From contig CAIKAS010000081.1 of the NCBI GenBank assembly GCA_903825445.1, positions 1 through 55,305 of the forward strand: a DNA stretch of 55,305 nt. Reading direction: 5' to 3'. The DNA comes from an uncultured Acidobacteriia bacterium. GTDB lineage: Bacteria; Acidobacteriota; Terriglobia; Bryobacterales; Bryobacteraceae. Under the pieces are notes generated by a model. That model did no database searches. It was not told the origin of the DNA and saw only the letters and a program-made list of their open reading frames with translations. Of the stretch, positions 1 to 55,305 are shown piece by piece (positions within the stretch are counted from its first letter, which is position 1; each line of letters begins with the position of its first letter). The position numbers and the translations under genes were made by a program.

Positions 1-90
1 ATCCTGTTCATGGATGAGGCAGTATTCGTACCGGCTGCTGGCGCGTCGCGCAACGGCGGCGCGAACCTCCCTGCCGATATCATTCGCCAC
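1..90 (-). CDS. HNH endonuclease family protein, N-terminal fragment (cut by window edge)
   Basis: Reading leftward from a GTG at 90, thirty codons remain open to the window edge. They include a run of Arg and Ala residues and then RYEYCLIHEQD. This resembles the start of small HNH nucleases, in which an R-C/Y-E-Y-C motif opens the zinc or beta-beta-alpha fold; the catalytic HNH part would lie beyond base 1. The GTG overlaps the end of the preceding small ORF, whose stop is at 80-82, so the two form a translationally coupled pair. The family call rests on this short motif only. It could be a stand-alone nuclease or a toxin-like effector of the pair. Confidence 0.5.
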   Translation of the reverse strand, partial: MANDIGREVRAAVARRASSRYEYCLIHEQD

Positions 91-322
91 GAGAAAGGAT
101 CTGTCGGGCCCTGGCTTTGTCCATTCTCAGGATATGTTCCAGGTCCATGAAATGGTCCAGTTCGACCTCTTCATCCGCCGATAGATCACCCTCCTGGCGC
201 AACTCAAGCAATGAATCGCGCCGCTGCTGCGCCTCTGCCGACGGCTGAAAGCTGGCTACCGTTTGCGGAGTCGTTCCTGCGGCGATAAAGTCGATGATCG
301 AGGTAGGCTGGACTTGCTGCGG
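80..322 (-). CDS. Small acidic helical protein, partner of the HNH nuclease; start codon unclear
   Basis: An open frame of about 80 codons ends at 80-82. It reads IDFIAAGTTPQTVASF, then an Arg/Leu/Glu-rich helical stretch ending in MDKARARQILSRGE. I recognise this layout as a small conserved bacterial protein (an F-x-P-S-x-E-A-x-x-R region followed by L-S-x-x-E-x-x-E-L) usually found just upstream of an HNH or toxin-like gene. No ATG, GTG or TTG lies in frame between the in-frame TGA at 323-325 and the conserved region. The nearest ATG, at about 324-326, reads into a different frame. The gene may therefore have lost its start by a small indel, or may use a rare start. The role is unknown; an antitoxin or accessory role is inferred from position only. 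Confidence 0.5.
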   Translation of the reverse strand, partial: PQQVQPTSIIDFIAAGTTPQTVASFQPSAEAQQRRDSLLELRQEGDLSADEEVELDHFMDLEHILRMDKARARQILSRGE

Positions 323-490
323 TCATAACACTTCCATCATATGCCAAACGGAGGATCAATCGCCCGGCCGGGGATGTCCGTATCGCTTTTCTTAAGAGCC
401 TCCCCCAGGTCGCCAGATCCTGCTCGCGACCCCACTCTCCGCACCCAGGCCATACATTCGATAGACTAACTAAGCTGCCGCAGGCACCGC

Positions 491-1675
491 ATGATCCTGA
501 ACCAACGCATTTTTTCCCTCTCCCTCATTGCCGCACTCGGCTTCCTTCAGGCCCAGTCGCCCGGTCGCTTCGCCGCCATCGCGCCTCGCATGCAGGGGCT
601 TGTCGATCAGGGCGCGGCCGTCGGCGTAGTCACCCTCCTCGCCACAAAAGATCGCATCCTTCACCTCAGCGCCGCAGGCAGGTCCGACCTCGCACAAAAC
701 CGCGAAATGCACACCGACGACATCTTCTGGATCGCATCTATGTCAAAGCCGATCACAGTCACATGCATCGCCATCCTCGCCGACGATGGGAAGCTCGCGT
801 TTGACGACTCGCTTGCAAAATACCTCCCCGAATTCACCAGCCTCACCGTGAGCCAGAGCGGCCAGAACGTCGCCCCCGTTCGCCCCGTCACCCTGCGCGA
901 CGTGATGACGCACACCAGCGGCTTTGGCGAGATGACCACGCGCGACCCTCATCAGACGCTCGCTGAGACCAGCCGGAAACTGGCACAGCAGCCCTTGCGT
1001 TTCCAGCCAGGCACCCGTTGGATGTACTCGACCGCGGGCATGGACATTCTCGGCCGCGTCGTGGAGGTTGCCAGCGGCATGCCATTCGACCGGTTCCTTC
1101 AGGAGCGTCTGCTGAATCCGCTCGGCATGCGCGATACCAGCTTCTGGATTACGCCCGATCGCGTGCAACGATACGCCCACACCTATCGCTGGAATGCACA
1201 GACCAGCAAGCTCGAAGAGACCACGATTCCGTACCTCTACAACACGCAGGTGACCGACCGCGACCGTCCTCCGCTGGGCGGCGCAGGACTCTTTTCTACC
1301 GCCGAAGATATCGCCCGGTTCTACCAGATGATGCTCAACCAGGGCACGGTGAACGGCAAGCGCATCCTCAAAGCCGCGACGGTTGCCGAAATGACGCGCA
1401 AGCAAACCGGCGCGCTGGATGCACGTCCGGGCATGCCTTGGGGACTTGGATTCTGCATCGTGGAAGATCCGTCGAAGATGGCCGCTAACAGCGTGCTTTC
1501 GCCGAATTCCTTTGGCCACGGAGGAGCCTTCAGCACAGCCAGTTGGGCAGACCCCACGCGGAACCTGATCTGGATAGTTATGTTTGAACGTGACGGCAAA
1601 GGGAATCCGGATAACTCCGACGTCCGAATCGGCTTTCAGGAAGTTGCCTCGAAGGCCTTGGGGCTCACCAACTAA
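491..1675 (+). CDS. Secreted serine beta-lactamase/penicillin-binding-like hydrolase (class C / EstB fold)
   Basis: A 394-residue exported protein of the beta-lactamase family (PF00144), which includes class C enzymes, D-amino-acid peptidases and EstB-type esterases. The first 22 residues form a signal peptide ending near LQAQS. The S-x-x-K motif is SMSK, with nucleophile S83 and K86. The second motif is Y179-S-T where Y-x-N is usual. The third is H343-G-G, in place of the K-T-G of true beta-lactamases. The HGG form and non-canonical second motif fit an esterase or peptidase better than antibiotic resistance. It is flanked by unrelated or decayed genes and appears monocistronic. Substrate unknown. 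Confidence 0.9.
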   Translation: MILNQRIFSLSLIAALGFLQAQSPGRFAAIAPRMQGLVDQGAAVGVVTLLATKDRILHLSAAGRSDLAQNREMHTDDIFWIASMSKPITVTCIAILADDGKLAFDDSLAKYLPEFTSLTVSQSGQNVAPVRPVTLRDVMTHTSGFGEMTTRDPHQTLAETSRKLAQQPLRFQPGTRWMYSTAGMDILGRVVEVASGMPFDRFLQERLLNPLGMRDTSFWITPDRVQRYAHTYRWNAQTSKLEETTIPYLYNTQVTDRDRPPLGGAGLFSTAEDIARFYQMMLNQGTVNGKRILKAATVAEMTRKQTGALDARPGMPWGLGFCIVEDPSKMAANSVLSPNSFGHGGAFSTASWADPTRNLIWIVMFERDGKGNPDNSDVRIGFQEVASKALGLTN

Positions 1676-1699
1676 GTTTGGGTAACAGCAATTGCTTTC

Positions 1700-1795
1700 G
1701 CCGTCCCAACTTTTTATATGTGCTGCCGCCGACGGGGCGCCCCGACGTCTACTAAATCATCGGGATCGCGCAAAAAGGGACGCCATTCCTGCTGG
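1700..1795 (-). pseudogene. Possible PIN-domain toxin C-terminal scrap downstream of hicA
   Basis: Just after the hicA remnant, a third reverse frame reads EWRPFLRDPDDLVDV and then stops near 1707. The W-R-P-x-L-x-D-P-D-D string is typical of the region before the third acidic residue of PIN-family toxins (PF13470). It is preceded in frame by a TGA, and nothing else of the domain is visible. If correct, two toxin types have decayed side by side in this otherwise geneless stretch (1,676-2,262). The match is only about 12 residues and could be chance. The plus strand here shows no credible gene. Confidence 0.25.
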
Positions 1796-1857
1796 AATCA
1801 GGCTGCCGACAGAACTTCGACGTCCCCGCAATCGTAGTTGGAGTCGGAGCCGGCACG

Positions 1858-1998
1858 TCATCTCCCGTATGCCCGGGTGGTCACAACGTTCGGTTTCGAC
1901 GGATGTTTGTAATGACGGTGGCTTCCGGTTGTTCGAACGTGCTGCCAGCCATCGGCCTCGACCAGTTTCATCAAATCCCGAACCTTCACTCCCCCCAT
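1858..1998 (-). pseudogene. Frameshifted HicA-type mRNA interferase remnant
   Basis: From an ATG at 1996-1998 the frame reads VKVRDLMKLVEADGW, then GSHRHYKHPSKPNVVT. This is the HicA double-stranded-RNA-binding-like fold, with its conserved G-S-H-R/H and catalytic His region. Straight after VVT the frame runs into TRAYGR and a stop at 1858-1860. One base over, the sequence reads PGHTGDDVPAPT, which fits the expected HicA C-terminus (P-G-H-x-x-D-D). A single extra base near 1876-1880 therefore explains the break. No HicB antitoxin gene is seen on either side. The toxin is probably dead, or survives as a truncated peptide. Confidence 0.7.
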
Positions 1999-2262
1999 TG
2001 TATCGGCCTTCGGCCAGAACTGTAGCCTCAACGCCGTCATTCAGAGGTGAATCAGCTCTCCGCGTCTTACAGCGCCAGGCCGCTTTCACATCAGAGCGCA
2101 ACTAAGCCTCAACGCGCAGACCTTAGCGTCAGTTCACACACGCGCACTCTCGAATCCCGCCGTCCCACCCGTTATCTCCATATCTGCACGCATACTTGCG
2201 ACCAAATGCGGCGTCCAATGCGCCAGGCACCCCGCGTGCTGCGTACTTCCGCTGTTTCCACC

Positions 2263-3084
2263 ATGAAAAAACAAACTGATTTTTCGTGTTCGACTCTGCA
2301 CCTTCCCGCGCTCGCGGCAATCATTATGACAATCACTGCCACCGTCGCTCGAGCACAAGTTGCCTCCGCTGTCCCACGCGCCCAGCAAACTTTCACGCAA
2401 AGCTGCGGCTTCTGCCACGGCGCGGACGGGCGTGGCGGCGCCGAAGGTGGCCCCGATCTGCGCACGTCGCGAATCATTCGGGATGACGCACAATTGCGCA
2501 CATTCCTGAAAACCGCTGCGCCGGATCGAAAAATGCCGGTCTTCGACCTTCCGGAAAATCAGCTCACGGATATCTCCGCCTTTCTGCGTACACTCGCCGT
2601 CGCGCCGGCTGGCGGCGGACGTGGCGGAATCGTCGCCGAAGTGACAGGCGATCCCATCGCCGGTGAAAAATACTTCAACGGCGAAGGAAAGTGCAATACC
2701 TGCCACTCAGTCACCGGCGATCTGAAGGGTGCCGGATCGCGGATGAGCGCATCCACTCTGCAGGGGCGTCTCGTGATGCCCCGCGGCAACGGCGGCTACC
2801 CGAGTCAGCCCATGATTCCTCTGCCCGGCGCCAAACCCGATCTTCCGAAAACGGTCACCGTGACGCAGCCTTCGGGCCAGCCTGTCAGCGGCACGCTCCT
2901 CTCGATTTCGGATTTCTACGTCACGCTCAAAGACGCTGCCGGGACACGGCACACGTTTGCGCGTGACGGCGACGTGCCGAAGGTGGTGATCACGGATCCG
3001 ATCCAGGGCCACATCGATCTGATTACGAAACTGACCGACCGCGACATGCACAACCTGACTGCCTACCTGGTGACACTGAAATGA
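2263..3084 (+). CDS. Exported c-type cytochrome with two heme-binding CXXCH sites
   Basis: A 273-residue periplasmic cytochrome. The chosen start is the ATG at 2263, which gives a signal peptide (MKKQTDF..., cleavage near ARAQ); upstream in-frame codons do not look like protein. The first heme site is CGFCH followed by GADGRGG, with a Met ligand candidate in RKMPVF. The second is CNTCH in a second domain that carries a beta-rich insert (SGTLLSISDFYVTL) before the terminal RDMHNLTAYLVTLK, whose Met can be the distal ligand. Its stop overlaps the start of the PQQ dehydrogenase by 4 bases (ATGA). It is thus very likely the electron acceptor that passes electrons from that enzyme to the respiratory chain. 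Confidence 0.92.
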   Translation: MKKQTDFSCSTLHLPALAAIIMTITATVARAQVASAVPRAQQTFTQSCGFCHGADGRGGAEGGPDLRTSRIIRDDAQLRTFLKTAAPDRKMPVFDLPENQLTDISAFLRTLAVAPAGGGRGGIVAEVTGDPIAGEKYFNGEGKCNTCHSVTGDLKGAGSRMSASTLQGRLVMPRGNGGYPSQPMIPLPGAKPDLPKTVTVTQPSGQPVSGTLLSISDFYVTLKDAAGTRHTFARDGDVPKVVITDPIQGHIDLITKLTDRDMHNLTAYLVTLK

Positions 3085-4772
3085 AAAACTATGCCAAAGC
3101 AATCCTGCTCACGCTTCTCGCTGCGGGCCTGTTAGCCGGATACCTCACCGGGCTCCGCGCGCAGGGGCCGCTCGATCCCAACCTGCTCATGAAACCGGCG
3201 GTGGACGCATGGCCCAGCTATCACGGTGATTACTCCGGCCGGCATTACTCCACACTCCAGCAGATCACCACGGAAAACGCCCGAGCACTGTCGCTCGCAT
3301 GGGTGTTTCATTCCACACTCTCGACGGATGGTGCAGTACTCGGCGGCGATGCGGCAGCCGTCGCCACGCCCGGCCGCAGCGGCGCTGCGAATCCGGCAGT
3401 CAATGCCACGCGCGGCGCGACCATCAAGGCCATCCCTCTGATGGTGAACGGCATACTTTATCTATCCACCCCGGGCCATGCTTATGCGGTCGATGCCCGA
3501 ACGGGTCAATCGATCTGGCACTATTACTGGCGCGGACGCGGCGCGATAGGCAACCGCGGCATCGGAATGTATGGCGGCTGGCTCTTCATGGAAACGGGCG
3601 ACAATCGCATCGTCTCTTTGAACGCGGCGGACGGCCATGAGCGCTGGCACAAGGATTTGGTGGCCGATGGCACGGGCGACTTTTCCACCACCGCTCCGGT
3701 CATCATCCACAATCGCGTCATCGTGGGAGTGGCTGGCGATAGCGGAACCGGGCGGGGCTGGGTAGAGTCGCTCGATCCCGAAACCGGCGACGTTCAGTGG
3801 AAGTGGAGCACCACCCCGGACCCCGGTGATCCGGCGATTGCCACCTGGCCCATCGCGACCACGGCCGAACGCGGCTCGGGCGGAATCTGGCAGCCGCCCA
3901 CGTATGACCCGGAACTCAACCAGATGTACATCACTACCGGACAGGCCACTCCCACTTATAACGGCAGGAGCCGCGAGGGTTCCAACCTGTACACATCTTC
4001 GGTGGTGGCGCTGAATCCCGACACGGGCAAAATGGCCTGGTATTACCAGTTTTCTCCCCACGATACGCACGACTGGGATGCCACCGAAGTTCCGGTACTG
4101 GTGGACGGGACTATCGATGGCAAGCCGCGCAAATTGCTCGCCCAGGCCAACCGCAATGGCTATTACTATCTGCTCGACCGCACCAACGGCAAAAGCCTGG
4201 TCGTGAAGGCATTCGTGCCCAACGTGAATGCATATAAGGGTCTCGACGCCAATGGCGTGCTGATTCCCGATCCGGCGAAAGAGCCTTCAGTCGACGGGAC
4301 GCTGGTATTTCCCACCTCGGATGGCGCAGTGAACTATCCGGCGCCCTCGTTTAGTCCGGATACGGGCCTGCTTTATTTCAACGGAACCAATAACGCGAGT
4401 ATCTATTATGTAGCGCGCGATCCGAACGATCCCACCGGATTCGGCCGGGGCCAGGAGCATCACACGCTCTACAACGAGAGTTCGCTCTATGCGCTCGACT
4501 ACCGAACAGGCGAAATGAAATGGAAGCATCCGTGGCCCGGTCAGGGTTGGGTCGGCGGAACCTACCCCGGCGCGCTGACCACGGCGGGAGGTGTCTTGTT
4601 CACCGGCGATCCTTCCGGCAATTTCATCGCCTTCGATGAGAAGACCGGGAAGATCCTCTGGCACGCCCCCACCGGTGGAATTTCCAACACGCCGCAGACC
4701 TACATGCTCGATGGACACCAGTACGTGCTGATCGCCGCAGGCGATGCTTTGTACGCGTTTTATCTGCAGTAG
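3081..4772 (+). CDS. PQQ-dependent (quinoprotein) alcohol dehydrogenase, methanol/ethanol family
   Basis: A 563-residue exported eight-bladed propeller enzyme. A signal peptide or anchor spans residues 1-28. WPSYHGDYSGRHYS opens the mature domain, and W-motif repeats such as D-A-x-T-G-x-x-x-W recur through the chain. The region HDTHDWDATEVP holds the likely catalytic Asp (D333). The residue two places on is Thr, not the Asp typical of lanthanide-dependent XoxF/PedH enzymes, so a calcium-PQQ centre is inferred. The adjacent Cys-Cys of classical methanol dehydrogenase is not evident. It is translationally coupled to the preceding cytochrome c. The substrate, a periplasmic alcohol or aldehyde, cannot be told from sequence. 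Confidence 0.93.
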   Translation: MKNYAKAILLTLLAAGLLAGYLTGLRAQGPLDPNLLMKPAVDAWPSYHGDYSGRHYSTLQQITTENARALSLAWVFHSTLSTDGAVLGGDAAAVATPGRSGAANPAVNATRGATIKAIPLMVNGILYLSTPGHAYAVDARTGQSIWHYYWRGRGAIGNRGIGMYGGWLFMETGDNRIVSLNAADGHERWHKDLVADGTGDFSTTAPVIIHNRVIVGVAGDSGTGRGWVESLDPETGDVQWKWSTTPDPGDPAIATWPIATTAERGSGGIWQPPTYDPELNQMYITTGQATPTYNGRSREGSNLYTSSVVALNPDTGKMAWYYQFSPHDTHDWDATEVPVLVDGTIDGKPRKLLAQANRNGYYYLLDRTNGKSLVVKAFVPNVNAYKGLDANGVLIPDPAKEPSVDGTLVFPTSDGAVNYPAPSFSPDTGLLYFNGTNNASIYYVARDPNDPTGFGRGQEHHTLYNESSLYALDYRTGEMKWKHPWPGQGWVGGTYPGALTTAGGVLFTGDPSGNFIAFDEKTGKILWHAPTGGISNTPQTYMLDGHQYVLIAAGDALYAFYLQ

Positions 4773-4787
4773 GCCGACGCCATCCGC

Positions 4788-5012
4788 CTACGCATGACCA
4801 GGTTTGGCCGGACTCCGCCGCGCATTTCGTAGACAAAGGTGGTCCCGAATTGAGTCGGTTGAGATCGTGAACTGGCTCGCGCCCGCCGTGATTTCCACCT
4901 TACCTTCGCCGACCCGCAGTCGTGCGGAGGCGGATGTCTGGGCGTATGAAATACCGGGAACGGCCAGACACAGCGCTCCGGCAAAGTAAACCGCCAGGTT
5001 CAGTTTCCCCAT
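4788..5012 (-). CDS. Small exported protein of unknown function, possibly frameshifted
   Basis: A 74-residue ORF with a clear signal peptide (MGKLNLAVYFAGALCLAVPG, cleavage after SYAQ) and a good ribosome site: GAGGT lies 7 bases before the ATG. It follows the esterase gene by 18 bases, so it is probably co-transcribed. The mature part reads ARLRVGEGKVEITAGASQFTIS and then becomes basic and unprotein-like (LCLRNARRSPAKPGHA). In the neighbouring reverse frame the same DNA reads GTTFVYEMRGGVRPNLVMRR, which looks more natural. A one-base frameshift near 4840-4850 is therefore possible. No family recognised. Confidence 0.5.
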   Translation of the reverse strand: MGKLNLAVYFAGALCLAVPGISYAQTSASARLRVGEGKVEITAGASQFTISTDSIRDHLCLRNARRSPAKPGHA

Positions 5013-5030
5013 TTTCGTTACCTCGCACTT

Positions 5031-6854
5031 TTACTTTGCTGCTGAAACCACAAGCTTGCCGGTAGCCAGATCGCGACGATACCGGGAAAGGAAAGCCCAG
5101 ATGTCCGCCGCTGCCGGCTTATAGTTCCAGTGACTGTACGGATCCAGTCCAACCAGCTTGATCATGACCCCCTGACGGTTGGAGAGTGTTCCGGTCATAG
5201 CGCGTACGCCGCCCAGTTCGCCCCATGCCTGGCCATCCAGCTTCAGCCCGAATATCTCGTTGACCTTCATATCGGGTGCGTCGGGAACCGTAATGTCGTC
5301 AAGCGCCGCGTAAGCGCGAATGGCAGTGTAGATGCTTCTGTCCGTGGTGTTGACCGGAAGCGGCTTGTACTGGTCATGGGTCCCCGCGACAAAATAGAAC
5401 GGCATGTAGTTGCCGCTCGCCTTCACCTGTCTTTCCACGTCAAGAAGCGTAGCCGCCGCAAAAGGAGCGGAAGAGACACCGATCCCGGCGATGCGTCCTA
5501 CGTTGTCCATCCCCCAATTCAGGGAGTTCATTGCCCCGGCCGAAAGCCCCGTGAAATAGACGCGGCTCGGATCGATCTGGGGATATTTCGCCAGAAGCAG
5601 GTCGAGAACCGCCAGCGTCCCCTTTTCGCCAAGCGCCACATAGGTCTGCTCCGGCCCAGTTGCGCCTCTGCCTTGTACCGCCGCGCCCCTGCCTTGCCCC
5701 GATGCGCCTCCAGCGCCCCGTCCTGGCGCGCCCGCGCCTCTGCCGCCTTGGGCTACACCGCCTCCCGCGCCACCTCTGCCCTGGCCTGACCCGCCCGGAG
5801 CGCCCGGAGGCCCACCCCTTCCCGGCGTCGGACGTCCCTGCCATTCCACTGAACACAGAATGATGTTGTTCTTCGCCGCCACCTCCGGCCATCCGCCGCT
5901 CTCGCCCTGTGTGCGGGGATCATTGCCGTTGCCGTGCATCATGATCACCAGTGGTACTGACTTCGGCGCCGCCCCCAGCACGGCATTCGGAACATATTCA
6001 TACCTCAGCGACATTCCATAGCCCGGCATATCCTCGGCAATGGCCCGATAGCTCATGCCCAGTTCGTCATACATGACGTACGTTTCCAGCTCCCACGGAT
6101 CGGTGTATTTCAGCGGGTCGAACGCCGGATTGTACGATTCCACCTCAGACATGTAGAGCCGATAGTTGTGGCTGAACACGGTCTTCCAGGCATTTTCGAA
6201 CGCCTGCGATGGTGTCTCCTTCGCATCGGCGAGCTTGCTGACCACAACGCGTTGCAGCCCCTTGTAAGCCGCTGGGTTCGTGTACGTCGTAAGCGTCTTG
6301 TCATCGGCCTTTGCTGTAGCGCCGTTCGCCGTGATGTACAGCTTTGCGACCGCCGGATCTGTCGCGTGCACATAGGCAGGCACCGGCATGTTCGACGAAG
6401 TACCCGGGGCAATCGACCCCCCATAGGTCATGATGCCCGCCACGGCGTACGCATGTTTCGAAATCACATTGTTCACGAATGTGGCGCCGGCACCCACGGC
6501 AACGATCTTGAGGTTAGACGACCGGTGCGATTCCAGGAAGTTTTGGTAGGCGGTAAAGTCGGCCTTGTCGTCATACGCATTCCCGTTGCTCGGCCCGACC
6601 ACAAAAACGCGCGTCTTGTAGTCCTGCACGTGCCGGCTCAGCCCAAACTCGTCCACAAGTTTCTTCGCCTCATCGGCAGTGCGTTCCTTGTCCACGTAAA
6701 CCAGATACATCGGTTTATATCCGGGGTCGCGATCGTGGATGGTCGACTCGGAGGTTCGGTTTTCCGAATAGATGACGGGATCTTCCACGGAAGGGACGGC
6801 TGCGACGGCCGCAACTGAAGCGGATAGCAGGATTATTATCGCGGGAAATGTCAT
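5031..6854 (-). CDS. Secreted alpha/beta hydrolase (PHB depolymerase/feruloyl-esterase-like) with Gly/Arg-rich insert
   Basis: A 607-residue exported esterase with a signal peptide at 1-19. A non-catalytic N-terminal part (to about 290) is followed by an alpha/beta hydrolase domain. It has an HGNG oxyanion motif (IMMHGNGND), the nucleophile in GLSAGAM (S438), an Asp candidate in AGTHDQY and a His candidate in YSHWNY. Between the oxyanion motif and the nucleophile sits an insert of about 60 residues made almost only of Gly, Arg, Ala, Pro and Gln. This is a disordered loop on the surface of the fold. The layout resembles PHB depolymerase/LpqC esterases; the substrate is unknown. The gene stands divergently to the DNA-binding-like gene at 6987. 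Confidence 0.85.
   Translation of the reverse strand: MTFPAIIILLSASVAAVAAVPSVEDPVIYSENRTSESTIHDRDPGYKPMYLVYVDKERTADEAKKLVDEFGLSRHVQDYKTRVFVVGPSNGNAYDDKADFTAYQNFLESHRSSNLKIVAVGAGATFVNNVISKHAYAVAGIMTYGGSIAPGTSSNMPVPAYVHATDPAVAKLYITANGATAKADDKTLTTYTNPAAYKGLQRVVVSKLADAKETPSQAFENAWKTVFSHNYRLYMSEVESYNPAFDPLKYTDPWELETYVMYDELGMSYRAIAEDMPGYGMSLRYEYVPNAVLGAAPKSVPLVIMMHGNGNDPRTQGESGGWPEVAAKNNIILCSVEWQGRPTPGRGGPPGAPGGSGQGRGGAGGGVAQGGRGAGAPGRGAGGASGQGRGAAVQGRGATGPEQTYVALGEKGTLAVLDLLLAKYPQIDPSRVYFTGLSAGAMNSLNWGMDNVGRIAGIGVSSAPFAAATLLDVERQVKASGNYMPFYFVAGTHDQYKPLPVNTTDRSIYTAIRAYAALDDITVPDAPDMKVNEIFGLKLDGQAWGELGGVRAMTGTLSNRQGVMIKLVGLDPYSHWNYKPAAADIWAFLSRYRRDLATGKLVVSAAK
5650..5832 (-). repeat. Low-complexity G/R/A/P/Q-coding tract in the esterase gene
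   Basis: The DNA here is built of degenerate GGC-, CGC- and CCT-rich units that code for repeated G-R-G, G-A-G and Q-G-R-G steps. It maintains the reading frame and has no stop. Replication slippage probably makes it vary in length between strains. Confidence 0.8.
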
Positions 6855-6882
6855 AAGGGAGTTCTGTCAGTGAACGTATCAC

Positions 6883-6898
6883 TATCAGTGGTCTGATA
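6883..6898. promoter_or_regulatory. Inverted repeat in a divergent intergenic region, candidate operator
   Basis: TATCAG and CTGATA form a perfect 6-bp inverted repeat around the 4-base centre TGGT. It lies between the divergent esterase (start 6854) and the DNA-binding-like gene (start 6987), about 30 bases upstream of the esterase start codon. The geometry fits a small helix-turn-helix operator. No regulator can be named. Confidence 0.35.
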
Positions 6899-6986
6899 AG
6901 TCGGTGTTGCGGCGCTCGCTACGGTCAGAGCACCTTTGCTGCCCGTAACAGGCCCTTATCTCTCAACGAGTTAACCCTGCACTAAG

Positions 6987-8189
6987 ATGCTCACTCTTCG
7001 TGATACGATGAACCCGGTGCGCGTCTCAGACAAGAATCCGCGACAAGGTTCAGAGCCGAATCCAGCGCCGGATACAGCATTGATACTCCGTCAGCTGGAG
7101 AAGATTCTCTCGAGTGAACTCTTCCAGCACAGCCGTCGCTATCCCGCCCTTCTTCGATACGTCGTGGAAAACTCGCTGAACGGCGCTTCAGACGATTTGA
7201 AAGAGCGAACGTTAGGCGTGACTGTCTTCCGTCGCCACCCTGAGTACGATACCAGCGCCGATCCTGTCGTCCGTACTACCGCCTCCGAAGTTCGAAAGCG
7301 TCTGGAGACTTATTATTCGGACCCGAGCCATGCGAACGAACTCCGGATTACTCTTCCGGTGGGAAGCTACGTCCCCGGCTTCCAAGTGGCTCCCGAGCGG
7401 GAAGCACTGCCAACACCGCCGCCCACTGCAACCGAATGGCGCAGGCATTGGCGCCTTTGGGCGGTCGCCGCATTAGTCCTGTTAACCGCGGGACTCGGCG
7501 TGGCGATCAGGATCGGCTCAGAGCAGAATTCCCTCCACCGATTTTGGGCTCCCGTCCTGGATACGCCGCAATCGGTACTCATGGTCATGGAAACGCTGAT
7601 GGCGGTTCCCAAACGCCCCGTCATCCAGCCTGCCGCTCAGGTGGAAGAGGTAATGGATCCCAGATTGTTCCTGATTGTGAACGAGGGCAACTCCAAAATC
7701 GCGGCATACTTAGGCGCCAACGGTAAGTCGCTCGAATACGAACTGGCCAGGAACGTCACGCTGGCACAATTGCGCGCGCGTCCATTTATTCTCAAGGGCG
7801 CTTTTAATAATCCGCTCACAGTGGAGGCCGCATCTGCAATGCGCTTTTTTCTACATCTGGATCGCACTGCCATGGTTCGTCAGATTGTCGACCGCCAGGA
7901 TCCCTCGCGGCATTGGGACTCGCCCATGACGGATCTCTCCAAAGACTATGCCCTGATCGCCCGCGCTCCCGAACCGCGCACCGGACAGACGATGGTCGTA
8001 ATAGCGGGCTTGGGAGAACGCGGAGGCGCCGCGGCCACGGAGTTCCTGACGAATCCGAAGTATATGGCCCGCTTTGCCGCGCAGGCGCCACGCGGGTGGG
8101 AAAGCCGCAATCTCGAAATCGTCCTCGAAACCGAACTAGCCAACGGCGATTGGGGCGAACCCCGCATCGTCACCTCCTGTATTTGGTAG
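6987..8189 (+). CDS. Membrane-anchored protein with acidobacterial DNA-binding-like N-terminal domain
   Basis: A 400-residue protein. Residues about 30-140 (LEKILSSELFQHSRRYPALLRYVVENSL, then LKERTLGVTVFRR and VVRTTASEVRKRLETYY, ending LPVGSYVPGF) match a module that is abundant in Solibacter-like genomes. There it heads many putative transcriptional regulators and TPR proteins. One transmembrane helix follows at about 155-172 (LWAVAALVLLTAGLGVAI). The C-terminal 220 residues are a soluble domain, probably outside the cytoplasm, that I do not recognise. A membrane-bound sensor with a cytoplasmic DNA-binding head, as in ToxR or CadC, is a reasonable inference. An alternative ATG lies at 7008. 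Its stop codon sits within a hairpin shared with the convergent gene. Confidence 0.7.
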   Translation: MLTLRDTMNPVRVSDKNPRQGSEPNPAPDTALILRQLEKILSSELFQHSRRYPALLRYVVENSLNGASDDLKERTLGVTVFRRHPEYDTSADPVVRTTASEVRKRLETYYSDPSHANELRITLPVGSYVPGFQVAPEREALPTPPPTATEWRRHWRLWAVAALVLLTAGLGVAIRIGSEQNSLHRFWAPVLDTPQSVLMVMETLMAVPKRPVIQPAAQVEEVMDPRLFLIVNEGNSKIAAYLGANGKSLEYELARNVTLAQLRARPFILKGAFNNPLTVEAASAMRFFLHLDRTAMVRQIVDRQDPSRHWDSPMTDLSKDYALIARAPEPRTGQTMVVIAGLGERGGAAATEFLTNPKYMARFAAQAPRGWESRNLEIVLETELANGDWGEPRIVTSCIW

Positions 8190-8218
8190 GACAAGCTTTA
8201 GTGTTCAGCTTGTCCTAC
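8186..8218. terminator. Hairpin shared by two convergent genes; both stop codons lie inside the stem
   Basis: GTAGGACAAGCT pairs perfectly with AGCTTGTCCTAC over 12 bp around a 9-base loop. The TAG of the plus-strand gene (8187-8189) and the TAG of the minus-strand gene (8215-8217) are mirror positions of the same stem. There is no adjacent T-run on either strand, so it may act as a 3'-end stabiliser or a bidirectional pause site, not a classical intrinsic terminator. Confidence 0.6.
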
Positions 8219-9090
8219 TTCAGGTTCAGGGTCTTTTTTAACCAGGCGATCATGTCGGCTTTGTAGTGCTGCTGGTCGGCGTCTTTCCAGCCACCCATGC
8301 CGTGGCCGCCAGCTTCGATGGTTACCACTTCGCAGGCGGTTCCGACTTTGTGCAGTGCGTCGCACATGATTGTCGATTGCTCGTAGGGGACCTGGTCGTC
8401 ACGCGTGCCGTGGATTTCGAGAAACGGCGGCATGCCTTTGTGGATGGCGACGATGGGGGAGATTTCTTTCAGCTTTGCGTAACTGGCGTCGTCATAGCCT
8501 TCGACACCGAAGAACCAAATGCCGCCGCCCTTGGCCTGATGGGCGCTGATGGAGGCCATGTTGAAGCGCGCGGGGTAGTCTTTGCGCTGGCGCGCGATCT
8601 TTTCATAATCGACAGGGCCGTAAAAATCGACGACGGCGGCGACTTTGGTTTCGGGCGTTTCGTGAGCCGCCGCGTAGTTGACGAGATAGCCGCCGGCGGA
8701 TTCGCCACTGATGACGATCTTCGTGACATCGACCTTGTAAGTTTTGGCGTTGACCTTGACCCATTTGATGGCGGCGTCCATGTCTTCTTTGGCCTGCGGG
8801 AAACGGAATTCGGGGGCCATGCGGTAGTCAATGCTGAACCATGCGAAACCGGCGTCGGCGAGGGGCTGGAAGGTCGGGGCCATATTGGTGGCGCGATTGC
8901 CGCCGTCGAAGCCTCCACCGTGGACGAGGATGGCGGCGGGGAAGGGGCCGGGGCCATCCGGAATGTGGAGGTCGAGCAGCAGGGAGTGGCCACCGGGATT
9001 GCCGAATTCGACTCCTTTTTGATCGAGGGGCGCGGCGGTGAGGGCTGCCACGCAGGCGAAGGCGACGAGTGCGGTGAGGATGGATTTCAT
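8215..9090 (-). CDS. Secreted alpha/beta hydrolase, BD-FAE/HSL-type esterase
   Basis: A 291-residue exported esterase with a signal peptide at 1-20. HGGG (residues 57-60) is the oxyanion-hole motif of the hormone-sensitive-lipase/BD-FAE branch. The nucleophile is S131 in GESAGG, the acid is D231 or D232 in HGTRDDQVP, and the base is H263 in AGGHGMG. These enzymes cleave short acyl or feruloyl esters, often from plant polysaccharide. It lies 14 bases after the upstream lipase gene and is probably the last gene of a four-gene operon of exported hydrolases and a foldase (12,023 to 8,215). Confidence 0.9.
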   Translation of the reverse strand: MKSILTALVAFACVAALTAAPLDQKGVEFGNPGGHSLLLDLHIPDGPGPFPAAILVHGGGFDGGNRATNMAPTFQPLADAGFAWFSIDYRMAPEFRFPQAKEDMDAAIKWVKVNAKTYKVDVTKIVISGESAGGYLVNYAAAHETPETKVAAVVDFYGPVDYEKIARQRKDYPARFNMASISAHQAKGGGIWFFGVEGYDDASYAKLKEISPIVAIHKGMPPFLEIHGTRDDQVPYEQSTIMCDALHKVGTACEVVTIEAGGHGMGGWKDADQQHYKADMIAWLKKTLNLK

Positions 9091-9104
9091 TTAGGCAGAT
9101 TCTA

Positions 9105-10163
9105 TCAGGGTTGGGAGGGAAGGGATTTCTGCCAGGAGTTGATTGCGCTATATAGTTTGTTGACGTGGAACAGATCGCGCGACGGCTTTCCGTCAAAGAA
9201 CTTCCCCAAACCCACTTCTTCCATGTGATCAGCGACGATTGTTCTGACGTTGCTGCCCCAGCTTGACGAGGAGGTTGGCACGACGCCGTCGTTATCGCCA
9301 GATCTGGACTTTAGTACGACCGACGGGGCATAGAGTAACCGGCACATGGTTTGTTTGGGACTGGAGATGCCCGAGTAACAGAGCAGCGGCACACCTTCGA
9401 GACTGTTATGTGTTGGGTTGAACACGTTGTTGAGATAGTCCGGGGTGAGTTCAGAAAATGCATCGGGCGGCGTATCGAAGAGATTGCCGAAGTAGGTTTT
9501 CATGTCGGCGAGGGTCTCGGCGATGGTAGCGGACGCGAGCAAGGGGGCCAGTCCGGATGGCGCCGGTTTACCCAGCGAGGCGAAGATACTGTCGATGGTC
9601 GCGCTACCGGCCTGAAGGACGATATCTCCGATTTCCTTCGCAGTCAGGGCCTGTTTGCCCGTTACGATATCGGCGAGTGGGCTGCCACGGTGGGGTGTGG
9701 AGATTGTGGTGAGTGAAGCGATGTAGGGAGCCAGCCCGAGTCCCGCGGGCTGGGGCGAAATAAGAAAACGCGCATCGAGTCCGCCCATGCTGTGCGCGAC
9801 GATGTGGATCTTCCCCACAGTTGGCACCTGATCGAGCGGGATTTTAGTGATTTCCACGGCGAGTTGTGCAGCACGGTCTGCGATCCTACCTGCGGGTTCG
9901 ACACTGGGCGCCATGAATATGGACCCTGCATCGAAACAGGCCTGTACGCCGTTGAAGTACGGGGTAGCTCCGATCTTTCTGAAACCCAACAAGCCGTGCG
10001 CGAGAAGGATTCTACGGGGTTTCAGCGGTGGTGCGGCCTCAGAGGAAGACACCAAAGCAGCGGCACCTAAGGCAGCCATCCCGCCGAGAAAGCCGCGCCG
10101 GTCCGGGTTGATTGAGGATGCTTCTGTCATTTCGATAACTGCTTCGATGTTATTGCGGATCAC
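9105..10163 (-). CDS. Exported lipase/esterase (alpha/beta hydrolase), Tat-type signal
   Basis: A 352-residue lipase. The N-terminal D-R-R-G-F-L-G-G followed by a hydrophobic Ala-rich stretch resembles a Tat signal. The oxyanion region is LAHGLLGFRKIG and the nucleophile elbow is AHSMGG, the form seen in bacterial triacylglycerol lipases of the LipA/PlaA group. DGVVPT and a later His (VADHMEEVG) supply Asp and His candidates. The GTG start at 10163 overlaps the stop of the cyclophilin gene (GTGA), so translation is coupled; an internal ATG at 10130 is the alternative. Because Tat exports folded proteins, a folded or cofactor-bound enzyme is suggested. Substrate unknown. Confidence 0.82.
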   Translation of the reverse strand: MIRNNIEAVIEMTEASSINPDRRGFLGGMAALGAAALVSSSEAAPPLKPRRILLAHGLLGFRKIGATPYFNGVQACFDAGSIFMAPSVEPAGRIADRAAQLAVEITKIPLDQVPTVGKIHIVAHSMGGLDARFLISPQPAGLGLAPYIASLTTISTPHRGSPLADIVTGKQALTAKEIGDIVLQAGSATIDSIFASLGKPAPSGLAPLLASATIAETLADMKTYFGNLFDTPPDAFSELTPDYLNNVFNPTHNSLEGVPLLCYSGISSPKQTMCRLLYAPSVVLKSRSGDNDGVVPTSSSSWGSNVRTIVADHMEEVGLGKFFDGKPSRDLFHVNKLYSAINSWQKSLPSQP

Positions 10164-11269
10164 TCCGGGTCGACGGTCGCGCTGATAACTTCAACGCGGT
10201 GGGCGGGGGCTTCGCCGTTAAGTTCCAGCTTGTCGAACGCGTCGAGCACTTCCATGCCTTCGATGATTTTCGCGAATGCACCGTATTTTCCATCCAGGTG
10301 GGGTGCAGCGCCGAGCATGAGGAAAAATGAGGTGTTGGCTGAATCGGGGTCGTCACCGCGGGCCATGGAGACGATGCCGCGTTCGTGTTTCACGTCGTCG
10401 CGGAACTCGCCCTTGATGTTGTGGACCCAGCGATCGTTGGGCGGTTCGGCATTTTCCGCGCGTGAAGTATCGGCGCCACCCTGCGCGACGAAATCCTTTA
10501 CAACCCGATGGAAAGCTGTGCCGTTGTACCAGCCGGTCTCAGTGAGCATGAGGAAATTGCGGACGGTATTGGGGGCCCACTCGGGATGCATCTGGATTTT
10601 GATAGTGCCAAGAGTGGTCTTCATGGTGACCGTGCGATTGAGTTTATCGACGGGCGTATCGGCGAAGGGCTCGGTCTTCTTCGGTTCGATAGTGACCTTC
10701 AGGATGCGGACGGGGGTTTGCGCGATTTGATCAGGCGTGACGGGAATGCGGGAAATGGCTTCAACGACGCGAATGCCCTCGGTGACACGACCGAAGACGG
10801 AATACTTGCCATCGAGCGAAGGCTGGTGGGAGACGCAAACGAAAAACTGCGCACCATCGCTGTTGGGCTTGCCGGGAATGCTGGGTGTGGAGACGATACC
10901 GCGTTCGTGTTTGACGTCACTGAGTTCGCTGGCGAGGAGATTGAGTCCGCCGGTGCCCCAAAGATTGCGCGGAGTCCTGGGGTCTTTGAGCAGCGGGTCA
11001 CCACCCTGGATCAGACCGTTGGCGAAGACACGGAAGAAGGCGCTGCCGTTGTAGTAACCCTGGCGGGCAAGGCGGATGAACTGGTCGACATGCCTGGGAG
11101 CGATGTCAGGCGAGAACTCGAAGCGGAAAGTGCCGAGGTCAGTGGCGACGACGGCTTCGAGGTCGGCGGGGCGCGCGGACGTTGCGGGTTGCTGGGCAAG
11201 CGACCCTGCACAAAAAAGCCCCAAGGCGCCCAGAAGTGCACAGATCAGGAAGTGGCGAGCGTGCTGCAT
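10160..11269 (-). CDS. Exported peptidyl-prolyl isomerase with two cyclophilin domains
   Basis: A 369-residue exported foldase with a signal peptide of about 25 residues. Two cyclophilin-type domains are arranged in tandem. Domain 1 spans about 38-195 (TDLGTFRFEF, APRHVDQFIRLARQGYYNGSAFFRV, QGGD). Domain 2 spans about 213-368 (TTLGTIKIQMHPEWAPNTV, FHRVVKDFVAQGG). Domain 2 keeps the F-H-R-V active-site Arg. Domain 1 has F-F-R-V, so its Arg is kept but the His before it is replaced. Cyclophilins speed proline isomerisation during periplasmic folding. It sits 2 bases after the SGNH hydrolase gene and overlaps the lipase gene, so it may help fold the co-encoded exported enzymes. Confidence 0.93.
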   Translation of the reverse strand: MQHARHFLICALLGALGLFCAGSLAQQPATSARPADLEAVVATDLGTFRFEFSPDIAPRHVDQFIRLARQGYYNGSAFFRVFANGLIQGGDPLLKDPRTPRNLWGTGGLNLLASELSDVKHERGIVSTPSIPGKPNSDGAQFFVCVSHQPSLDGKYSVFGRVTEGIRVVEAISRIPVTPDQIAQTPVRILKVTIEPKKTEPFADTPVDKLNRTVTMKTTLGTIKIQMHPEWAPNTVRNFLMLTETGWYNGTAFHRVVKDFVAQGGADTSRAENAEPPNDRWVHNIKGEFRDDVKHERGIVSMARGDDPDSANTSFFLMLGAAPHLDGKYGAFAKIIEGMEVLDAFDKLELNGEAPAHRVEVISATVDPE

Positions 11270-11271
11270 CG

Positions 11272-12023
11272 TTATTTAGAGAGGGCTTGCGCGATGGCTT
11301 TTTCGGCCAGCGGGTTCATGATTTCGTAGCCTTTGATTGTTGGATGGAGGCCGTCGGCGGTGAGTTCGGCGCGGAGGAAACCCTTGTCGTCGACAGTGGC
11401 GGTGAAGTAGTCGAGATAGACGTGGCCATGGGTTTCGGCGTAGCTCTTGATCCAGCGATTGAGAGTAAGGATGCTTTCAGGCGGGCGGCCGCCGGTCATT
11501 GGCGCCTTGCCGGGAAGATCGCAGACGGGCATCACGGCGGCGAGAATCACTTTGATGCCAGCGCCGGTGGCCATGTCGGCCATGGCTGCGATGTTGTTCT
11601 GAATCGATTCCATGGAAACCGGGCCAAGGTTGCCGGCAATATCGTTGGTACCGCCGAAGATGACTACGGCTTTAGGCTGCAGCGCGATGACATCGGGATA
11701 GAAGCGGATGAGCATTTGCACGGTGGTCTGGCCGCCGATGCCGCGGTTGAGGTAAGGCTTGCCGGGGAAGAACGGGCCAAAGTTGTTGGTGTTGTGCATG
11801 TTGTCCGTGATGGAATCACCCATCAGGACGACGCGTTGCTCGCCGGGAGCAGGCGGTTTGACTGTGGCGTTTTCAGCGGCGTAGCGCTTGGTATTGCCGT
11901 AATCGAGGAGCAGTGTGGCGGCCTGTCGGAGTGACGGCGGCGCAAGGATCGGCGCCGGCGGCTGAGCAGCAGGCTGGGCGAACGCGGCCAACGGCAGCAG
12001 AAGAGCAAGGGAAAATCGCATGG
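11272..12023 (-). CDS. Exported SGNH/GDSL-type lipase or acylhydrolase
   Basis: A 250-residue exported SGNH hydrolase. I place the start at 12023 (MRFSLALLLPLAAFAQ), which gives a compact signal peptide; an ATG at 12038 is close. Block I is LMGDSITDNM (Ser nucleophile), block II has the Gly of GIGGQTT, block III is GGTND (Asn), and block V is DGLHPT (Asp and His). All four catalytic positions are present. This group includes platelet-activating-factor acetylhydrolase-like enzymes and sugar deacetylases. It is probably the first gene of the operon running to 8215, and its start faces carA 225 bases away. Confidence 0.92.
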
Positions 12024-12248
12024 CGTTATTGTACATGCGGTGGCTTTGGAAGAGCAAAGGGGAGGGGCGGAAGAAATTCCGCGCTACTTTTCGGCAAGGG
12101 CGGGAGGTTGGGGAAGCAGTGCGGAAATACTTGTCGACGGAAATCGCCGCTGCTGTTCCCGCCAACGCTATACATAGCGCAGAATTCGGAACCCGACGAA
12201 GTGTCGGCGTAGCGTACAATAGTTCTTACCCCAACCCCCAGGAGGAAA

Positions 12249-13376
12249 TTGTTGGATTCTGCAATCCTGGCTCTGGAAGACGGTACGGTCTTCGAGGGCA
12301 GGAGCTTTGGTGCGCCCGCCGAACGCTCCGGTGAAGTTGTCTTCAATACCGCTATTACTGGTTACCAGGAAATCTTCACGGATCCCTCGTATACCGGGCA
12401 AATCGTCGTTCTCACTTACCCGCAAATTGGCAATTACGGTACCGCTGTTTCGGATAACGAAGCAGTCAAGCCCCACATTGAAGGCCTGGTGGTCCGCGAG
12501 TTCTCCGGCATAACGAGCAACTGGCGTTCCGACACGGAAGCCCGCAGTTTTCTTTCAAATTCCAACATTCCCGTCGTCTCCGATATGGATACGCGGTCGC
12601 TGGTACGCCATCTGCGTAGTCGTGGCGTGATGCGGGGCGTGCTTTCGGCCATCGAAAAAGACGCGAATAAGCTGATCGCGAAAGCGCGGTCGATTCCGTC
12701 GATGTCCGGGCTGGATCTGGCCACACGGGTTTCCACGAAAGATCGCTACGAGTGGAGCGAAGGAGTGGCGAAGTGCTCGCCCTCGGATCTTGTAGGCGTG
12801 AATGCAGTGCCGCGCTTCCACGTGGTCGCCTACGATTTCGGGATCAAGCAGAATATTCTTCGCCGATTGGTGCATTCGGGTTGCCGCGTGACAGTGGTGC
12901 CTTCGCTGACATCGGCGGAGGACGTACTGGCACTGAAGCCGGATGGCGTGTTTCTCTCGAATGGCCCTGGCGATCCGGAACCGCTGCACGATCAGATTGC
13001 AAACGTGCGAAAGCTCATTGGGAAGACACCGATTTTCGGAATTTGCCTGGGCAATCAGATTCTCGGCCTGGCGCTGGGCGGGAAGACTTACAAACTGAAG
13101 TTCGGACACCGCGGCGCAAATCACCCGGTGCTGAACCAGATCACGAACCGGGTGGAAATTACGTCGCATAATCATGGTTTCTCAGTGGACCCGGATTCCC
13201 TGAATGCGAACGATGTCGAAATCACGCACATCAATCTGAACGACCAGACGCTTGAAGGCTTTCGCCATCGCCGCGAACGCGTCTTCTGTGTGCAGTATCA
13301 CCCTGAAGCGGCACCCGGCCCGCACGATTCCCACTACCTGTTCGACGACTTCGTCAAACTTATGGCGGACAAATAA
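12249..13376 (+). CDS. carA: Carbamoyl-phosphate synthase, small (glutaminase) subunit
   Basis: A 375-residue subunit that hydrolyses glutamine and channels ammonia to CarB, for pyrimidine and arginine synthesis. The N-terminal CPSase small-chain domain (ALEDGTVFEGRSFG) is followed by a class I amidotransferase domain. Its nucleophile is C266 in GICLGNQ, and its His and Glu are in QYHPEAAPGPHDS. The start is TTG, either at 12249 or at 12252; AGGAGG ends 6 bases before the second. A TACAAT at 12215-12220 is a possible -10 element, without a clear -35. No PyrR-type attenuator was seen. carB follows after 3 bases. Confidence 0.98.
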   Translation: MLDSAILALEDGTVFEGRSFGAPAERSGEVVFNTAITGYQEIFTDPSYTGQIVVLTYPQIGNYGTAVSDNEAVKPHIEGLVVREFSGITSNWRSDTEARSFLSNSNIPVVSDMDTRSLVRHLRSRGVMRGVLSAIEKDANKLIAKARSIPSMSGLDLATRVSTKDRYEWSEGVAKCSPSDLVGVNAVPRFHVVAYDFGIKQNILRRLVHSGCRVTVVPSLTSAEDVLALKPDGVFLSNGPGDPEPLHDQIANVRKLIGKTPIFGICLGNQILGLALGGKTYKLKFGHRGANHPVLNQITNRVEITSHNHGFSVDPDSLNANDVEITHINLNDQTLEGFRHRRERVFCVQYHPEAAPGPHDSHYLFDDFVKLMADK

Positions 13377-13379
13377 CCG

Positions 13380-16589
<3,210 letters not shown>

Positions 16590-16600
16590 AGGGGCGTTCT

Positions 16601-19252
16601 TTAGTTTCCGCTTGCAGTAGCAGTGGCGGTGACAAAGCTACCCGACTGCGTGGCAACCGGGATGGTCACGGGGTAACTGCTGCGTCCATCCAGATAGACG
16701 ATCAGGGACTGTGACATGCCCACTGGCTCGCTGGGACTGAGAAGGAAAGTTACCTGATAGACACCGGGCGCCGATTGGGCCACTGTGTTGACCTGATGGA
16801 TTAGCCCCGCAACACCTGCCTGCACTCGCGAAGCGGCGATTGCGGTGCCATCTGGCGCAAAACCGGTGAGGCTGACGGTCAGAAGATCGCCCTGGGAAGC
16901 AGGGAACGCTGCGCCGATCACAATTCCGGAACTGTTCTGAACCCCGGTGATAGTGGATGGTGGGGTGTCGATATTTACCGCCAGCGGATAAGCGTTCATC
17001 AGGCCGTTGAACAGCGTCATCGTTGCCGTACCTGCCGATATATCGGAGGGAATCTGCAGATTGATCTGCGTCGGCGAACTGTAGAGGATGGTTGCCGTCT
17101 CGCCGTTGAACGTCACTACGGGAACTGCATTCGCGATGGAAAGATTTGCGCCGTACAGACCAACCACCGCGCCGGCATACGATCCGTTGAGTCCAGGCAG
17201 TGCGTTCGTCAAAGTCGGAACGGGGGCTGGCAGGCCGACTACGGACGCAGTGAGATGGAATGCCGCCGTAGCAGTTGCAAACTGGAAGCCGCTGAATACG
17301 CTGACATCCGGGTTGGAGAGAGTGGCACTGGAAGCTACTGAAACATCGGCCTGCAAGTGGTTCGGCCCCAGTACGAAGACGCGTTGCACTACGATGTCGC
17401 TGGTGCCGAAGCCCACTGTCGGCTGACCCGCGACAAAATTAAAGCCGCTTCCCGTGATATCGATCATGGCTTCCGCGCCTGCGGGCAGGGATGAGGGGCT
17501 AATCGCTACGATGGACGGTTTCGCCGACTGGGCGTAAGTGTACGTCGCAGGATTCGCGGCTTGCTCAAATTGCGAATTCTGGCCATCCGGATTGTACACG
17601 GCAAGGATTGCGGTCTGGGCGCTGGCGCCAGGAGGGGGCAACACAATCGCGGTGCTGGTGGTGGCGGAACCCTTGGGTATTGTCAGGGATGAAACCGAAC
17701 CAGGCAGACTGTCGAAGTAGATCGAACTGCCCGCCGACCAGTTTGTACCGGTGATGGTAAGCGTGCCGTCGGTGTTTGCCGAGACCGACTGAATGGTGGG
17801 AGGACTCTGTTCGGTGACCCGCACGGCTGAAGGGAGTACGTGGATGAAGTTCGGAGTGGTGACGATGAGATGCTGCGGCCCGGCCGAGGAGAAGGGAGTG
17901 AACACCACGCTCAGTGCGAGGAAAGTATTTCCACCGCCCTGGTAAGGCACGACCCCACCGCTCGGAATAATGGCGGAACTGCCCATGAAGGCAGCGTTGA
18001 GTCCGGGCGACGCCTGGCCGTTTGACCCCAGTCCCACGCCGGCGGCCGCTACCGTAGTTTCGCCGCCAGATTGGTTCAGATACGCTGGTTTGACGGCAAT
18101 AGTGTTATTGGCGTAGTAGCCATAGACGCCAACATCGTAGATGGGCAGCGAAGGAATGCCGGTCACGGCAATATTAATGCCGGATTTGGTGGCTCCCGCG
18201 ATTACGGAAATCGGCGTCGCCGAGTTCAGGTTGGCCGCACCGGGGTAGAAGAGCGCATTGGTGGGGCCGAACGCCGCCGCGACGCTCCCGTCGCTGTTCC
18301 AGGGGCCGGCGATATCGGCATCCGGAGGCAGCGCGTGCGCATACACGTAATACTGGCCCTGCGGCACTCCATCGATTTCATAAGTGCCATCGGGATTCGT
18401 CAAAGTGCTCACCGCACTGAGCCCTGGGCTGATGGCCACCACGGATTCTAAATGTACGCCGTTCCCACGGCTGGTGATCTGTCCCGTAATGCTGCCCGTC
18501 AGGGGAAAGTTGCCGCTGGGATAGAGCGTGGAGATCCCGGCGATATCGTCCGCATCGAGTGGATTCGCGAGTGACGTGGCGCTCGTGGTGGCGGTCGACA
18601 TCGTGGAGGACGTGAACGTGTGCTGCAAACCAAGCGCGTGCCCCATCTCATGCAGCACGACAAGGAAGAACGATTCGCTGTAGCTTGGATACGGAGCCGT
18701 AGTCCCGTTGATATTCAGATGAATCGCCGCGCGCGTGATCGGAACGAAGGAAGTAGTTGCGGGCGTGGTGGCTGAAGTCGCTGCGGAGGTCGCATTGGCG
18801 GCTGGATCGGCCTTGCGCGCTTCCGGCGTCAGCGTACCGGCGGAGACGGTCACCGGCGTGGCAAGGATGGACGGCCCGCCGAACCCGAGCAGGCCGGGAG
18901 CAAGGTCGTCGAAGACCACATCCGCGGCGGGCGTGTTCTGCTTTGTATTTGCGTTCTCAAAACCGCCGAAACCCACGCGAAGAGCCGAAGAAGTGACGCC
19001 GTTCCAAACCTGCGCGGCATGGTTAATCTGCCCGATCAGCGAAGCAAAATTGTCGTTGGCTGCATAGGACGTGGGTCCGTTCTCTGAGACAAAGAACCAC
19101 ACTGTATTGTTCGGCAGAGCGGTGAGATCGAACTTCGCGGGCGCGGTGCCCGAATTCAGATAGAAGACGAAGTGCGCATAAGCGAATGCGGGAATTGAAG
19201 AAAGTGCCGCCAGAAGGGCAACGAGCGCGACGATCAAATATCGGCGCTTCAT
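16601..19252 (-). CDS. Secreted matrixin-family zinc metalloprotease with IPT/TIG and TIGR03437-like C-terminal region
   Basis: An 883-residue exported protein with a signal peptide at 1-25. The M10 catalytic domain carries the zinc motif HEMGHALGLQH (H201 to H211) and a following Met-turn candidate (STMST). Next come a carboxypeptidase-regulatory-like beta domain at about 250-330 (G-x-I-T-S-R-G-N-G, P-D-G-T-Y), two or more IPT/TIG-type beta sandwiches at about 440-690, and a C-terminal part with L-Y-G-A-N-L and P-T-Q-I-N-L-Q-I-P. That last string is typical of the TIGR03437 region frequent in Solibacter proteins. It probably degrades or binds extracellular protein. Its ATG overlaps the preceding gene's stop by 4 bases. 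Confidence 0.88.
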   Translation of the reverse strand: MKRRYLIVALVALLAALSSIPAFAYAHFVFYLNSGTAPAKFDLTALPNNTVWFFVSENGPTSYAANDNFASLIGQINHAAQVWNGVTSSALRVGFGGFENANTKQNTPAADVVFDDLAPGLLGFGGPSILATPVTVSAGTLTPEARKADPAANATSAATSATTPATTSFVPITRAAIHLNINGTTAPYPSYSESFFLVVLHEMGHALGLQHTFTSSTMSTATTSATSLANPLDADDIAGISTLYPSGNFPLTGSITGQITSRGNGVHLESVVAISPGLSAVSTLTNPDGTYEIDGVPQGQYYVYAHALPPDADIAGPWNSDGSVAAAFGPTNALFYPGAANLNSATPISVIAGATKSGINIAVTGIPSLPIYDVGVYGYYANNTIAVKPAYLNQSGGETTVAAAGVGLGSNGQASPGLNAAFMGSSAIIPSGGVVPYQGGGNTFLALSVVFTPFSSAGPQHLIVTTPNFIHVLPSAVRVTEQSPPTIQSVSANTDGTLTITGTNWSAGSSIYFDSLPGSVSSLTIPKGSATTSTAIVLPPPGASAQTAILAVYNPDGQNSQFEQAANPATYTYAQSAKPSIVAISPSSLPAGAEAMIDITGSGFNFVAGQPTVGFGTSDIVVQRVFVLGPNHLQADVSVASSATLSNPDVSVFSGFQFATATAAFHLTASVVGLPAPVPTLTNALPGLNGSYAGAVVGLYGANLSIANAVPVVTFNGETATILYSSPTQINLQIPSDISAGTATMTLFNGLMNAYPLAVNIDTPPSTITGVQNSSGIVIGAAFPASQGDLLTVSLTGFAPDGTAIAASRVQAGVAGLIHQVNTVAQSAPGVYQVTFLLSPSEPVGMSQSLIVYLDGRSSYPVTIPVATQSGSFVTATATASGN

Positions 19253-19800
19253 TTCGATGCCCCCGGGCTCACGCGCGTTTTCATGTCAGAGAGCTTCAGA
19301 TCAATGGCCTGATCCGCAACTCTGTGACCGGTTGCATCCAGCATCACTTCGCCGCTGACCCGACGGCTGGCATGTACTGTGCCATCGGACTTCGCGGCCA
19401 CTTCAAAAATCCCCTGCGTCAGGCCGATGGTGTGCACGATCCCGGTGGATGGCGACTTCCACAGGAAAAGGACGTACTCGCCCCCGATCTTCAGCTCCGG
19501 CACACCAGGAAAGCTCTGCTTCTGTCCGTTAAAATCGCCGCCCGGCAGCATAACCTCAACGGCCGTCGACCCCTTCCAGATTTCGCTGACTGCCAGCCTG
19601 TAGTGGGTGTAGATAGTAGAAGAGCCGCCGGTGGTGTAAATGCTGGCAGAAGATCCGGTCACCCGGGCCCTGACTATGGCGGAGGCGCTCTGGGTCATCT
19701 GATCCATGGAAAGCTGCTGCATCACCGCAGCGTCGGCATTGGCGGTAAAGCCAACAGCGACGGCAAACACTACAGGGATGAGACGCAGAGGTTGAAACAT
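19249..19800 (-). CDS. Exported protein of unknown function, coupled to the matrixin gene
   Basis: A 183-residue protein. I place the start at 19800 (MFQPLRLIPVVFAVAVG), because this gives a clean signal peptide ending near ANADAA and the codons upstream do not look like protein. The mature part has SASAIVRARVTGSSA, YTHYRLAVSEIWKG and GGEYVLFLWKS. This is a beta-rich layout seen in small proteins encoded next to matrixins in acidobacteria. The TGA overlaps the matrixin ATG, so the two are made together. A chaperone, propeptide-like or anchoring partner role is inferred from context only. The gap to the Nramp gene (19801-19960) holds nothing I can name. Confidence 0.75.
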   Translation of the reverse strand: MFQPLRLIPVVFAVAVGFTANADAAVMQQLSMDQMTQSASAIVRARVTGSSASIYTTGGSSTIYTHYRLAVSEIWKGSTAVEVMLPGGDFNGQKQSFPGVPELKIGGEYVLFLWKSPSTGIVHTIGLTQGIFEVAAKSDGTVHASRRVSGEVMLDATGHRVADQAIDLKLSDMKTRVSPGASK

Positions 19801-19960
19801 TGATATTCCAACAGAGTTGGAGCAATCCCAACACCTAGGGGGCGTATTGATTCTCCGAGACTTAAAGACGGTTAGCGGGTGGGTCTGGTTCCAACGGGAC
19901 ACGCTTCTGAGACACGCTGTCACAATGTGCGAAAAAGCACGGTTCGCGGTTCGGGAGCGA

Positions 19961-21853
19961 TCAGGAACTTGGTTCGCGGACCACTAAAATCGGCAAATTC
20001 AGCGCATGGCGGACCGGGTCAATGGTGGTTCCAAAGATCAGATCCATGATCCGGCGGTGGCCATGCGCACCCATCACGAGGAGGTCCGCGCCGATCTCCC
20101 GGGCGTAGGCGACAATTTCCGTTCGGGGCTGCGATCCGTGCCGGATGGCGGTTTCGACGTTGATCTTCATCTCGCCCAGAGAACGCACCAGGTTGTCGAG
20201 ATATTCTCGGCCTGCCTCAACTTCGGCTGTGGACGATTCGGAGCCGTACATCTGGCTGGTAACGCCTTCTTCGACATGGAGCAAGTACAAAGTGGCACCG
20301 TCGCGAAGGGCAAGTCCGGCGGCGTGGCTGAGGGTAAGGCGATCCAGGCGGGAATGGTCCAACGGGACCAAAATTCTGCGATAACGCTGGACAGTCACGA
20401 GGTCGCGCGTCTGTTCTTCGACGCCGAGAGTGGCGAGTTTGGCTTCCGGGCGGCGATAGGGCTGCATCGCGATCCAGCCGAGCAGGCCGAGCAGGGCGCC
20501 ACACAAAAGGATCGACAGAGTCCAGACCAGGGGGGCATAACTCCCGGCACCGGAAGCCCAGTCGGCAATCGATTGCCAGGCCAGCCAAATATTCAATCCG
20601 AGGACAACGATGGCCGTGGCCCAACCAGTCGCGCGAATCTTCCAGCCGCTGGCGAATTCACCCATGCGTCGGGGGTCGTTGGTAAATTGCAGCAGCGGAA
20701 TGATGGCGAACGGAAGTTGCAGGTTGAGAATGACCTGACTCAGTACCAGCAATTTCAACGTACCCTGACTGCCCGAAAGCCAGATCACAATAAATGCGGG
20801 GATAATGGCCAACGAGCGTGTCACCAAACGCCGCAGCCATGGCCGCACACGAATGTTGAGAAAACCTTCCATGACGATCTGGCCCGCCATAGTTCCCGTC
20901 AGCGTAGACGACTGTCCGGATGCAAGCAGACCGATGCCGAAGAGCTTGGCGGCAAGTAAGGTTCCCATCAACGGCGCGAGGAGCAAGTACGCCTGCTGAA
21001 TCTCATCGACTTGCTTGTATACCCTGTAGAAGACGGTCCCGGCCAATACAAGGATCGCGATGTTCACGAACATCGCGCCGTTCAGTGCCACCACGCAATC
21101 GATCAGGTTGTAGTGGCACGCGACTTTCTTCTCTTTGACGCTGCGGCCAATGCGCCGTGTCTGCACGAGCGCCGAATGAAGGTAGAGATTGTGCGGCATG
21201 ACTGTCGCGCCCAGCATGGCGACAGCAGTGTACAGCGTGCGGTGATCGATGATTGGCAGTAAGCCGGCGGCAACGCCCAGGTAATCGGGCTTCGCCATAA
21301 TGATTTCGATGGTAAAACATCCCGCGATCGTGATGACCAGTGCGAGGATGAATGCCTCAAGATAGCGAATGCCCGCCTTCTGAAACCACAGTACGAGCAG
21401 TGTGTCGAAAGAGGTTACGGCGACGGCTGCGAGCAGCGGCATGTGGAACAGCAAATTAAGCGCAATGGCCGCGCCGAGCACTTCCGCGAGATCGCAGGCG
21501 ACAATCGCGATTTCGCACAGGAACCACAGAGCCAGATTCACCGGGCGCGGATATGTCTCGCGGCAGGCTTGGGCAAGGTCGCGACCCGTGACGATGCCCA
21601 GACGCGCACTTAGCGTTTGCAGCAGAATCGCCATCAGATTCGACATCACGAGCACCCACAACAGCCGGTACCCGAAATACGATCCGCCAATGAGGTCGGT
21701 GGCCCAGTTGCCGGGGTCCATGTAACCAACGCTGATGAGGTACGCCGGTCCGGCGAACGCCATCATTCGTTTGAAAATGGAAGTGTGGTCGGTGGAGACG
21801 CTCTCGTGAACGTCAGAGAGGGATCGCGACCGAACTGGGCTGTCGGTAATCAC
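19961..21853 (-). CDS. Nramp-family Mn2+/Fe2+ transporter fused to a C-terminal universal stress protein domain
   Basis: A 630-residue two-part protein. Residues about 25-460 are an Nramp (MntH-type) transporter with about eleven helices. The first helix holds DPGNWATD (metal-binding Asp and Asn) and helix six holds MPHNLYLHS (the M-P-H motif). Residues about 485-628 form a universal stress domain starting RYRRILVPLDHS. Its GAHGHRRIMDLIFGTT fits the G-x-x-G, nine residues, G-S/T ATP-binding pattern. The soluble domain faces the cytoplasm and may couple uptake to nucleotide level. The start is GTG. Two TTAGCT copies lie within 35 bases upstream, but no MntR or Fur box is clear. Confidence 0.93.
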   Translation of the reverse strand: MITDSPVRSRSLSDVHESVSTDHTSIFKRMMAFAGPAYLISVGYMDPGNWATDLIGGSYFGYRLLWVLVMSNLMAILLQTLSARLGIVTGRDLAQACRETYPRPVNLALWFLCEIAIVACDLAEVLGAAIALNLLFHMPLLAAVAVTSFDTLLVLWFQKAGIRYLEAFILALVITIAGCFTIEIIMAKPDYLGVAAGLLPIIDHRTLYTAVAMLGATVMPHNLYLHSALVQTRRIGRSVKEKKVACHYNLIDCVVALNGAMFVNIAILVLAGTVFYRVYKQVDEIQQAYLLLAPLMGTLLAAKLFGIGLLASGQSSTLTGTMAGQIVMEGFLNIRVRPWLRRLVTRSLAIIPAFIVIWLSGSQGTLKLLVLSQVILNLQLPFAIIPLLQFTNDPRRMGEFASGWKIRATGWATAIVVLGLNIWLAWQSIADWASGAGSYAPLVWTLSILLCGALLGLLGWIAMQPYRRPEAKLATLGVEEQTRDLVTVQRYRRILVPLDHSRLDRLTLSHAAGLALRDGATLYLLHVEEGVTSQMYGSESSTAEVEAGREYLDNLVRSLGEMKINVETAIRHGSQPRTEIVAYAREIGADLLVMGAHGHRRIMDLIFGTTIDPVRHALNLPILVVREPSS

Positions 21854-21885
21854 GAGCTAACTACAACTTTACCGCGATAAGCTAA

Positions 21886-22998
21886 CTACTTGACCGGCTG
21901 TTCCTTCGTTTTGTCGTCGCCGAGCGGCTTGTCGTCGGCGGCGTCAAAGATAATCTTCGTGTCAGCAGAATACTTGCGGTAATTCTTCCAGGTGATTTCA
22001 TTACGGCTGGCAATGTGGCCATCGCGCATCTGCACCTGAGAACGAATTGGCAGCAGGTGGGTCTGATCGCCAATCTGCTGGTAATCGTAGTCCACAACCT
22101 GATCGACATCCTGCACAGGGAAGCTCGGAGGAATCTCCGGCACCACCGTAATTCGCAGTACGACGTCTGTACCCTTTTGCACGTACACCAGGCCATGGAA
22201 GCCCGCAGTGATTTTCTGAGTGTTCTGGTAAGAAATCGTCTCCTGTGAAAACTCCTGCTCGATCCGATACTCATACACGTGCGTCAGATTTCCGCGAATG
22301 TTCCCCCAACGGACCCAATGAAATTCCGCGTTGCTGGTGGGCTCGAAGATCTCAGCGAGCACGGTCGCCCACTCTCCACGCGAGAACGACCCACCGAGGT
22401 TTTCCCACGTCTTGCCAATAGTGGCAGTGTCGTTATGCTGCATCATCTCGTAGTTCTCTTTATGATCGAAAAACGAGAGTTTTTCTATGATGCGGTCCTG
22501 CGGTGTCCAGGAACCCTCCGAGCCGACTTCAAAATGCATGTCAACAGATCTGCGGGTATCCTGCACACAAAGAAAATCCGGAAGTGATTTCACGTAGTTG
22601 AGAGCGAACTCCCGGGTGTCCTCCAGAACCTGCTTCTTCTCGGCATCGAGCGGTTCCTTAGGACCAGTGGCCTTGGGAGTTGCCATCACCATCTTCGCCG
22701 GCTCGGCGCCAAGACTCGCCGACTTAGTGATCAACGCCGACAGCGCAGCAACGGTCTTCGGCCCGGCACCAGCCGATTGCAATTCTTCGACGACGTTCGG
22801 GTAAAGCCGTTCCTTCATCCGAACGGTCGCCAGGAATTCCGAGACTTCCTTGTCGGTATTCTTCCGCTCAATGGACGATTTGATGAACGCGACCAACTGC
22901 GCCACAGTCATGGATTGCTGAGCGAATGCCGCGAAGCCGAACAGAAAAACGGTCAGCAGGCACACCCGTGCCGTGACCTTTTGCAACGAAAACCGCAT
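21886..22998 (-). CDS. Exported protein of unknown function, tandem paralogue 1
   Basis: A 370-residue exported protein with a signal peptide ending near AFAQ. An N-terminal helical part (MTVAQLVAFIKSSIERKNTDKEV, then VVEELQSAGAGPKTVAALSAL) is followed by ALNYVKSLPDFLC. A beta-rich C-terminal part has R-I-T-V-V-P-E-I-P-P-x-F-P-V-Q-D-V-D-Q-V-V-D-Y-D-Y. The whole length aligns with the next gene upstream, including many identical blocks. Such proteins are common in acidobacteria and the function is not known. The gene lies 32 bases before the Nramp gene and 78 bases after its paralogue. The C-terminus is Lys/Glu-rich (DKTKEQPVK). Confidence 0.78.
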   Translation of the reverse strand: MRFSLQKVTARVCLLTVFLFGFAAFAQQSMTVAQLVAFIKSSIERKNTDKEVSEFLATVRMKERLYPNVVEELQSAGAGPKTVAALSALITKSASLGAEPAKMVMATPKATGPKEPLDAEKKQVLEDTREFALNYVKSLPDFLCVQDTRRSVDMHFEVGSEGSWTPQDRIIEKLSFFDHKENYEMMQHNDTATIGKTWENLGGSFSRGEWATVLAEIFEPTSNAEFHWVRWGNIRGNLTHVYEYRIEQEFSQETISYQNTQKITAGFHGLVYVQKGTDVVLRITVVPEIPPSFPVQDVDQVVDYDYQQIGDQTHLLPIRSQVQMRDGHIASRNEITWKNYRKYSADTKIIFDAADDKPLGDDKTKEQPVK

Positions 22999-23076
22999 AA
23001 TACCTATTGTCGCACCGGAAACCGATTTGGTTTCACCGATTTGGCGCTCGCCCGGCCGCAGGTCGCGAAAACCCGG

Positions 23077-24165
23077 CTACTTCTTCTTCGCCGGCGCATC
23101 ATCGACCGAATCGAACGATATCGACGTATCAGCCGAGTACTTCCTGTAGCTGCGCCACTGAATTTCGTTCATTGTGCCCATACGGTCCACGCGCATCACT
23201 ACCTGAGATTTCAGTGGCAGCAGATATTTCTGATCGCCAATCGTCTGGTAGTCGTAATCCACCGTCTGGTCCACGTCCTGCACCGGAAATGCAGGAGGGA
23301 TATCGGGAGTTACGGTCACGCGGAGCACTGCATTGGTGTCGTTCTCGACGAAAAAGTCGCCATGGAATCCCGTTACGACCTTTTCGCTGCTCCCATGCGA
23401 AACCACCTGCTGGGAATACTGCCTTTCCACAACATAACGAAACTGTTGAGTCACCTTCCCGCGTACCGTTTTCCAAGCCATCCAGCTAAATAACGTGTGT
23501 GCCTGCGGCTCGAAGATCTCCGATAGAAGCGTGGCCCATTCGCCGGTGGAGCGCGCACCCCCGAGCGACTCCGACGACTTGTTCATCACCGCCGTATCGT
23601 TGTGCTGGAAGAGCTCGTAATTCTCCTTATGATCGAAGAAGGTTAGCTTCTCGATAACCCGGTCCGAGGGCGTCCAATCCGGTTCCTTTCCCGCTTGAAA
23701 ACGTGGATCGAGCGACCGGTTCGTCACTTCGAGGCACAGGAAGTTGGGCAAAGATTTTACATACCCGAGCGCCCACTCGCGGGTATCGCGGATGGTTCGC
23801 CTCCATTCCACGTCGGTGGGCGTGGGCAATCCGGCACCCGGCTTTGCCCCACTATTTGCGCTGGCCGCGCTGGTGGTCATTTTCGGCGGAGGCGGATTCA
23901 GTTTCGCCGATTGGGTCACCAGGGCGGACAGCGCAGTAAGAGTCTTCGGTCCCACACCGGCGGTCTGGAGTTCCTGAAGGTCTGCCAGCGTGAAACGTTC
24001 CGTGAGGCGGACGGAGGAAACGACGGAGGCAACGTCTTTATCGGCATTTTGCTGTTTAATTGCGGACTGAATAAAAGCCACCAACTTCTCTACGGTCATC
24101 GACTGAGCCAGCGCCAGGGAACCGGAGAGAAATACGGCGAGCAGGCAAATGCGCGAAAACCTCAT
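23077..24165 (-). CDS. Exported protein of unknown function, tandem paralogue 2
   Basis: A 362-residue exported protein with a signal peptide at 1-20. It shares with the downstream gene the order MTVEKLVAFIQS, LQELQTAGVGPKTLTALSAL, YVKSLPNFLC, DRVIEKLTFFDHKENYE, GEWATLLSEIFEP and FPVQDVDQTVDYDYQ. The paralogues differ most in the linker after the helical region (here Pro/Ala/Gly-rich) and at the C-terminus. The single conserved Cys in L-P-x-F-L-C and the F-D-H-K-E-N-Y-E block are the best candidate functional residues. The two genes probably arose by local duplication. Function unknown. Confidence 0.78.
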   Translation of the reverse strand: MRFSRICLLAVFLSGSLALAQSMTVEKLVAFIQSAIKQQNADKDVASVVSSVRLTERFTLADLQELQTAGVGPKTLTALSALVTQSAKLNPPPPKMTTSAASANSGAKPGAGLPTPTDVEWRRTIRDTREWALGYVKSLPNFLCLEVTNRSLDPRFQAGKEPDWTPSDRVIEKLTFFDHKENYELFQHNDTAVMNKSSESLGGARSTGEWATLLSEIFEPQAHTLFSWMAWKTVRGKVTQQFRYVVERQYSQQVVSHGSSEKVVTGFHGDFFVENDTNAVLRVTVTPDIPPAFPVQDVDQTVDYDYQTIGDQKYLLPLKSQVVMRVDRMGTMNEIQWRSYRKYSADTSISFDSVDDAPAKKK

Positions 24166-24214
24166 GTTCTATATGATGCCATCTCCCGTGCCGGGGGGCG
24201 TCGCCGCCCGACGA

Positions 24215-24919
24215 CTATCCACGAGCCCTCAACTCCCGCAAAGCGTCAGCGGCAATCCACCGCGCAGCGGGCGTTCCCTGTGCACGAACCCGTTCGGCGC
24301 ATTCCATAGCAGCCACACGCAGCGACGAATTGCGCTTGCCAATATTCCGCAGCGCCCAGTTCACGCCTTTACGCACGAAGTTACGGTCGTCGAATGCGTA
24401 CTTCTCGATCAGCGGCAGGGCGTCGAGGAAGACCCTGTCAGCGGCTTTCTTGTCGTGCATCGCGATGCCGGCAATCGTGGCGAACGCCGCGCGGCGCACA
24501 AACTCCCCGGGTCCGGCAGCCCATTTCAGAATCTGCTTCCAGGCATGCGGAGAGCGGTCGAAGAGGCCATAGCAACAGGCATCGCAAATTCCCCATGAAG
24601 CGAAATCGCGCGTCCACTTATCCATGGTGCTGCGCGTGATCTCAGCAGGGTCGCCGATGAAACTGGCCAGAACACGGGCATCGTGGATGCCGGTTTGCCA
24701 TAGCTCTTCGGCCAGCGCCTGATCAAGTCCGTTGGTCCGAATGATGCCTTTCGCGATGGTGCGTAACTGCGGAGTGTTGAGGCCGATTGGCCGCACTGGT
24801 CGCAGATCGAAACGGTGCATGCCTTCTATAACCGCGCGGGTATCGCTGGTGGCCGCTACACGGCGCATTTCGCGCAAAGCATCACTCAATCCAGCTTTTG
24901 AATGCGCACCTTCCGGCAC
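24215..24919 (-). CDS. DNA alkylation repair protein, AlkD-like (HEAT repeats)
   Basis: A protein of about 234 residues built of HEAT-like helical repeats (PF08713 family). AlkD removes 3- and 7-alkylpurines without flipping the base. Typical strings are GLNTPQLRTIAKGI, LWQTGIHDARVLA, DNA-proximal TRDFASWGICDACC and VRKGVNWALRNIGKR. I place the start at the GTG at 24919, because a longer reading would overlap the divergent TPR gene and adds low-complexity Arg/Gly residues; ATG codons further in, such as 24868, are also possible. A GAGGA lies just before the GTG. The call rests on the whole repeat pattern, not on one catalytic residue. Confidence 0.85.
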   Translation of the reverse strand: MPEGAHSKAGLSDALREMRRVAATSDTRAVIEGMHRFDLRPVRPIGLNTPQLRTIAKGIIRTNGLDQALAEELWQTGIHDARVLASFIGDPAEITRSTMDKWTRDFASWGICDACCYGLFDRSPHAWKQILKWAAGPGEFVRRAAFATIAGIAMHDKKAADRVFLDALPLIEKYAFDDRNFVRKGVNWALRNIGKRNSSLRVAAMECAERVRAQGTPAARWIAADALRELRARG

Positions 24920-25060
24920 AAGTCCTCGTCTTCCTTTCGACTCCCATTGTCGGAGGTGTTGGCCTCTCGGGCAAGCCTCGCCCCAGGCCCGGGCAGTTCC
25001 GCCACGCCATCTATCTCCCTCACCACAAAACGCGGGATTCGACAGGGTAAAGCGCGCAGC

Positions 25061-26440
25061 ATGAGAATAGCCATGCGCCCAATAATTCATATTGCATTCA
25101 CCATTGCATTCGCTGGCTTCAGTTTCGCCAGTCGCTCAGACGCCCCCATCGCGTTTGACGATTTGGTGAAAGAAGGCCGCGCTGCGTTTCTTGCATCCGA
25201 TCTTGACCGCGCAGGATCTGCCTATGATCGGGCCTGCCCCGCCGATTCATTGGGTTCCTTACCAGTGGCGCGCGCGGTCATGTGCGAGAACCTGCTCGCC
25301 TCGGTCGATGAGGCTCGTGGAAATCTGGCCCGCGCCGAACAGCGATACCTCCACGCTGTTACGTCAGCGGACCAGGCTGGATCGGCTTACCGGCCGCTCT
25401 ACTGCGCCAGACTCATCGATCTGGGTGAGCATTATCGCCGGCAAGGTCAGTTTTCATTGGCCGAAGCCACCTTAGTAAAGGCGCTGGAGATCGCCCGTCA
25501 GGTCGTGAATGCCAAGCCAGACCTGTTACATGAGGCCTTGATCCGGCTCGGCGGTTTGTATTCCAGGTCTGCCCAACCGGAACGCGGTCGGGCTCCACTT
25601 ACCGAGGCGCTGACTTCTGCAAATCCCGATGAAGACACTCAAACGGCGGCGTTACCGACAACAGTCCCACCCACAGAAGTCGCGTATGCCCGCGACTCTA
25701 TGGGAATAATCGAACTGGCTGCGGGAAACCTGAACGCTGCGGAGGCTGAGCTAAGGGCATCGGCTGATCTGGCAGCGCGAACGGTCGGTGAAGATCACCC
25801 GGTAACGGCGCGCTACCAGACCGATCTGGCGCTTGCACTATTGGTGCGGGGCCGTTACTCGGCAGCGGATCTGTTGCTGCGTCGCGTGCGGTTCGTGATG
25901 GAATCGCAACCGCGTCCCTCTTTGTCTGAACTGGCGGCGGTTTTTTCGGAACTGAGCGCGGCGAACGCGGGCGAGGGAAAGATGGCCCAGGCGGAAGAGT
26001 TTGCGCAGCACGCGATCACACTGCTCGAACGATTGCCACAACGGGACGAACGAGTCCTGGCGATGGCCCAGATAACGCTCGCCGCCGCCAGAATTGGCGC
26101 GCACGATGCGGCCGCTGCAGAACTGGTGTTGCCAGGGGCAGTGGCTGCCCTCCGTACCATGCCCGCCAACCCAAACACGGTCGCGTCCGCGGTTGCACTT
26201 CTGGGTCGATTACGGGAACAACAACAAAATTGGCGTGCCGCCGAAGCACTGTATCGCGAAGCACTTGATATCTACGCAAAGCAGGGGTCCGGGGACAGCA
26301 GTCCGGTCGTCGTGCCGATACTGCGCGCCCTCGCAAACACGCTGAGACACGAAAGGGCGTCAAAACAGGAGATCAGGGAGTTAGAGGCGCGTGCACGTAA
26401 CATTCTGCGCGCTTCCGCGAATCCGCCGCCACGTGGATAG
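25061..26440 (+). CDS. Exported tetratricopeptide-repeat protein
   Basis: A 460-residue exported protein. The chosen start is the ATG at 25061, with 25073 as an alternative; both give a signal peptide ending near FASRSDA. The rest is helical repeats of TPR type: ARGNLARAEQRYLHAV, LIDLGEHYRRQGQFSLAEATLVKALEIA, LNAAEAELRAS and WRAAEALYREALDIYAK. No enzyme motif is present, so a scaffold role in the periplasm is likely. It is divergent from alkD (141 bases apart) and stands about 155 bases before the large TonB receptor gene; that gap shows no clear promoter or gene. Co-transcription with the receptor is possible. Confidence 0.82.
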   Translation: MRIAMRPIIHIAFTIAFAGFSFASRSDAPIAFDDLVKEGRAAFLASDLDRAGSAYDRACPADSLGSLPVARAVMCENLLASVDEARGNLARAEQRYLHAVTSADQAGSAYRPLYCARLIDLGEHYRRQGQFSLAEATLVKALEIARQVVNAKPDLLHEALIRLGGLYSRSAQPERGRAPLTEALTSANPDEDTQTAALPTTVPPTEVAYARDSMGIIELAAGNLNAAEAELRASADLAARTVGEDHPVTARYQTDLALALLVRGRYSAADLLLRRVRFVMESQPRPSLSELAAVFSELSAANAGEGKMAQAEEFAQHAITLLERLPQRDERVLAMAQITLAAARIGAHDAAAAELVLPGAVAALRTMPANPNTVASAVALLGRLREQQQNWRAAEALYREALDIYAKQGSGDSSPVVVPILRALANTLRHERASKQEIRELEARARNILRASANPPPRG

Positions 26441-26595
26441 ACCGCGCCGCCGCGAATGAGTCTTCACAATGCCGCTCTTGACGCCCAGACCCTGTGCATT
26501 TTCGCCCCACGATGTGGAGGCTTCGCCCCAATTGCCTGGCACACGCGCACACGCCCGGCCGAAGATAGAGTTTGAATACACCTCTATCCAAATCA

Positions 26596-29500
26596 ATGAC
26601 CCGGGCCAGGCGGGCATTACCGTCGGTGGTTACAGCGTGGCTGCCGGCGCTGGCGCTGGTCACGTTCCATGTGGCCTCACTCCTAAACGCTCAGACAGTT
26701 AGTGGCACCCTGACGGGCGCGGTTCTGGATCCGGGCGGTGCAATGATTGCTAACGCGGCGATGGAAGTGCTCCGTGTCGACACCGGGGCCGTAACGCGTG
26801 TTCGTTCCGGATCCGACGGCACCTTCCGTTTTGCAGATTTGCAGGCAGGGACCTACAATCTCACGGTAAATGCGGAAGGCTTCCGACCCGCATCTGTCCA
26901 CGACATCGATGTGGCGTTGAGTAAGATCGCCACAGTCAACGTCTCATTACAGATCGGACCAGCTTCATCCGCCGTTGAAGTCACCGACGCCACGGCCAGT
27001 ATCGATACCACTACTCCGACCGTCGGCACTACCTATAATGGGCGCGATTCGCGCGACTTGCCGGTTTCCAGCATCGGCCTGGGCGCGCTAAATCTTTCGC
27101 TGCTCAGCGCAGGCGTGGCTTCGAACGGCGGATTGCAGATCGGTACCGGTCCTGCGGTAGGCGGTACACGACCACGCAGTAACAACTTCACGGTGGACGG
27201 CGCGGACAATAACAATCGGGTGAACACCGGCGCGCTGGCTGCGGTACCCAACGACGCGACAGCCGAACTCACCGTGCTGCAGAACCAGTTCGGTGCGGAG
27301 TTTGGTCACTCCTCCGGCGGGCAGTTTAACGTAATTGTCAAGACGGGAACCAACGAGATGCACGGGGTGCTTTATGAGTACCTTCAGAACCGGCACCTGA
27401 ACGCACTCGACCAGGCTTTCGTCAACTCGGGCACACTGGTGAAGCCGCGTTTCGATTCCAACCGGTTTGGCGGCGCGGTCGGCGGCCCGATTCGCCGCAA
27501 AAAGCTTTTCTATTTCGGAGATCTGGAATACTCACCTACGGGCCAAGCCTCCACGCCGGGCCAGATTCTCTCACCCACCGCGCAGGGGTACGCGACACTT
27601 GCGTCCTTGCCTGGAATCAGCAAGAATAACCTCGCGGTGCTGAAGCAGTACCTGGCACCCGCGCCAACACCGCTTTCCGTCTGTGCTCCCGTGTGCTTTG
27701 CGGCCCCCGTGCAATACCCCGCTGTTTTGGGAACGCCTGTTGAAGTCGGCATTCTGCCCGTTGTCGCTCCCAGCTATACGAACGTTTATAACGCGGTTGG
27801 CAGCGGTGACTACTACGCATCGTCGAGCGACCGCCTGCACGTCCGCTATATTCTCAATCATTCCGCACAGCTCGATAATGCGGCCGAACTGCCCGCATTT
27901 TTCCAGCCAATCTCAGTGGATAGCCATCTGGCCGCTATTACCGAGGACCATACCTTCTCTCCTTCAATGATCGGCGAGTTCCGTATTGCATACACGCGAT
28001 TTGTGAACAACGCAACGTCAGGCAACTACAACTTTCCGGGCCTCGACGCATTCCCCAACATTCAAATTGCCGATCTTGGAGGGTTGCAACTTGGTCCCGA
28101 CCCCAACGCGCCGCAGTTCGTAGCGTCGAACACGTACCAGATGGCGGCGAACTTTACATGGATGCGGGGCAGGCACACGATTCGTGCCGGTTTTGAAGCT
28201 CAGCAGGCCGTTGCTCCCACTCGCTTTACCTCCAATATTCGAGGCGATTACGAATACAGTTCGCTGAGCGTTTACCTGCAGGACATGACACCCGACCAGG
28301 TGGCACAACGAACCATCGGCGATCCCACGTATTACGGAAACCAGCATTCGCTCGCTGGGTACGTGAACGATTCCATCCGGCTCACGTCCCGGCTGACCGC
28401 CAACGTCGGCTTGCGTTATGAACACGCCAGCGTTCCGCTCGGTGAAACGCAGCAGGCCCTGAACTCGATTGCAAGCGTGCCTGGCTTGTTTGTGTTCAAT
28501 GCGCCGAAGCCAGACTACCTGAACTTTTCACCGCGCCTCGGTCTGGCATGGTCTCCGGGGAATTCCGGAACCACGTCTTTTCGCGCCGGCTTCGGTCTCG
28601 CCTATGACGTTTTGTATGACAACATCGGTATCAATTCCGAGCCACCGGAATTCGCCGTAGCTGTGAACGAAACAGGGATGCCGATTCAGGGCTTTCTTGC
28701 CGGTGGCGGCATCTTACCCACTCTCGGATCCGGTACGCTGACGGCCTCGCAGGCTCGCGCTCTGACATCGGCGTATATTCCAAATCAGGAACCGCCGTAC
28801 ACCATTCAGTGGAACCTCGGCGTTCAGCATGTCTTCGGTAAAGACTTCACGTTTGAGACCCGCTATCTGGGAACGCGCGGCGTGCATCTTGATATGCAAA
28901 CGCGCCCCACCACAACGTCACCGGTGACACCCGCCAACTCGCTCCCAACGTATCTCCAGGCGCCCAGTCAGGCCACCCTAAACGCACTCCCGTTGACTTT
29001 AGCCCAACTGGAGGCCGCTCCCGACGTGCTGCCGAAATACGCAGCGGCGGGATTCACCAATCCGTCTTTGCTCGAATACGCGCCTCGCGGTGATTCCAGC
29101 TACAATGGCCTCGCCACACAACTCACCAAACGCTATTCGAAGCAACTGCGATTTACAGGCGCATGGACGTGGAGCCACCTGATTGATAACAGCACTGAAG
29201 AGTTCTTCACCACGCTTCTCACGCCGCGCCGCCCGCAGAACTCGCAGAACCTGAGCAACGAAAAGGCGAGTTCAGCCCTTGATCGCCGGCATCGTGTCAC
29301 GTTAGCGGCTGTTTATGACATCCCGATCTTCGGAAAATCGAGTGGTGTAGTGAAGGCAATCGCAGGCAACTGGTCCATTGCCCCGATCTACACCTTCGAG
29401 AGCCCGGAATACGTCACCGCACTCAGTCAGACAGATTCTAATCTCAACGGCGATTTCTTCAGCGACCGCGTCATCGTCAATCCGGCGGGCACGGCGGGCG

Positions 29501-29907
29501 CGGGCAGCGGAGTCACGGCGCTCACGAACAGCGCTGGGCAGACGGTGGCTTATCTCGCGATGAATCCGAACGCGCGTTACATCGTTGCAGGCCCGGGTGC
29601 TTACGCCGATGGCGGGCGAAATACGCTCGCGGGACGACCGATCAACAACCTGGATCTGAATCTCCTCAAAGATATTCACGCCGGCGAAAGGATGAAAATG
29701 CAGTTCTCCGCACAGTTTTTCAACGCGTTGAATCATCCTCAGTTCGTCCCGGCTTTCACCAATCGTGTGGATAATCCCGTGAACCCGAATGCCACGGGAC
29801 CCATATTTAACTACCTGACGCCCGGGAGTGCGACTTTTAACCATCCTGAAATGGTCTACAGCAGCAATCCGCGCGGAATTCAGGTGGCACTGAAGCTTCT
29901 GTTCTGA
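26596..29907 (+). CDS. TonB-dependent receptor with N-terminal carboxypeptidase-regulatory-like domain
   Basis: A protein of about 1,103 residues for the outer membrane. I choose the ATG at 26596, which gives a neat signal peptide ending LLNAQ; a TTG at 26572 is the alternative. The first mature domain is a CarboxypepD_reg-like beta sandwich (GTLTGAVLDPGGAMIANA, DGTFRFADLQAGTYNLTV). The plug follows (NNFTVDGADNNNR, LTVLQNQFGAEFGHSSGGQFNVIVKTGTN), then a large barrel ending in VALKLLF with a terminal Phe, as barrel proteins have. These Oar-like receptors are strongly expanded in Solibacter-type acidobacteria and probably import oligosaccharides or peptides. No substrate can be named. It is followed by a LytS/LytR-type pair. 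Confidence 0.92.
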   Translation: MTRARRALPSVVTAWLPALALVTFHVASLLNAQTVSGTLTGAVLDPGGAMIANAAMEVLRVDTGAVTRVRSGSDGTFRFADLQAGTYNLTVNAEGFRPASVHDIDVALSKIATVNVSLQIGPASSAVEVTDATASIDTTTPTVGTTYNGRDSRDLPVSSIGLGALNLSLLSAGVASNGGLQIGTGPAVGGTRPRSNNFTVDGADNNNRVNTGALAAVPNDATAELTVLQNQFGAEFGHSSGGQFNVIVKTGTNEMHGVLYEYLQNRHLNALDQAFVNSGTLVKPRFDSNRFGGAVGGPIRRKKLFYFGDLEYSPTGQASTPGQILSPTAQGYATLASLPGISKNNLAVLKQYLAPAPTPLSVCAPVCFAAPVQYPAVLGTPVEVGILPVVAPSYTNVYNAVGSGDYYASSSDRLHVRYILNHSAQLDNAAELPAFFQPISVDSHLAAITEDHTFSPSMIGEFRIAYTRFVNNATSGNYNFPGLDAFPNIQIADLGGLQLGPDPNAPQFVASNTYQMAANFTWMRGRHTIRAGFEAQQAVAPTRFTSNIRGDYEYSSLSVYLQDMTPDQVAQRTIGDPTYYGNQHSLAGYVNDSIRLTSRLTANVGLRYEHASVPLGETQQALNSIASVPGLFVFNAPKPDYLNFSPRLGLAWSPGNSGTTSFRAGFGLAYDVLYDNIGINSEPPEFAVAVNETGMPIQGFLAGGGILPTLGSGTLTASQARALTSAYIPNQEPPYTIQWNLGVQHVFGKDFTFETRYLGTRGVHLDMQTRPTTTSPVTPANSLPTYLQAPSQATLNALPLTLAQLEAAPDVLPKYAAAGFTNPSLLEYAPRGDSSYNGLATQLTKRYSKQLRFTGAWTWSHLIDNSTEEFFTTLLTPRRPQNSQNLSNEKASSALDRRHRVTLAAVYDIPIFGKSSGVVKAIAGNWSIAPIYTFESPEYVTALSQTDSNLNGDFFSDRVIVNPAGTAGAGSGVTALTNSAGQTVAYLAMNPNARYIVAGPGAYADGGRNTLAGRPINNLDLNLLKDIHAGERMKMQFSAQFFNALNHPQFVPAFTNRVDNPVNPNATGPIFNYLTPGSATFNHPEMVYSSNPRGIQVALKLLF

Positions 29908-30014
29908 GGCGTATGGCCGGTTCAGTACCCTCGGCGAGTAGCTCTGCCGATTGTGGCGGAACGAAACCGGGAATGCTGCGTATGTATAAGATTCAAGACC
30001 TTGGTACGGCCGTC

Positions 30015-31163
30015 ATGGATTACTCACACATTTCGCGGCAGAGCCTGTTTAAGATCGGTCTCGTGGCTGCGGTGTGGACGGCCCTCGGGCTTCTGAATTC
30101 CTGGCAGCATCACTACTGGTATTCGTTCACCTCCCACCCATGGTCCTGGTGGCAGTGCATACGGTCCGACATGCCGTACGCGTATTTGTGGGGCATTGCA
30201 ACACCCGCAATTCTGTGGTGGTCACGCCGGTTTCGTCTGGAGCGTCCGCACCTTCTGCGACACCTCGGCGCTCATGTCGCGCTGCTCCTGGTGCTGCTGC
30301 CACTAATTAAGCTCGTGGACGATCTGATCGTAGGTGGGCCTGATTCTGCCTTCTATCACTTCATGTGGGGCAAACTTCTGCGCTCCATGGAGATGACTTT
30401 CGATACCGGCACGCTTCTCTTCGCCGTGGTGGTTGGTGTGGAACATGCCTTGGCCTATCATGATCGCTATCAGAACGGTATCGCGAAATCCGCCACCCTC
30501 CAAACTCAGCTCGTGCAGGCCCAGTTGCAGGCACTCAAGATGCAGTTGCATCCGCATTTCCTTTTCAATACGCTGCACAGCATTACGGCGCTGGTCCATG
30601 AAGATCCCGACCTGGCCGAGCGCACTATCGCGCGACTCAGCGAACTGCTGCGTCTTTTCCTCGCCAACAGCGCTATCCACGAAGTCCCTCTTGGCGAAGA
30701 ACTCCGCATTTTAGATCTGTATTTGGAAATCGAAAAGGCGCGCTTTGAGGATCGCCTGCGGGTTGTCTATGACATCCCGGCCGCGGTGCGCGATGCCATG
30801 GTGCCGAGTCTTGTATTGCAGCCGCTGGTGGAGAATTCGATCCGCCATGGCGTCGGCCGCCGTTCCGAACCCGGCTGGATCTCCATCGCGGCGGAAAGAT
30901 ACGCGGATACTCTTGTCCTGCGTGTCATCGATAACGGGGCGGGTTTCAAGGACGACGGCAAGAAGGACGTCACGCGTTCCGGGATGGGCCTGGGCATCAC
31001 GCGCGGCCGGTTGGATTCCCTCTATGGCGCCCAGCAGTCGCTGGTTGTGCGCAACCTTCCGGCCGGCGGAGTAGAGGCGCGCATTGCCATGCCGTTCCGT
31101 GTACAGAATGCCTCCAGGGAGAGTGAAGATCATGCCGAACTTCAAAATACTGATCGTCGATGA
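30015..31163 (+). CDS. Sensor histidine kinase, LytS/YehU family
   Basis: A protein of about 382 residues. Four or so transmembrane segments lie in the N-terminal part (IGLVAAVWTALGLL, YLWGIATPAILWW, LGAHVALLLVLLPL and a later helix). A His_kinase domain (PF06580) follows, with the phospho-acceptor in LHPHFLFNTLHSI. The ATPase domain has ENSIRHG as N-box, DNGAGF as G1 and GMGLGITRGRLDSLYG as G2. The start is uncertain: ATGs at 29913, 29982 and 30015 are in frame, and the last best fits the first membrane helix. It overlaps the response regulator gene by 32 bases. Signal unknown; the neighbouring TonB receptor is a possible target. Confidence 0.9.
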   Translation: MDYSHISRQSLFKIGLVAAVWTALGLLNSWQHHYWYSFTSHPWSWWQCIRSDMPYAYLWGIATPAILWWSRRFRLERPHLLRHLGAHVALLLVLLPLIKLVDDLIVGGPDSAFYHFMWGKLLRSMEMTFDTGTLLFAVVVGVEHALAYHDRYQNGIAKSATLQTQLVQAQLQALKMQLHPHFLFNTLHSITALVHEDPDLAERTIARLSELLRLFLANSAIHEVPLGEELRILDLYLEIEKARFEDRLRVVYDIPAAVRDAMVPSLVLQPLVENSIRHGVGRRSEPGWISIAAERYADTLVLRVIDNGAGFKDDGKKDVTRSGMGLGITRGRLDSLYGAQQSLVVRNLPAGGVEARIAMPFRVQNASRESEDHAELQNTDRR

Positions 31164-31890
31164 TGAAAGACTTTCACGCCGCCGCGTTCGGCGACTGCTC
31201 AGCCTGGAGCCGGATTGCGACGTAGCCGGGGAATGTGCCAATGGCACCGAAGCAGTTGCTGCGATAGCGCAATCGCGGCCCGATATCGTCTTCCTCGACG
31301 TGCAAATGCCGGAAATGGACGGCTTCGAAGTGGCGCGAACCATGGCCGACGCCAGACCAGTCGTCATCTTTACTTCCGCCTGGGACGAGTACGCCCTGCG
31401 AGCCTTCGAAGTCCAGGCGTTCGATTACCTGCTGAAGCCTTTCGACGGTCGTCGCTTCCGCGAATCCTTGCAGCGCGCGCGCCATCGTGTGACGTGCGAC
31501 CGCTCGGGTAGCCGACCGCAGATCGGCTCTCCCCTGCCGCCTGCCCCTCGCGTTTCCCCGGACAGAATAGCCGTTCGAAATAACGGCCGCGTCGTGTTTG
31601 TGAAACTTACCGACATCGACTGGATCGAGGCGGCGGACAACTACGCCTGCCTGCATTGTGGGTCTGAGACTCACATTGTGCGCGAAACGATGAACGAACT
31701 GGAGACCCGCCTGGACCCGACCCAGTTCCTCCGCATCCACCGTTCATCCATCGTCAATCTGGATCGCGTACGCGAACTGCAACCGTGGTTTCGCGGCGAT
31801 TACCGCGTGATTTTGCGCGACGGGACACAACTCACGCTGACGAAGAATCATCGCGAAAAGCTGGAATCGCGACTCCTGCTCGGCGTGTAA
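31132..31890 (+). CDS. LytTR-family response regulator
   Basis: A 252-residue DNA-binding regulator. The receiver domain begins FKILIVDDERLSRRRV, has the phosphorylation Asp in IVFLDVQMPEMDG and the conserved Lys in YLLKPFDG. The C-terminal LytTR domain (VFVKLTDIDWIEAADNYACLH, FLRIHRSSIVNLDRV) binds DNA through beta strands, as in AgrA and AlgR. The start at 31132 has GGGAGAG nearby and fits the receiver domain; longer readings only add residues from the kinase gene overlap. It forms a two-component pair with the upstream LytS-like kinase. Confidence 0.95.
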   Translation: MPNFKILIVDDERLSRRRVRRLLSLEPDCDVAGECANGTEAVAAIAQSRPDIVFLDVQMPEMDGFEVARTMADARPVVIFTSAWDEYALRAFEVQAFDYLLKPFDGRRFRESLQRARHRVTCDRSGSRPQIGSPLPPAPRVSPDRIAVRNNGRVVFVKLTDIDWIEAADNYACLHCGSETHIVRETMNELETRLDPTQFLRIHRSSIVNLDRVRELQPWFRGDYRVILRDGTQLTLTKNHREKLESRLLLGV

Positions 31891-31919
31891 AAGCGCGGAC
31901 CGTGTTCAGTGGAGGAAAT

Positions 31920-31937
31920 CCCCGCGTTCACTCGGGG
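31920..31937. terminator. Weak convergent hairpin
   Basis: CCCCG and CGGGG pair around an 8-base loop between the response regulator and the convergent exported-protein gene. The stop codon of the latter lies in the loop. It has a short stem and no T-run, so terminator function is only a possibility. Confidence 0.3.
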
Positions 31938-32545
31938 TTAAACTCGAACGTTTGACCTTCCGAGTGAAACACAATGCGGCCGCCCACGAACGATTTCGGA
32001 TCTTTCGGCACGCGCACGAATACGGCGCCGTCGGTCGATTCCCCTGGCCCCAGACGCACTTGCGCAAGAGTAATTGCGGAAGCCGCCGCCGCCCTCATAC
32101 GTGCCGACGCTCCGAATGCCAGCGCGCCCTGTCGGCGCTGTTCGTATCCGTTGTTGGAGCGCATGTTCGGAATCGCGTACAGTGATTTTTCATACGAAGT
32201 GATCAGTTTCACCACATCGTTGGCCGAAGCATGCGCAAGCATGAAGTTGACCACCGCATCCGCTGAGAGCGCACTGATGGTCTCAGATCCGCGCATGAAC
32301 TGGAAATCTTCCGGCTTGACGGTCCAGTGAATCTCAGACCCGTTGGCAATGGACACCTGGACCAGCCCGTATCCTGCGATTTGAGTTGGCAACTGCGTGA
32401 CGATGACGGTCAGGCCGTTATGCGAAAGCGTTTGGAACTTTTGCCCCTCGGTTTCGTACTCAATGACCTGCGCAAACGCAGACACTGCCAGGAAAACGGC
32501 GGCCACCAAAAGGGCGGCGCGGGCGGCGATTCGCGGAAATGTCAT
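31928..32545 (-). CDS. Exported protein of unknown function
   Basis: A 205-residue protein with a signal peptide ending near AFAQ. The mature part reads IEYETEGQKFQTLSHNGLTVIVTQLP, then VQVSIANGS, then a helical middle (ADAVVNFMLAHASANDVVKLI) and a C-terminal beta part (GPGESTDGAVFVRVPKD, VGGRIVFHSEGQTFEF). It looks like a small secreted or periplasmic beta protein seen in acidobacteria. No catalytic motif is evident. It is convergent with the LytTR regulator and appears to be transcribed alone. The 94 bases up to the TIM-barrel gene hold nothing recognised. Confidence 0.7.
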   Translation of the reverse strand: MTFPRIAARAALLVAAVFLAVSAFAQVIEYETEGQKFQTLSHNGLTVIVTQLPTQIAGYGLVQVSIANGSEIHWTVKPEDFQFMRGSETISALSADAVVNFMLAHASANDVVKLITSYEKSLYAIPNMRSNNGYEQRRQGALAFGASARMRAAAASAITLAQVRLGPGESTDGAVFVRVPKDPKSFVGGRIVFHSEGQTFEFNPE

Positions 32546-32639
32546 GGAGCTATACCAGATTAGCGCGACCCGGCAATGGCACGCATAAGTAATTCATAAT
32601 GCTGGGCAGATGTGCGCCTGCCCGGCTCAAAAAACGCGC

Positions 32640-33482
32640 CTAGCCCATCATCTTGTGATAAGTATCGAGGCACCGCTGTGCGGTTTCAAACTCAGAGTAG
32701 TCGCTGCCTTCCTGTTCAATCAAAAAATACTCCGCTCCGCCCGTTTTCACCGCCGCTACCAGCAATTCTTTCCACGGCACGGCCCCTTCGCCAAAGAGCA
32801 CGCGGTAGCCCTTTTCTTTGTTCCAGTCCTTCAGGTGCAGCGAATTGATTCGACCAGGGTTTGCGTTTACCCATGCCACGGGGTCCTGCCCCATCTCCAC
32901 GCAGGTTCCGACATCGAATTGCAGCATGAAGTCTTTCGGTGTATTTGCTGCAAGCACATCCATGGGGCGTGGCCCCGTAGCGGTAGGGACAAATTCGTAT
33001 TGGTGATTGTGATAACCACCGCGCAGGCCGGCCTTTCGCAATGTATCTAGCGCGGGCGCAAGTGTTTCCACCGCCAGTTTCTTCCAGTCGTCCGCATTCG
33101 TCGATCGTATAGAACTCGCGAGCACGACGTATGTCCCGCCGATCGCATGATTCAGATCGATGGTCTTTTGCAGATTTGCCGCTTGGAAGCTCGCCGCGGA
33201 GTTGTGCGTCGAGTGGCACTTGACGCCGAGATCGTCGATCACCTTACGCATATCTTTCGCCTGATCGAGAGTCCAGTTGTAATAGGGCGCGAAGAATTCG
33301 ACCACTTCGTACCCCATCGCTGCGACCTTCTTCACCGTGCCGACAGGGTCGGCGGCAAGGGCAGAGCGCACAGAGTACAGTTCCAACCCGATCGGGATCT
33401 TTTTCGTTTGCGCGGAGGACGTCGAAATGGTAGTGACAGCGGCTGCGGCTGAGCCTAAGAACGTGCGGCGGGTGACTGACAT
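32640..33482 (-). CDS. Sugar phosphate isomerase/epimerase-like TIM-barrel protein, Tat signal
   Basis: A 280-residue protein. The N-terminus VTRRTFLGSAAAAV is a twin-arginine signal. The rest is a xylose-isomerase-like AP_endonuc_2 barrel: IGLELYSVRSAL, then GYHNHQYEF, LQFDVGTC, SLHLKDW and IEQEGSD, whose His, Asp, His and Glu supply the usual divalent-metal ligands. Exported members are common in acidobacteria and planctomycetes and act on sugars or inositols; the exact substrate is unknown. It lies 58 bases downstream of the mannonate-dehydratase-like gene in the same direction, so the two may form a sugar-processing unit. Confidence 0.87.
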   Translation of the reverse strand: MSVTRRTFLGSAAAAVTTISTSSAQTKKIPIGLELYSVRSALAADPVGTVKKVAAMGYEVVEFFAPYYNWTLDQAKDMRKVIDDLGVKCHSTHNSAASFQAANLQKTIDLNHAIGGTYVVLASSIRSTNADDWKKLAVETLAPALDTLRKAGLRGGYHNHQYEFVPTATGPRPMDVLAANTPKDFMLQFDVGTCVEMGQDPVAWVNANPGRINSLHLKDWNKEKGYRVLFGEGAVPWKELLVAAVKTGGAEYFLIEQEGSDYSEFETAQRCLDTYHKMMG

Positions 33483-33540
33483 CTTGCAGCAACGATATCA
33501 CATTTGCGGAGCCGCGGCAGTATGCATGCAGCCGCGCTCT

Positions 33541-34860
33541 CTACGGCGCGATCACTGTCCCGTCCGGTGCGCGATCGGTCCCGTAAGCCCCGCCGTTGCG
33601 CGCTTCCGCAATCGGATACTTCGCCACCATTTCCTCGTTGATATCGATCCCCAGGCCCGGGCGCAAGCTGCCATGCATGAATCCCTTGCGGATCGCAGCC
33701 GTCCCCGGCAACATCTCGTGCACGAGCGGCGGGAAATGGTTCTCTTCCTGAATCCCGAACGCCGTGCTCGACATATCCACGTGATACGCCGCAAGCTGAT
33801 TCACCGGATCGTTCTCGCCGCCTTCCTGGAACGCCGTCTTTACGCCGAAAGCCTCACACAGATTCGCCAGCTTCTTTGCCGGAGTGATGCCCCCGATCGC
33901 CGTCACGCGCGTCCGGATAAAGTTAATGACGCGGTCCGCGATCAACGGTAAATATTCCGCCGAATTGGTAAACAACTCACCTACAGCCTGCGGCGTCGCG
34001 CACACCTGCCGGACTTCCTTGTACCAGGCCACCTGTTCAGGCGGCAACAGGTCTTCCACGAAGAACATGTGGACGGGTTCCATCTTCTTCGAAAACAAAA
34101 GCGCGTTCGCTCCACTGAGTTTCGAATGGACATCGTGGATCAGCTTCGGCTCAAACCCAATCTTTTGCCGCACATATTCGAACACAGGCGGTACGGTTTC
34201 CACATACAAATCGTCGTCGAAGGCCTGCCCCTGATAGCCGTTCTCCGCGCGGTTGCCCGAATTGGCGGGAATGAAGCCTCCACCGCCATAACCGCCTTCG
34301 CCGTATTGCAGACGGATGTGCCGGAAGCCGGTCGCCATCGACTTCGCGACAGCATCGGCCGCTTGTTCCTTTGTCCTGCCGCTGACGTGGTCGTAGCAGG
34401 CCACCGCATCGTGAGCGCGTCCGCCCAGCATTTCGTATACCGGCATGCCTGCGCGCTTGCCTTTGATATCCCATAGCGCTTCGTCCATCGCCGCCAGCAC
34501 CTTATTGTTGAGTGGACCGCCGCGCCAGTACGTGCGATAGTTCGCGGCCTGCCAGAGATCTTCAATGCGGTCGGGGTCTTTTCCGATCAACCACGGCTTC
34601 AGATGTTTTTCGAGCGCCGTTGCGACGGCGAAAGTCTGGTAGTTGTCGTTCGCCGAGCCAATACCGTAAAGCCCGTCTTCACTGGTGATGATTTTCAGAA
34701 AGACCCAGCGATAATTGCTGCCGCCGTTTGTAGTGATGACTTTGACATCTTTGATCGTCAATGGAGGCAGGCCCTTCACGCGATTGCTGAAATCGTCGGC
34801 AGCCGCTATTGAAATGGCAGGCACGGCCAGAAGAGTTTGGAGAAAAGTTCTGCGTTGCAT
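33541..34860 (-). CDS. Enolase-superfamily sugar acid dehydratase, mannonate/gluconate dehydratase-like, exported
   Basis: A 439-residue member of the mandelate racemase/muconate lactonising group. M-Q-R-R-T-F-L-Q opens a Tat-like signal. The capping domain precedes the barrel. GFRHIRLQ corresponds to the R-V-Q segment of ManD-type enzymes. IHDVHSKL carries the first metal Asp, FVEDLLPPE the second acidic ligand, and GELF the third; a later HVDMSS supplies a His candidate. These positions favour acid-sugar dehydration (mannonate- or gluconate-type) over racemisation. The gene is divergent from the CE7 esterase gene, with 123 bases between. Export of such an enzyme is unusual outside acidobacteria and their allies. 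Confidence 0.85.
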   Translation of the reverse strand: MQRRTFLQTLLAVPAISIAAADDFSNRVKGLPPLTIKDVKVITTNGGSNYRWVFLKIITSEDGLYGIGSANDNYQTFAVATALEKHLKPWLIGKDPDRIEDLWQAANYRTYWRGGPLNNKVLAAMDEALWDIKGKRAGMPVYEMLGGRAHDAVACYDHVSGRTKEQAADAVAKSMATGFRHIRLQYGEGGYGGGGFIPANSGNRAENGYQGQAFDDDLYVETVPPVFEYVRQKIGFEPKLIHDVHSKLSGANALLFSKKMEPVHMFFVEDLLPPEQVAWYKEVRQVCATPQAVGELFTNSAEYLPLIADRVINFIRTRVTAIGGITPAKKLANLCEAFGVKTAFQEGGENDPVNQLAAYHVDMSSTAFGIQEENHFPPLVHEMLPGTAAIRKGFMHGSLRPGLGIDINEEMVAKYPIAEARNGGAYGTDRAPDGTVIAP

Positions 34861-34983
34861 GGGGCCTCAGTTGTTAGCCGGAGTTTTGTCCAGACTATCA
34901 AACTGCGATGACGTCCGGCGGAATCAGCCGATCGGTTTATTTGCGAATAGTGCATACAATAGAGTCTTCCCAGGAGGACACCG

Positions 34984-36405
34984 TTGGTTCGCATCTCACC
35001 TCTCCGCGTCTATTCGCGTCTCACCCTCTCCCTCGTCTTCGCCGCTGCCATCGCCTCAGCTCAGCGCGGCGGGCCAATTCCGCAGCAACTCACTTTCGAG
35101 CCGTACCACGCAGCAGGCATCTACAATATCGGCGAAACCGTCGGCTGGACCGTCACCCCCGGTCCCGTCGCCCCCACCTATAGGTATAAGTGGACCATCC
35201 GCCGCAATAACGCCGACGTACTGAAAGAAGGCAAACTCGATCTCTCCACAGGTAAAGACAAGATCGAAATCGTCGGTGAGGTGCCGGAGATGATCTACGT
35301 CGCGATCGAGCCCACGGCCAAACTTGTGCCCGATCCTCCGCCCGCCGCGCCCGCTGCCGACGCTCCAGCGACGCCACCCGCCCGTCCAGGCCGGGGTAAC
35401 CCGAACGGCTACGTCGGCGGCAACACTGGACGTAATAACGGACTCTATGCGGTCGGTGCGGCCGTTGCCCCCACAAAGTTTGGCCTCTCCACCCCGCGGC
35501 CAGCCGATTTCGATGCCTTCTGGGACGCCAAACTTGCCGCCCAATCGAAGGTCCCGATCAACCCCGTACTCACCGCTGTGGCAGTCGATACACATCCAGA
35601 AACGCCCACGGTTGAAATGAACACCTTTGTGCTCGACGCGCTCGGCTCCCACGCACAGGGTTACCTCGCAAAGCCGGCAGGTGACGGAAAGTTCCCGGCG
35701 CTGATCCTGCTCCAATATGCCGGTGTCTATGCCTTAAACGTCAAGTCGGTCGCGGCTCGTGCGGCGGAAGGTTGGCTGGTCGTCGACGTCGATTCGCACG
35801 ATAAGCTTCCTTCCGATCCCAAAGGCAACGCGCCGCCGAACTACGCGGCCGTGGGCAACACGGACCGCGAGACTTCATACTTCCTCAATATGTACCTGCG
35901 CGATTCACGGGCGCTCGATTACATAATGTCTCGCCCTGACTGGGACGGCAAAACGATCGTCCTCATGGGCACCAGCATGGGTGGGCAACAGAGCATCATG
36001 CTCGCCGGCCTCCGCCCGGAGAAGATTACCGCAGTGCTTGTGTGCGTTCCCTCCGGTGCGGATTCCAACGGCGACCTGCATGGCCGCAAAGCCGGTTATC
36101 CCAACTGGCCGTCGACCGATCCCAAAGTGATGAACACGGCGCTCTATTTCGATACGGTCAACTTCGCGTCGCGCATCAGAGCGCCCGTGCTGGCCGCGAT
36201 AGGCTTCATCGATACCACGTCGCCGCCGGCAGGTATCTGGACCGAACTCAATCAGATTTCCGTCGCGAAGGAGCCGCTGCCGATGATCGAATCCGAGCAC
36301 AATAACCTCACGCCCCAGAAGGAACAGAACTGGGACGCCCGTTCGAAAGAGTTACTGGGAATTCTGCTGAAGGGCGGAGAATTCAAGCCGAACGAGCTGA
36401 AGTAA
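34984..36405 (+). CDS. Exported acetylxylan/cephalosporin-C deacetylase-type esterase (CE7-like)
   Basis: A 473-residue exported esterase. The start is a TTG at 34984, supported by CAGGAGG 6-7 bases before it; TACAAT at 34955-34960 may be a -10 element. A signal peptide ends near IASAQ. A beta domain (GETVGWTVTPGP) and a Pro/Ala linker precede the catalytic domain, which begins STPRPADFDAFWDAKLAA, a string typical of AXE1 enzymes. The nucleophile is in MGTSMGGQ, with Asp in GFIDTTSPP and His in SEHNN. CE7 enzymes remove acetyl groups from short xylo-oligosaccharides. It stands divergently to the sugar-acid dehydratase, consistent with a plant polysaccharide theme. Confidence 0.9.
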   Translation: MVRISPLRVYSRLTLSLVFAAAIASAQRGGPIPQQLTFEPYHAAGIYNIGETVGWTVTPGPVAPTYRYKWTIRRNNADVLKEGKLDLSTGKDKIEIVGEVPEMIYVAIEPTAKLVPDPPPAAPAADAPATPPARPGRGNPNGYVGGNTGRNNGLYAVGAAVAPTKFGLSTPRPADFDAFWDAKLAAQSKVPINPVLTAVAVDTHPETPTVEMNTFVLDALGSHAQGYLAKPAGDGKFPALILLQYAGVYALNVKSVAARAAEGWLVVDVDSHDKLPSDPKGNAPPNYAAVGNTDRETSYFLNMYLRDSRALDYIMSRPDWDGKTIVLMGTSMGGQQSIMLAGLRPEKITAVLVCVPSGADSNGDLHGRKAGYPNWPSTDPKVMNTALYFDTVNFASRIRAPVLAAIGFIDTTSPPAGIWTELNQISVAKEPLPMIESEHNNLTPQKEQNWDARSKELLGILLKGGEFKPNELK

Positions 36406-36415
36406 AGCTTGTCGG

Positions 36416-37054
36416 TTAGCAAATCGGGCCGGTTCTCGACTTATTGAACCTGCCAAGTTTCAGAGCAAGCAGACCAATCTCCCGCACGGGATCGGCAACA
36501 TCGGGCGAGTGTCGTACGACGACATGATATTGGCCGTCCTTGATGCCTTCCACTATCCACTCGGATCCGCCCATCCCGGCGGTCGCGTCATTTTGGGCAG
36601 AAAGGGTCGGCATACTTTGGAAGCCCACCTTCACCGTCTCATCGAGAAACTCCTGCGTTAGCTTCTTTCGCAGCCAGGAAACGCTGTACCGCGTGATGTG
36701 ACCGGGATCGGATGCGCCCTTGCCCGTCGTCATCCGCGAATTCAGCCACGCCGAACCGCCCGCGCGAACGACAACGCGAATGGCCACAGGATGATCCGCC
36801 GCCCGCAGCCAGAGAAACCGATAGACCTCCGCTTTCGGATCCTTCTTGGACAACTCCCACAGCGAAGGCTCGCGCATTGCCTTGAGCTGTTTCGAAAACC
36901 AGGCCGCTTTCAATTCGTGGCCTTGAGGTGTCTTATCTAAGCTGCCAGGCGGAAAGTAGTCCTGCGCTGGCAGCAGTCTTCCAGCCAGCGATGACAATGC
37001 GACAACCCAGGCAAGTCGCAAGGCAGTCCTGAACATCGCGCGCATGATGAACAT
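36416..37054 (-). CDS. Exported protein of unknown function
   Basis: A 212-residue protein. Three ATGs lie within the first seven codons (37054, 37045 and 37036); all lead into a signal peptide ending near LLPAQ. The mature part has LWELSKKDPKAEVYRFLWLR, PVAIRVVVRAGGSAWLNS and GMGGSEWIVEGIKDGQYHVVVRHSP, an alternating beta pattern without catalytic motifs. It is convergent with the CE7 esterase (stops 10 bases apart) and lies downstream of glnA in the opposite sense of function. No family recognised. Confidence 0.72.
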   Translation of the reverse strand: MFIMRAMFRTALRLAWVVALSSLAGRLLPAQDYFPPGSLDKTPQGHELKAAWFSKQLKAMREPSLWELSKKDPKAEVYRFLWLRAADHPVAIRVVVRAGGSAWLNSRMTTGKGASDPGHITRYSVSWLRKKLTQEFLDETVKVGFQSMPTLSAQNDATAGMGGSEWIVEGIKDGQYHVVVRHSPDVADPVREIGLLALKLGRFNKSRTGPIC

Positions 37055-37097
37055 ACGGACGAGTTACTAACGCCGTTTCACAAAAATGCGGCGGGCC

Positions 37098-38519
37098 TTA
37101 AATGTCGTAGTAGAGCGAAAACTCATATGGATGCGGCCGCAACCGCACCGCATCGGCCTCGTTGCGTCGCTTGTAATCGATATACGTCTCGATCAGCTCT
37201 TCCGTGAATACATCGCCCTTCAGCAGGAACTGGTGATCGTCTTCAAGGCATCCGAGCGCTTCCTCAAGCGATGCCGGCATCGACGGAACCGACTTCATTT
37301 CCTCTGGCGTCAGGTCGTAAATGTCCTTATCCAGCGGCTCGCCCGGCTCAATCTTATTCAGCACGCCATCCAGACCCGCCATCAGCAGAGCCGCAAACGC
37401 CAGATACGGATTCGCCGACGGATCCGGTGGCCGGAATTCCACGCGCTTCGCCTTTGGGCTGACCGAATACATCGGAATCCGGCATGCCGCCGAACGATTC
37501 CGCCGCGAATACGCCAGATTTACCGGCGCTTCGTAGCCCGGCACAAGGCGTTTGTAGCTGTTCGTTGTTGGCGCGATGATCGCCGAAAGCGCCCGCGCAT
37601 GTTTCAGCAGGCCGCCAATGTAGTGCAGCGCCATCGTGCTGAGCCCCGCATACTCGTCGCCCGCAAACAACGGCTTCGAATCTTTCCAGATCGATTGGTG
37701 CACGTGCATCCCGCTGCCGTTATCCCCAAACAGCGGCTTCGGCATGAACGTGACGGTCTTTCCGTACTGGTTGGCCACGTTGCGGACGATGTACTTATAA
37801 GTCATCATATTGTCCGCCGATTTCACCAGCGTATTGAAGCGCTGATCGATCTCGCTCTGCCCGGCGGTCGCCACTTCATGGTGATGGCACTCGATCACCA
37901 ATCCGCAGCGTTCCATCGTATTCACCATCTCGGAGCGCAGATCCTGATAGTGATCGGTCGGCGGCACCGGGAAGTAGCCTTCCTTGTAACGCGGGCGGTA
38001 GCCGAGATTATTCCGGTCGCTGACCTTCTCCGCGCCCGAATTCCAGCGGCCTTCGTCCGCGTCGATGAAGTAGAAACCCGAATGCGCGTTCTGATCGAAA
38101 CGCACGTTATCGAAAATGAAAAACTCCGCTTCCGCGCCAAAAAATGCCGTGTCTCCCGCGCCGGTGTTCTGTAAATAGAGTTCGGCTTTTTTTGCAATCC
38201 AGCGCGGATCGCGCTCGTAATTCTGCCTCGTCAGCGGATCGCGCACGTCACCGATCATTACCAGTGTCGGCGTCTCCATAAACGGATCCATAAACGCAGT
38301 GGTTGCGTCCGGAATGAGCAGCATGTCGCTCTCATTGATCGCCGCCCAGCCGCGGATGCTGGAGCCGTCAATGCCAAAGCCGTCAATGAACGAACTTTCG
38401 CTCAGTTCGCCGATCGGGTACGAGATGTGGTGCTGCAAACCCGGGATATCGGCAAATCGGATATCTACCTGCCTCGCGCCATTATCGTTCGCCAGTTGCA
38501 GGACTTCGGTCGGTGTCAT
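37098..38519 (-). CDS. glnA: Glutamine synthetase, type I
   Basis: A 473-residue enzyme that makes glutamine from glutamate, ammonia and ATP. The start is set at 38519 ([18 protein letters not shown]), because GGAG lies 7 bases before it and the longer reading adds only untypical residues. Signatures include DGSSIRGW, the metal-binding [24 protein letters not shown], the ATP loop [16 protein letters not shown] and NRSAACRIP. Near the C-terminus D-I-Y-D-L-T-P-E-E holds the Tyr that is adenylylated in GSI-beta enzymes. The length and ending (YEFSLYYDI) are standard. It is transcribed alone or after the SDR gene (58 bases). Confidence 0.98.
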
Positions 38520-38577
38520 TTTCGGTCTCCAATGGAATTCTACCGAATCCACCTGCAGCGCGGGTGACAGAGGCGTT

Positions 38578-39312
38578 TCAGATCACCAAACCGCCGCTAA
38601 TATTGATGCTTTGACCGGTGATAAACTTCGCGCCTTCCGAACAAAGGAACACGACTACATCGGCGACCTCTTCGGGGGTTCCGAGGGCCCCAAGCGGCTG
38701 CCGTTTGAGCGTTCTATCGAGCATCGCGGGGTCCGAGAAGTACGGCTCGGTCATGTCCGTGGTGATGTAGCCGGGCGCGACCGCGTTCACCAAAATCCGG
38801 CGCGGAGCCAGTTCCAGCGCCCAGTTGCGCGTAAAGGAATCTACGCCCGCTTTGGTGGCGCCATAGAGACTTCGGCCTCCCGCCACGCCGATCCGCCCGG
38901 CAACGGACGACACATTTACAATCCGCCCGCCATCTTTCAACAAAGGCAGCGCGCATTGCGTCACCCAAAACGGTCCGCGCAGGTTGGTATTGATCATCTC
39001 GTTGACAACCGCAGCGGACGACGAGCCCACGGGCGTGTCCCGCCAGATACCAGCATTGTTGACGAGGAAATCGAGCCGCAGATCGCCGAGGTCAGCGAAC
39101 ATACGCTCGATCCCTTCGAGGGAACCCATGTCGGCCTGGACAAGCCGGACCGGCCGACCGATCGTCGCCGCAGTCTCTTCCGCCGCCGCGCGATTGCTGT
39201 TGTAGTGCAGTACGATATCCGCGCCCTGTAGCGCCAGTTTCTGGCAGATAGCCCGCCCGATTCCGCGTGAGCCGCCCGTGACCAGGGCATTGGTTCCGGT
39301 AAGTGATCCCAT
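38578..39312 (-). CDS. Short-chain dehydrogenase/reductase, FabG-like
   Basis: A 244-residue Rossmann-fold oxidoreductase. The cofactor motif TGGSRGIG is at 12-19, followed by NNAG at 86-89 and the triad S136, Y150, K154 (Y-G-A-T-K). The end reads [15 protein letters not shown], typical of 3-oxoacyl-ACP reductase-like SDRs. The Arg after the glycine motif and the H-Y-N-S-N-R segment favour NADPH. Whether it serves fatty acid synthesis or a sugar or polyketide cannot be told, since no other fab gene is near. It lies 13 bases downstream of the anti-sigma candidate gene in the same direction. Confidence 0.93.
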
Positions 39313-39325
39313 GCCCTACATCATC

Positions 39326-40060
39326 TCAATGATTCAGTTTCACTCCGAGCGCGCGCCTCCCGTTTGTCATTTCAAAACTTCCGTCGGGCATCACCTTCTC
39401 GAAGTTGGTCTTCAGGGGAATGCATTCGAGATCCGGTGCCAGCCATTCTGTGTCGCGGGAGTCGGGTGCTGTCATCTGCTGGATAACTGTCGTCTTGTAT
39501 CCGACCACCGTTTCGTGTCCGATGACCTGTTCCGAGCCGTCCGGCAACGCGCAATCGTTATGAATTCTCGCTGCACGGGTTGAGCGGTCAGCGTCCACCT
39601 TGGCGTCACCCTCAAGAAGGAGCGTTACGCCATACATGAGGCTGTTGAAAGGGTCCAGCAGCCTGTGATGCATATTCAGGAGCGGATTTTCAGGGAACAC
39701 ATGTGACGTTGCAAATTCGCGACCATCCCGAATATAAGAGGTCATGTATGAAAACACCTTACAGGGCGCGTCAGGATCGCAGTGCGTGAATTCGGATGTT
39801 ACGATGAACGGCGGCGCAGACCCCCAATAGTCCATCGTTTGCGGGAAAGCTACCGAAACCACGAGCAGACTCGCGACTGCTCCTGCCGCCAAACCTACAA
39901 GGACACCCCTGCCCGGCAAGCCGCTCAGTCTCGCTTTCCAGGACCGCGTCACGCCCGGCCGGCTCTGCGTGAGTCCGGCACGTACGCGTTGGCGCCACTC
40001 CGGCCTTACCGCGGGCGCAGCCCACTGATTGAGTAAATCATCGAGTTCGGTATCGTTCAT
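39326..40060 (-). CDS. Membrane anti-sigma factor candidate for the adjacent ECF sigma factor
   Basis: A 244-residue protein starting at 40060; its ATG overlaps the sigma factor stop by 4 bases (ATGA), the usual arrangement of a sigma and its regulator. A cytoplasmic N-terminal helix-rich part (MNDTELDDLLNQWAAPAVRPEWRQRV) precedes one transmembrane helix at about 60-80 (VLVGLAAGAVASLLVVSVAF). The periplasmic part of about 160 residues has two Cys residues near its start (THCDPDAPCKVF). It lacks the H-x3-C-x2-C zinc motif of classical ZAS anti-sigmas. The role is inferred from context and topology. Confidence 0.72.
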   Translation of the reverse strand: MNDTELDDLLNQWAAPAVRPEWRQRVRAGLTQSRPGVTRSWKARLSGLPGRGVLVGLAAGAVASLLVVSVAFPQTMDYWGSAPPFIVTSEFTHCDPDAPCKVFSYMTSYIRDGREFATSHVFPENPLLNMHHRLLDPFNSLMYGVTLLLEGDAKVDADRSTRAARIHNDCALPDGSEQVIGHETVVGYKTTVIQQMTAPDSRDTEWLAPDLECIPLKTNFEKVMPDGSFEMTNGRRALGVKLNH

Positions 40061-40551
40061 TGTCGTTTCTCCAGACTCGTTACATACGCTGCCAGCGTCT
40101 CCCTCAAACCTGCGCGTGCCCGCTGCAGGCGCGATTTCACCGCCGTCACCTCGATCTCCATCACTTCCCCGATCTCCGCCAGCGATAACTGCTCGTAGTG
40201 CGCCAGGATCAGCGTTTCTCTCTGGCCATCCGGCAGTGCGGCAACCGCGCGGGCCACTACCTGTTCCAGTTCCGTCCGCAACATTTGCCGCTCGGGAGAC
40301 CACTCATATCCCGGCTCCTGCATCTCCTGCGATGCATCTGCTGGCCGCCGCTTCAGCGCCTGATTGCGCACCACGCCAAAAAGGTATGTGCGGATCGGCG
40401 TGCGCTTCGGGTCATAGGAGTTGCCCGGGCGCAGGATTTGCAGGAAGCACTCCTGCACAATGTCCTCCGCATCGGCAACCGATCCCGTCATTCGGTACGC
40501 GAAGCGAAACAGCGGCGCGTGATGTTCGTCAAATAGCTGCGGCAGATTCAT
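40057..40551 (-). CDS. ECF-subfamily RNA polymerase sigma factor
   Basis: A 164-residue sigma-70 family protein of ECF size. Region 2 (LFDEHHAPLFRFAYRMTGSVADAEDIVQE) contains the core-binding and -10 recognition helices. Region 4 (VVARAVAALPDGQRETLILAHYEQLSLAEIGEVMEIEV) holds the -35 helix-turn-helix. There is a short linker and no C-terminal extension. It is translated together with the membrane protein encoded after it, and divergent from the Cys/His-rich protein, TonB receptor and ModA genes with only 63 bases between. It may therefore control both directions. Confidence 0.95.
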   Translation of the reverse strand: MNLPQLFDEHHAPLFRFAYRMTGSVADAEDIVQECFLQILRPGNSYDPKRTPIRTYLFGVVRNQALKRRPADASQEMQEPGYEWSPERQMLRTELEQVVARAVAALPDGQRETLILAHYEQLSLAEIGEVMEIEVTAVKSRLQRARAGLRETLAAYVTSLEKRQ

Positions 40552-40614
40552 GCGTTCCTAAACAGTATTACGGCCAATGCGAAAAAGGAATCGGCTTGCG
40601 GGTAAAATAGTTTT

Positions 40615-40986
40615 GTGCGTCGTCTCCTCGCGTCTCTGCTGGTGGCCCTGTTCAGCTTTTCGCTGATCGCGCCGGCGGTTTTCGCGTCTGATCCCGAGTC
40701 GAAGCTTCCCGCCTGCTGTCGACGCGACGGAAAGCACCACTGCGGCATGGCATCGAACGCCGCCGAACCCGGTTCGGGGCCGGCCGTGCGGGCGGCGCGC
40801 TGTCCTTCGTTTCCTGCCGCGAAAGCGGTTCCGGCACACCAGACGTCTGGCGCGCCCGGGGTTTCACGTTCGCTCCTCGCTGTCACTCTGCTCCACGCCG
40901 CTTCAGCCGCGCAGCCAGACTCACGCTCTCTGATCTCCTACAGTCAGTCCGGCCAAGAGCGCGGCCCACCTTCATTCTTCTCCTGA
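40615..40986 (+). CDS. Small exported Cys/His-rich protein, possible metal binder
   Basis: A 123-residue protein from a GTG at 40615. A signal peptide (RRLLASLLVALFSFSLIAPAV) ends near FASDP. Straight after it comes PACCRRDGKHHCGM, which packs three Cys, two His and a Met into 14 residues; one more Cys follows (ARCPSF). The C-terminal part holds a second hydrophobic stretch (SLLAVTLLHAASA) and a Ser/Gln-rich tail. This C-C-R-R-x-G-K-H-H-C string recurs in small acidobacterial exported proteins near TonB receptors. Metal binding is inferred from residues alone. TAAAAT at 40603-40608 would place the transcript start at the GTG, i.e. a leaderless mRNA. Confidence 0.7.
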   Translation: MRRLLASLLVALFSFSLIAPAVFASDPESKLPACCRRDGKHHCGMASNAAEPGSGPAVRAARCPSFPAAKAVPAHQTSGAPGVSRSLLAVTLLHAASAAQPDSRSLISYSQSGQERGPPSFFS

Positions 40987-41038
40987 TTCATTCTGTCTGC
41001 CTGTTCGTTAACGCACCACTATTACCTGGAGAAGAAGT

Positions 41039-43330
41039 ATGTCCCGTTGTCTGTCTGTTTTCTTGCTGTCTACCGCGCTGCTTCAAGCCGCGATTTTTGG
41101 AAGGATTCAGGGTATCGTCCACGATCCGACGCATCGGCCCATGAGCGGCGCGTCCGTGAAACTTCAGTCCGCAACGTCGGATTGGTCGCAGTCCGCGCAG
41201 TCGGACGATAACGGTGAATTTGCGTTCGCGACTGTACCTGTCGGCGATTACAACATCACCGTAACTCAGCCAAAATTCCAAACTTCGCAGCAAACCGTCA
41301 CCGTTGCCTCCGGCTCAGCGCCCGTCCTTCACTTTCAGTTGACGCTCGCCGCTGTGAGTCAGGCTACTGACGTCGTCAGTCAGGCGGACATGGCCAACAT
41401 GGACTCGGTCACCCCCACCACACTCATCGACCGGGACGATATTGCACAGACTCCTGGAGCCGACCGAACCAACAGCATGGCGATGATCACGGACTACGTC
41501 CCGGCCGCATACATGACGCACGACATGCTGCACATGCGCGGTGGACATCAGGTCGATTGGCTGATCGACGGCGTGCCAGTGCCGAATACCAATATCGCCA
41601 CCAATCTGGGCCCGCAGATCGACCCGAAGGACATCGATTATCTGGAAGTTCAACGCGGCAGCTACGACGCCGACTATGGAGACCGCACCTACGGCATCTT
41701 CAACATTGTGCCGCGAACCGGCTTCGAGCGCGACAACGATGCCGAACTCGTTACCTCCTTCGGAAACTGGTACCAAACCAACGACCAGATCAATTTCGGC
41801 GGACACACGAAGCGCTTAGCGTATTATGCGAGCCTCAACGGGAATCGCAGCGACTACGGACTGGAGCCGCCCGTGGGGCAGGTCGTTCACGATGCCGAGA
41901 ATGGCTTCGGGGGATTCGCATCGCTCATGTTCAACGCCAGCGCCGCAAACCAGTTCCGTCTGGTGGCCTCCATGCGGCGCGATTATTACCAGATCCCCAT
42001 CGATCCCGATCCGAATTCGGCAGGTAATCAGACGTATGCCAGTTACGGTCTCCGGGACAGCGAGAGCGAGCCCGATGGCTATGTCACGTTTTCGTGGATC
42101 CATACGTTTAGCCCGAAGTTGCTGATCACGGTTTCGCCGTTTTATCACTACAACCAGGCTGCGTACAACAGTTCGCCTAACGACTATCCCGCAGTCACGG
42201 ACGTGAAACAAACTTCCGACTACGCGGGTGGGCAGGCCAGCGTGAATGCCACTACCTTGAAGAACAACGACCTACAGGCAGGCTTTTACGGGTTTGCGCA
42301 ACACCAGAGCAACTACTTCAATAACGTCTTCACCGATTGCGGCGCGGACTGTCAAAATTTCGGGCCGTCGTCGGCCGCCGTTACCGGCGCGGTAATCGAA
42401 GAGTTCGTTAGTGACCGCGTCAAAGTGAGTTCGTGGCTGACGCTGATCGCCGGTCTTCGCGAATCGCATTTCACTTCGCCCGCTGCGGGTACGCAGCCCA
42501 AACTCACCGAGGACGCGACCGACCCGAGGCTTGGCGTCGCGATTCGGGTTCCCGGCGTGAAGTGGGTGCTGCGGGGCTTCTACGGAAGGTTCTATCAGCC
42601 GCCGCCACTGCTGACGGCGACCGGCCCTCTGAGTGATCTGGCGACGAGTCAAAATCTCACTTTTGGCGCTCTGCGCGGAGAGCGCGACAAGGAGTACCAG
42701 ACGGGCATCACGATTCCGCTTCATGGCTGGGTCCTTGACTCCGATGTATTCAGGACAAGGGCCACAAACTGGCTCGACCACAGCAACATCGGCGAGTCGA
42801 ACCTGTTCTGGCCACTCACCTGGAATGCCGCGATTATTCAGGGCTGGGAGGTCACACTTCGTTCCCCGAGAATCTGGCATCGCGCGCAAATTCACCTGGC
42901 TTATTCAAATCAGAGCGCGCAGGACGAAGGTCCGTTTACCGGAGGACTCGTCTGTCCCGTGGCGCTGCAATCGGTCTGCGAGCCGCCCCCCGGCTATGCG
43001 CCGGTAGACCACGATCAGCGGAACACCCTGAACATCGGCGCCAACGCGACACTGCCGGGGCGGGCGTTTGCCTCGGCCAACGTGTACTACGGTTCGGGAT
43101 TCACGAACGGCAATCCGAGCACGCTGTATCCAGGCGATTATCTGCCTTCGCACACCAATGTGGATCTCTCTGTTGGGAAGAGCTTCGGAGAGAAGTATCG
43201 CGTGTCGGTGAGTGCGCTGAATGTCACGAACGGCAGGACGCTGCTCGATAACAGCCTGACGTTTGGCGGTTTCCACTTCAACGATCCACGGCAAGTCTAC
43301 GTTGAGGTGCGCTATAAGTTTCACTACTAA
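41039..43330 (+). CDS. TonB-dependent receptor with carboxypeptidase-regulatory-like N-terminal domain, upstream of modA
   Basis: A 763-residue outer-membrane receptor. The start at 41039 follows a GGAGAAGA ribosome site. After a signal peptide of about 18 residues comes a beta-sandwich domain (GRIQGIVHDPTHRPMSGASV, DNGEFAFATVPVGDYNITV). The plug has MTHDMLHMRGGHQVDWLIDGV and YLEVQRGSYDADYGDRTYGIFNIV. The barrel ends VYVEVRYKFHY with an aromatic terminus. The M-T-H-D-M-L-H-M-R-G-G-H string in the plug is rich in Met and His and could touch a metal. No STN signalling domain is present. It stands 52 bases after the Cys/His-rich gene and 19 before modA, so all three likely form one operon. Confidence 0.93.
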   Translation: MSRCLSVFLLSTALLQAAIFGRIQGIVHDPTHRPMSGASVKLQSATSDWSQSAQSDDNGEFAFATVPVGDYNITVTQPKFQTSQQTVTVASGSAPVLHFQLTLAAVSQATDVVSQADMANMDSVTPTTLIDRDDIAQTPGADRTNSMAMITDYVPAAYMTHDMLHMRGGHQVDWLIDGVPVPNTNIATNLGPQIDPKDIDYLEVQRGSYDADYGDRTYGIFNIVPRTGFERDNDAELVTSFGNWYQTNDQINFGGHTKRLAYYASLNGNRSDYGLEPPVGQVVHDAENGFGGFASLMFNASAANQFRLVASMRRDYYQIPIDPDPNSAGNQTYASYGLRDSESEPDGYVTFSWIHTFSPKLLITVSPFYHYNQAAYNSSPNDYPAVTDVKQTSDYAGGQASVNATTLKNNDLQAGFYGFAQHQSNYFNNVFTDCGADCQNFGPSSAAVTGAVIEEFVSDRVKVSSWLTLIAGLRESHFTSPAAGTQPKLTEDATDPRLGVAIRVPGVKWVLRGFYGRFYQPPPLLTATGPLSDLATSQNLTFGALRGERDKEYQTGITIPLHGWVLDSDVFRTRATNWLDHSNIGESNLFWPLTWNAAIIQGWEVTLRSPRIWHRAQIHLAYSNQSAQDEGPFTGGLVCPVALQSVCEPPPGYAPVDHDQRNTLNIGANATLPGRAFASANVYYGSGFTNGNPSTLYPGDYLPSHTNVDLSVGKSFGEKYRVSVSALNVTNGRTLLDNSLTFGGFHFNDPRQVYVEVRYKFHY

Positions 43331-43349
43331 GTTGGGATAATAAGGACGA

Positions 43350-44135
43350 ATGAAGACACGCGCTATCGTCTTTGCCCTAATGTTGGCCGCAGCCGTGGCC
43401 AGTGCTCAACCCGCTACGCGAGAAGTGACCGTCGCCGCGGCGGCGAACCTGAATGAGGTCTTTCAGGCACTAGGGCCGCAGTTTGAAGCGGCGACCGGCA
43501 TCCATCCAGTGTTCAGCTTTGCGTCAACCGCGCAGCTCGCTCTTCAGATTGAGAACGGAGCGCCGTTCGACGTCTATGCAGCTGCCGATGTGGATCATGT
43601 CGAGCAACTGGAGAAGAAAGGCCTGCTCGTCGCCGGGTCGCGGGCGGTCTATGCGACAGGCATTCTGGCTCTCTGGATCCCGCCTGGTGGCAAGGCAAAC
43701 ATCAGTCGCTTAGAGGACCTGGTGCGTCCCGACGTGAAAGTGATCGCGCTTGCGAAGCCCGAGCTCGCGCCTTATGGCATGGCTGCGAGGGAGACGCTGC
43801 AGAAGCTGGGCATCTGGGGGCAGACGGAGCCCAAGGTTGTGTATGCGGACAACATCAGCATGGCGAAACAATACGGCACCTCGGGGAATGCCGATGCCGT
43901 TTTTACTGCTTATTCACTGGTGCTGAAGGAAAAGGGCAAAGTGATTCAGGTGGGCGAACAACTGCATTCACCGATCGATCAGGCGCTTGGTATTGTGCGC
44001 GCCTCGGCGCATCCGGATACGGCGCGGATCTTCGCGGACTACCTGCTGAACGGCAAAGGGCGCGATATCCTGCGCACTTCGGGATACCGAATACCGACCT
44101 CGGCAGTTCAGGCGAGACCGCTGGCTACGCGCTGA
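43350..44135 (+). CDS. modA: Periplasmic molybdate/tungstate-binding protein, ModA family (orphan)
   Basis: A 261-residue exported binding protein with a signal peptide at 1-19. It has the ModA order: VAAAANLNEVFQAL, FASTAQLALQIENGAPFDVYAAAD, APYGMAARETLQKLG, ADNISMAKQYGTSGNADAVFTAYSLV and a C-terminal GYRIPTS. The Ser of A-S-T-A, the Ala and Gly of the A-P-Y-G loop and the Tyr of T-A-Y-S sit at oxyanion-contact positions of the family. ModB and ModC are not adjacent; the next gene is the convergent hspR. It lies 19 bases after a TonB receptor gene, suggesting that the receptor delivers the ligand to this protein. Whether the ligand is molybdate, tungstate or another oxyanion is open. Confidence 0.9.
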   Translation: MKTRAIVFALMLAAAVASAQPATREVTVAAAANLNEVFQALGPQFEAATGIHPVFSFASTAQLALQIENGAPFDVYAAADVDHVEQLEKKGLLVAGSRAVYATGILALWIPPGGKANISRLEDLVRPDVKVIALAKPELAPYGMAARETLQKLGIWGQTEPKVVYADNISMAKQYGTSGNADAVFTAYSLVLKEKGKVIQVGEQLHSPIDQALGIVRASAHPDTARIFADYLLNGKGRDILRTSGYRIPTSAVQARPLATR

Positions 44136-44137
44136 GT

Positions 44138-44527
44138 TCAGCCTTTCCTTGTGCGGGTTATGATCGCTGTGCGGATCACCGGCACCAGGGAGTTTTGCTC
44201 GCCAGCGCGCGCGGCTGGCGGACGATTCGCTAATTCGAAGTTCAGCGATTGCACGAATTCCTCGATCTGATTCTGCATCGCTTCCATCTTGTTCCGCATG
44301 TTGAGTATGATCTCCACTCCAGCGAGATTCACGCCGAGATCGCGCGTCAGGTGCAGGATCACTTCGAGTCGTTCCAGATCCTCTTCGGTATAGAGGCGCG
44401 TGTTGCCATCGCTGCGACTGGGCTTCAACAAGCCTTCGCGTTCGTAGAGACGCAGCGTTTGCGGGTGGACGGAATACTGCTCCGCCACCGAGGAAATCAT
44501 GTAGGCTGCTTTGGATTTTGCGCGCAT
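44138..44527 (-). CDS. hspR: HspR-type MerR-family heat-shock repressor
   Basis: A 129-residue regulator. The MerR helix-turn-helix reads YMISSVAEQYSVHPQTLRLYEREGLLKPSRSDGNTRLYTEEDLERLEVI, which fits HspR (Y-M-I-S, H-x-Q-T-L-R-x-Y). A helical dimerisation part follows (NMRNKMEAMQNQIEEFVQSL) with no metal-binding Cys. HspR binds HAIR operators with DnaK as co-repressor, so free DnaK sets expression. It is the third gene of dnaK-dnaJ-hspR and starts 1 base after the dnaJ stop. A HAIR-like site overlies the dnaK promoter. Confidence 0.93.
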   Translation of the reverse strand: MRAKSKAAYMISSVAEQYSVHPQTLRLYEREGLLKPSRSDGNTRLYTEEDLERLEVILHLTRDLGVNLAGVEIILNMRNKMEAMQNQIEEFVQSLNFELANRPPAARAGEQNSLVPVIRTAIITRTRKG

Positions 44528-44528
44528 G

Positions 44529-45758
44529 TCATTCCTCGGTCCAGAGTCCCGTCCGCGGATCTTCGGGATGCAGTTCGGCCAGTTCGCGCAGAAGTTCCTT
44601 CGTCTTCTCGTCGCGTATCTCCGGAGCTTTCAGAACGACCTGGACGATCTGGTCGCCTTTTGTATTCTTGCGCGCATTCGGCACGCCACGGTCACGCAGC
44701 CGGAACTTCTGGTTGTTCTGCGTGCCTGGCGGGATCTTGAGCAAGGTCTTGCCATCGATGGTGGGAACTTCGATCTTGGTTCCCAGACCCGCTTCCCATA
44801 TGGTGATGGGCACTTCCATGTGGATATTATCGCCTTCCCGGCGGAAGACAGGATGCGGCTCCACGTTCGTCGTGATGTAGAGGTCGCCGGGAGGCGCGCC
44901 CATTGTGCCGGCATTGCCTTTGCCTGGTACGCGCAGGCGGGAACCATGTTGCGCTCCGGCAGGAATACGCACTTCCACGAACTCCTTGTGGGAGATGCGG
45001 CCATCCCCGTGACAAGCAGCGCAGGCGTTCTTGATGCGGCCTTTGCCATTGCAGCGCGGACAGGTGAGATTGAACTTCATGTTGCCGGCCATCTGCTGCA
45101 CGTTGCCCGTGCCACTGCATTGCGGACAGCTTGCCGAACCCGCTTCATTGCCGCCGGTACCATGACAAACGGCACACTGCTCGTAGCGGGTGATTTCGAT
45201 CTTGGTCTGCGTTCCCTTGATGGCCTGCCAGAAGGTGATGTTCAGGCCGTACTCAAGATCGGCGCCCTTTTCCGGGGCAGTTTCCGGCTCATGGCCACCG
45301 CTCGAATCGCCGCGGAAGAACTGATCGAAGATACCCTTGAACGCACCTCCACCTGCTCCACTCGCGGCCGAACCGGCATTGCCGCCACCAGCACGTCGGC
45401 CCTTCGCAGCTTCCGCCTGGGCGTCACGGAACATTTCGGAGAAGTCGAAACCGCCGAAGTCCATGTTCGGACCTCCTCGTGGTCCGCCTGCTCCGGCTCC
45501 AGGATTCGGATTAGCCGCGAACCCGGAGTCGGAGTAAAAGCCGACCTGATCGTACATCCCACGCTTCTTCGTGTCGCTGAGGACGTCGTAGGCTTCCTGA
45601 ACGTTCTTGAAGCGGTCTTCCGCGGACTTATCGCCCGGGTTGAGGTCGGGATGGTACTTGCGCGCAAGTTTGCGGTAGGCCTTGCGGATATCATCTTCCG
45701 CAGCGCCGCGTTCTATTCCGAGCGTCTTGTAGTAATCGTGTTTTGGCTGGCTTGCCAT
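44529..45758 (-). CDS. dnaJ: Chaperone DnaJ (full type with zinc domain)
   Basis: A 409-residue co-chaperone that stimulates DnaK ATPase and delivers substrates. The J domain (residues about 8-75) has the H-P-D motif in [18 protein letters not shown] Gly/Ala/Phe-rich linker follows. The zinc domain has all four C-x-x-C-x-G-x-G repeats: [24 protein letters not shown] and CAACHGDG. The two beta C-terminal domains ([19 protein letters not shown] onward) complete the fold. It lies 18 bases after dnaK and directly before hspR. No grpE gene is in the operon. Confidence 0.97.
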
Positions 45759-45776
45759 TTCGTTTTGGTCACAGGA

Positions 45777-47687
45777 TTACTTCTTGTCGTCAACGTCAAC
45801 AAACTCGGCGTCTACTACGTCTTCCTTCGGCTTGTCGGCACCAGGAGGCGGAGGTGCAGCACCCTGGGGACCATCGGCCGGAGGCGTGCTGGAGGCCTTG
45901 TACATCGCCTCAGCCAGCTTGTGACTGGCCTGCGTCAGCTTGTCGGTCGCCGCGTTCAGCTTGTCGGCGTCGTTTTCGTTGATCGCCTTCTTCACGTCTT
46001 CGATGGCTGCTTCGATGTTCTTCGCATCGCCATCGCTGACCTTGTCGCGGTGTTCCTTCAGCGTCTTCTCGACGTTGTAGACCATGGCGTCGGCACGGTT
46101 ACGAGCCTCGATCTGATCCTTCGACTTACGGTCGTCGGCAGCATGCGATTCGGCATCGCGCGCCATCTTGTCGACTTCATCCTTGGAGAGACCCGAGGAC
46201 GACGTGATGGTGATCTTCTGTTCGTTGTTGGTGGCCTTGTCTTTCGCAGCCACGTTCAGGATGCCGTTGGCGTCGATATCGAAGGTCACTTCGATCTGCG
46301 GCACGCCACGCGGAGCCGGGGGAATGCCGACCAGCGAGAACACACCGAGCAGACGATTGTCCTTGGCCATGGCGCGTTCGCCCTGGAAGGCCTTGATCTC
46401 GACCGAGGTCTGGCTATCCGCCGCAGTCGAGAACGTTTCGCTCTTGCGCGTCGGAATCGTCGTGTTGCGTTCGATCAGCTTGGTGAACACACCACCCAGC
46501 GTTTCGATACCCAACGAGAGCGGGGTCACGTCGAGGAGGAGCACGTCCTTCACTTCGCCGCCGAGCACGCCGCCCTGAACCGCCGCGCCGATCGCGACCA
46601 CTTCGTCCGGGTTCACGCTCTTATTCGGCTCTTTGTTGAAGAGTTCCTTCACGATGGTCTGGATGCGCGGGATGCGCGTGGAACCGCCGACAAGAACGAC
46701 TTCGTCGATCTTGTCCGGGGTAACATTGGCATCCTGCATGGCCTGCTTGCAAGGACCAACGGTGCGCTGGAACAGGTCTTCGCACATTTGCTCATAGCGC
46801 GAGCGCGTGAGCTTCATGAGAAGGTGCTTGGGGCCTGTCGCATCGGCCGTAACGAACGGCAGATTGATGTCGGTTTCGAGCAGCGTGGAGAGCTCCATCT
46901 TGGCTTTTTCAGCCGCTTCCTTGAGCCGCTGGAGCGCCATCTGATCCTTGGAGAGATCGATGCCCGATTCCTTCTTGAATTCGGAGATGATCCAGTCCAT
47001 GATGCGCTGGTCGATGTTGTCGCCGCCCAGATGGGTGTCGCCGTTAGTGGACTTCACTTCCACGACGCCATCGCCGACTTCGAGAATGGAGACGTCGAAG
47101 GTACCGCCACCGAAATCGTATACGGCGATGGTCTCGTTGGTCTTCTTATCGAGCCCGTACGCGAGGGCCGCAGCTGTCGGCTCGTTGATGATGCGCTTGA
47201 CGTCGAGACCGGCGATCTTGCCAGCGTCTTTGGTTGCCTGGCGCTGAGCGTCGTTGAAGTAGGCCGGAACCGTGATGACGGCTTCCGTCACTTTCTGGCC
47301 CAGATAGGCTTCGGCCGCTTCCTTGAGCTTGGTCAGAATCATGGCCGAAATCTCCGGCGGCGACTGCAGTTTGCCGTTGATTTCCACACGCGCGTCGTCA
47401 TTATCGCCGCGCACAACCTTGTACGGGACCATCTTCATCTCTTCGCTGACTTCGCCGTAATGACGGCCCATGAAGCGCTTGATGGAGAAGATAGTCTGCT
47501 CGGGGTTGGTGATGGCCTGGCGCTTGGCGACCTGACCGACGAGGCGTTCACCCGACTTGGTGAAGGCGACGACGGACGGCGTGGTGCGCGCACCCTCCTG
47601 ATTTGCAATGACGGTCGGCTGACCGGCTTCCATGACGGAGACGACGGAGTTCGTCGTTCCAAGGTCGATACCAATGATTTTGCCCAT
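45777..47687 (-). CDS. dnaK: Chaperone DnaK (Hsp70)
   Basis: A 636-residue Hsp70. It opens [19 protein letters not shown], then has [34 protein letters not shown] and [11 protein letters not shown] (phosphate loops and adenosine site). The substrate-binding domain follows ([15 protein letters not shown]) with a C-terminal lid. The tail is Pro/Ala-rich and ends in [11 protein letters not shown], an acidic terminus as in other DnaK proteins (E-E-V-D-like). It heads the dnaK-dnaJ-hspR operon and has a near-consensus promoter under a HAIR-like operator. AAGGAGG stands before the start codon, with a small hairpin between. Confidence 0.98.
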
Positions 47688-47707
47688 GTCCTTTTCAGGA
47701 CCTCCTT
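47688..47707 (-). promoter_or_regulatory. dnaK ribosome binding site with hairpin between SD and AUG
   Basis: On the minus strand AAGGAGG is followed by GTCCT-GAAA-AGGAC and then the ATG. The 5-bp stem with a GNRA loop lies exactly between the Shine-Dalgarno sequence and the start codon. Unfolded, the spacing is about 13 bases, longer than usual; folding would shorten it. A role in translation control is only a suggestion. Confidence 0.5.
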
Positions 47708-47772
47708 GAATATGAATGCGTGCTGTTTAGATCAGCGGGAGCGCCGGGACCAACCGGATTTAGCTCTATTTG

Positions 47773-47802
47773 ATTATGAAATATGAGTGCGATATTGTCA
47801 AG
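47773..47802 (-). promoter_or_regulatory. dnaK promoter (-35 TTGACA, 17 bp, -10 CATAAT) overlapped by HAIR-like HspR operator
   Basis: On the minus strand TTGACA (47796-47801) is separated by exactly 17 bases from CATAAT (47773-47778). CTTGACA, seven bases, ACTCATA (47802 to 47782) matches the HAIR consensus CTTGAGT-N7-ACTCAAG at five of seven positions in each half. The repressor would cover the -35 element and spacer. Transcription would start near 47766, leaving a leader of about 80 bases. Confidence 0.75.
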
Positions 47803-47829
47803 TGCCGTGAGTGGCTTTAGTCGTTGGGA

Positions 47830-47924
47830 ATGGGTTCTGGCGGCTCCAAAATGGGTTTCAGGGTGGCCAAAATGGCTTTCGAATGGCTTATAAATGGGTT
47901 GAAAGATGGGTTAAGAAATGGGGT
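47830..47924. repeat. Degenerate ~11-bp tandem repeat, helically phased (ATGGGTT/ATGGCTT units)
   Basis: ATGG followed by GTT, CTT or GTC begins at 47830, 47851, 47872, 47883, 47894, 47906 and 47918, giving steps of 21, 21, 11, 11, 12 and 12 bases. Weaker copies (GCGGCTC near 47840, GTGGCCA near 47863) fill the 21-base steps. All cores therefore fall on nearly one face of the helix. The array lies 28 bases upstream of the dnaK -35. The rest of the gap (47925-48078) is AT-richer and shows no gene. Confidence 0.65.
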
Positions 47925-48078
47925 CTTGCCGTTTGTTTTGTTTAGGTTACATTGAACTGCAGCGAGAATAGAAATTTTCTGCCGTGAGGATGTCTCGGGG
48001 CGGGTATTTGACACAGGCATTTCCATATGCCTTTAGTGTGTACGACTAGAATTTAGCTGAATGATTATGTCGTTGATT

Positions 48079-49044
48079 CTATTTGGATAAATCAGTGTGA
48101 TCGGCGGAAAGCTTATGGATTCGATGGGCGTTTTCCCATGTCAGCTTGCGGAAAGCAGCGGGAGTGAGATTGTTGCGAAGCAGGGTAAGGGTCTCGCGGG
48201 CGACGCACTTTCCGGCGAGGCGGCTGGCTCCGGGGTTTCCGGCCTGGGAGATCCCGCCTCCCTTGCCATCCGTACATCCGCAATCGCTGCCGAAGATCAG
48301 CTTGTCCTCGTAACGCTTGAGAAAGTCCTGTGTGAACTCGGGGTCGCGCGACAGGGCGTTGTTGCCGGAATTGGCGTACAGATCCGCAAACAGGTTGGGA
48401 TAGCTGGCCAATAGCTTGTCGGTGATGCCTCCGCGTTTGATCTTGCCTTCCGGATAGGCGACTTCGTTGGCGTAGTCGGCGCTGAGATTGGCCCAGAAGG
48501 CGTCGGCGTGGCCGATGAAACGGGTTTTTGGGTAGCTTTTGAGGATCGTTTCGAAGTCTTTGAAGCCCGGAGCGAAGGTGCCTTCGGTGGGTGTATGGGG
48601 CACTTCCTGGAAATGCACCAGGATGGGAACGCCGAGTTCTCCAGCCAGGGCGTACATGCGGCGGAGTTCGGGACTGGCGGCGGCCACGTGCGATTTCAAC
48701 TCGCCGAGACCAACAGCGCCGTTCTTCACGGCGGCTGTCAGGAGGTCTTCCGCTTCGGGTTTCGTGACATCGGTACTGGCGAACCAGCCGAGGAAGCGAC
48801 CGGGATAGTCCTTTTGCATGGCATGGATCTGATCCCCGGAATCGGTGCGTGCGAGGAGAAGGGCACCGGAGATCCCGGCTCCATCGAGGTGCTGGAGGTT
48901 GGCTTGGGGGTCGCGACGCATGTGAAAGTGGCAATCGACGACTGGCCCGCCCCACTCGTTGGATGCGGTGTTTTGTGCGCACAGCGACGAGACCGTCGCC
49001 AGCGCCGCTACGTTTTTAACAAATCTTCTACGGGTAATAACCAT
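48079..49044 (-). CDS. Exported amidohydrolase-family (TIM-barrel metal-dependent hydrolase) protein
   Basis: A 321-residue protein starting at 49044, where GAGGT stands just before the ATG. T-R-R-R-F-V-K-N opens a Tat-type signal. The barrel has the first metal pair in VVDCHFHMRRD, a His in ILVHFQEV, a His in FIGHADAFW and the last Asp in IFGSDCGC, as in the amidohydrolase_2 group (decarboxylases and lactonases). It is close to exported acidobacterial homologues of unknown substrate. It is convergent with nothing: dnaK lies downstream in the same direction. The 208 bases between it and the divergent gene at 49253 contain a CATAAT (49240-49245) but no further feature I can support. Confidence 0.85.
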   Translation of the reverse strand: MVITRRRFVKNVAALATVSSLCAQNTASNEWGGPVVDCHFHMRRDPQANLQHLDGAGISGALLLARTDSGDQIHAMQKDYPGRFLGWFASTDVTKPEAEDLLTAAVKNGAVGLGELKSHVAAASPELRRMYALAGELGVPILVHFQEVPHTPTEGTFAPGFKDFETILKSYPKTRFIGHADAFWANLSADYANEVAYPEGKIKRGGITDKLLASYPNLFADLYANSGNNALSRDPEFTQDFLKRYEDKLIFGSDCGCTDGKGGGISQAGNPGASRLAGKCVARETLTLLRNNLTPAAFRKLTWENAHRIHKLSADHTDLSK

Positions 49045-49252
49045 GGGGGACCTCATACAGGCGACGGCAGGAGGGGAATCGCGCAATTCTCAGAGCGGGG
49101 TAATGCCCTGAATATCAGGTCGCGATCCTGCCGCCGCTGTTAAAGAGTACGATGTTTGATTGTCGTATTGACGGGTGGTACGGCAGTTGTTACGGCATTG
49201 AAAGAGGACACTTGTCCATTCTGTCGAAGCAATCGGTGACATAATCGTCGAT

Positions 49253-50200
49253 ATGCTCCGCTACGCCGCACTGGCCGCCGTTCTTCTCGCCACTCCGGCC
49301 TTCGCCGCGGAACACTATTACGATTTAGGCGGTCCCTGCAAGGAAGCGCAGCCCACGCGAATCAAAGAGATTGTCGACGCCCAAAGAACCAGCAATTGGA
49401 ACCGCCTCGTCGACCTCCAAAAACTCGAAGTCCGTGACAGCTGCGGCAACGAATTCCGCTGGTTTGAACTCGCGAAAGCTCTGCTTTTGGCCCACCGCCC
49501 CGCTGAAGCAGTGCAAGTCCTCGAAGAGATGGACGCGCGCGACCTGGACCTGAACCCCTCCCTCGTGGTCCGTTTCCACCCCGAAGTCAAAGCCTTGATG
49601 GACGACCCTGCTTTCAAGTCAACACCCGCCGGCATAAAGCTTGAAGCCCTCAAGCGGTCCTCGAACGAAAGGCGCGCCAAATTCCGCGCAATGCTGACCA
49701 CTCTCCCGGCGAGCCAGCGTCCGCCGGATCACTACATTGCGAAGGGCGCCTGCCCCTTCGAGTGCTGTACCTACCGCAAGTGGACCGTCCGCGAAGATAC
49801 CGATCTCGTCGCCGCCCCCGGCAGCCAGCGCGTGGTGGGAAAAGCAAAGAAGGGAAGCGCCGCACTCGGTCTCACCGGAGAGGTTCACTTGACGCCGATA
49901 CCAGTCGTCGTTGTCGGCGACGTCGGCCTGCCGAAAGACACCATCTCCTTCATTCTCGATTACTCCGGCGAAGGCTACGGTCACGTGTATTCACAGGGCA
50001 AGGTACTCGAACTGTTCCACGGCTACTCCGAATACTGCTTCCGAACTTCCGAATATTGTTGGGGCGAAACCCTCCTGCCCTCGGCTCCAACGCAGGATAC
50101 GCAAAAATCAGTCTGGTGGGTCAAAGTAAAACTCCCCAACGGCGTCATCGGCTGGACCGACAAGTCGGGTAATTTCGACGGCCAGGATGCCTGCGGGTAG
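49253..50200 (+). CDS. Exported protein with helical middle and SH3-like C-terminal region
   Basis: A 315-residue protein with a signal peptide ending ATPAFAAE. A helical middle (NEFRWFELAKALLLAHRPAEAVQVLEEM, TPAGIKLEALKRSSNERRAKF) resembles a short TPR. Then comes GACPFECCTYRKWTV, with three close Cys, followed by a beta-rich end (TDLVAAPGSQRVVGKAKKG, VKVKLPNGVIGWTDKSGNF) that fits an SH3-like fold. It may bind cell-wall material. Several Cys suggest disulphides. CATAAT at 49240-49245 would place the transcript start at or just before the ATG. Function unknown. Confidence 0.75.
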   Translation: MLRYAALAAVLLATPAFAAEHYYDLGGPCKEAQPTRIKEIVDAQRTSNWNRLVDLQKLEVRDSCGNEFRWFELAKALLLAHRPAEAVQVLEEMDARDLDLNPSLVVRFHPEVKALMDDPAFKSTPAGIKLEALKRSSNERRAKFRAMLTTLPASQRPPDHYIAKGACPFECCTYRKWTVREDTDLVAAPGSQRVVGKAKKGSAALGLTGEVHLTPIPVVVVGDVGLPKDTISFILDYSGEGYGHVYSQGKVLELFHGYSEYCFRTSEYCWGETLLPSAPTQDTQKSVWWVKVKLPNGVIGWTDKSGNFDGQDACG

Positions 50201-50205
50201 AGACG

Positions 50206-50238
50206 CCATCCGTGTTAATCTGTGGCCAAAATTTTTTC
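50206..50238 (+). repeat. 33-bp dispersed direct repeat, copy 1 (upstream of hrpB)
   Basis: It starts CCATCCGTGTTAATCTGTGG and runs on into CCAAAATTTTTTC. It matches copy 2 at 52790-52822 at 29 of 33 positions in the same orientation. The two copies stand in the gaps on either side of hrpB. Confidence 0.8.
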
Positions 50239-50375
50239 CGGTCACGTCCCGACCGTACCTCAATCTCCTTAACCAGGAATTGGTTTCGTTCCTGAATTTC
50301 ACGAATTCACCCCCCGGGCTCGCCGTCGAACTCCCCATCCCACCCGCCCCCATCCCCACCGCGACAATAGAAACA

Positions 50376-52775
50376 ATGCCCCCCGCGCCGATCCAGCCCG
50401 CCTCGCTTCCAATTGACGCCCTCCTCCCCGAAATCCTGGCGAATCTCCGCCAATCCCCCAACCTCGTTCTCGAAGCAGCCCCCGGCGCAGGCAAAACCAC
50501 CCGCGTCCCGCCCGCTCTGCTCTCCCTCAAAGGCGAAATCCTCGTCCTCGAACCTCGCCGCATAGCCGCCCGCATGGCCGCCCGGCGCGTTGCCGAAGAA
50601 CTCGGCGAATCCGTCGGCGAAACCGTTGGCTACCAGGTCCGCTTCGAAGAAGTTGCCAGCCCCCGCACTCGTCTCCGCTTCCTCACTGAAGGCGTCTTCA
50701 CCCGCCGCATGATCTCGGACCCCGAGCTCCGTGGCGTCGCCGCCGTCATCCTCGACGAATTTCACGAGCGCCATCTCGAAACCGATCTCGCCCTCGCATT
50801 CCTCCGCCGCCTGCAAAAAACCAAGCGGCCCGATCTCCGCATCGTCGTCATGTCCGCCACACTCGACGCCGCTCCGGTGCGCGACTTCCTCGGCGGTTGC
50901 CCCGCGCTGAAATCCGAAGGCCGTCTCTTCCCGCTCACCACCGAATGGACCCCCTACTCCGCCGCGCCCATCGAACTCCAGGTCGCAAACGCCCTCCATG
51001 CCGCCATCAAAAGTGAGGGTGACATCCTGGTCTTCCTCCCCGGCGCCGCCGCCATTCGCAAATCCGCCAACACCTGCGAATCGCTCGCGCGCCGGCACAA
51101 TCTCCTCGTCGCCCCGCTCTACGGCGACCTCTCACCCGAAGAGCAGGACCGCGCCATCGCCCCGTCCCGCCCGCGCAAACTCATCCTCGCCACCAACATC
51201 GCCGAAAGCTCCATCACCATCGATGGCGTCCGCATCGTTATCGATTCCGGCCTCGCCCGCATCGCCACCGATTCTCCGTGGACCGGCCTCCCCTCTCTCG
51301 AAATCGGCCGCATCAGCAAGGCGTCCGCCACACAACGCGCCGGACGCGCCGGACGCACCGCGCCAGGCCATGTCATCCGTCTCTACACCGCCGAAGATTT
51401 CCATCGCCGCAAAGATCACGACGAGCCTGAAATCACCCGCCGCGAGCTATCGCAAATGTGTCTGCAACTCGAATCCATGGGCATCCACGACCCCATGGAA
51501 ATGGACTGGCTCACCCCACCACCCGCAGCTGCATTGGAGGCCGCCGGTGATCTCCTCACCCGCCTGATTGGAGGGCTGGCAATCCTGCCCACCGACCGGC
51601 TTTCCAGCCGGTCGAGCCGCCCATCGGGCGGCGGCGCTTCTATCGCCGCGAAAATGGCCGCCATGCCACTCCATCCCCGCCTCAGCCGCTTGATGCTCGA
51701 AGCTGATCAACACGGCGCAGGCCCGGCCGCCTGTCGCACCGCCGCCCTTCTCAGCAGCGGCCAGCGACTCTATTCCTCCGACCTCTTCGCAGCGCTCGAA
51801 GAGCAGCCTGATTTCGGCACCCTCAGCATCCACAATCAACTCAAGCGCTACATCCGCGCAGCCAAACGCGAATCCACCGACGACGACGCATTAGCGAAAG
51901 CAGTGCTCTCAGCCTTCCCCGACCGCGTAGGCCGACGCCGTTCCGGCGGCACCGTGCTCCTCTCCAACGGGACCTCCGCTGAAATGAAACAGCCATGGCC
52001 GCATCGAGGCGAATACCTGGTAGCGATCGACGTAGAAGAGAATCGACTTCGCCTCGCCTGCGCCATTGAGCCCGAGTGGCTAATCGATTTCTTCCCCGAT
52101 CGCGTCCTCGAAAAAAACGGTGTCGAATGGAATCGCCAGCGACAAAGCGTAGAATCCGTGAACGCCCTGGTCTACGACGAACTCACCATACAGGAATCCC
52201 GCAGCGGAGAAATCACCGACCCTGAATCCGCCGCCAAACTCCTCGCGTCAAAGGTAGCCGAAGCGGGCCTCGCGCGCTTCATCGACCCAGCTGAACTGGA
52301 AGCCTTCCTCGCCCGCGCAGAATTCGCCGCCGAGCACTCTTCCATCAAGCCACTCGCTGAGTCCGATACCGCCGAGGCCCTCGAAGAACTCTGCTACGGC
52401 CTCAAGGGCTTCACCGACGTGGAACGAGCCGCGGCCGGACTGCTCCCCGCCCTCGAACGCAAACTCGACGGTCAACAACTAGAACGAATAGCCCCATCGC
52501 ACCTCCGCCTCGCCTCAGGCCGCAACACAAAAGTGAACTACGAACGAGGCAAACCACCATGGGTAGCCTCGCGTCTCCAGGATTTCTTCGGCATGACGGA
52601 AAGCCCGCGCGTAGCGCAGGGCAAAGTGCCGCTCGTAATTCACCTCTTAGCCCCCAACCAGCGCCCCGTGCAAACCACAACGGATCTGGCCGGCTTCTGG
52701 CAACGCCTCTATCCGCAAGTGCGCAAGGAACTAGGCCGCCGCTACCCCAGACACGCCTGGCCCGAAAACCCGTAA
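50376..52775 (+). CDS. hrpB: ATP-dependent helicase HrpB
   Basis: A DEAH-type RNA helicase of 799 residues from the ATG at 50376; the open frame continues upstream to 50187, but those residues (Pro/Ile/Ala) look non-coding. Motif I is PGAGKTTRVP, motif II LDEFHERH (D-E-F-H in place of D-E-A-H), motif III MSATLD, and motif VI is in TQRAGRAGRTAPG. A helicase-associated domain and the HrpB-specific C-terminus (YPQVRKELGRRYPRHAWPENP) are complete. Between the winged-helix and ratchet parts the usual short G-x-L-T-x-x-G segment is replaced by a Ser/Arg/Gly-rich insert encoded by a palindromic DNA element. HrpB function is unsettled in most bacteria. No ribosome site is obvious. Confidence 0.95.
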   Translation: MPPAPIQPASLPIDALLPEILANLRQSPNLVLEAAPGAGKTTRVPPALLSLKGEILVLEPRRIAARMAARRVAEELGESVGETVGYQVRFEEVASPRTRLRFLTEGVFTRRMISDPELRGVAAVILDEFHERHLETDLALAFLRRLQKTKRPDLRIVVMSATLDAAPVRDFLGGCPALKSEGRLFPLTTEWTPYSAAPIELQVANALHAAIKSEGDILVFLPGAAAIRKSANTCESLARRHNLLVAPLYGDLSPEEQDRAIAPSRPRKLILATNIAESSITIDGVRIVIDSGLARIATDSPWTGLPSLEIGRISKASATQRAGRAGRTAPGHVIRLYTAEDFHRRKDHDEPEITRRELSQMCLQLESMGIHDPMEMDWLTPPPAAALEAAGDLLTRLIGGLAILPTDRLSSRSSRPSGGGASIAAKMAAMPLHPRLSRLMLEADQHGAGPAACRTAALLSSGQRLYSSDLFAALEEQPDFGTLSIHNQLKRYIRAAKRESTDDDALAKAVLSAFPDRVGRRRSGGTVLLSNGTSAEMKQPWPHRGEYLVAIDVEENRLRLACAIEPEWLIDFFPDRVLEKNGVEWNRQRQSVESVNALVYDELTIQESRSGEITDPESAAKLLASKVAEAGLARFIDPAELEAFLARAEFAAEHSSIKPLAESDTAEALEELCYGLKGFTDVERAAAGLLPALERKLDGQQLERIAPSHLRLASGRNTKVNYERGKPPWVASRLQDFFGMTESPRVAQGKVPLVIHLLAPNQRPVQTTTDLAGFWQRLYPQVRKELGRRYPRHAWPENP
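51573..51632. repeat. REP-like multi-palindrome element inside the hrpB coding sequence
   Basis: Three inverted repeats follow each other: GGGCTGG/CCTGCCC (51573-51590, one mismatch), CGACCGGCT/AGCCGGTCG (51593-51614, loop TTCC) and GCCGCCC/GGGCGGC (51616-51632, loop ATC). In frame it codes for the DRLSSRSSRPSGGG stretch, which falls where other HrpB proteins have a short linker. This looks like an inserted mobile palindrome that kept the frame. Confidence 0.65.
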
Positions 52776-52789
52776 GTTTTTATCGGCGT

Positions 52790-52822
52790 CCATCTGCGTT
52801 CATCTGTGGCCAAAGTTTTTTC
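52790..52822 (+). repeat. 33-bp dispersed direct repeat, copy 2 (downstream of hrpB)
   Basis: It starts CCATCTGCGTTCATCTGTGG and runs on into CCAAAGTTTTTTC, differing at four positions from the copy at 50206. Its 3' T-run adjoins the TTGACA of the GntR regulator promoter. Confidence 0.8.
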
Positions 52823-52866
52823 TTGACAGCACCGTCATCTTCTGTCACAGTGTCACTGTGACACTG
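52823..52866 (+). promoter_or_regulatory. Promoter and perfect palindromic operator over the GntR regulator start codon
   Basis: TTGACA lies at 52823-52828. Seventeen bases on, CACAGT (52846-52851) is a weak -10. CAGTGTCAC-T-GTGACACTG (52848-52866) is a perfect 9-bp inverted repeat, and the GTG start codon (52858) is inside it. The predicted transcript start falls at about 52857-52858, giving a leaderless message. Autoregulation by the encoded GntR protein is inferred. Confidence 0.6.
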
Positions 52867-53262
52867 TTACGGTTCAGTCTGCGGCCGGGTTCCCGTCAGG
52901 GCGAGACCATTTTCGATCAGGTCGTCTTCGCCGCGCAGAAAGCATTCATCAGCGGCGAGTTCGCTCCTGGCCAGCCGTTCCCTTCGGTTCGCGCGATGGC
53001 GGCCGAACTCAAGATTCATCCCAACACGGCCCACAAAGTGGTCCAGCACCTGATCCAGGAAGGTTATCTCGAATCGCGCCCCGGTGTGGGCACGGTTGTG
53101 GCGAAACCGCCTTCCGTCCGAATCGGTGAACGCAAGCATCTGCTCACTCACGAAGTGGAGCAACTGGTAGTAGAAGCGCGCCGCGTTGGCCTTGAGCTGA
53201 CAGAACTCGTGAGCGCGGTAGAAAGCGAATGGGCAAAGTTAGGGGAGGCAAAACGGAAATGA
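52858..53262 (+). CDS. GntR-family transcriptional regulator, YtrA subfamily
   Basis: A 134-residue regulator from a GTG at 52858. The winged-helix domain reads IFDQVVFAAQKAFISGEFAPGQPFPSVRAMAAELKIHPNTAHKVVQHLIQEGYLESRPGVGTVV, with the G-x-x-x-P-S-V-R and N-T motifs of GntR. Only a short helical tail follows (HEVEQLVVEARRVGLELTELV), as in YtrA regulators, which control ABC transporter operons. A palindrome covers its start codon. Its stop overlaps the next ATG (ATGA), so it is co-translated with the ABC ATPase. Confidence 0.93.
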   Translation: MTLLRFSLRPGSRQGETIFDQVVFAAQKAFISGEFAPGQPFPSVRAMAAELKIHPNTAHKVVQHLIQEGYLESRPGVGTVVAKPPSVRIGERKHLLTHEVEQLVVEARRVGLELTELVSAVESEWAKLGEAKRK

Positions 53263-54173
53263 TTGAAGTATCGAATCTATGGAAAAAATTCGGACGTCAC
53301 GACGCGCTCCGTGGCCTCACCTTCCATGTTCCGGAAGGCGCGGCCTTCGCCCTCATTGGCGCCAACGGAGCCGGCAAAACCACCACCATCAAAGCTCTGA
53401 TGAACATCATCGAGCCCACCCGCGGCAACATCACCGTGCTCGGTGTCGATTCAAAAAAACTCTCCCCGCGCGAACTGTCCCGCATCGGCTATGTCTCCGA
53501 GAACCAGGACATGCCCGCGCGCATGACCGTTGCCGACTACATCGCCTATCTCCGCCCCTTCTATCCCGATTGGGACCGCAATCTCGAGGCGGAGATTCTC
53601 AAGCGCCTCCGCCTCCCCGCCAATCGCCACATTCGCGACCTCTCTCACGGCATGCGCATGAAGAATTCTCTCGCCTGTGCGCTGCCATTTCGCCCGAAGT
53701 TGCTGGTGCTTGACGAGCCTTTTAGCGGTCTTGATCCTCTGGTGCGCGACGAATTTATGGAAGGCCTCCTCGATCAGGCCGGCGAGATGACCATCCTCAT
53801 CTCTTCGCATGAGCTCTCCGAGATCGAAGGCATGGTGACCCACGTGGGCTTCATCGACGAAGGCAAATTGCTCTTCGCCGAATCCATGACCGATCTAACT
53901 GGCCGCTTCCGCGAAGTCCGCGTCGTGCTGGAACAGCCCGTATCCACCTCTTCGAAACAACCGGAGCACTGGCTGGGTCTTCAGACAAGCGGTAATGTCC
54001 TGACTTTCGTCGATACCCGTTTTACGGAGACAGGCTTCGGAGAACTGGTCACTTCATTTGTAGGCGCCGCGCGCAGAATCGACACAGAACCGATGGCATT
54101 GCGATCCATCTTCACAACGCTGGCCCGCGCCTGCCGCGACACCACCGAACTGCAACAGGAGAAAACCATATGA
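53259..54173 (+). CDS. ABC transporter ATP-binding protein (YtrB-like)
   Basis: A 304-residue ATPase from the ATG at 53259, which overlaps the GntR stop; GGGAGG lies 10 bases before. Walker A is GANGAGKTTTIKAL, the Q-loop is in YVSENQDMPARM, the signature is LSHGMRMK (LSGGQ-like, Gly kept), Walker B is LLVLDEPFSGLDP and the switch His is in ILISSHELSEI. The C-terminal 80 residues (VRVVLEQPVSTSSKQ) are a beta extension seen in drug, lipid or antibiotic exporters. Under a YtrA regulator, such transporters answer cell-envelope stress or peptide antibiotics. Substrate unknown. Confidence 0.95.
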   Translation: MIEVSNLWKKFGRHDALRGLTFHVPEGAAFALIGANGAGKTTTIKALMNIIEPTRGNITVLGVDSKKLSPRELSRIGYVSENQDMPARMTVADYIAYLRPFYPDWDRNLEAEILKRLRLPANRHIRDLSHGMRMKNSLACALPFRPKLLVLDEPFSGLDPLVRDEFMEGLLDQAGEMTILISSHELSEIEGMVTHVGFIDEGKLLFAESMTDLTGRFREVRVVLEQPVSTSSKQPEHWLGLQTSGNVLTFVDTRFTETGFGELVTSFVGAARRIDTEPMALRSIFTTLARACRDTTELQQEKTI

Positions 54174-55305
54174 TCTGGCACATTTTCAAAAAGGACTGGA
54201 ATCTGCAATGGCAGCTCGCGCTCGGTGTAGCTCTCCTGCAAGTCATATTGTCCGTCATGTTGTGGAAAACGGGCAGCGCCACGCCCAGTGCAGCTACTAT
54301 CCGGCTGATCGGACTAGTTTTCGTTTCCGTATTCCTGGCACAGGCGTTTCTCATTGTCGAATCCGTCCAGAGTGACCCGCTTCCCGGCGTGCGCCAGGAC
54401 TGGCTCGTGCGGCCCATTCGCCGTAGAGACCTGCTGCTTGCCAAACTCCTCTTTACCGTTCTCGTCGTGCAGGTCCCCGTCATCGTCACCGACCTGATAG
54501 TCGCCATTGTCGATGGTAATTCCTTCGGCGCGTCGCTCAGCGCCTCTTTGACCCGAAGTATCTTCAGCCTGCTGGTCTTCAGTCTGCCGGTGTTCGCAGT
54601 CGCATCCGTCACCAAAAACCTCCTGGAAGTTTTGAGCTCGGTCGTGTTGAGTGTTGTGGTCCTCGCTCTTTTCAACATCACCATCAATGAAGTACCCCCT
54701 TCGCGGAGGCTTTCAAGCACCGCGCTCGGATGGGAGATCGTCGCACTCTGCGCCATAGTAATCGTTCTGCTCGCCACCGTGATACTCACTTTGCAGTACC
54801 GTCGAAGATTGACCGCCGCCTCGCGCTGGGCGGCCGTCGCCGGAGTAGCAATCCTGCTTGGCGTCTCTCTGCTGCCCTGGCAACCTGCAGCCTTCGCGCT
54901 GCAGCGTCGGCTTTCGCCCGCGCCGGGAGCCGCCCACGCTGTGGAACTCGCTTTCGACGCCTATGCCGGACCACTACCTCCGAACCTGCCACGCTTCGGC
55001 GTGAACGCTATGACAGATCTGCGTATCCCTCTTTCAGTGACCGGGATGCCGGCCGATTCTGTTCTCGCTGAGGAGCACTACGATCTGCGCCTCATCGATT
55101 CGCGAGGCGTCACGCGTGCCAGCGCACAATCGCCCGACTACGGCTACGCACCGCTCTTGATCGCAAGGGAAGGAGCGGGCCAACCCACATCCGTGAGTAC
55201 GCGGCTTGCAACCTATATGAGCGTCGCCATGGATACCAGCGATTACGTCCGGCTCAAAGACCAAAAGCTGGACGTGGAAATCGACTATTCGCTGACCCTG
55301 CTGCA
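54170..55305 (+). CDS. ABC transporter membrane subunit (partial at right edge)
   Basis: The ATG at 54170 overlaps the ATPase stop (ATGA), and the frame stays open through 378 codons to the window edge. Residues 1-6 are MIWHIF, followed by WQLALGVALLQVILSVMLW (helix 1). About six hydrophobic helices follow up to residue 250, including LLFTVLVVQVPVIVTDLIVAI, SLLVFSLPVFAVASV and IVALCAIVIVLLATVI. After that a hydrophilic, beta-rich part (VELAFDAYAGPLPPNLP onward) lies outside the membrane. It is the permease partner of the ATPase. The long soluble part after the helices is unusual for YtrC-type permeases. Confidence 0.85.
   Translation, partial: MIWHIFKKDWNLQWQLALGVALLQVILSVMLWKTGSATPSAATIRLIGLVFVSVFLAQAFLIVESVQSDPLPGVRQDWLVRPIRRRDLLLAKLLFTVLVVQVPVIVTDLIVAIVDGNSFGASLSASLTRSIFSLLVFSLPVFAVASVTKNLLEVLSSVVLSVVVLALFNITINEVPPSRRLSSTALGWEIVALCAIVIVLLATVILTLQYRRRLTAASRWAAVAGVAILLGVSLLPWQPAAFALQRRLSPAPGAAHAVELAFDAYAGPLPPNLPRFGVNAMTDLRIPLSVTGMPADSVLAEEHYDLRLIDSRGVTRASAQSPDYGYAPLLIAREGAGQPTSVSTRLATYMSVAMDTSDYVRLKDQKLDVEIDYSLTLL

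What the first reader, a model, noticed from the sequence alone, without database searches (positions are those of the whole stretch)
39326..44135. ECF sigma/anti-sigma pair divergent from a Cys/His-rich exported protein, a TonB receptor and an orphan ModA
Seen: sigma and membrane partner overlap by 4 bases; 63 bases away an opposite operon encodes a protein with a PACCRRDGKHHCGM motif, a TonB receptor with a Met/His-rich plug, and ModA without ModBC. Known: TonB receptors import scarce ligands, and ModA binds molybdate or tungstate before ModBC. Inference: an outer-membrane oxyanion or metal uptake unit under its own sigma factor. TonB-dependent molybdate uptake is little described. The Cys/His protein could be a sensor or metallochaperone.
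Basis: partly seen in the sequence, partly recalled or inferred. Interest (0 to 1): 0.7.

Follow-up and report, generated by a model that had tools for sequence, protein, structure and literature searches.

The report
Arrest-peptide leader before a TonB receptor
The small Cys/His protein looks like a self-stalling leader peptide, probably copper-sensing, that controls the outer-membrane receptor gene behind it; this points to metal (copper) homeostasis rather than a dedicated molybdate uptake system.

Summary
The Cys/His protein (40615-40986) is the key part. It belongs to a family of exported leaders found in two Acidobacteriota families: 92 of 95 profile hits end in RGPP or RAPP, tested arrest motifs (PMC12992588, abstract). 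91 of 95 carry CC[RL]-x6-C, and in 90 of those 91 a further Cys lies 50-55 residues before the motif, like the CXXC/RAPP ruler of the copper leader CruR (PMC9426467). A TonB receptor starts within 600 bases for 74 of 92. The codons after RGPP pair with the receptor's Shine-Dalgarno more than controls do (z -1.19 vs 0.01, p=1e-9) and more than synonymous codons would. A CruR-like C>G bubble is present (p=1e-12). Copper is supported only by neighbours: MbnP, MbnH, CusF, PepSY_TM, one OprC-type receptor. An oxyanion unit under its own sigma is not supported: 86 other leader loci show no modA or sigma, G200 has modA only; G163 has modA and sigma without leader and receptor; the sigma element faces sigma. 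Arrest, ligand and regulation are untested.

The parts
39326..40060 (-). membrane partner (putative anti-sigma), 244 aa
   Evidence: overlaps sigma by 4 bases; one hydrophobic segment by eye; no family hit above a cut-off; match in 11 of 200 family genomes, own included
40057..40551 (-). ECF sigma factor, 164 aa
   Evidence: Sigma70_r2 and Sigma70_r4_2; TIGR02937 91.8 bits
40566..40592 (-). promoter-like element of the sigma gene (GATTCCTTT-N13-TAATA)
   Evidence: upstream of sigma in 7 of 9 sigma loci compared, one of the other two cut by a contig end; one match in the whole assembly; 0.01 expected by chance in the window
40615..40986 (+). leader ORF (Cys/His protein), 123 aa, GTG start
   Evidence: family of 95 profile hits, 92 ending in R[AG]PP
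40714..40743 (+). codons of the CCR-x6-C motif (residues 34-43)
   Evidence: C34, C35, R36, G39, C43 invariant in 41 aligned members; CC[RL]-x6-C in 91 of 95 hits
40830..41030 (+). C>G bubble (candidate Rho loading region); ends approximate
   Evidence: C 24-44%, G 15-31% in 78-nt windows; family p=1e-12 against 187 ordinary gene pairs
40960..40971 (+). RGPP codons, putative ribosome arrest site
   Evidence: R116-P119 invariant in 41 aligned members; RGPP supports arrest in tests by others (PMC12992588, abstract)
40975..40983 (+). UUCUUCUCC, last sense codons of the leader; anti-Shine-Dalgarno strand
   Evidence: 9 perfect base pairs with 41028-41036
41028..41036 (+). Shine-Dalgarno GGAGAAGAA of the receptor gene
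41039..43330 (+). TonB-dependent receptor, 763 aa
   Evidence: CarboxypepD_reg and Plug; TBDT fold, pTM 0.73
41519..41548 (+). plug segment HDMLHMRGGH with conserved H161, H165, H170
   Evidence: modelled with pLDDT below 50
43350..44135 (+). ModA, 261 aa, begins 20 bases after the receptor stop
   Evidence: TIGR01256 186.1 bits; 15 PDB sequences matched, best E 1e-45, all named molybdate- or molybdenum-related

Best explanation
40615-40986 encodes a nascent-chain sensor in cis. Its exported part carries CCR-x6-C and a further Cys at a fixed distance from the arrest motif. When the metal, most likely copper, is scarce, the ribosome stalls at RGPP near the C-terminus. The stalled ribosome covers the following codons (UUCUUCUCC), which otherwise pair with the receptor's Shine-Dalgarno, and keeps Rho off a C-rich stretch, so receptor and ModA are made. 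When metal binds the emerging leader, stalling is relieved, the ribosome leaves, the Shine-Dalgarno is masked and Rho may stop transcription. Shown by sequence: motif, spacing, RNA complementarity, C>G bubble, linkage to receptors. Inferred: arrest, copper as ligand, sign of the response, co-transcription of modA. ModA is taken to be the genome's single molybdate-binding protein working with the unlinked ModBC, a passenger whose expression the leader would also gate. The sigma pair is a neighbour without shown involvement.
For: 92 of 95 profile hits end in R[AG]PP; background 5 of 620 other ORFs, 4 of those 5 being DUF2946 proteins. Cys..R[AG]PP spacing 50-55 in 90 of 91 (first Cys sought 40-62 residues before the motif; one member has none), while the neighbouring C43-C63 spacing drifts. 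TonB receptor starting within 600 bases for 74 of 92, 0.6-2.6 kb downstream for 11 more. Receptors behind the leader fall into at least two large separate clades. Anti-SD pairing: 65 loci mean z -1.19 against 0.01 for 187 controls; mean profile lowest at the codons just after RGPP; mean synonymous percentile 0.287 against 0.511, p=2e-7. C>G bubble p=1e-12. Copper: 3 of the 10 MbnP genes found in 150 genomes lie within 6 kb of a leader; MbnH and CusF neighbours; two leaders directly precede PepSY_TM genes, as CruR homologues do (PMC9426467, section 10); one precedes an OprC homologue, PDB 6fok E 1e-18.
Against: No arrest, copper binding or regulation was tested. For the window alone the pairing is modest: shuffle p 0.045, synonymous percentile 0.369, fold z 0.15 and -0.58. 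Only 23 of 65 loci reach shuffle p 0.05, and 17 of 65 have their best SD partner starting within -6 to +12 of the end of RGPP. The window leader lacks CXXC (3 of 57 and 8 of 35 members have it) and hits no Pfam family at E up to 0.1; hhalign to four DUF2946 proteins aligned only the signal peptide (probability 11%). The window genome has no MbnP and its receptor has no OprC-type hit. At most leader loci I recognised no copper gene, but neighbours were annotated only through representatives.
Confidence: 0.72

Rival explanations
1. One reading: leader, receptor and ModA form a TonB-dependent oxyanion (molybdate/tungstate) import unit, the leader sensing or carrying metal, under the ECF sigma.
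For: ModA directly follows the receptor in the window and G200. Elsewhere in the family five receptors directly beside ModA, and one two genes away (L146), fall into one clade with full support, with an HTH-PBP regulator (PF12727 for the one scanned) adjacent to receptor or ModA in 5 of the 6 loci.
Against: The window and G200 receptors lie far from that clade, as do two other receptors one and two genes from ModA (L155, L161). ModA adjoins a leader-receptor pair only in the window and G200. G163 keeps modA and sigma at the same place without leader and receptor. The sigma element faces sigma only.
Confidence: 0.1
2. The leader is an arrest peptide of this kind but senses something other than copper: Zn, Fe, Ni/Co, or thiol redox/export state.
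For: CutF-like leaders with His-only motifs precede HupE/UreJ genes, linked to Ni/Co (PMC9973294, section 11). One leader locus has a divergent CobN-type chelatase gene. Conserved His, not Met, in the receptor.
Against: The recognised neighbours MbnP, MbnH, CusF, PepSY_TM and the OprC-type receptor are copper-linked.
Confidence: 0.25
3. The Cys/His protein is an ordinary periplasmic metallochaperone acting in trans; RGPP and the anti-SD complementarity are incidental.
For: Exported by its look, Cys/His-rich, no experimental proof of arrest.
Against: RAPP-like motifs are strongly excluded from proteomes (PMC12992588, abstract), yet RGPP is invariant near the C-terminus here at fixed distance from a Cys; the segment between is poorly conserved; synonymous codons after RGPP favour pairing.
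Confidence: 0.08

Closest known systems
CruR (DUF2946) leader of Bordetella pertussis cruR-crtA(bfrG)-bp2921
   Same: Small exported leader before a TonB receptor; Cys motif at fixed distance from a C-terminal arrest motif (45 residues from CXXC to RAPP there); C>G bubble; TonB receptor, PepSY_TM and MbnPH-like genes among neighbours of its homologues (PMC9426467, abstract, sections 9, 10 and passages).
   Different: CCR-x6-C plus a Cys 50-55 residues from RGPP, CXXC in a minority only; RGPP instead of RAPP; no significant Pfam hit for the window protein; SD-masking strand in the post-motif codons, not reported in the parts of that paper that I saw.
CutF-cutO of Rhodobacter capsulatus
   Same: Exported nascent copper sensor with C-terminal stalling-like motif; mRNA stem shields the downstream ribosome-binding site (PMC9973294, abstract).
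   Different: CutF controls a multicopper oxidase and copper promotes its translation; no sequence comparison to CutF was made here.
SecM-secA
   Same: Arrest near the end of the leader unmasks a sequestered downstream Shine-Dalgarno (PMC7897499, passages).
   Different: SecM senses secretion activity; its arrest sequence differs.
RAPP/RGPP upstream ORFs surveyed by Fujiwara et al. 2025
   Same: RAPP and RGPP shown to arrest; TonB-related RAPP/RGPP upstream ORFs reported throughout Gram-negative bacteria (PMC12992588, abstract and section 13).
   Different: That text does not describe this sensor motif, spacing or SD pairing in what I read; its supplements were not seen, so this family may be in its lists.
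ModABC molybdate transporter
   Same: ModA meets the TIGR01256 cut-off.
   Different: modA and modBC lie on different contigs.

Membership tests
CruR-type copper leader (DUF2946) | C-terminal RAPP-like arrest motif | tested here: met
   RGPP, followed by 4 residues; 92 of 95 family hits have R[AG]PP in the last 20 residues
CruR-type copper leader (DUF2946) | CXXC metal motif | tested here: not met
   window has C-P-S-F at the matching place; CXXC in 3 of 57 and 8 of 35 members
CruR-type copper leader (DUF2946) | fixed spacing between Cys motif and arrest motif | tested here: met
   50-55 residues in 90 of 91; value differs from CruR's 45
CruR-type copper leader (DUF2946) | Pfam DUF2946 model above cut-off | tested here: not met
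   no DUF2946 hit for the window protein; 9 of 41 members weak, best E 0.0068; one class-mate locus hit by both DUF2946 over cut-off and the leader profile (G385); hhalign 11%
CruR-type copper leader (DUF2946) | heads a gene set with a TonB receptor or PepSY_TM gene | tested here: met
   receptor within 600 bases for 74 of 92, the window included; PepSY_TM behind two others
CruR-type copper leader (DUF2946) | export signal | tested here: inconclusive
   charged-hydrophobic N-terminus seen in the alignment; no signal-peptide program run
CruR-type copper leader (DUF2946) | translation arrest relieved by copper; Rho dependence | not testable with these tools
   needs toeprinting and reporters; C>G bubble present
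SecM-like readout | downstream SD masked by a stem that the stalled ribosome would open | tested here: inconclusive
   clear as a family trend; 9 bp in the window, modest taken alone; opening by a ribosome not testable
ModA (TIGR01256) | model cut-off | tested here: met
   186.1 against 62.5 bits
ModABC operon | modA beside modB and modC | tested here: not met
   modBC on G000:C237
TonB-dependent copper receptor OprC (TIGR01778) | model hit | tested here: not met
   no TIGR01778 hit for the window receptor; another leader-linked receptor, L222, hits at 121 bits, below its 472 cut-off
ECF sigma with anti-sigma | sigma regions 2 and 4; membrane partner | tested here: inconclusive
   sigma met; partner has no family hit above a cut-off

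The most novel reading that the evidence does not exclude
A distinct Acidobacteriota class of metal-sensing arrest peptides combines a CruR-like Cys ruler with a SecM-like Shine-Dalgarno mask written into the leader's last codons. It has been placed before several unrelated receptors, sometimes as tandem copies, and in this genus has captured modA, so that molybdate binding-protein supply is gated by copper availability.
Probability: 0.3. Interest if true: 0.75.

Novelty: new variant of a known kind. Interest (0 to 1): 0.6.

Why it matters
Copper acquisition by bacteria is poorly characterised (so PMC12914433, abstract), and Acidobacteriota carry many unassigned TonB receptors. A leader readable from sequence alone (CCR-x6-C ... 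C-x(50-55)-RGPP, then an anti-SD) would flag which of them are metal-responsive. It would also show nascent-chain metal sensing read out by Shine-Dalgarno masking as well as by Rho. And it corrects a tempting molybdate-uptake annotation.

Tried and rejected
Oxyanion unit under its own sigma: weakened by synteny, receptor phylogeny and the sigma element. Mo-Cu CO dehydrogenase as the reason for pairing a copper leader with ModA: 0 of 15 genus genomes pass the CoxL cut-off. C-rich intergenic gap as the Rho signal: weak in the gap itself (37 of 53 against 115 of 221, p=0.03), strong only when the end of the leader ORF is included. Profile link to DUF2946: only the signal peptide aligned. Receptor structure for a metal site: the His loop has pLDDT below 50, and the nearest folds are general TBDTs (PqqU first), so no ligand could be named.

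Dropped rows and choices: 2 of 57 leaders, 3 of 95 hits without R[AG]PP (L067 second hit, two in L098), 4 of 95 without the Cys motif, 65 of the 74 leader-receptor pairs were usable (gap and length limits), pairs with gaps of 20-300 only (53). Six loci hold two leader copies and both are counted; in three of them the first copy still counts as having a receptor within 600 bases, with the second copy between. In L221 no receptor was counted because the called receptor ORF runs back over the leader, though the receptor is there. Receptor starts were chosen by script, likewise for the controls of 61 and 82; one search used first starts. The label "modA-linked" was set by me: it took L146 (two genes from modA) but not L155 (one gene) or L161 (two genes), whose receptors fall elsewhere.
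Full report
What is there. The five genes are as described. Sigma is ECF; its partner has no family hit above a cut-off. The Cys/His protein has no Pfam hit at E up to 0.1 and only a weak NCBIfam hit below its cut-off. The receptor has a CarboxypepD_reg and a Plug domain. ModA is a full equivalog; the only ModA found in the genome is this one, and modB-modC lie together, without modA, on another contig. The assembly is 96% complete with 9% contamination, so gaps are possible.

Conservation. A Cys/His homologue was found in 51 of 150 genomes of the same family, own included, and by profile in 28 of 297 genomes of the phylum: 25 in a second family of the same class, 2 in the window's family, 1 elsewhere. 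The window's family seems to be in Bryobacterales: the record L032 so titled has the contig length of a G034 contig; Bryobacterales are Acidobacteriota. In the other leader loci fetched, 57 stretches of the window's family and 29 of the second family, mostly 10-15 kb, tblastn at E 1e-5 finds no modA, sigma or partner homologue; a weak sigma match (28%, E 4e-4) was seen in L062 at a looser threshold. A few of the 57 stretches hold doubtful leaders (L097, L098). G163, same genus, has dnaK-dnaJ-hspR-modA-sigma-partner-SDR-glnA as in the window but no leader or receptor there (dnaK from its length and place only), and no match to the window receptor at E 1e-60 anywhere; its genome was not searched for the leader. 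G200, same genus, has leader (61%), receptor (77%) and modA (73%) but no sigma within the 19 kb taken. The receptor is in 4 of 19 genus genomes, own included, at E 1e-60. The ModA tree puts window, G097, G163 and G200 together (99), with G163 and G200 as sisters (87), so loss of leader and receptor in G163 is the simpler history; this is inference.

The leader. Among 41 aligned members the invariant residues are P32, C34, C35, R36, G39, C43 and R116-G-P-P119, at 21% mean column identity. Of 95 profile hits in the fetched loci 92 have R[AG]PP in the last 20 residues; among 620 other called ORFs of 80-250 residues 5 do, 4 of them DUF2946 proteins. CC[RL]-x6-C is in 91 of 95; in 90 of these 91 a later Cys lies 50-55 residues before the motif (sought between 40 and 62), one member having none, whereas the C43-C63 spacing has sd 2.6. 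In CruR the CXXC-RAPP spacing is 45, kept to one or two residues, and RAPP sits three residues from the end (PMC9426467, section 9). RAPP and RGPP support robust arrest (PMC12992588, abstract), and CruR arrests in vitro in a RAPP-dependent way (same paper, passages).

Context. A TonB receptor starts within 600 bases downstream for 45 of 57 members in the window's family and 29 of 35 in the second family; 8 and 3 more have one 0.6-2.6 kb downstream; 1 lies at a contig end. Of the six without one, two precede a CcmH-like gene (L089, L093), one MbnP (L094), two PepSY_TM genes (L234, L235), and in L221 the receptor is present but its called ORF overruns the leader. The receptors behind the leader form two large separate clades, plus an OprC-type one and others: what stays constant is the leader, as expected of a regulator. 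Two leader copies stand in tandem in six of the 29 second-family loci. Copper links: MbnP (TIGR04052) is in 10 of 150 genomes, and 3 of those 10 genes lie 0.3 to 6 kb from a leader; by my own estimate a few hundredths would be expected by chance. MbnH (TIGR04039; over its cut-off in L074, below it for the gene of L078, which is cut by the end of the stretch) and CusF (PF11604, L093) also occur beside leaders. PepSY_TM genes follow CruR homologues too (PMC9426467, section 10). One leader (L222) precedes an OprC homologue whose CPNHM aligns with CPNRM of OprC; that this is OprC's copper site is recalled.

RNA readout. In the window the last sense codons of the leader, UUCUUCUCC (40975-40983), pair perfectly over 9 bases with the receptor's Shine-Dalgarno (41028-41036); G200 has a longer pairing of different sequence at the same place. 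Over 65 leader-receptor pairs the pairing exceeds shuffles (mean z -1.19) where 187 ordinary gene pairs do not (0.01; p=1e-9; 23 of 65 against 11 of 187 at p 0.05 or less, 4 against 4 at 0.01). Sliding the test window along the leader, the mean is lowest just after RGPP, though only 17 of 65 loci have their single best partner there. Randomly chosen synonymous codons after RGPP pair less well (mean percentile of the real ones 0.287 against 0.511 in controls; p=2e-7; window 0.369). The end of the leader is also C-rich and G-poor (window up to 44% C with 18% G; family p=1e-12), as in CruR's Rho site (PMC9426467, passages). Masking of a downstream Shine-Dalgarno is the SecM readout; for ApcA, ApdA and ApdP no such hairpin was predicted (PMC7897499, passages).

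Sigma. GATTCCTTT-N13-TAATA lies upstream of sigma in 7 of 9 sigma loci compared, facing sigma, 5 of the 7 in stretches where marks no modA; it occurs once in the assembly and in no leader locus but the window. Nothing found ties sigma to the leader operon, but no regulon test was possible.

Against my reading. Everything about arrest, ligand and sign is inferred. The window's own pairing is modest taken alone. DUF2946 membership was tested and not met. At most leader loci no copper gene was recognised, though neighbours were scanned only through representatives. Five receptors directly beside ModA in other genomes, with one two genes away, form a clade with full support; two more near ModA (L155, L161) fall elsewhere. 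This keeps a TonB-ModA function alive elsewhere in the family.

Prior work. Searches for TonB-dependent molybdate uptake (4 papers listed; 15 of 108 listed) showed no paper on a dedicated TonB molybdate receptor among the titles and abstract starts; the library is partial. RAPP/RGPP upstream ORFs before TonB receptors are already reported in general (PMC12992588, section 13), so the kind is known. I found no description of this sensor motif, or of SD masking by post-motif codons, in the parts of PMC9426467, PMC9973294 and PMC12992588 that I read; a search pairing CruR, CutF, arrest peptide, Acidobacteri and copper-responsive (15 of 30 listed) showed no paper on such leaders in Acidobacteriota. 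PMC12914433 (abstract and passages) shows that the CruR-controlled receptor CrtA imports chelated copper, which makes the copper reading of the present receptor plausible; the two receptors were not compared.

Noticed in passing
L145, L151, L157, L175, L176 (and L146): TonB receptors directly beside ModA (L146: two genes away) in other family genomes form one clade with full support, in 5 of 6 with an HTH-PBP regulator gene adjacent: candidate oxyanion receptors.
   Followed up: partly
L048:10389-11459 and 18 other loci: A secreted-looking BNR-repeat protein of about 355 residues with CQCC and CPMDG motifs (seen in the two members printed) occurs in 19 leader loci, mostly by the long receptor type.
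   Followed up: no
L224, L227, L230, L232, L233, L237: Two leader ORFs in tandem before one receptor.
   Followed up: no
G000:C237, L095:1443-3177: modB-modC without modA.
   Followed up: partly
L066: Leader and TonB receptor with a divergent CobN-type chelatase gene and MbnP nearby.
   Followed up: no
L074:4826-9057: Molybdopterin-binding-fold-like protein, MbnH, leader and receptor in one direction, a possible operon; a relative of the first protein also adjoins modA in L032.
   Followed up: no
window 44138-47687: hspR, dnaJ and a dnaK-like gene lie beyond modA on the other strand; hspR and dnaJ keep this place in G163.
   Followed up: no
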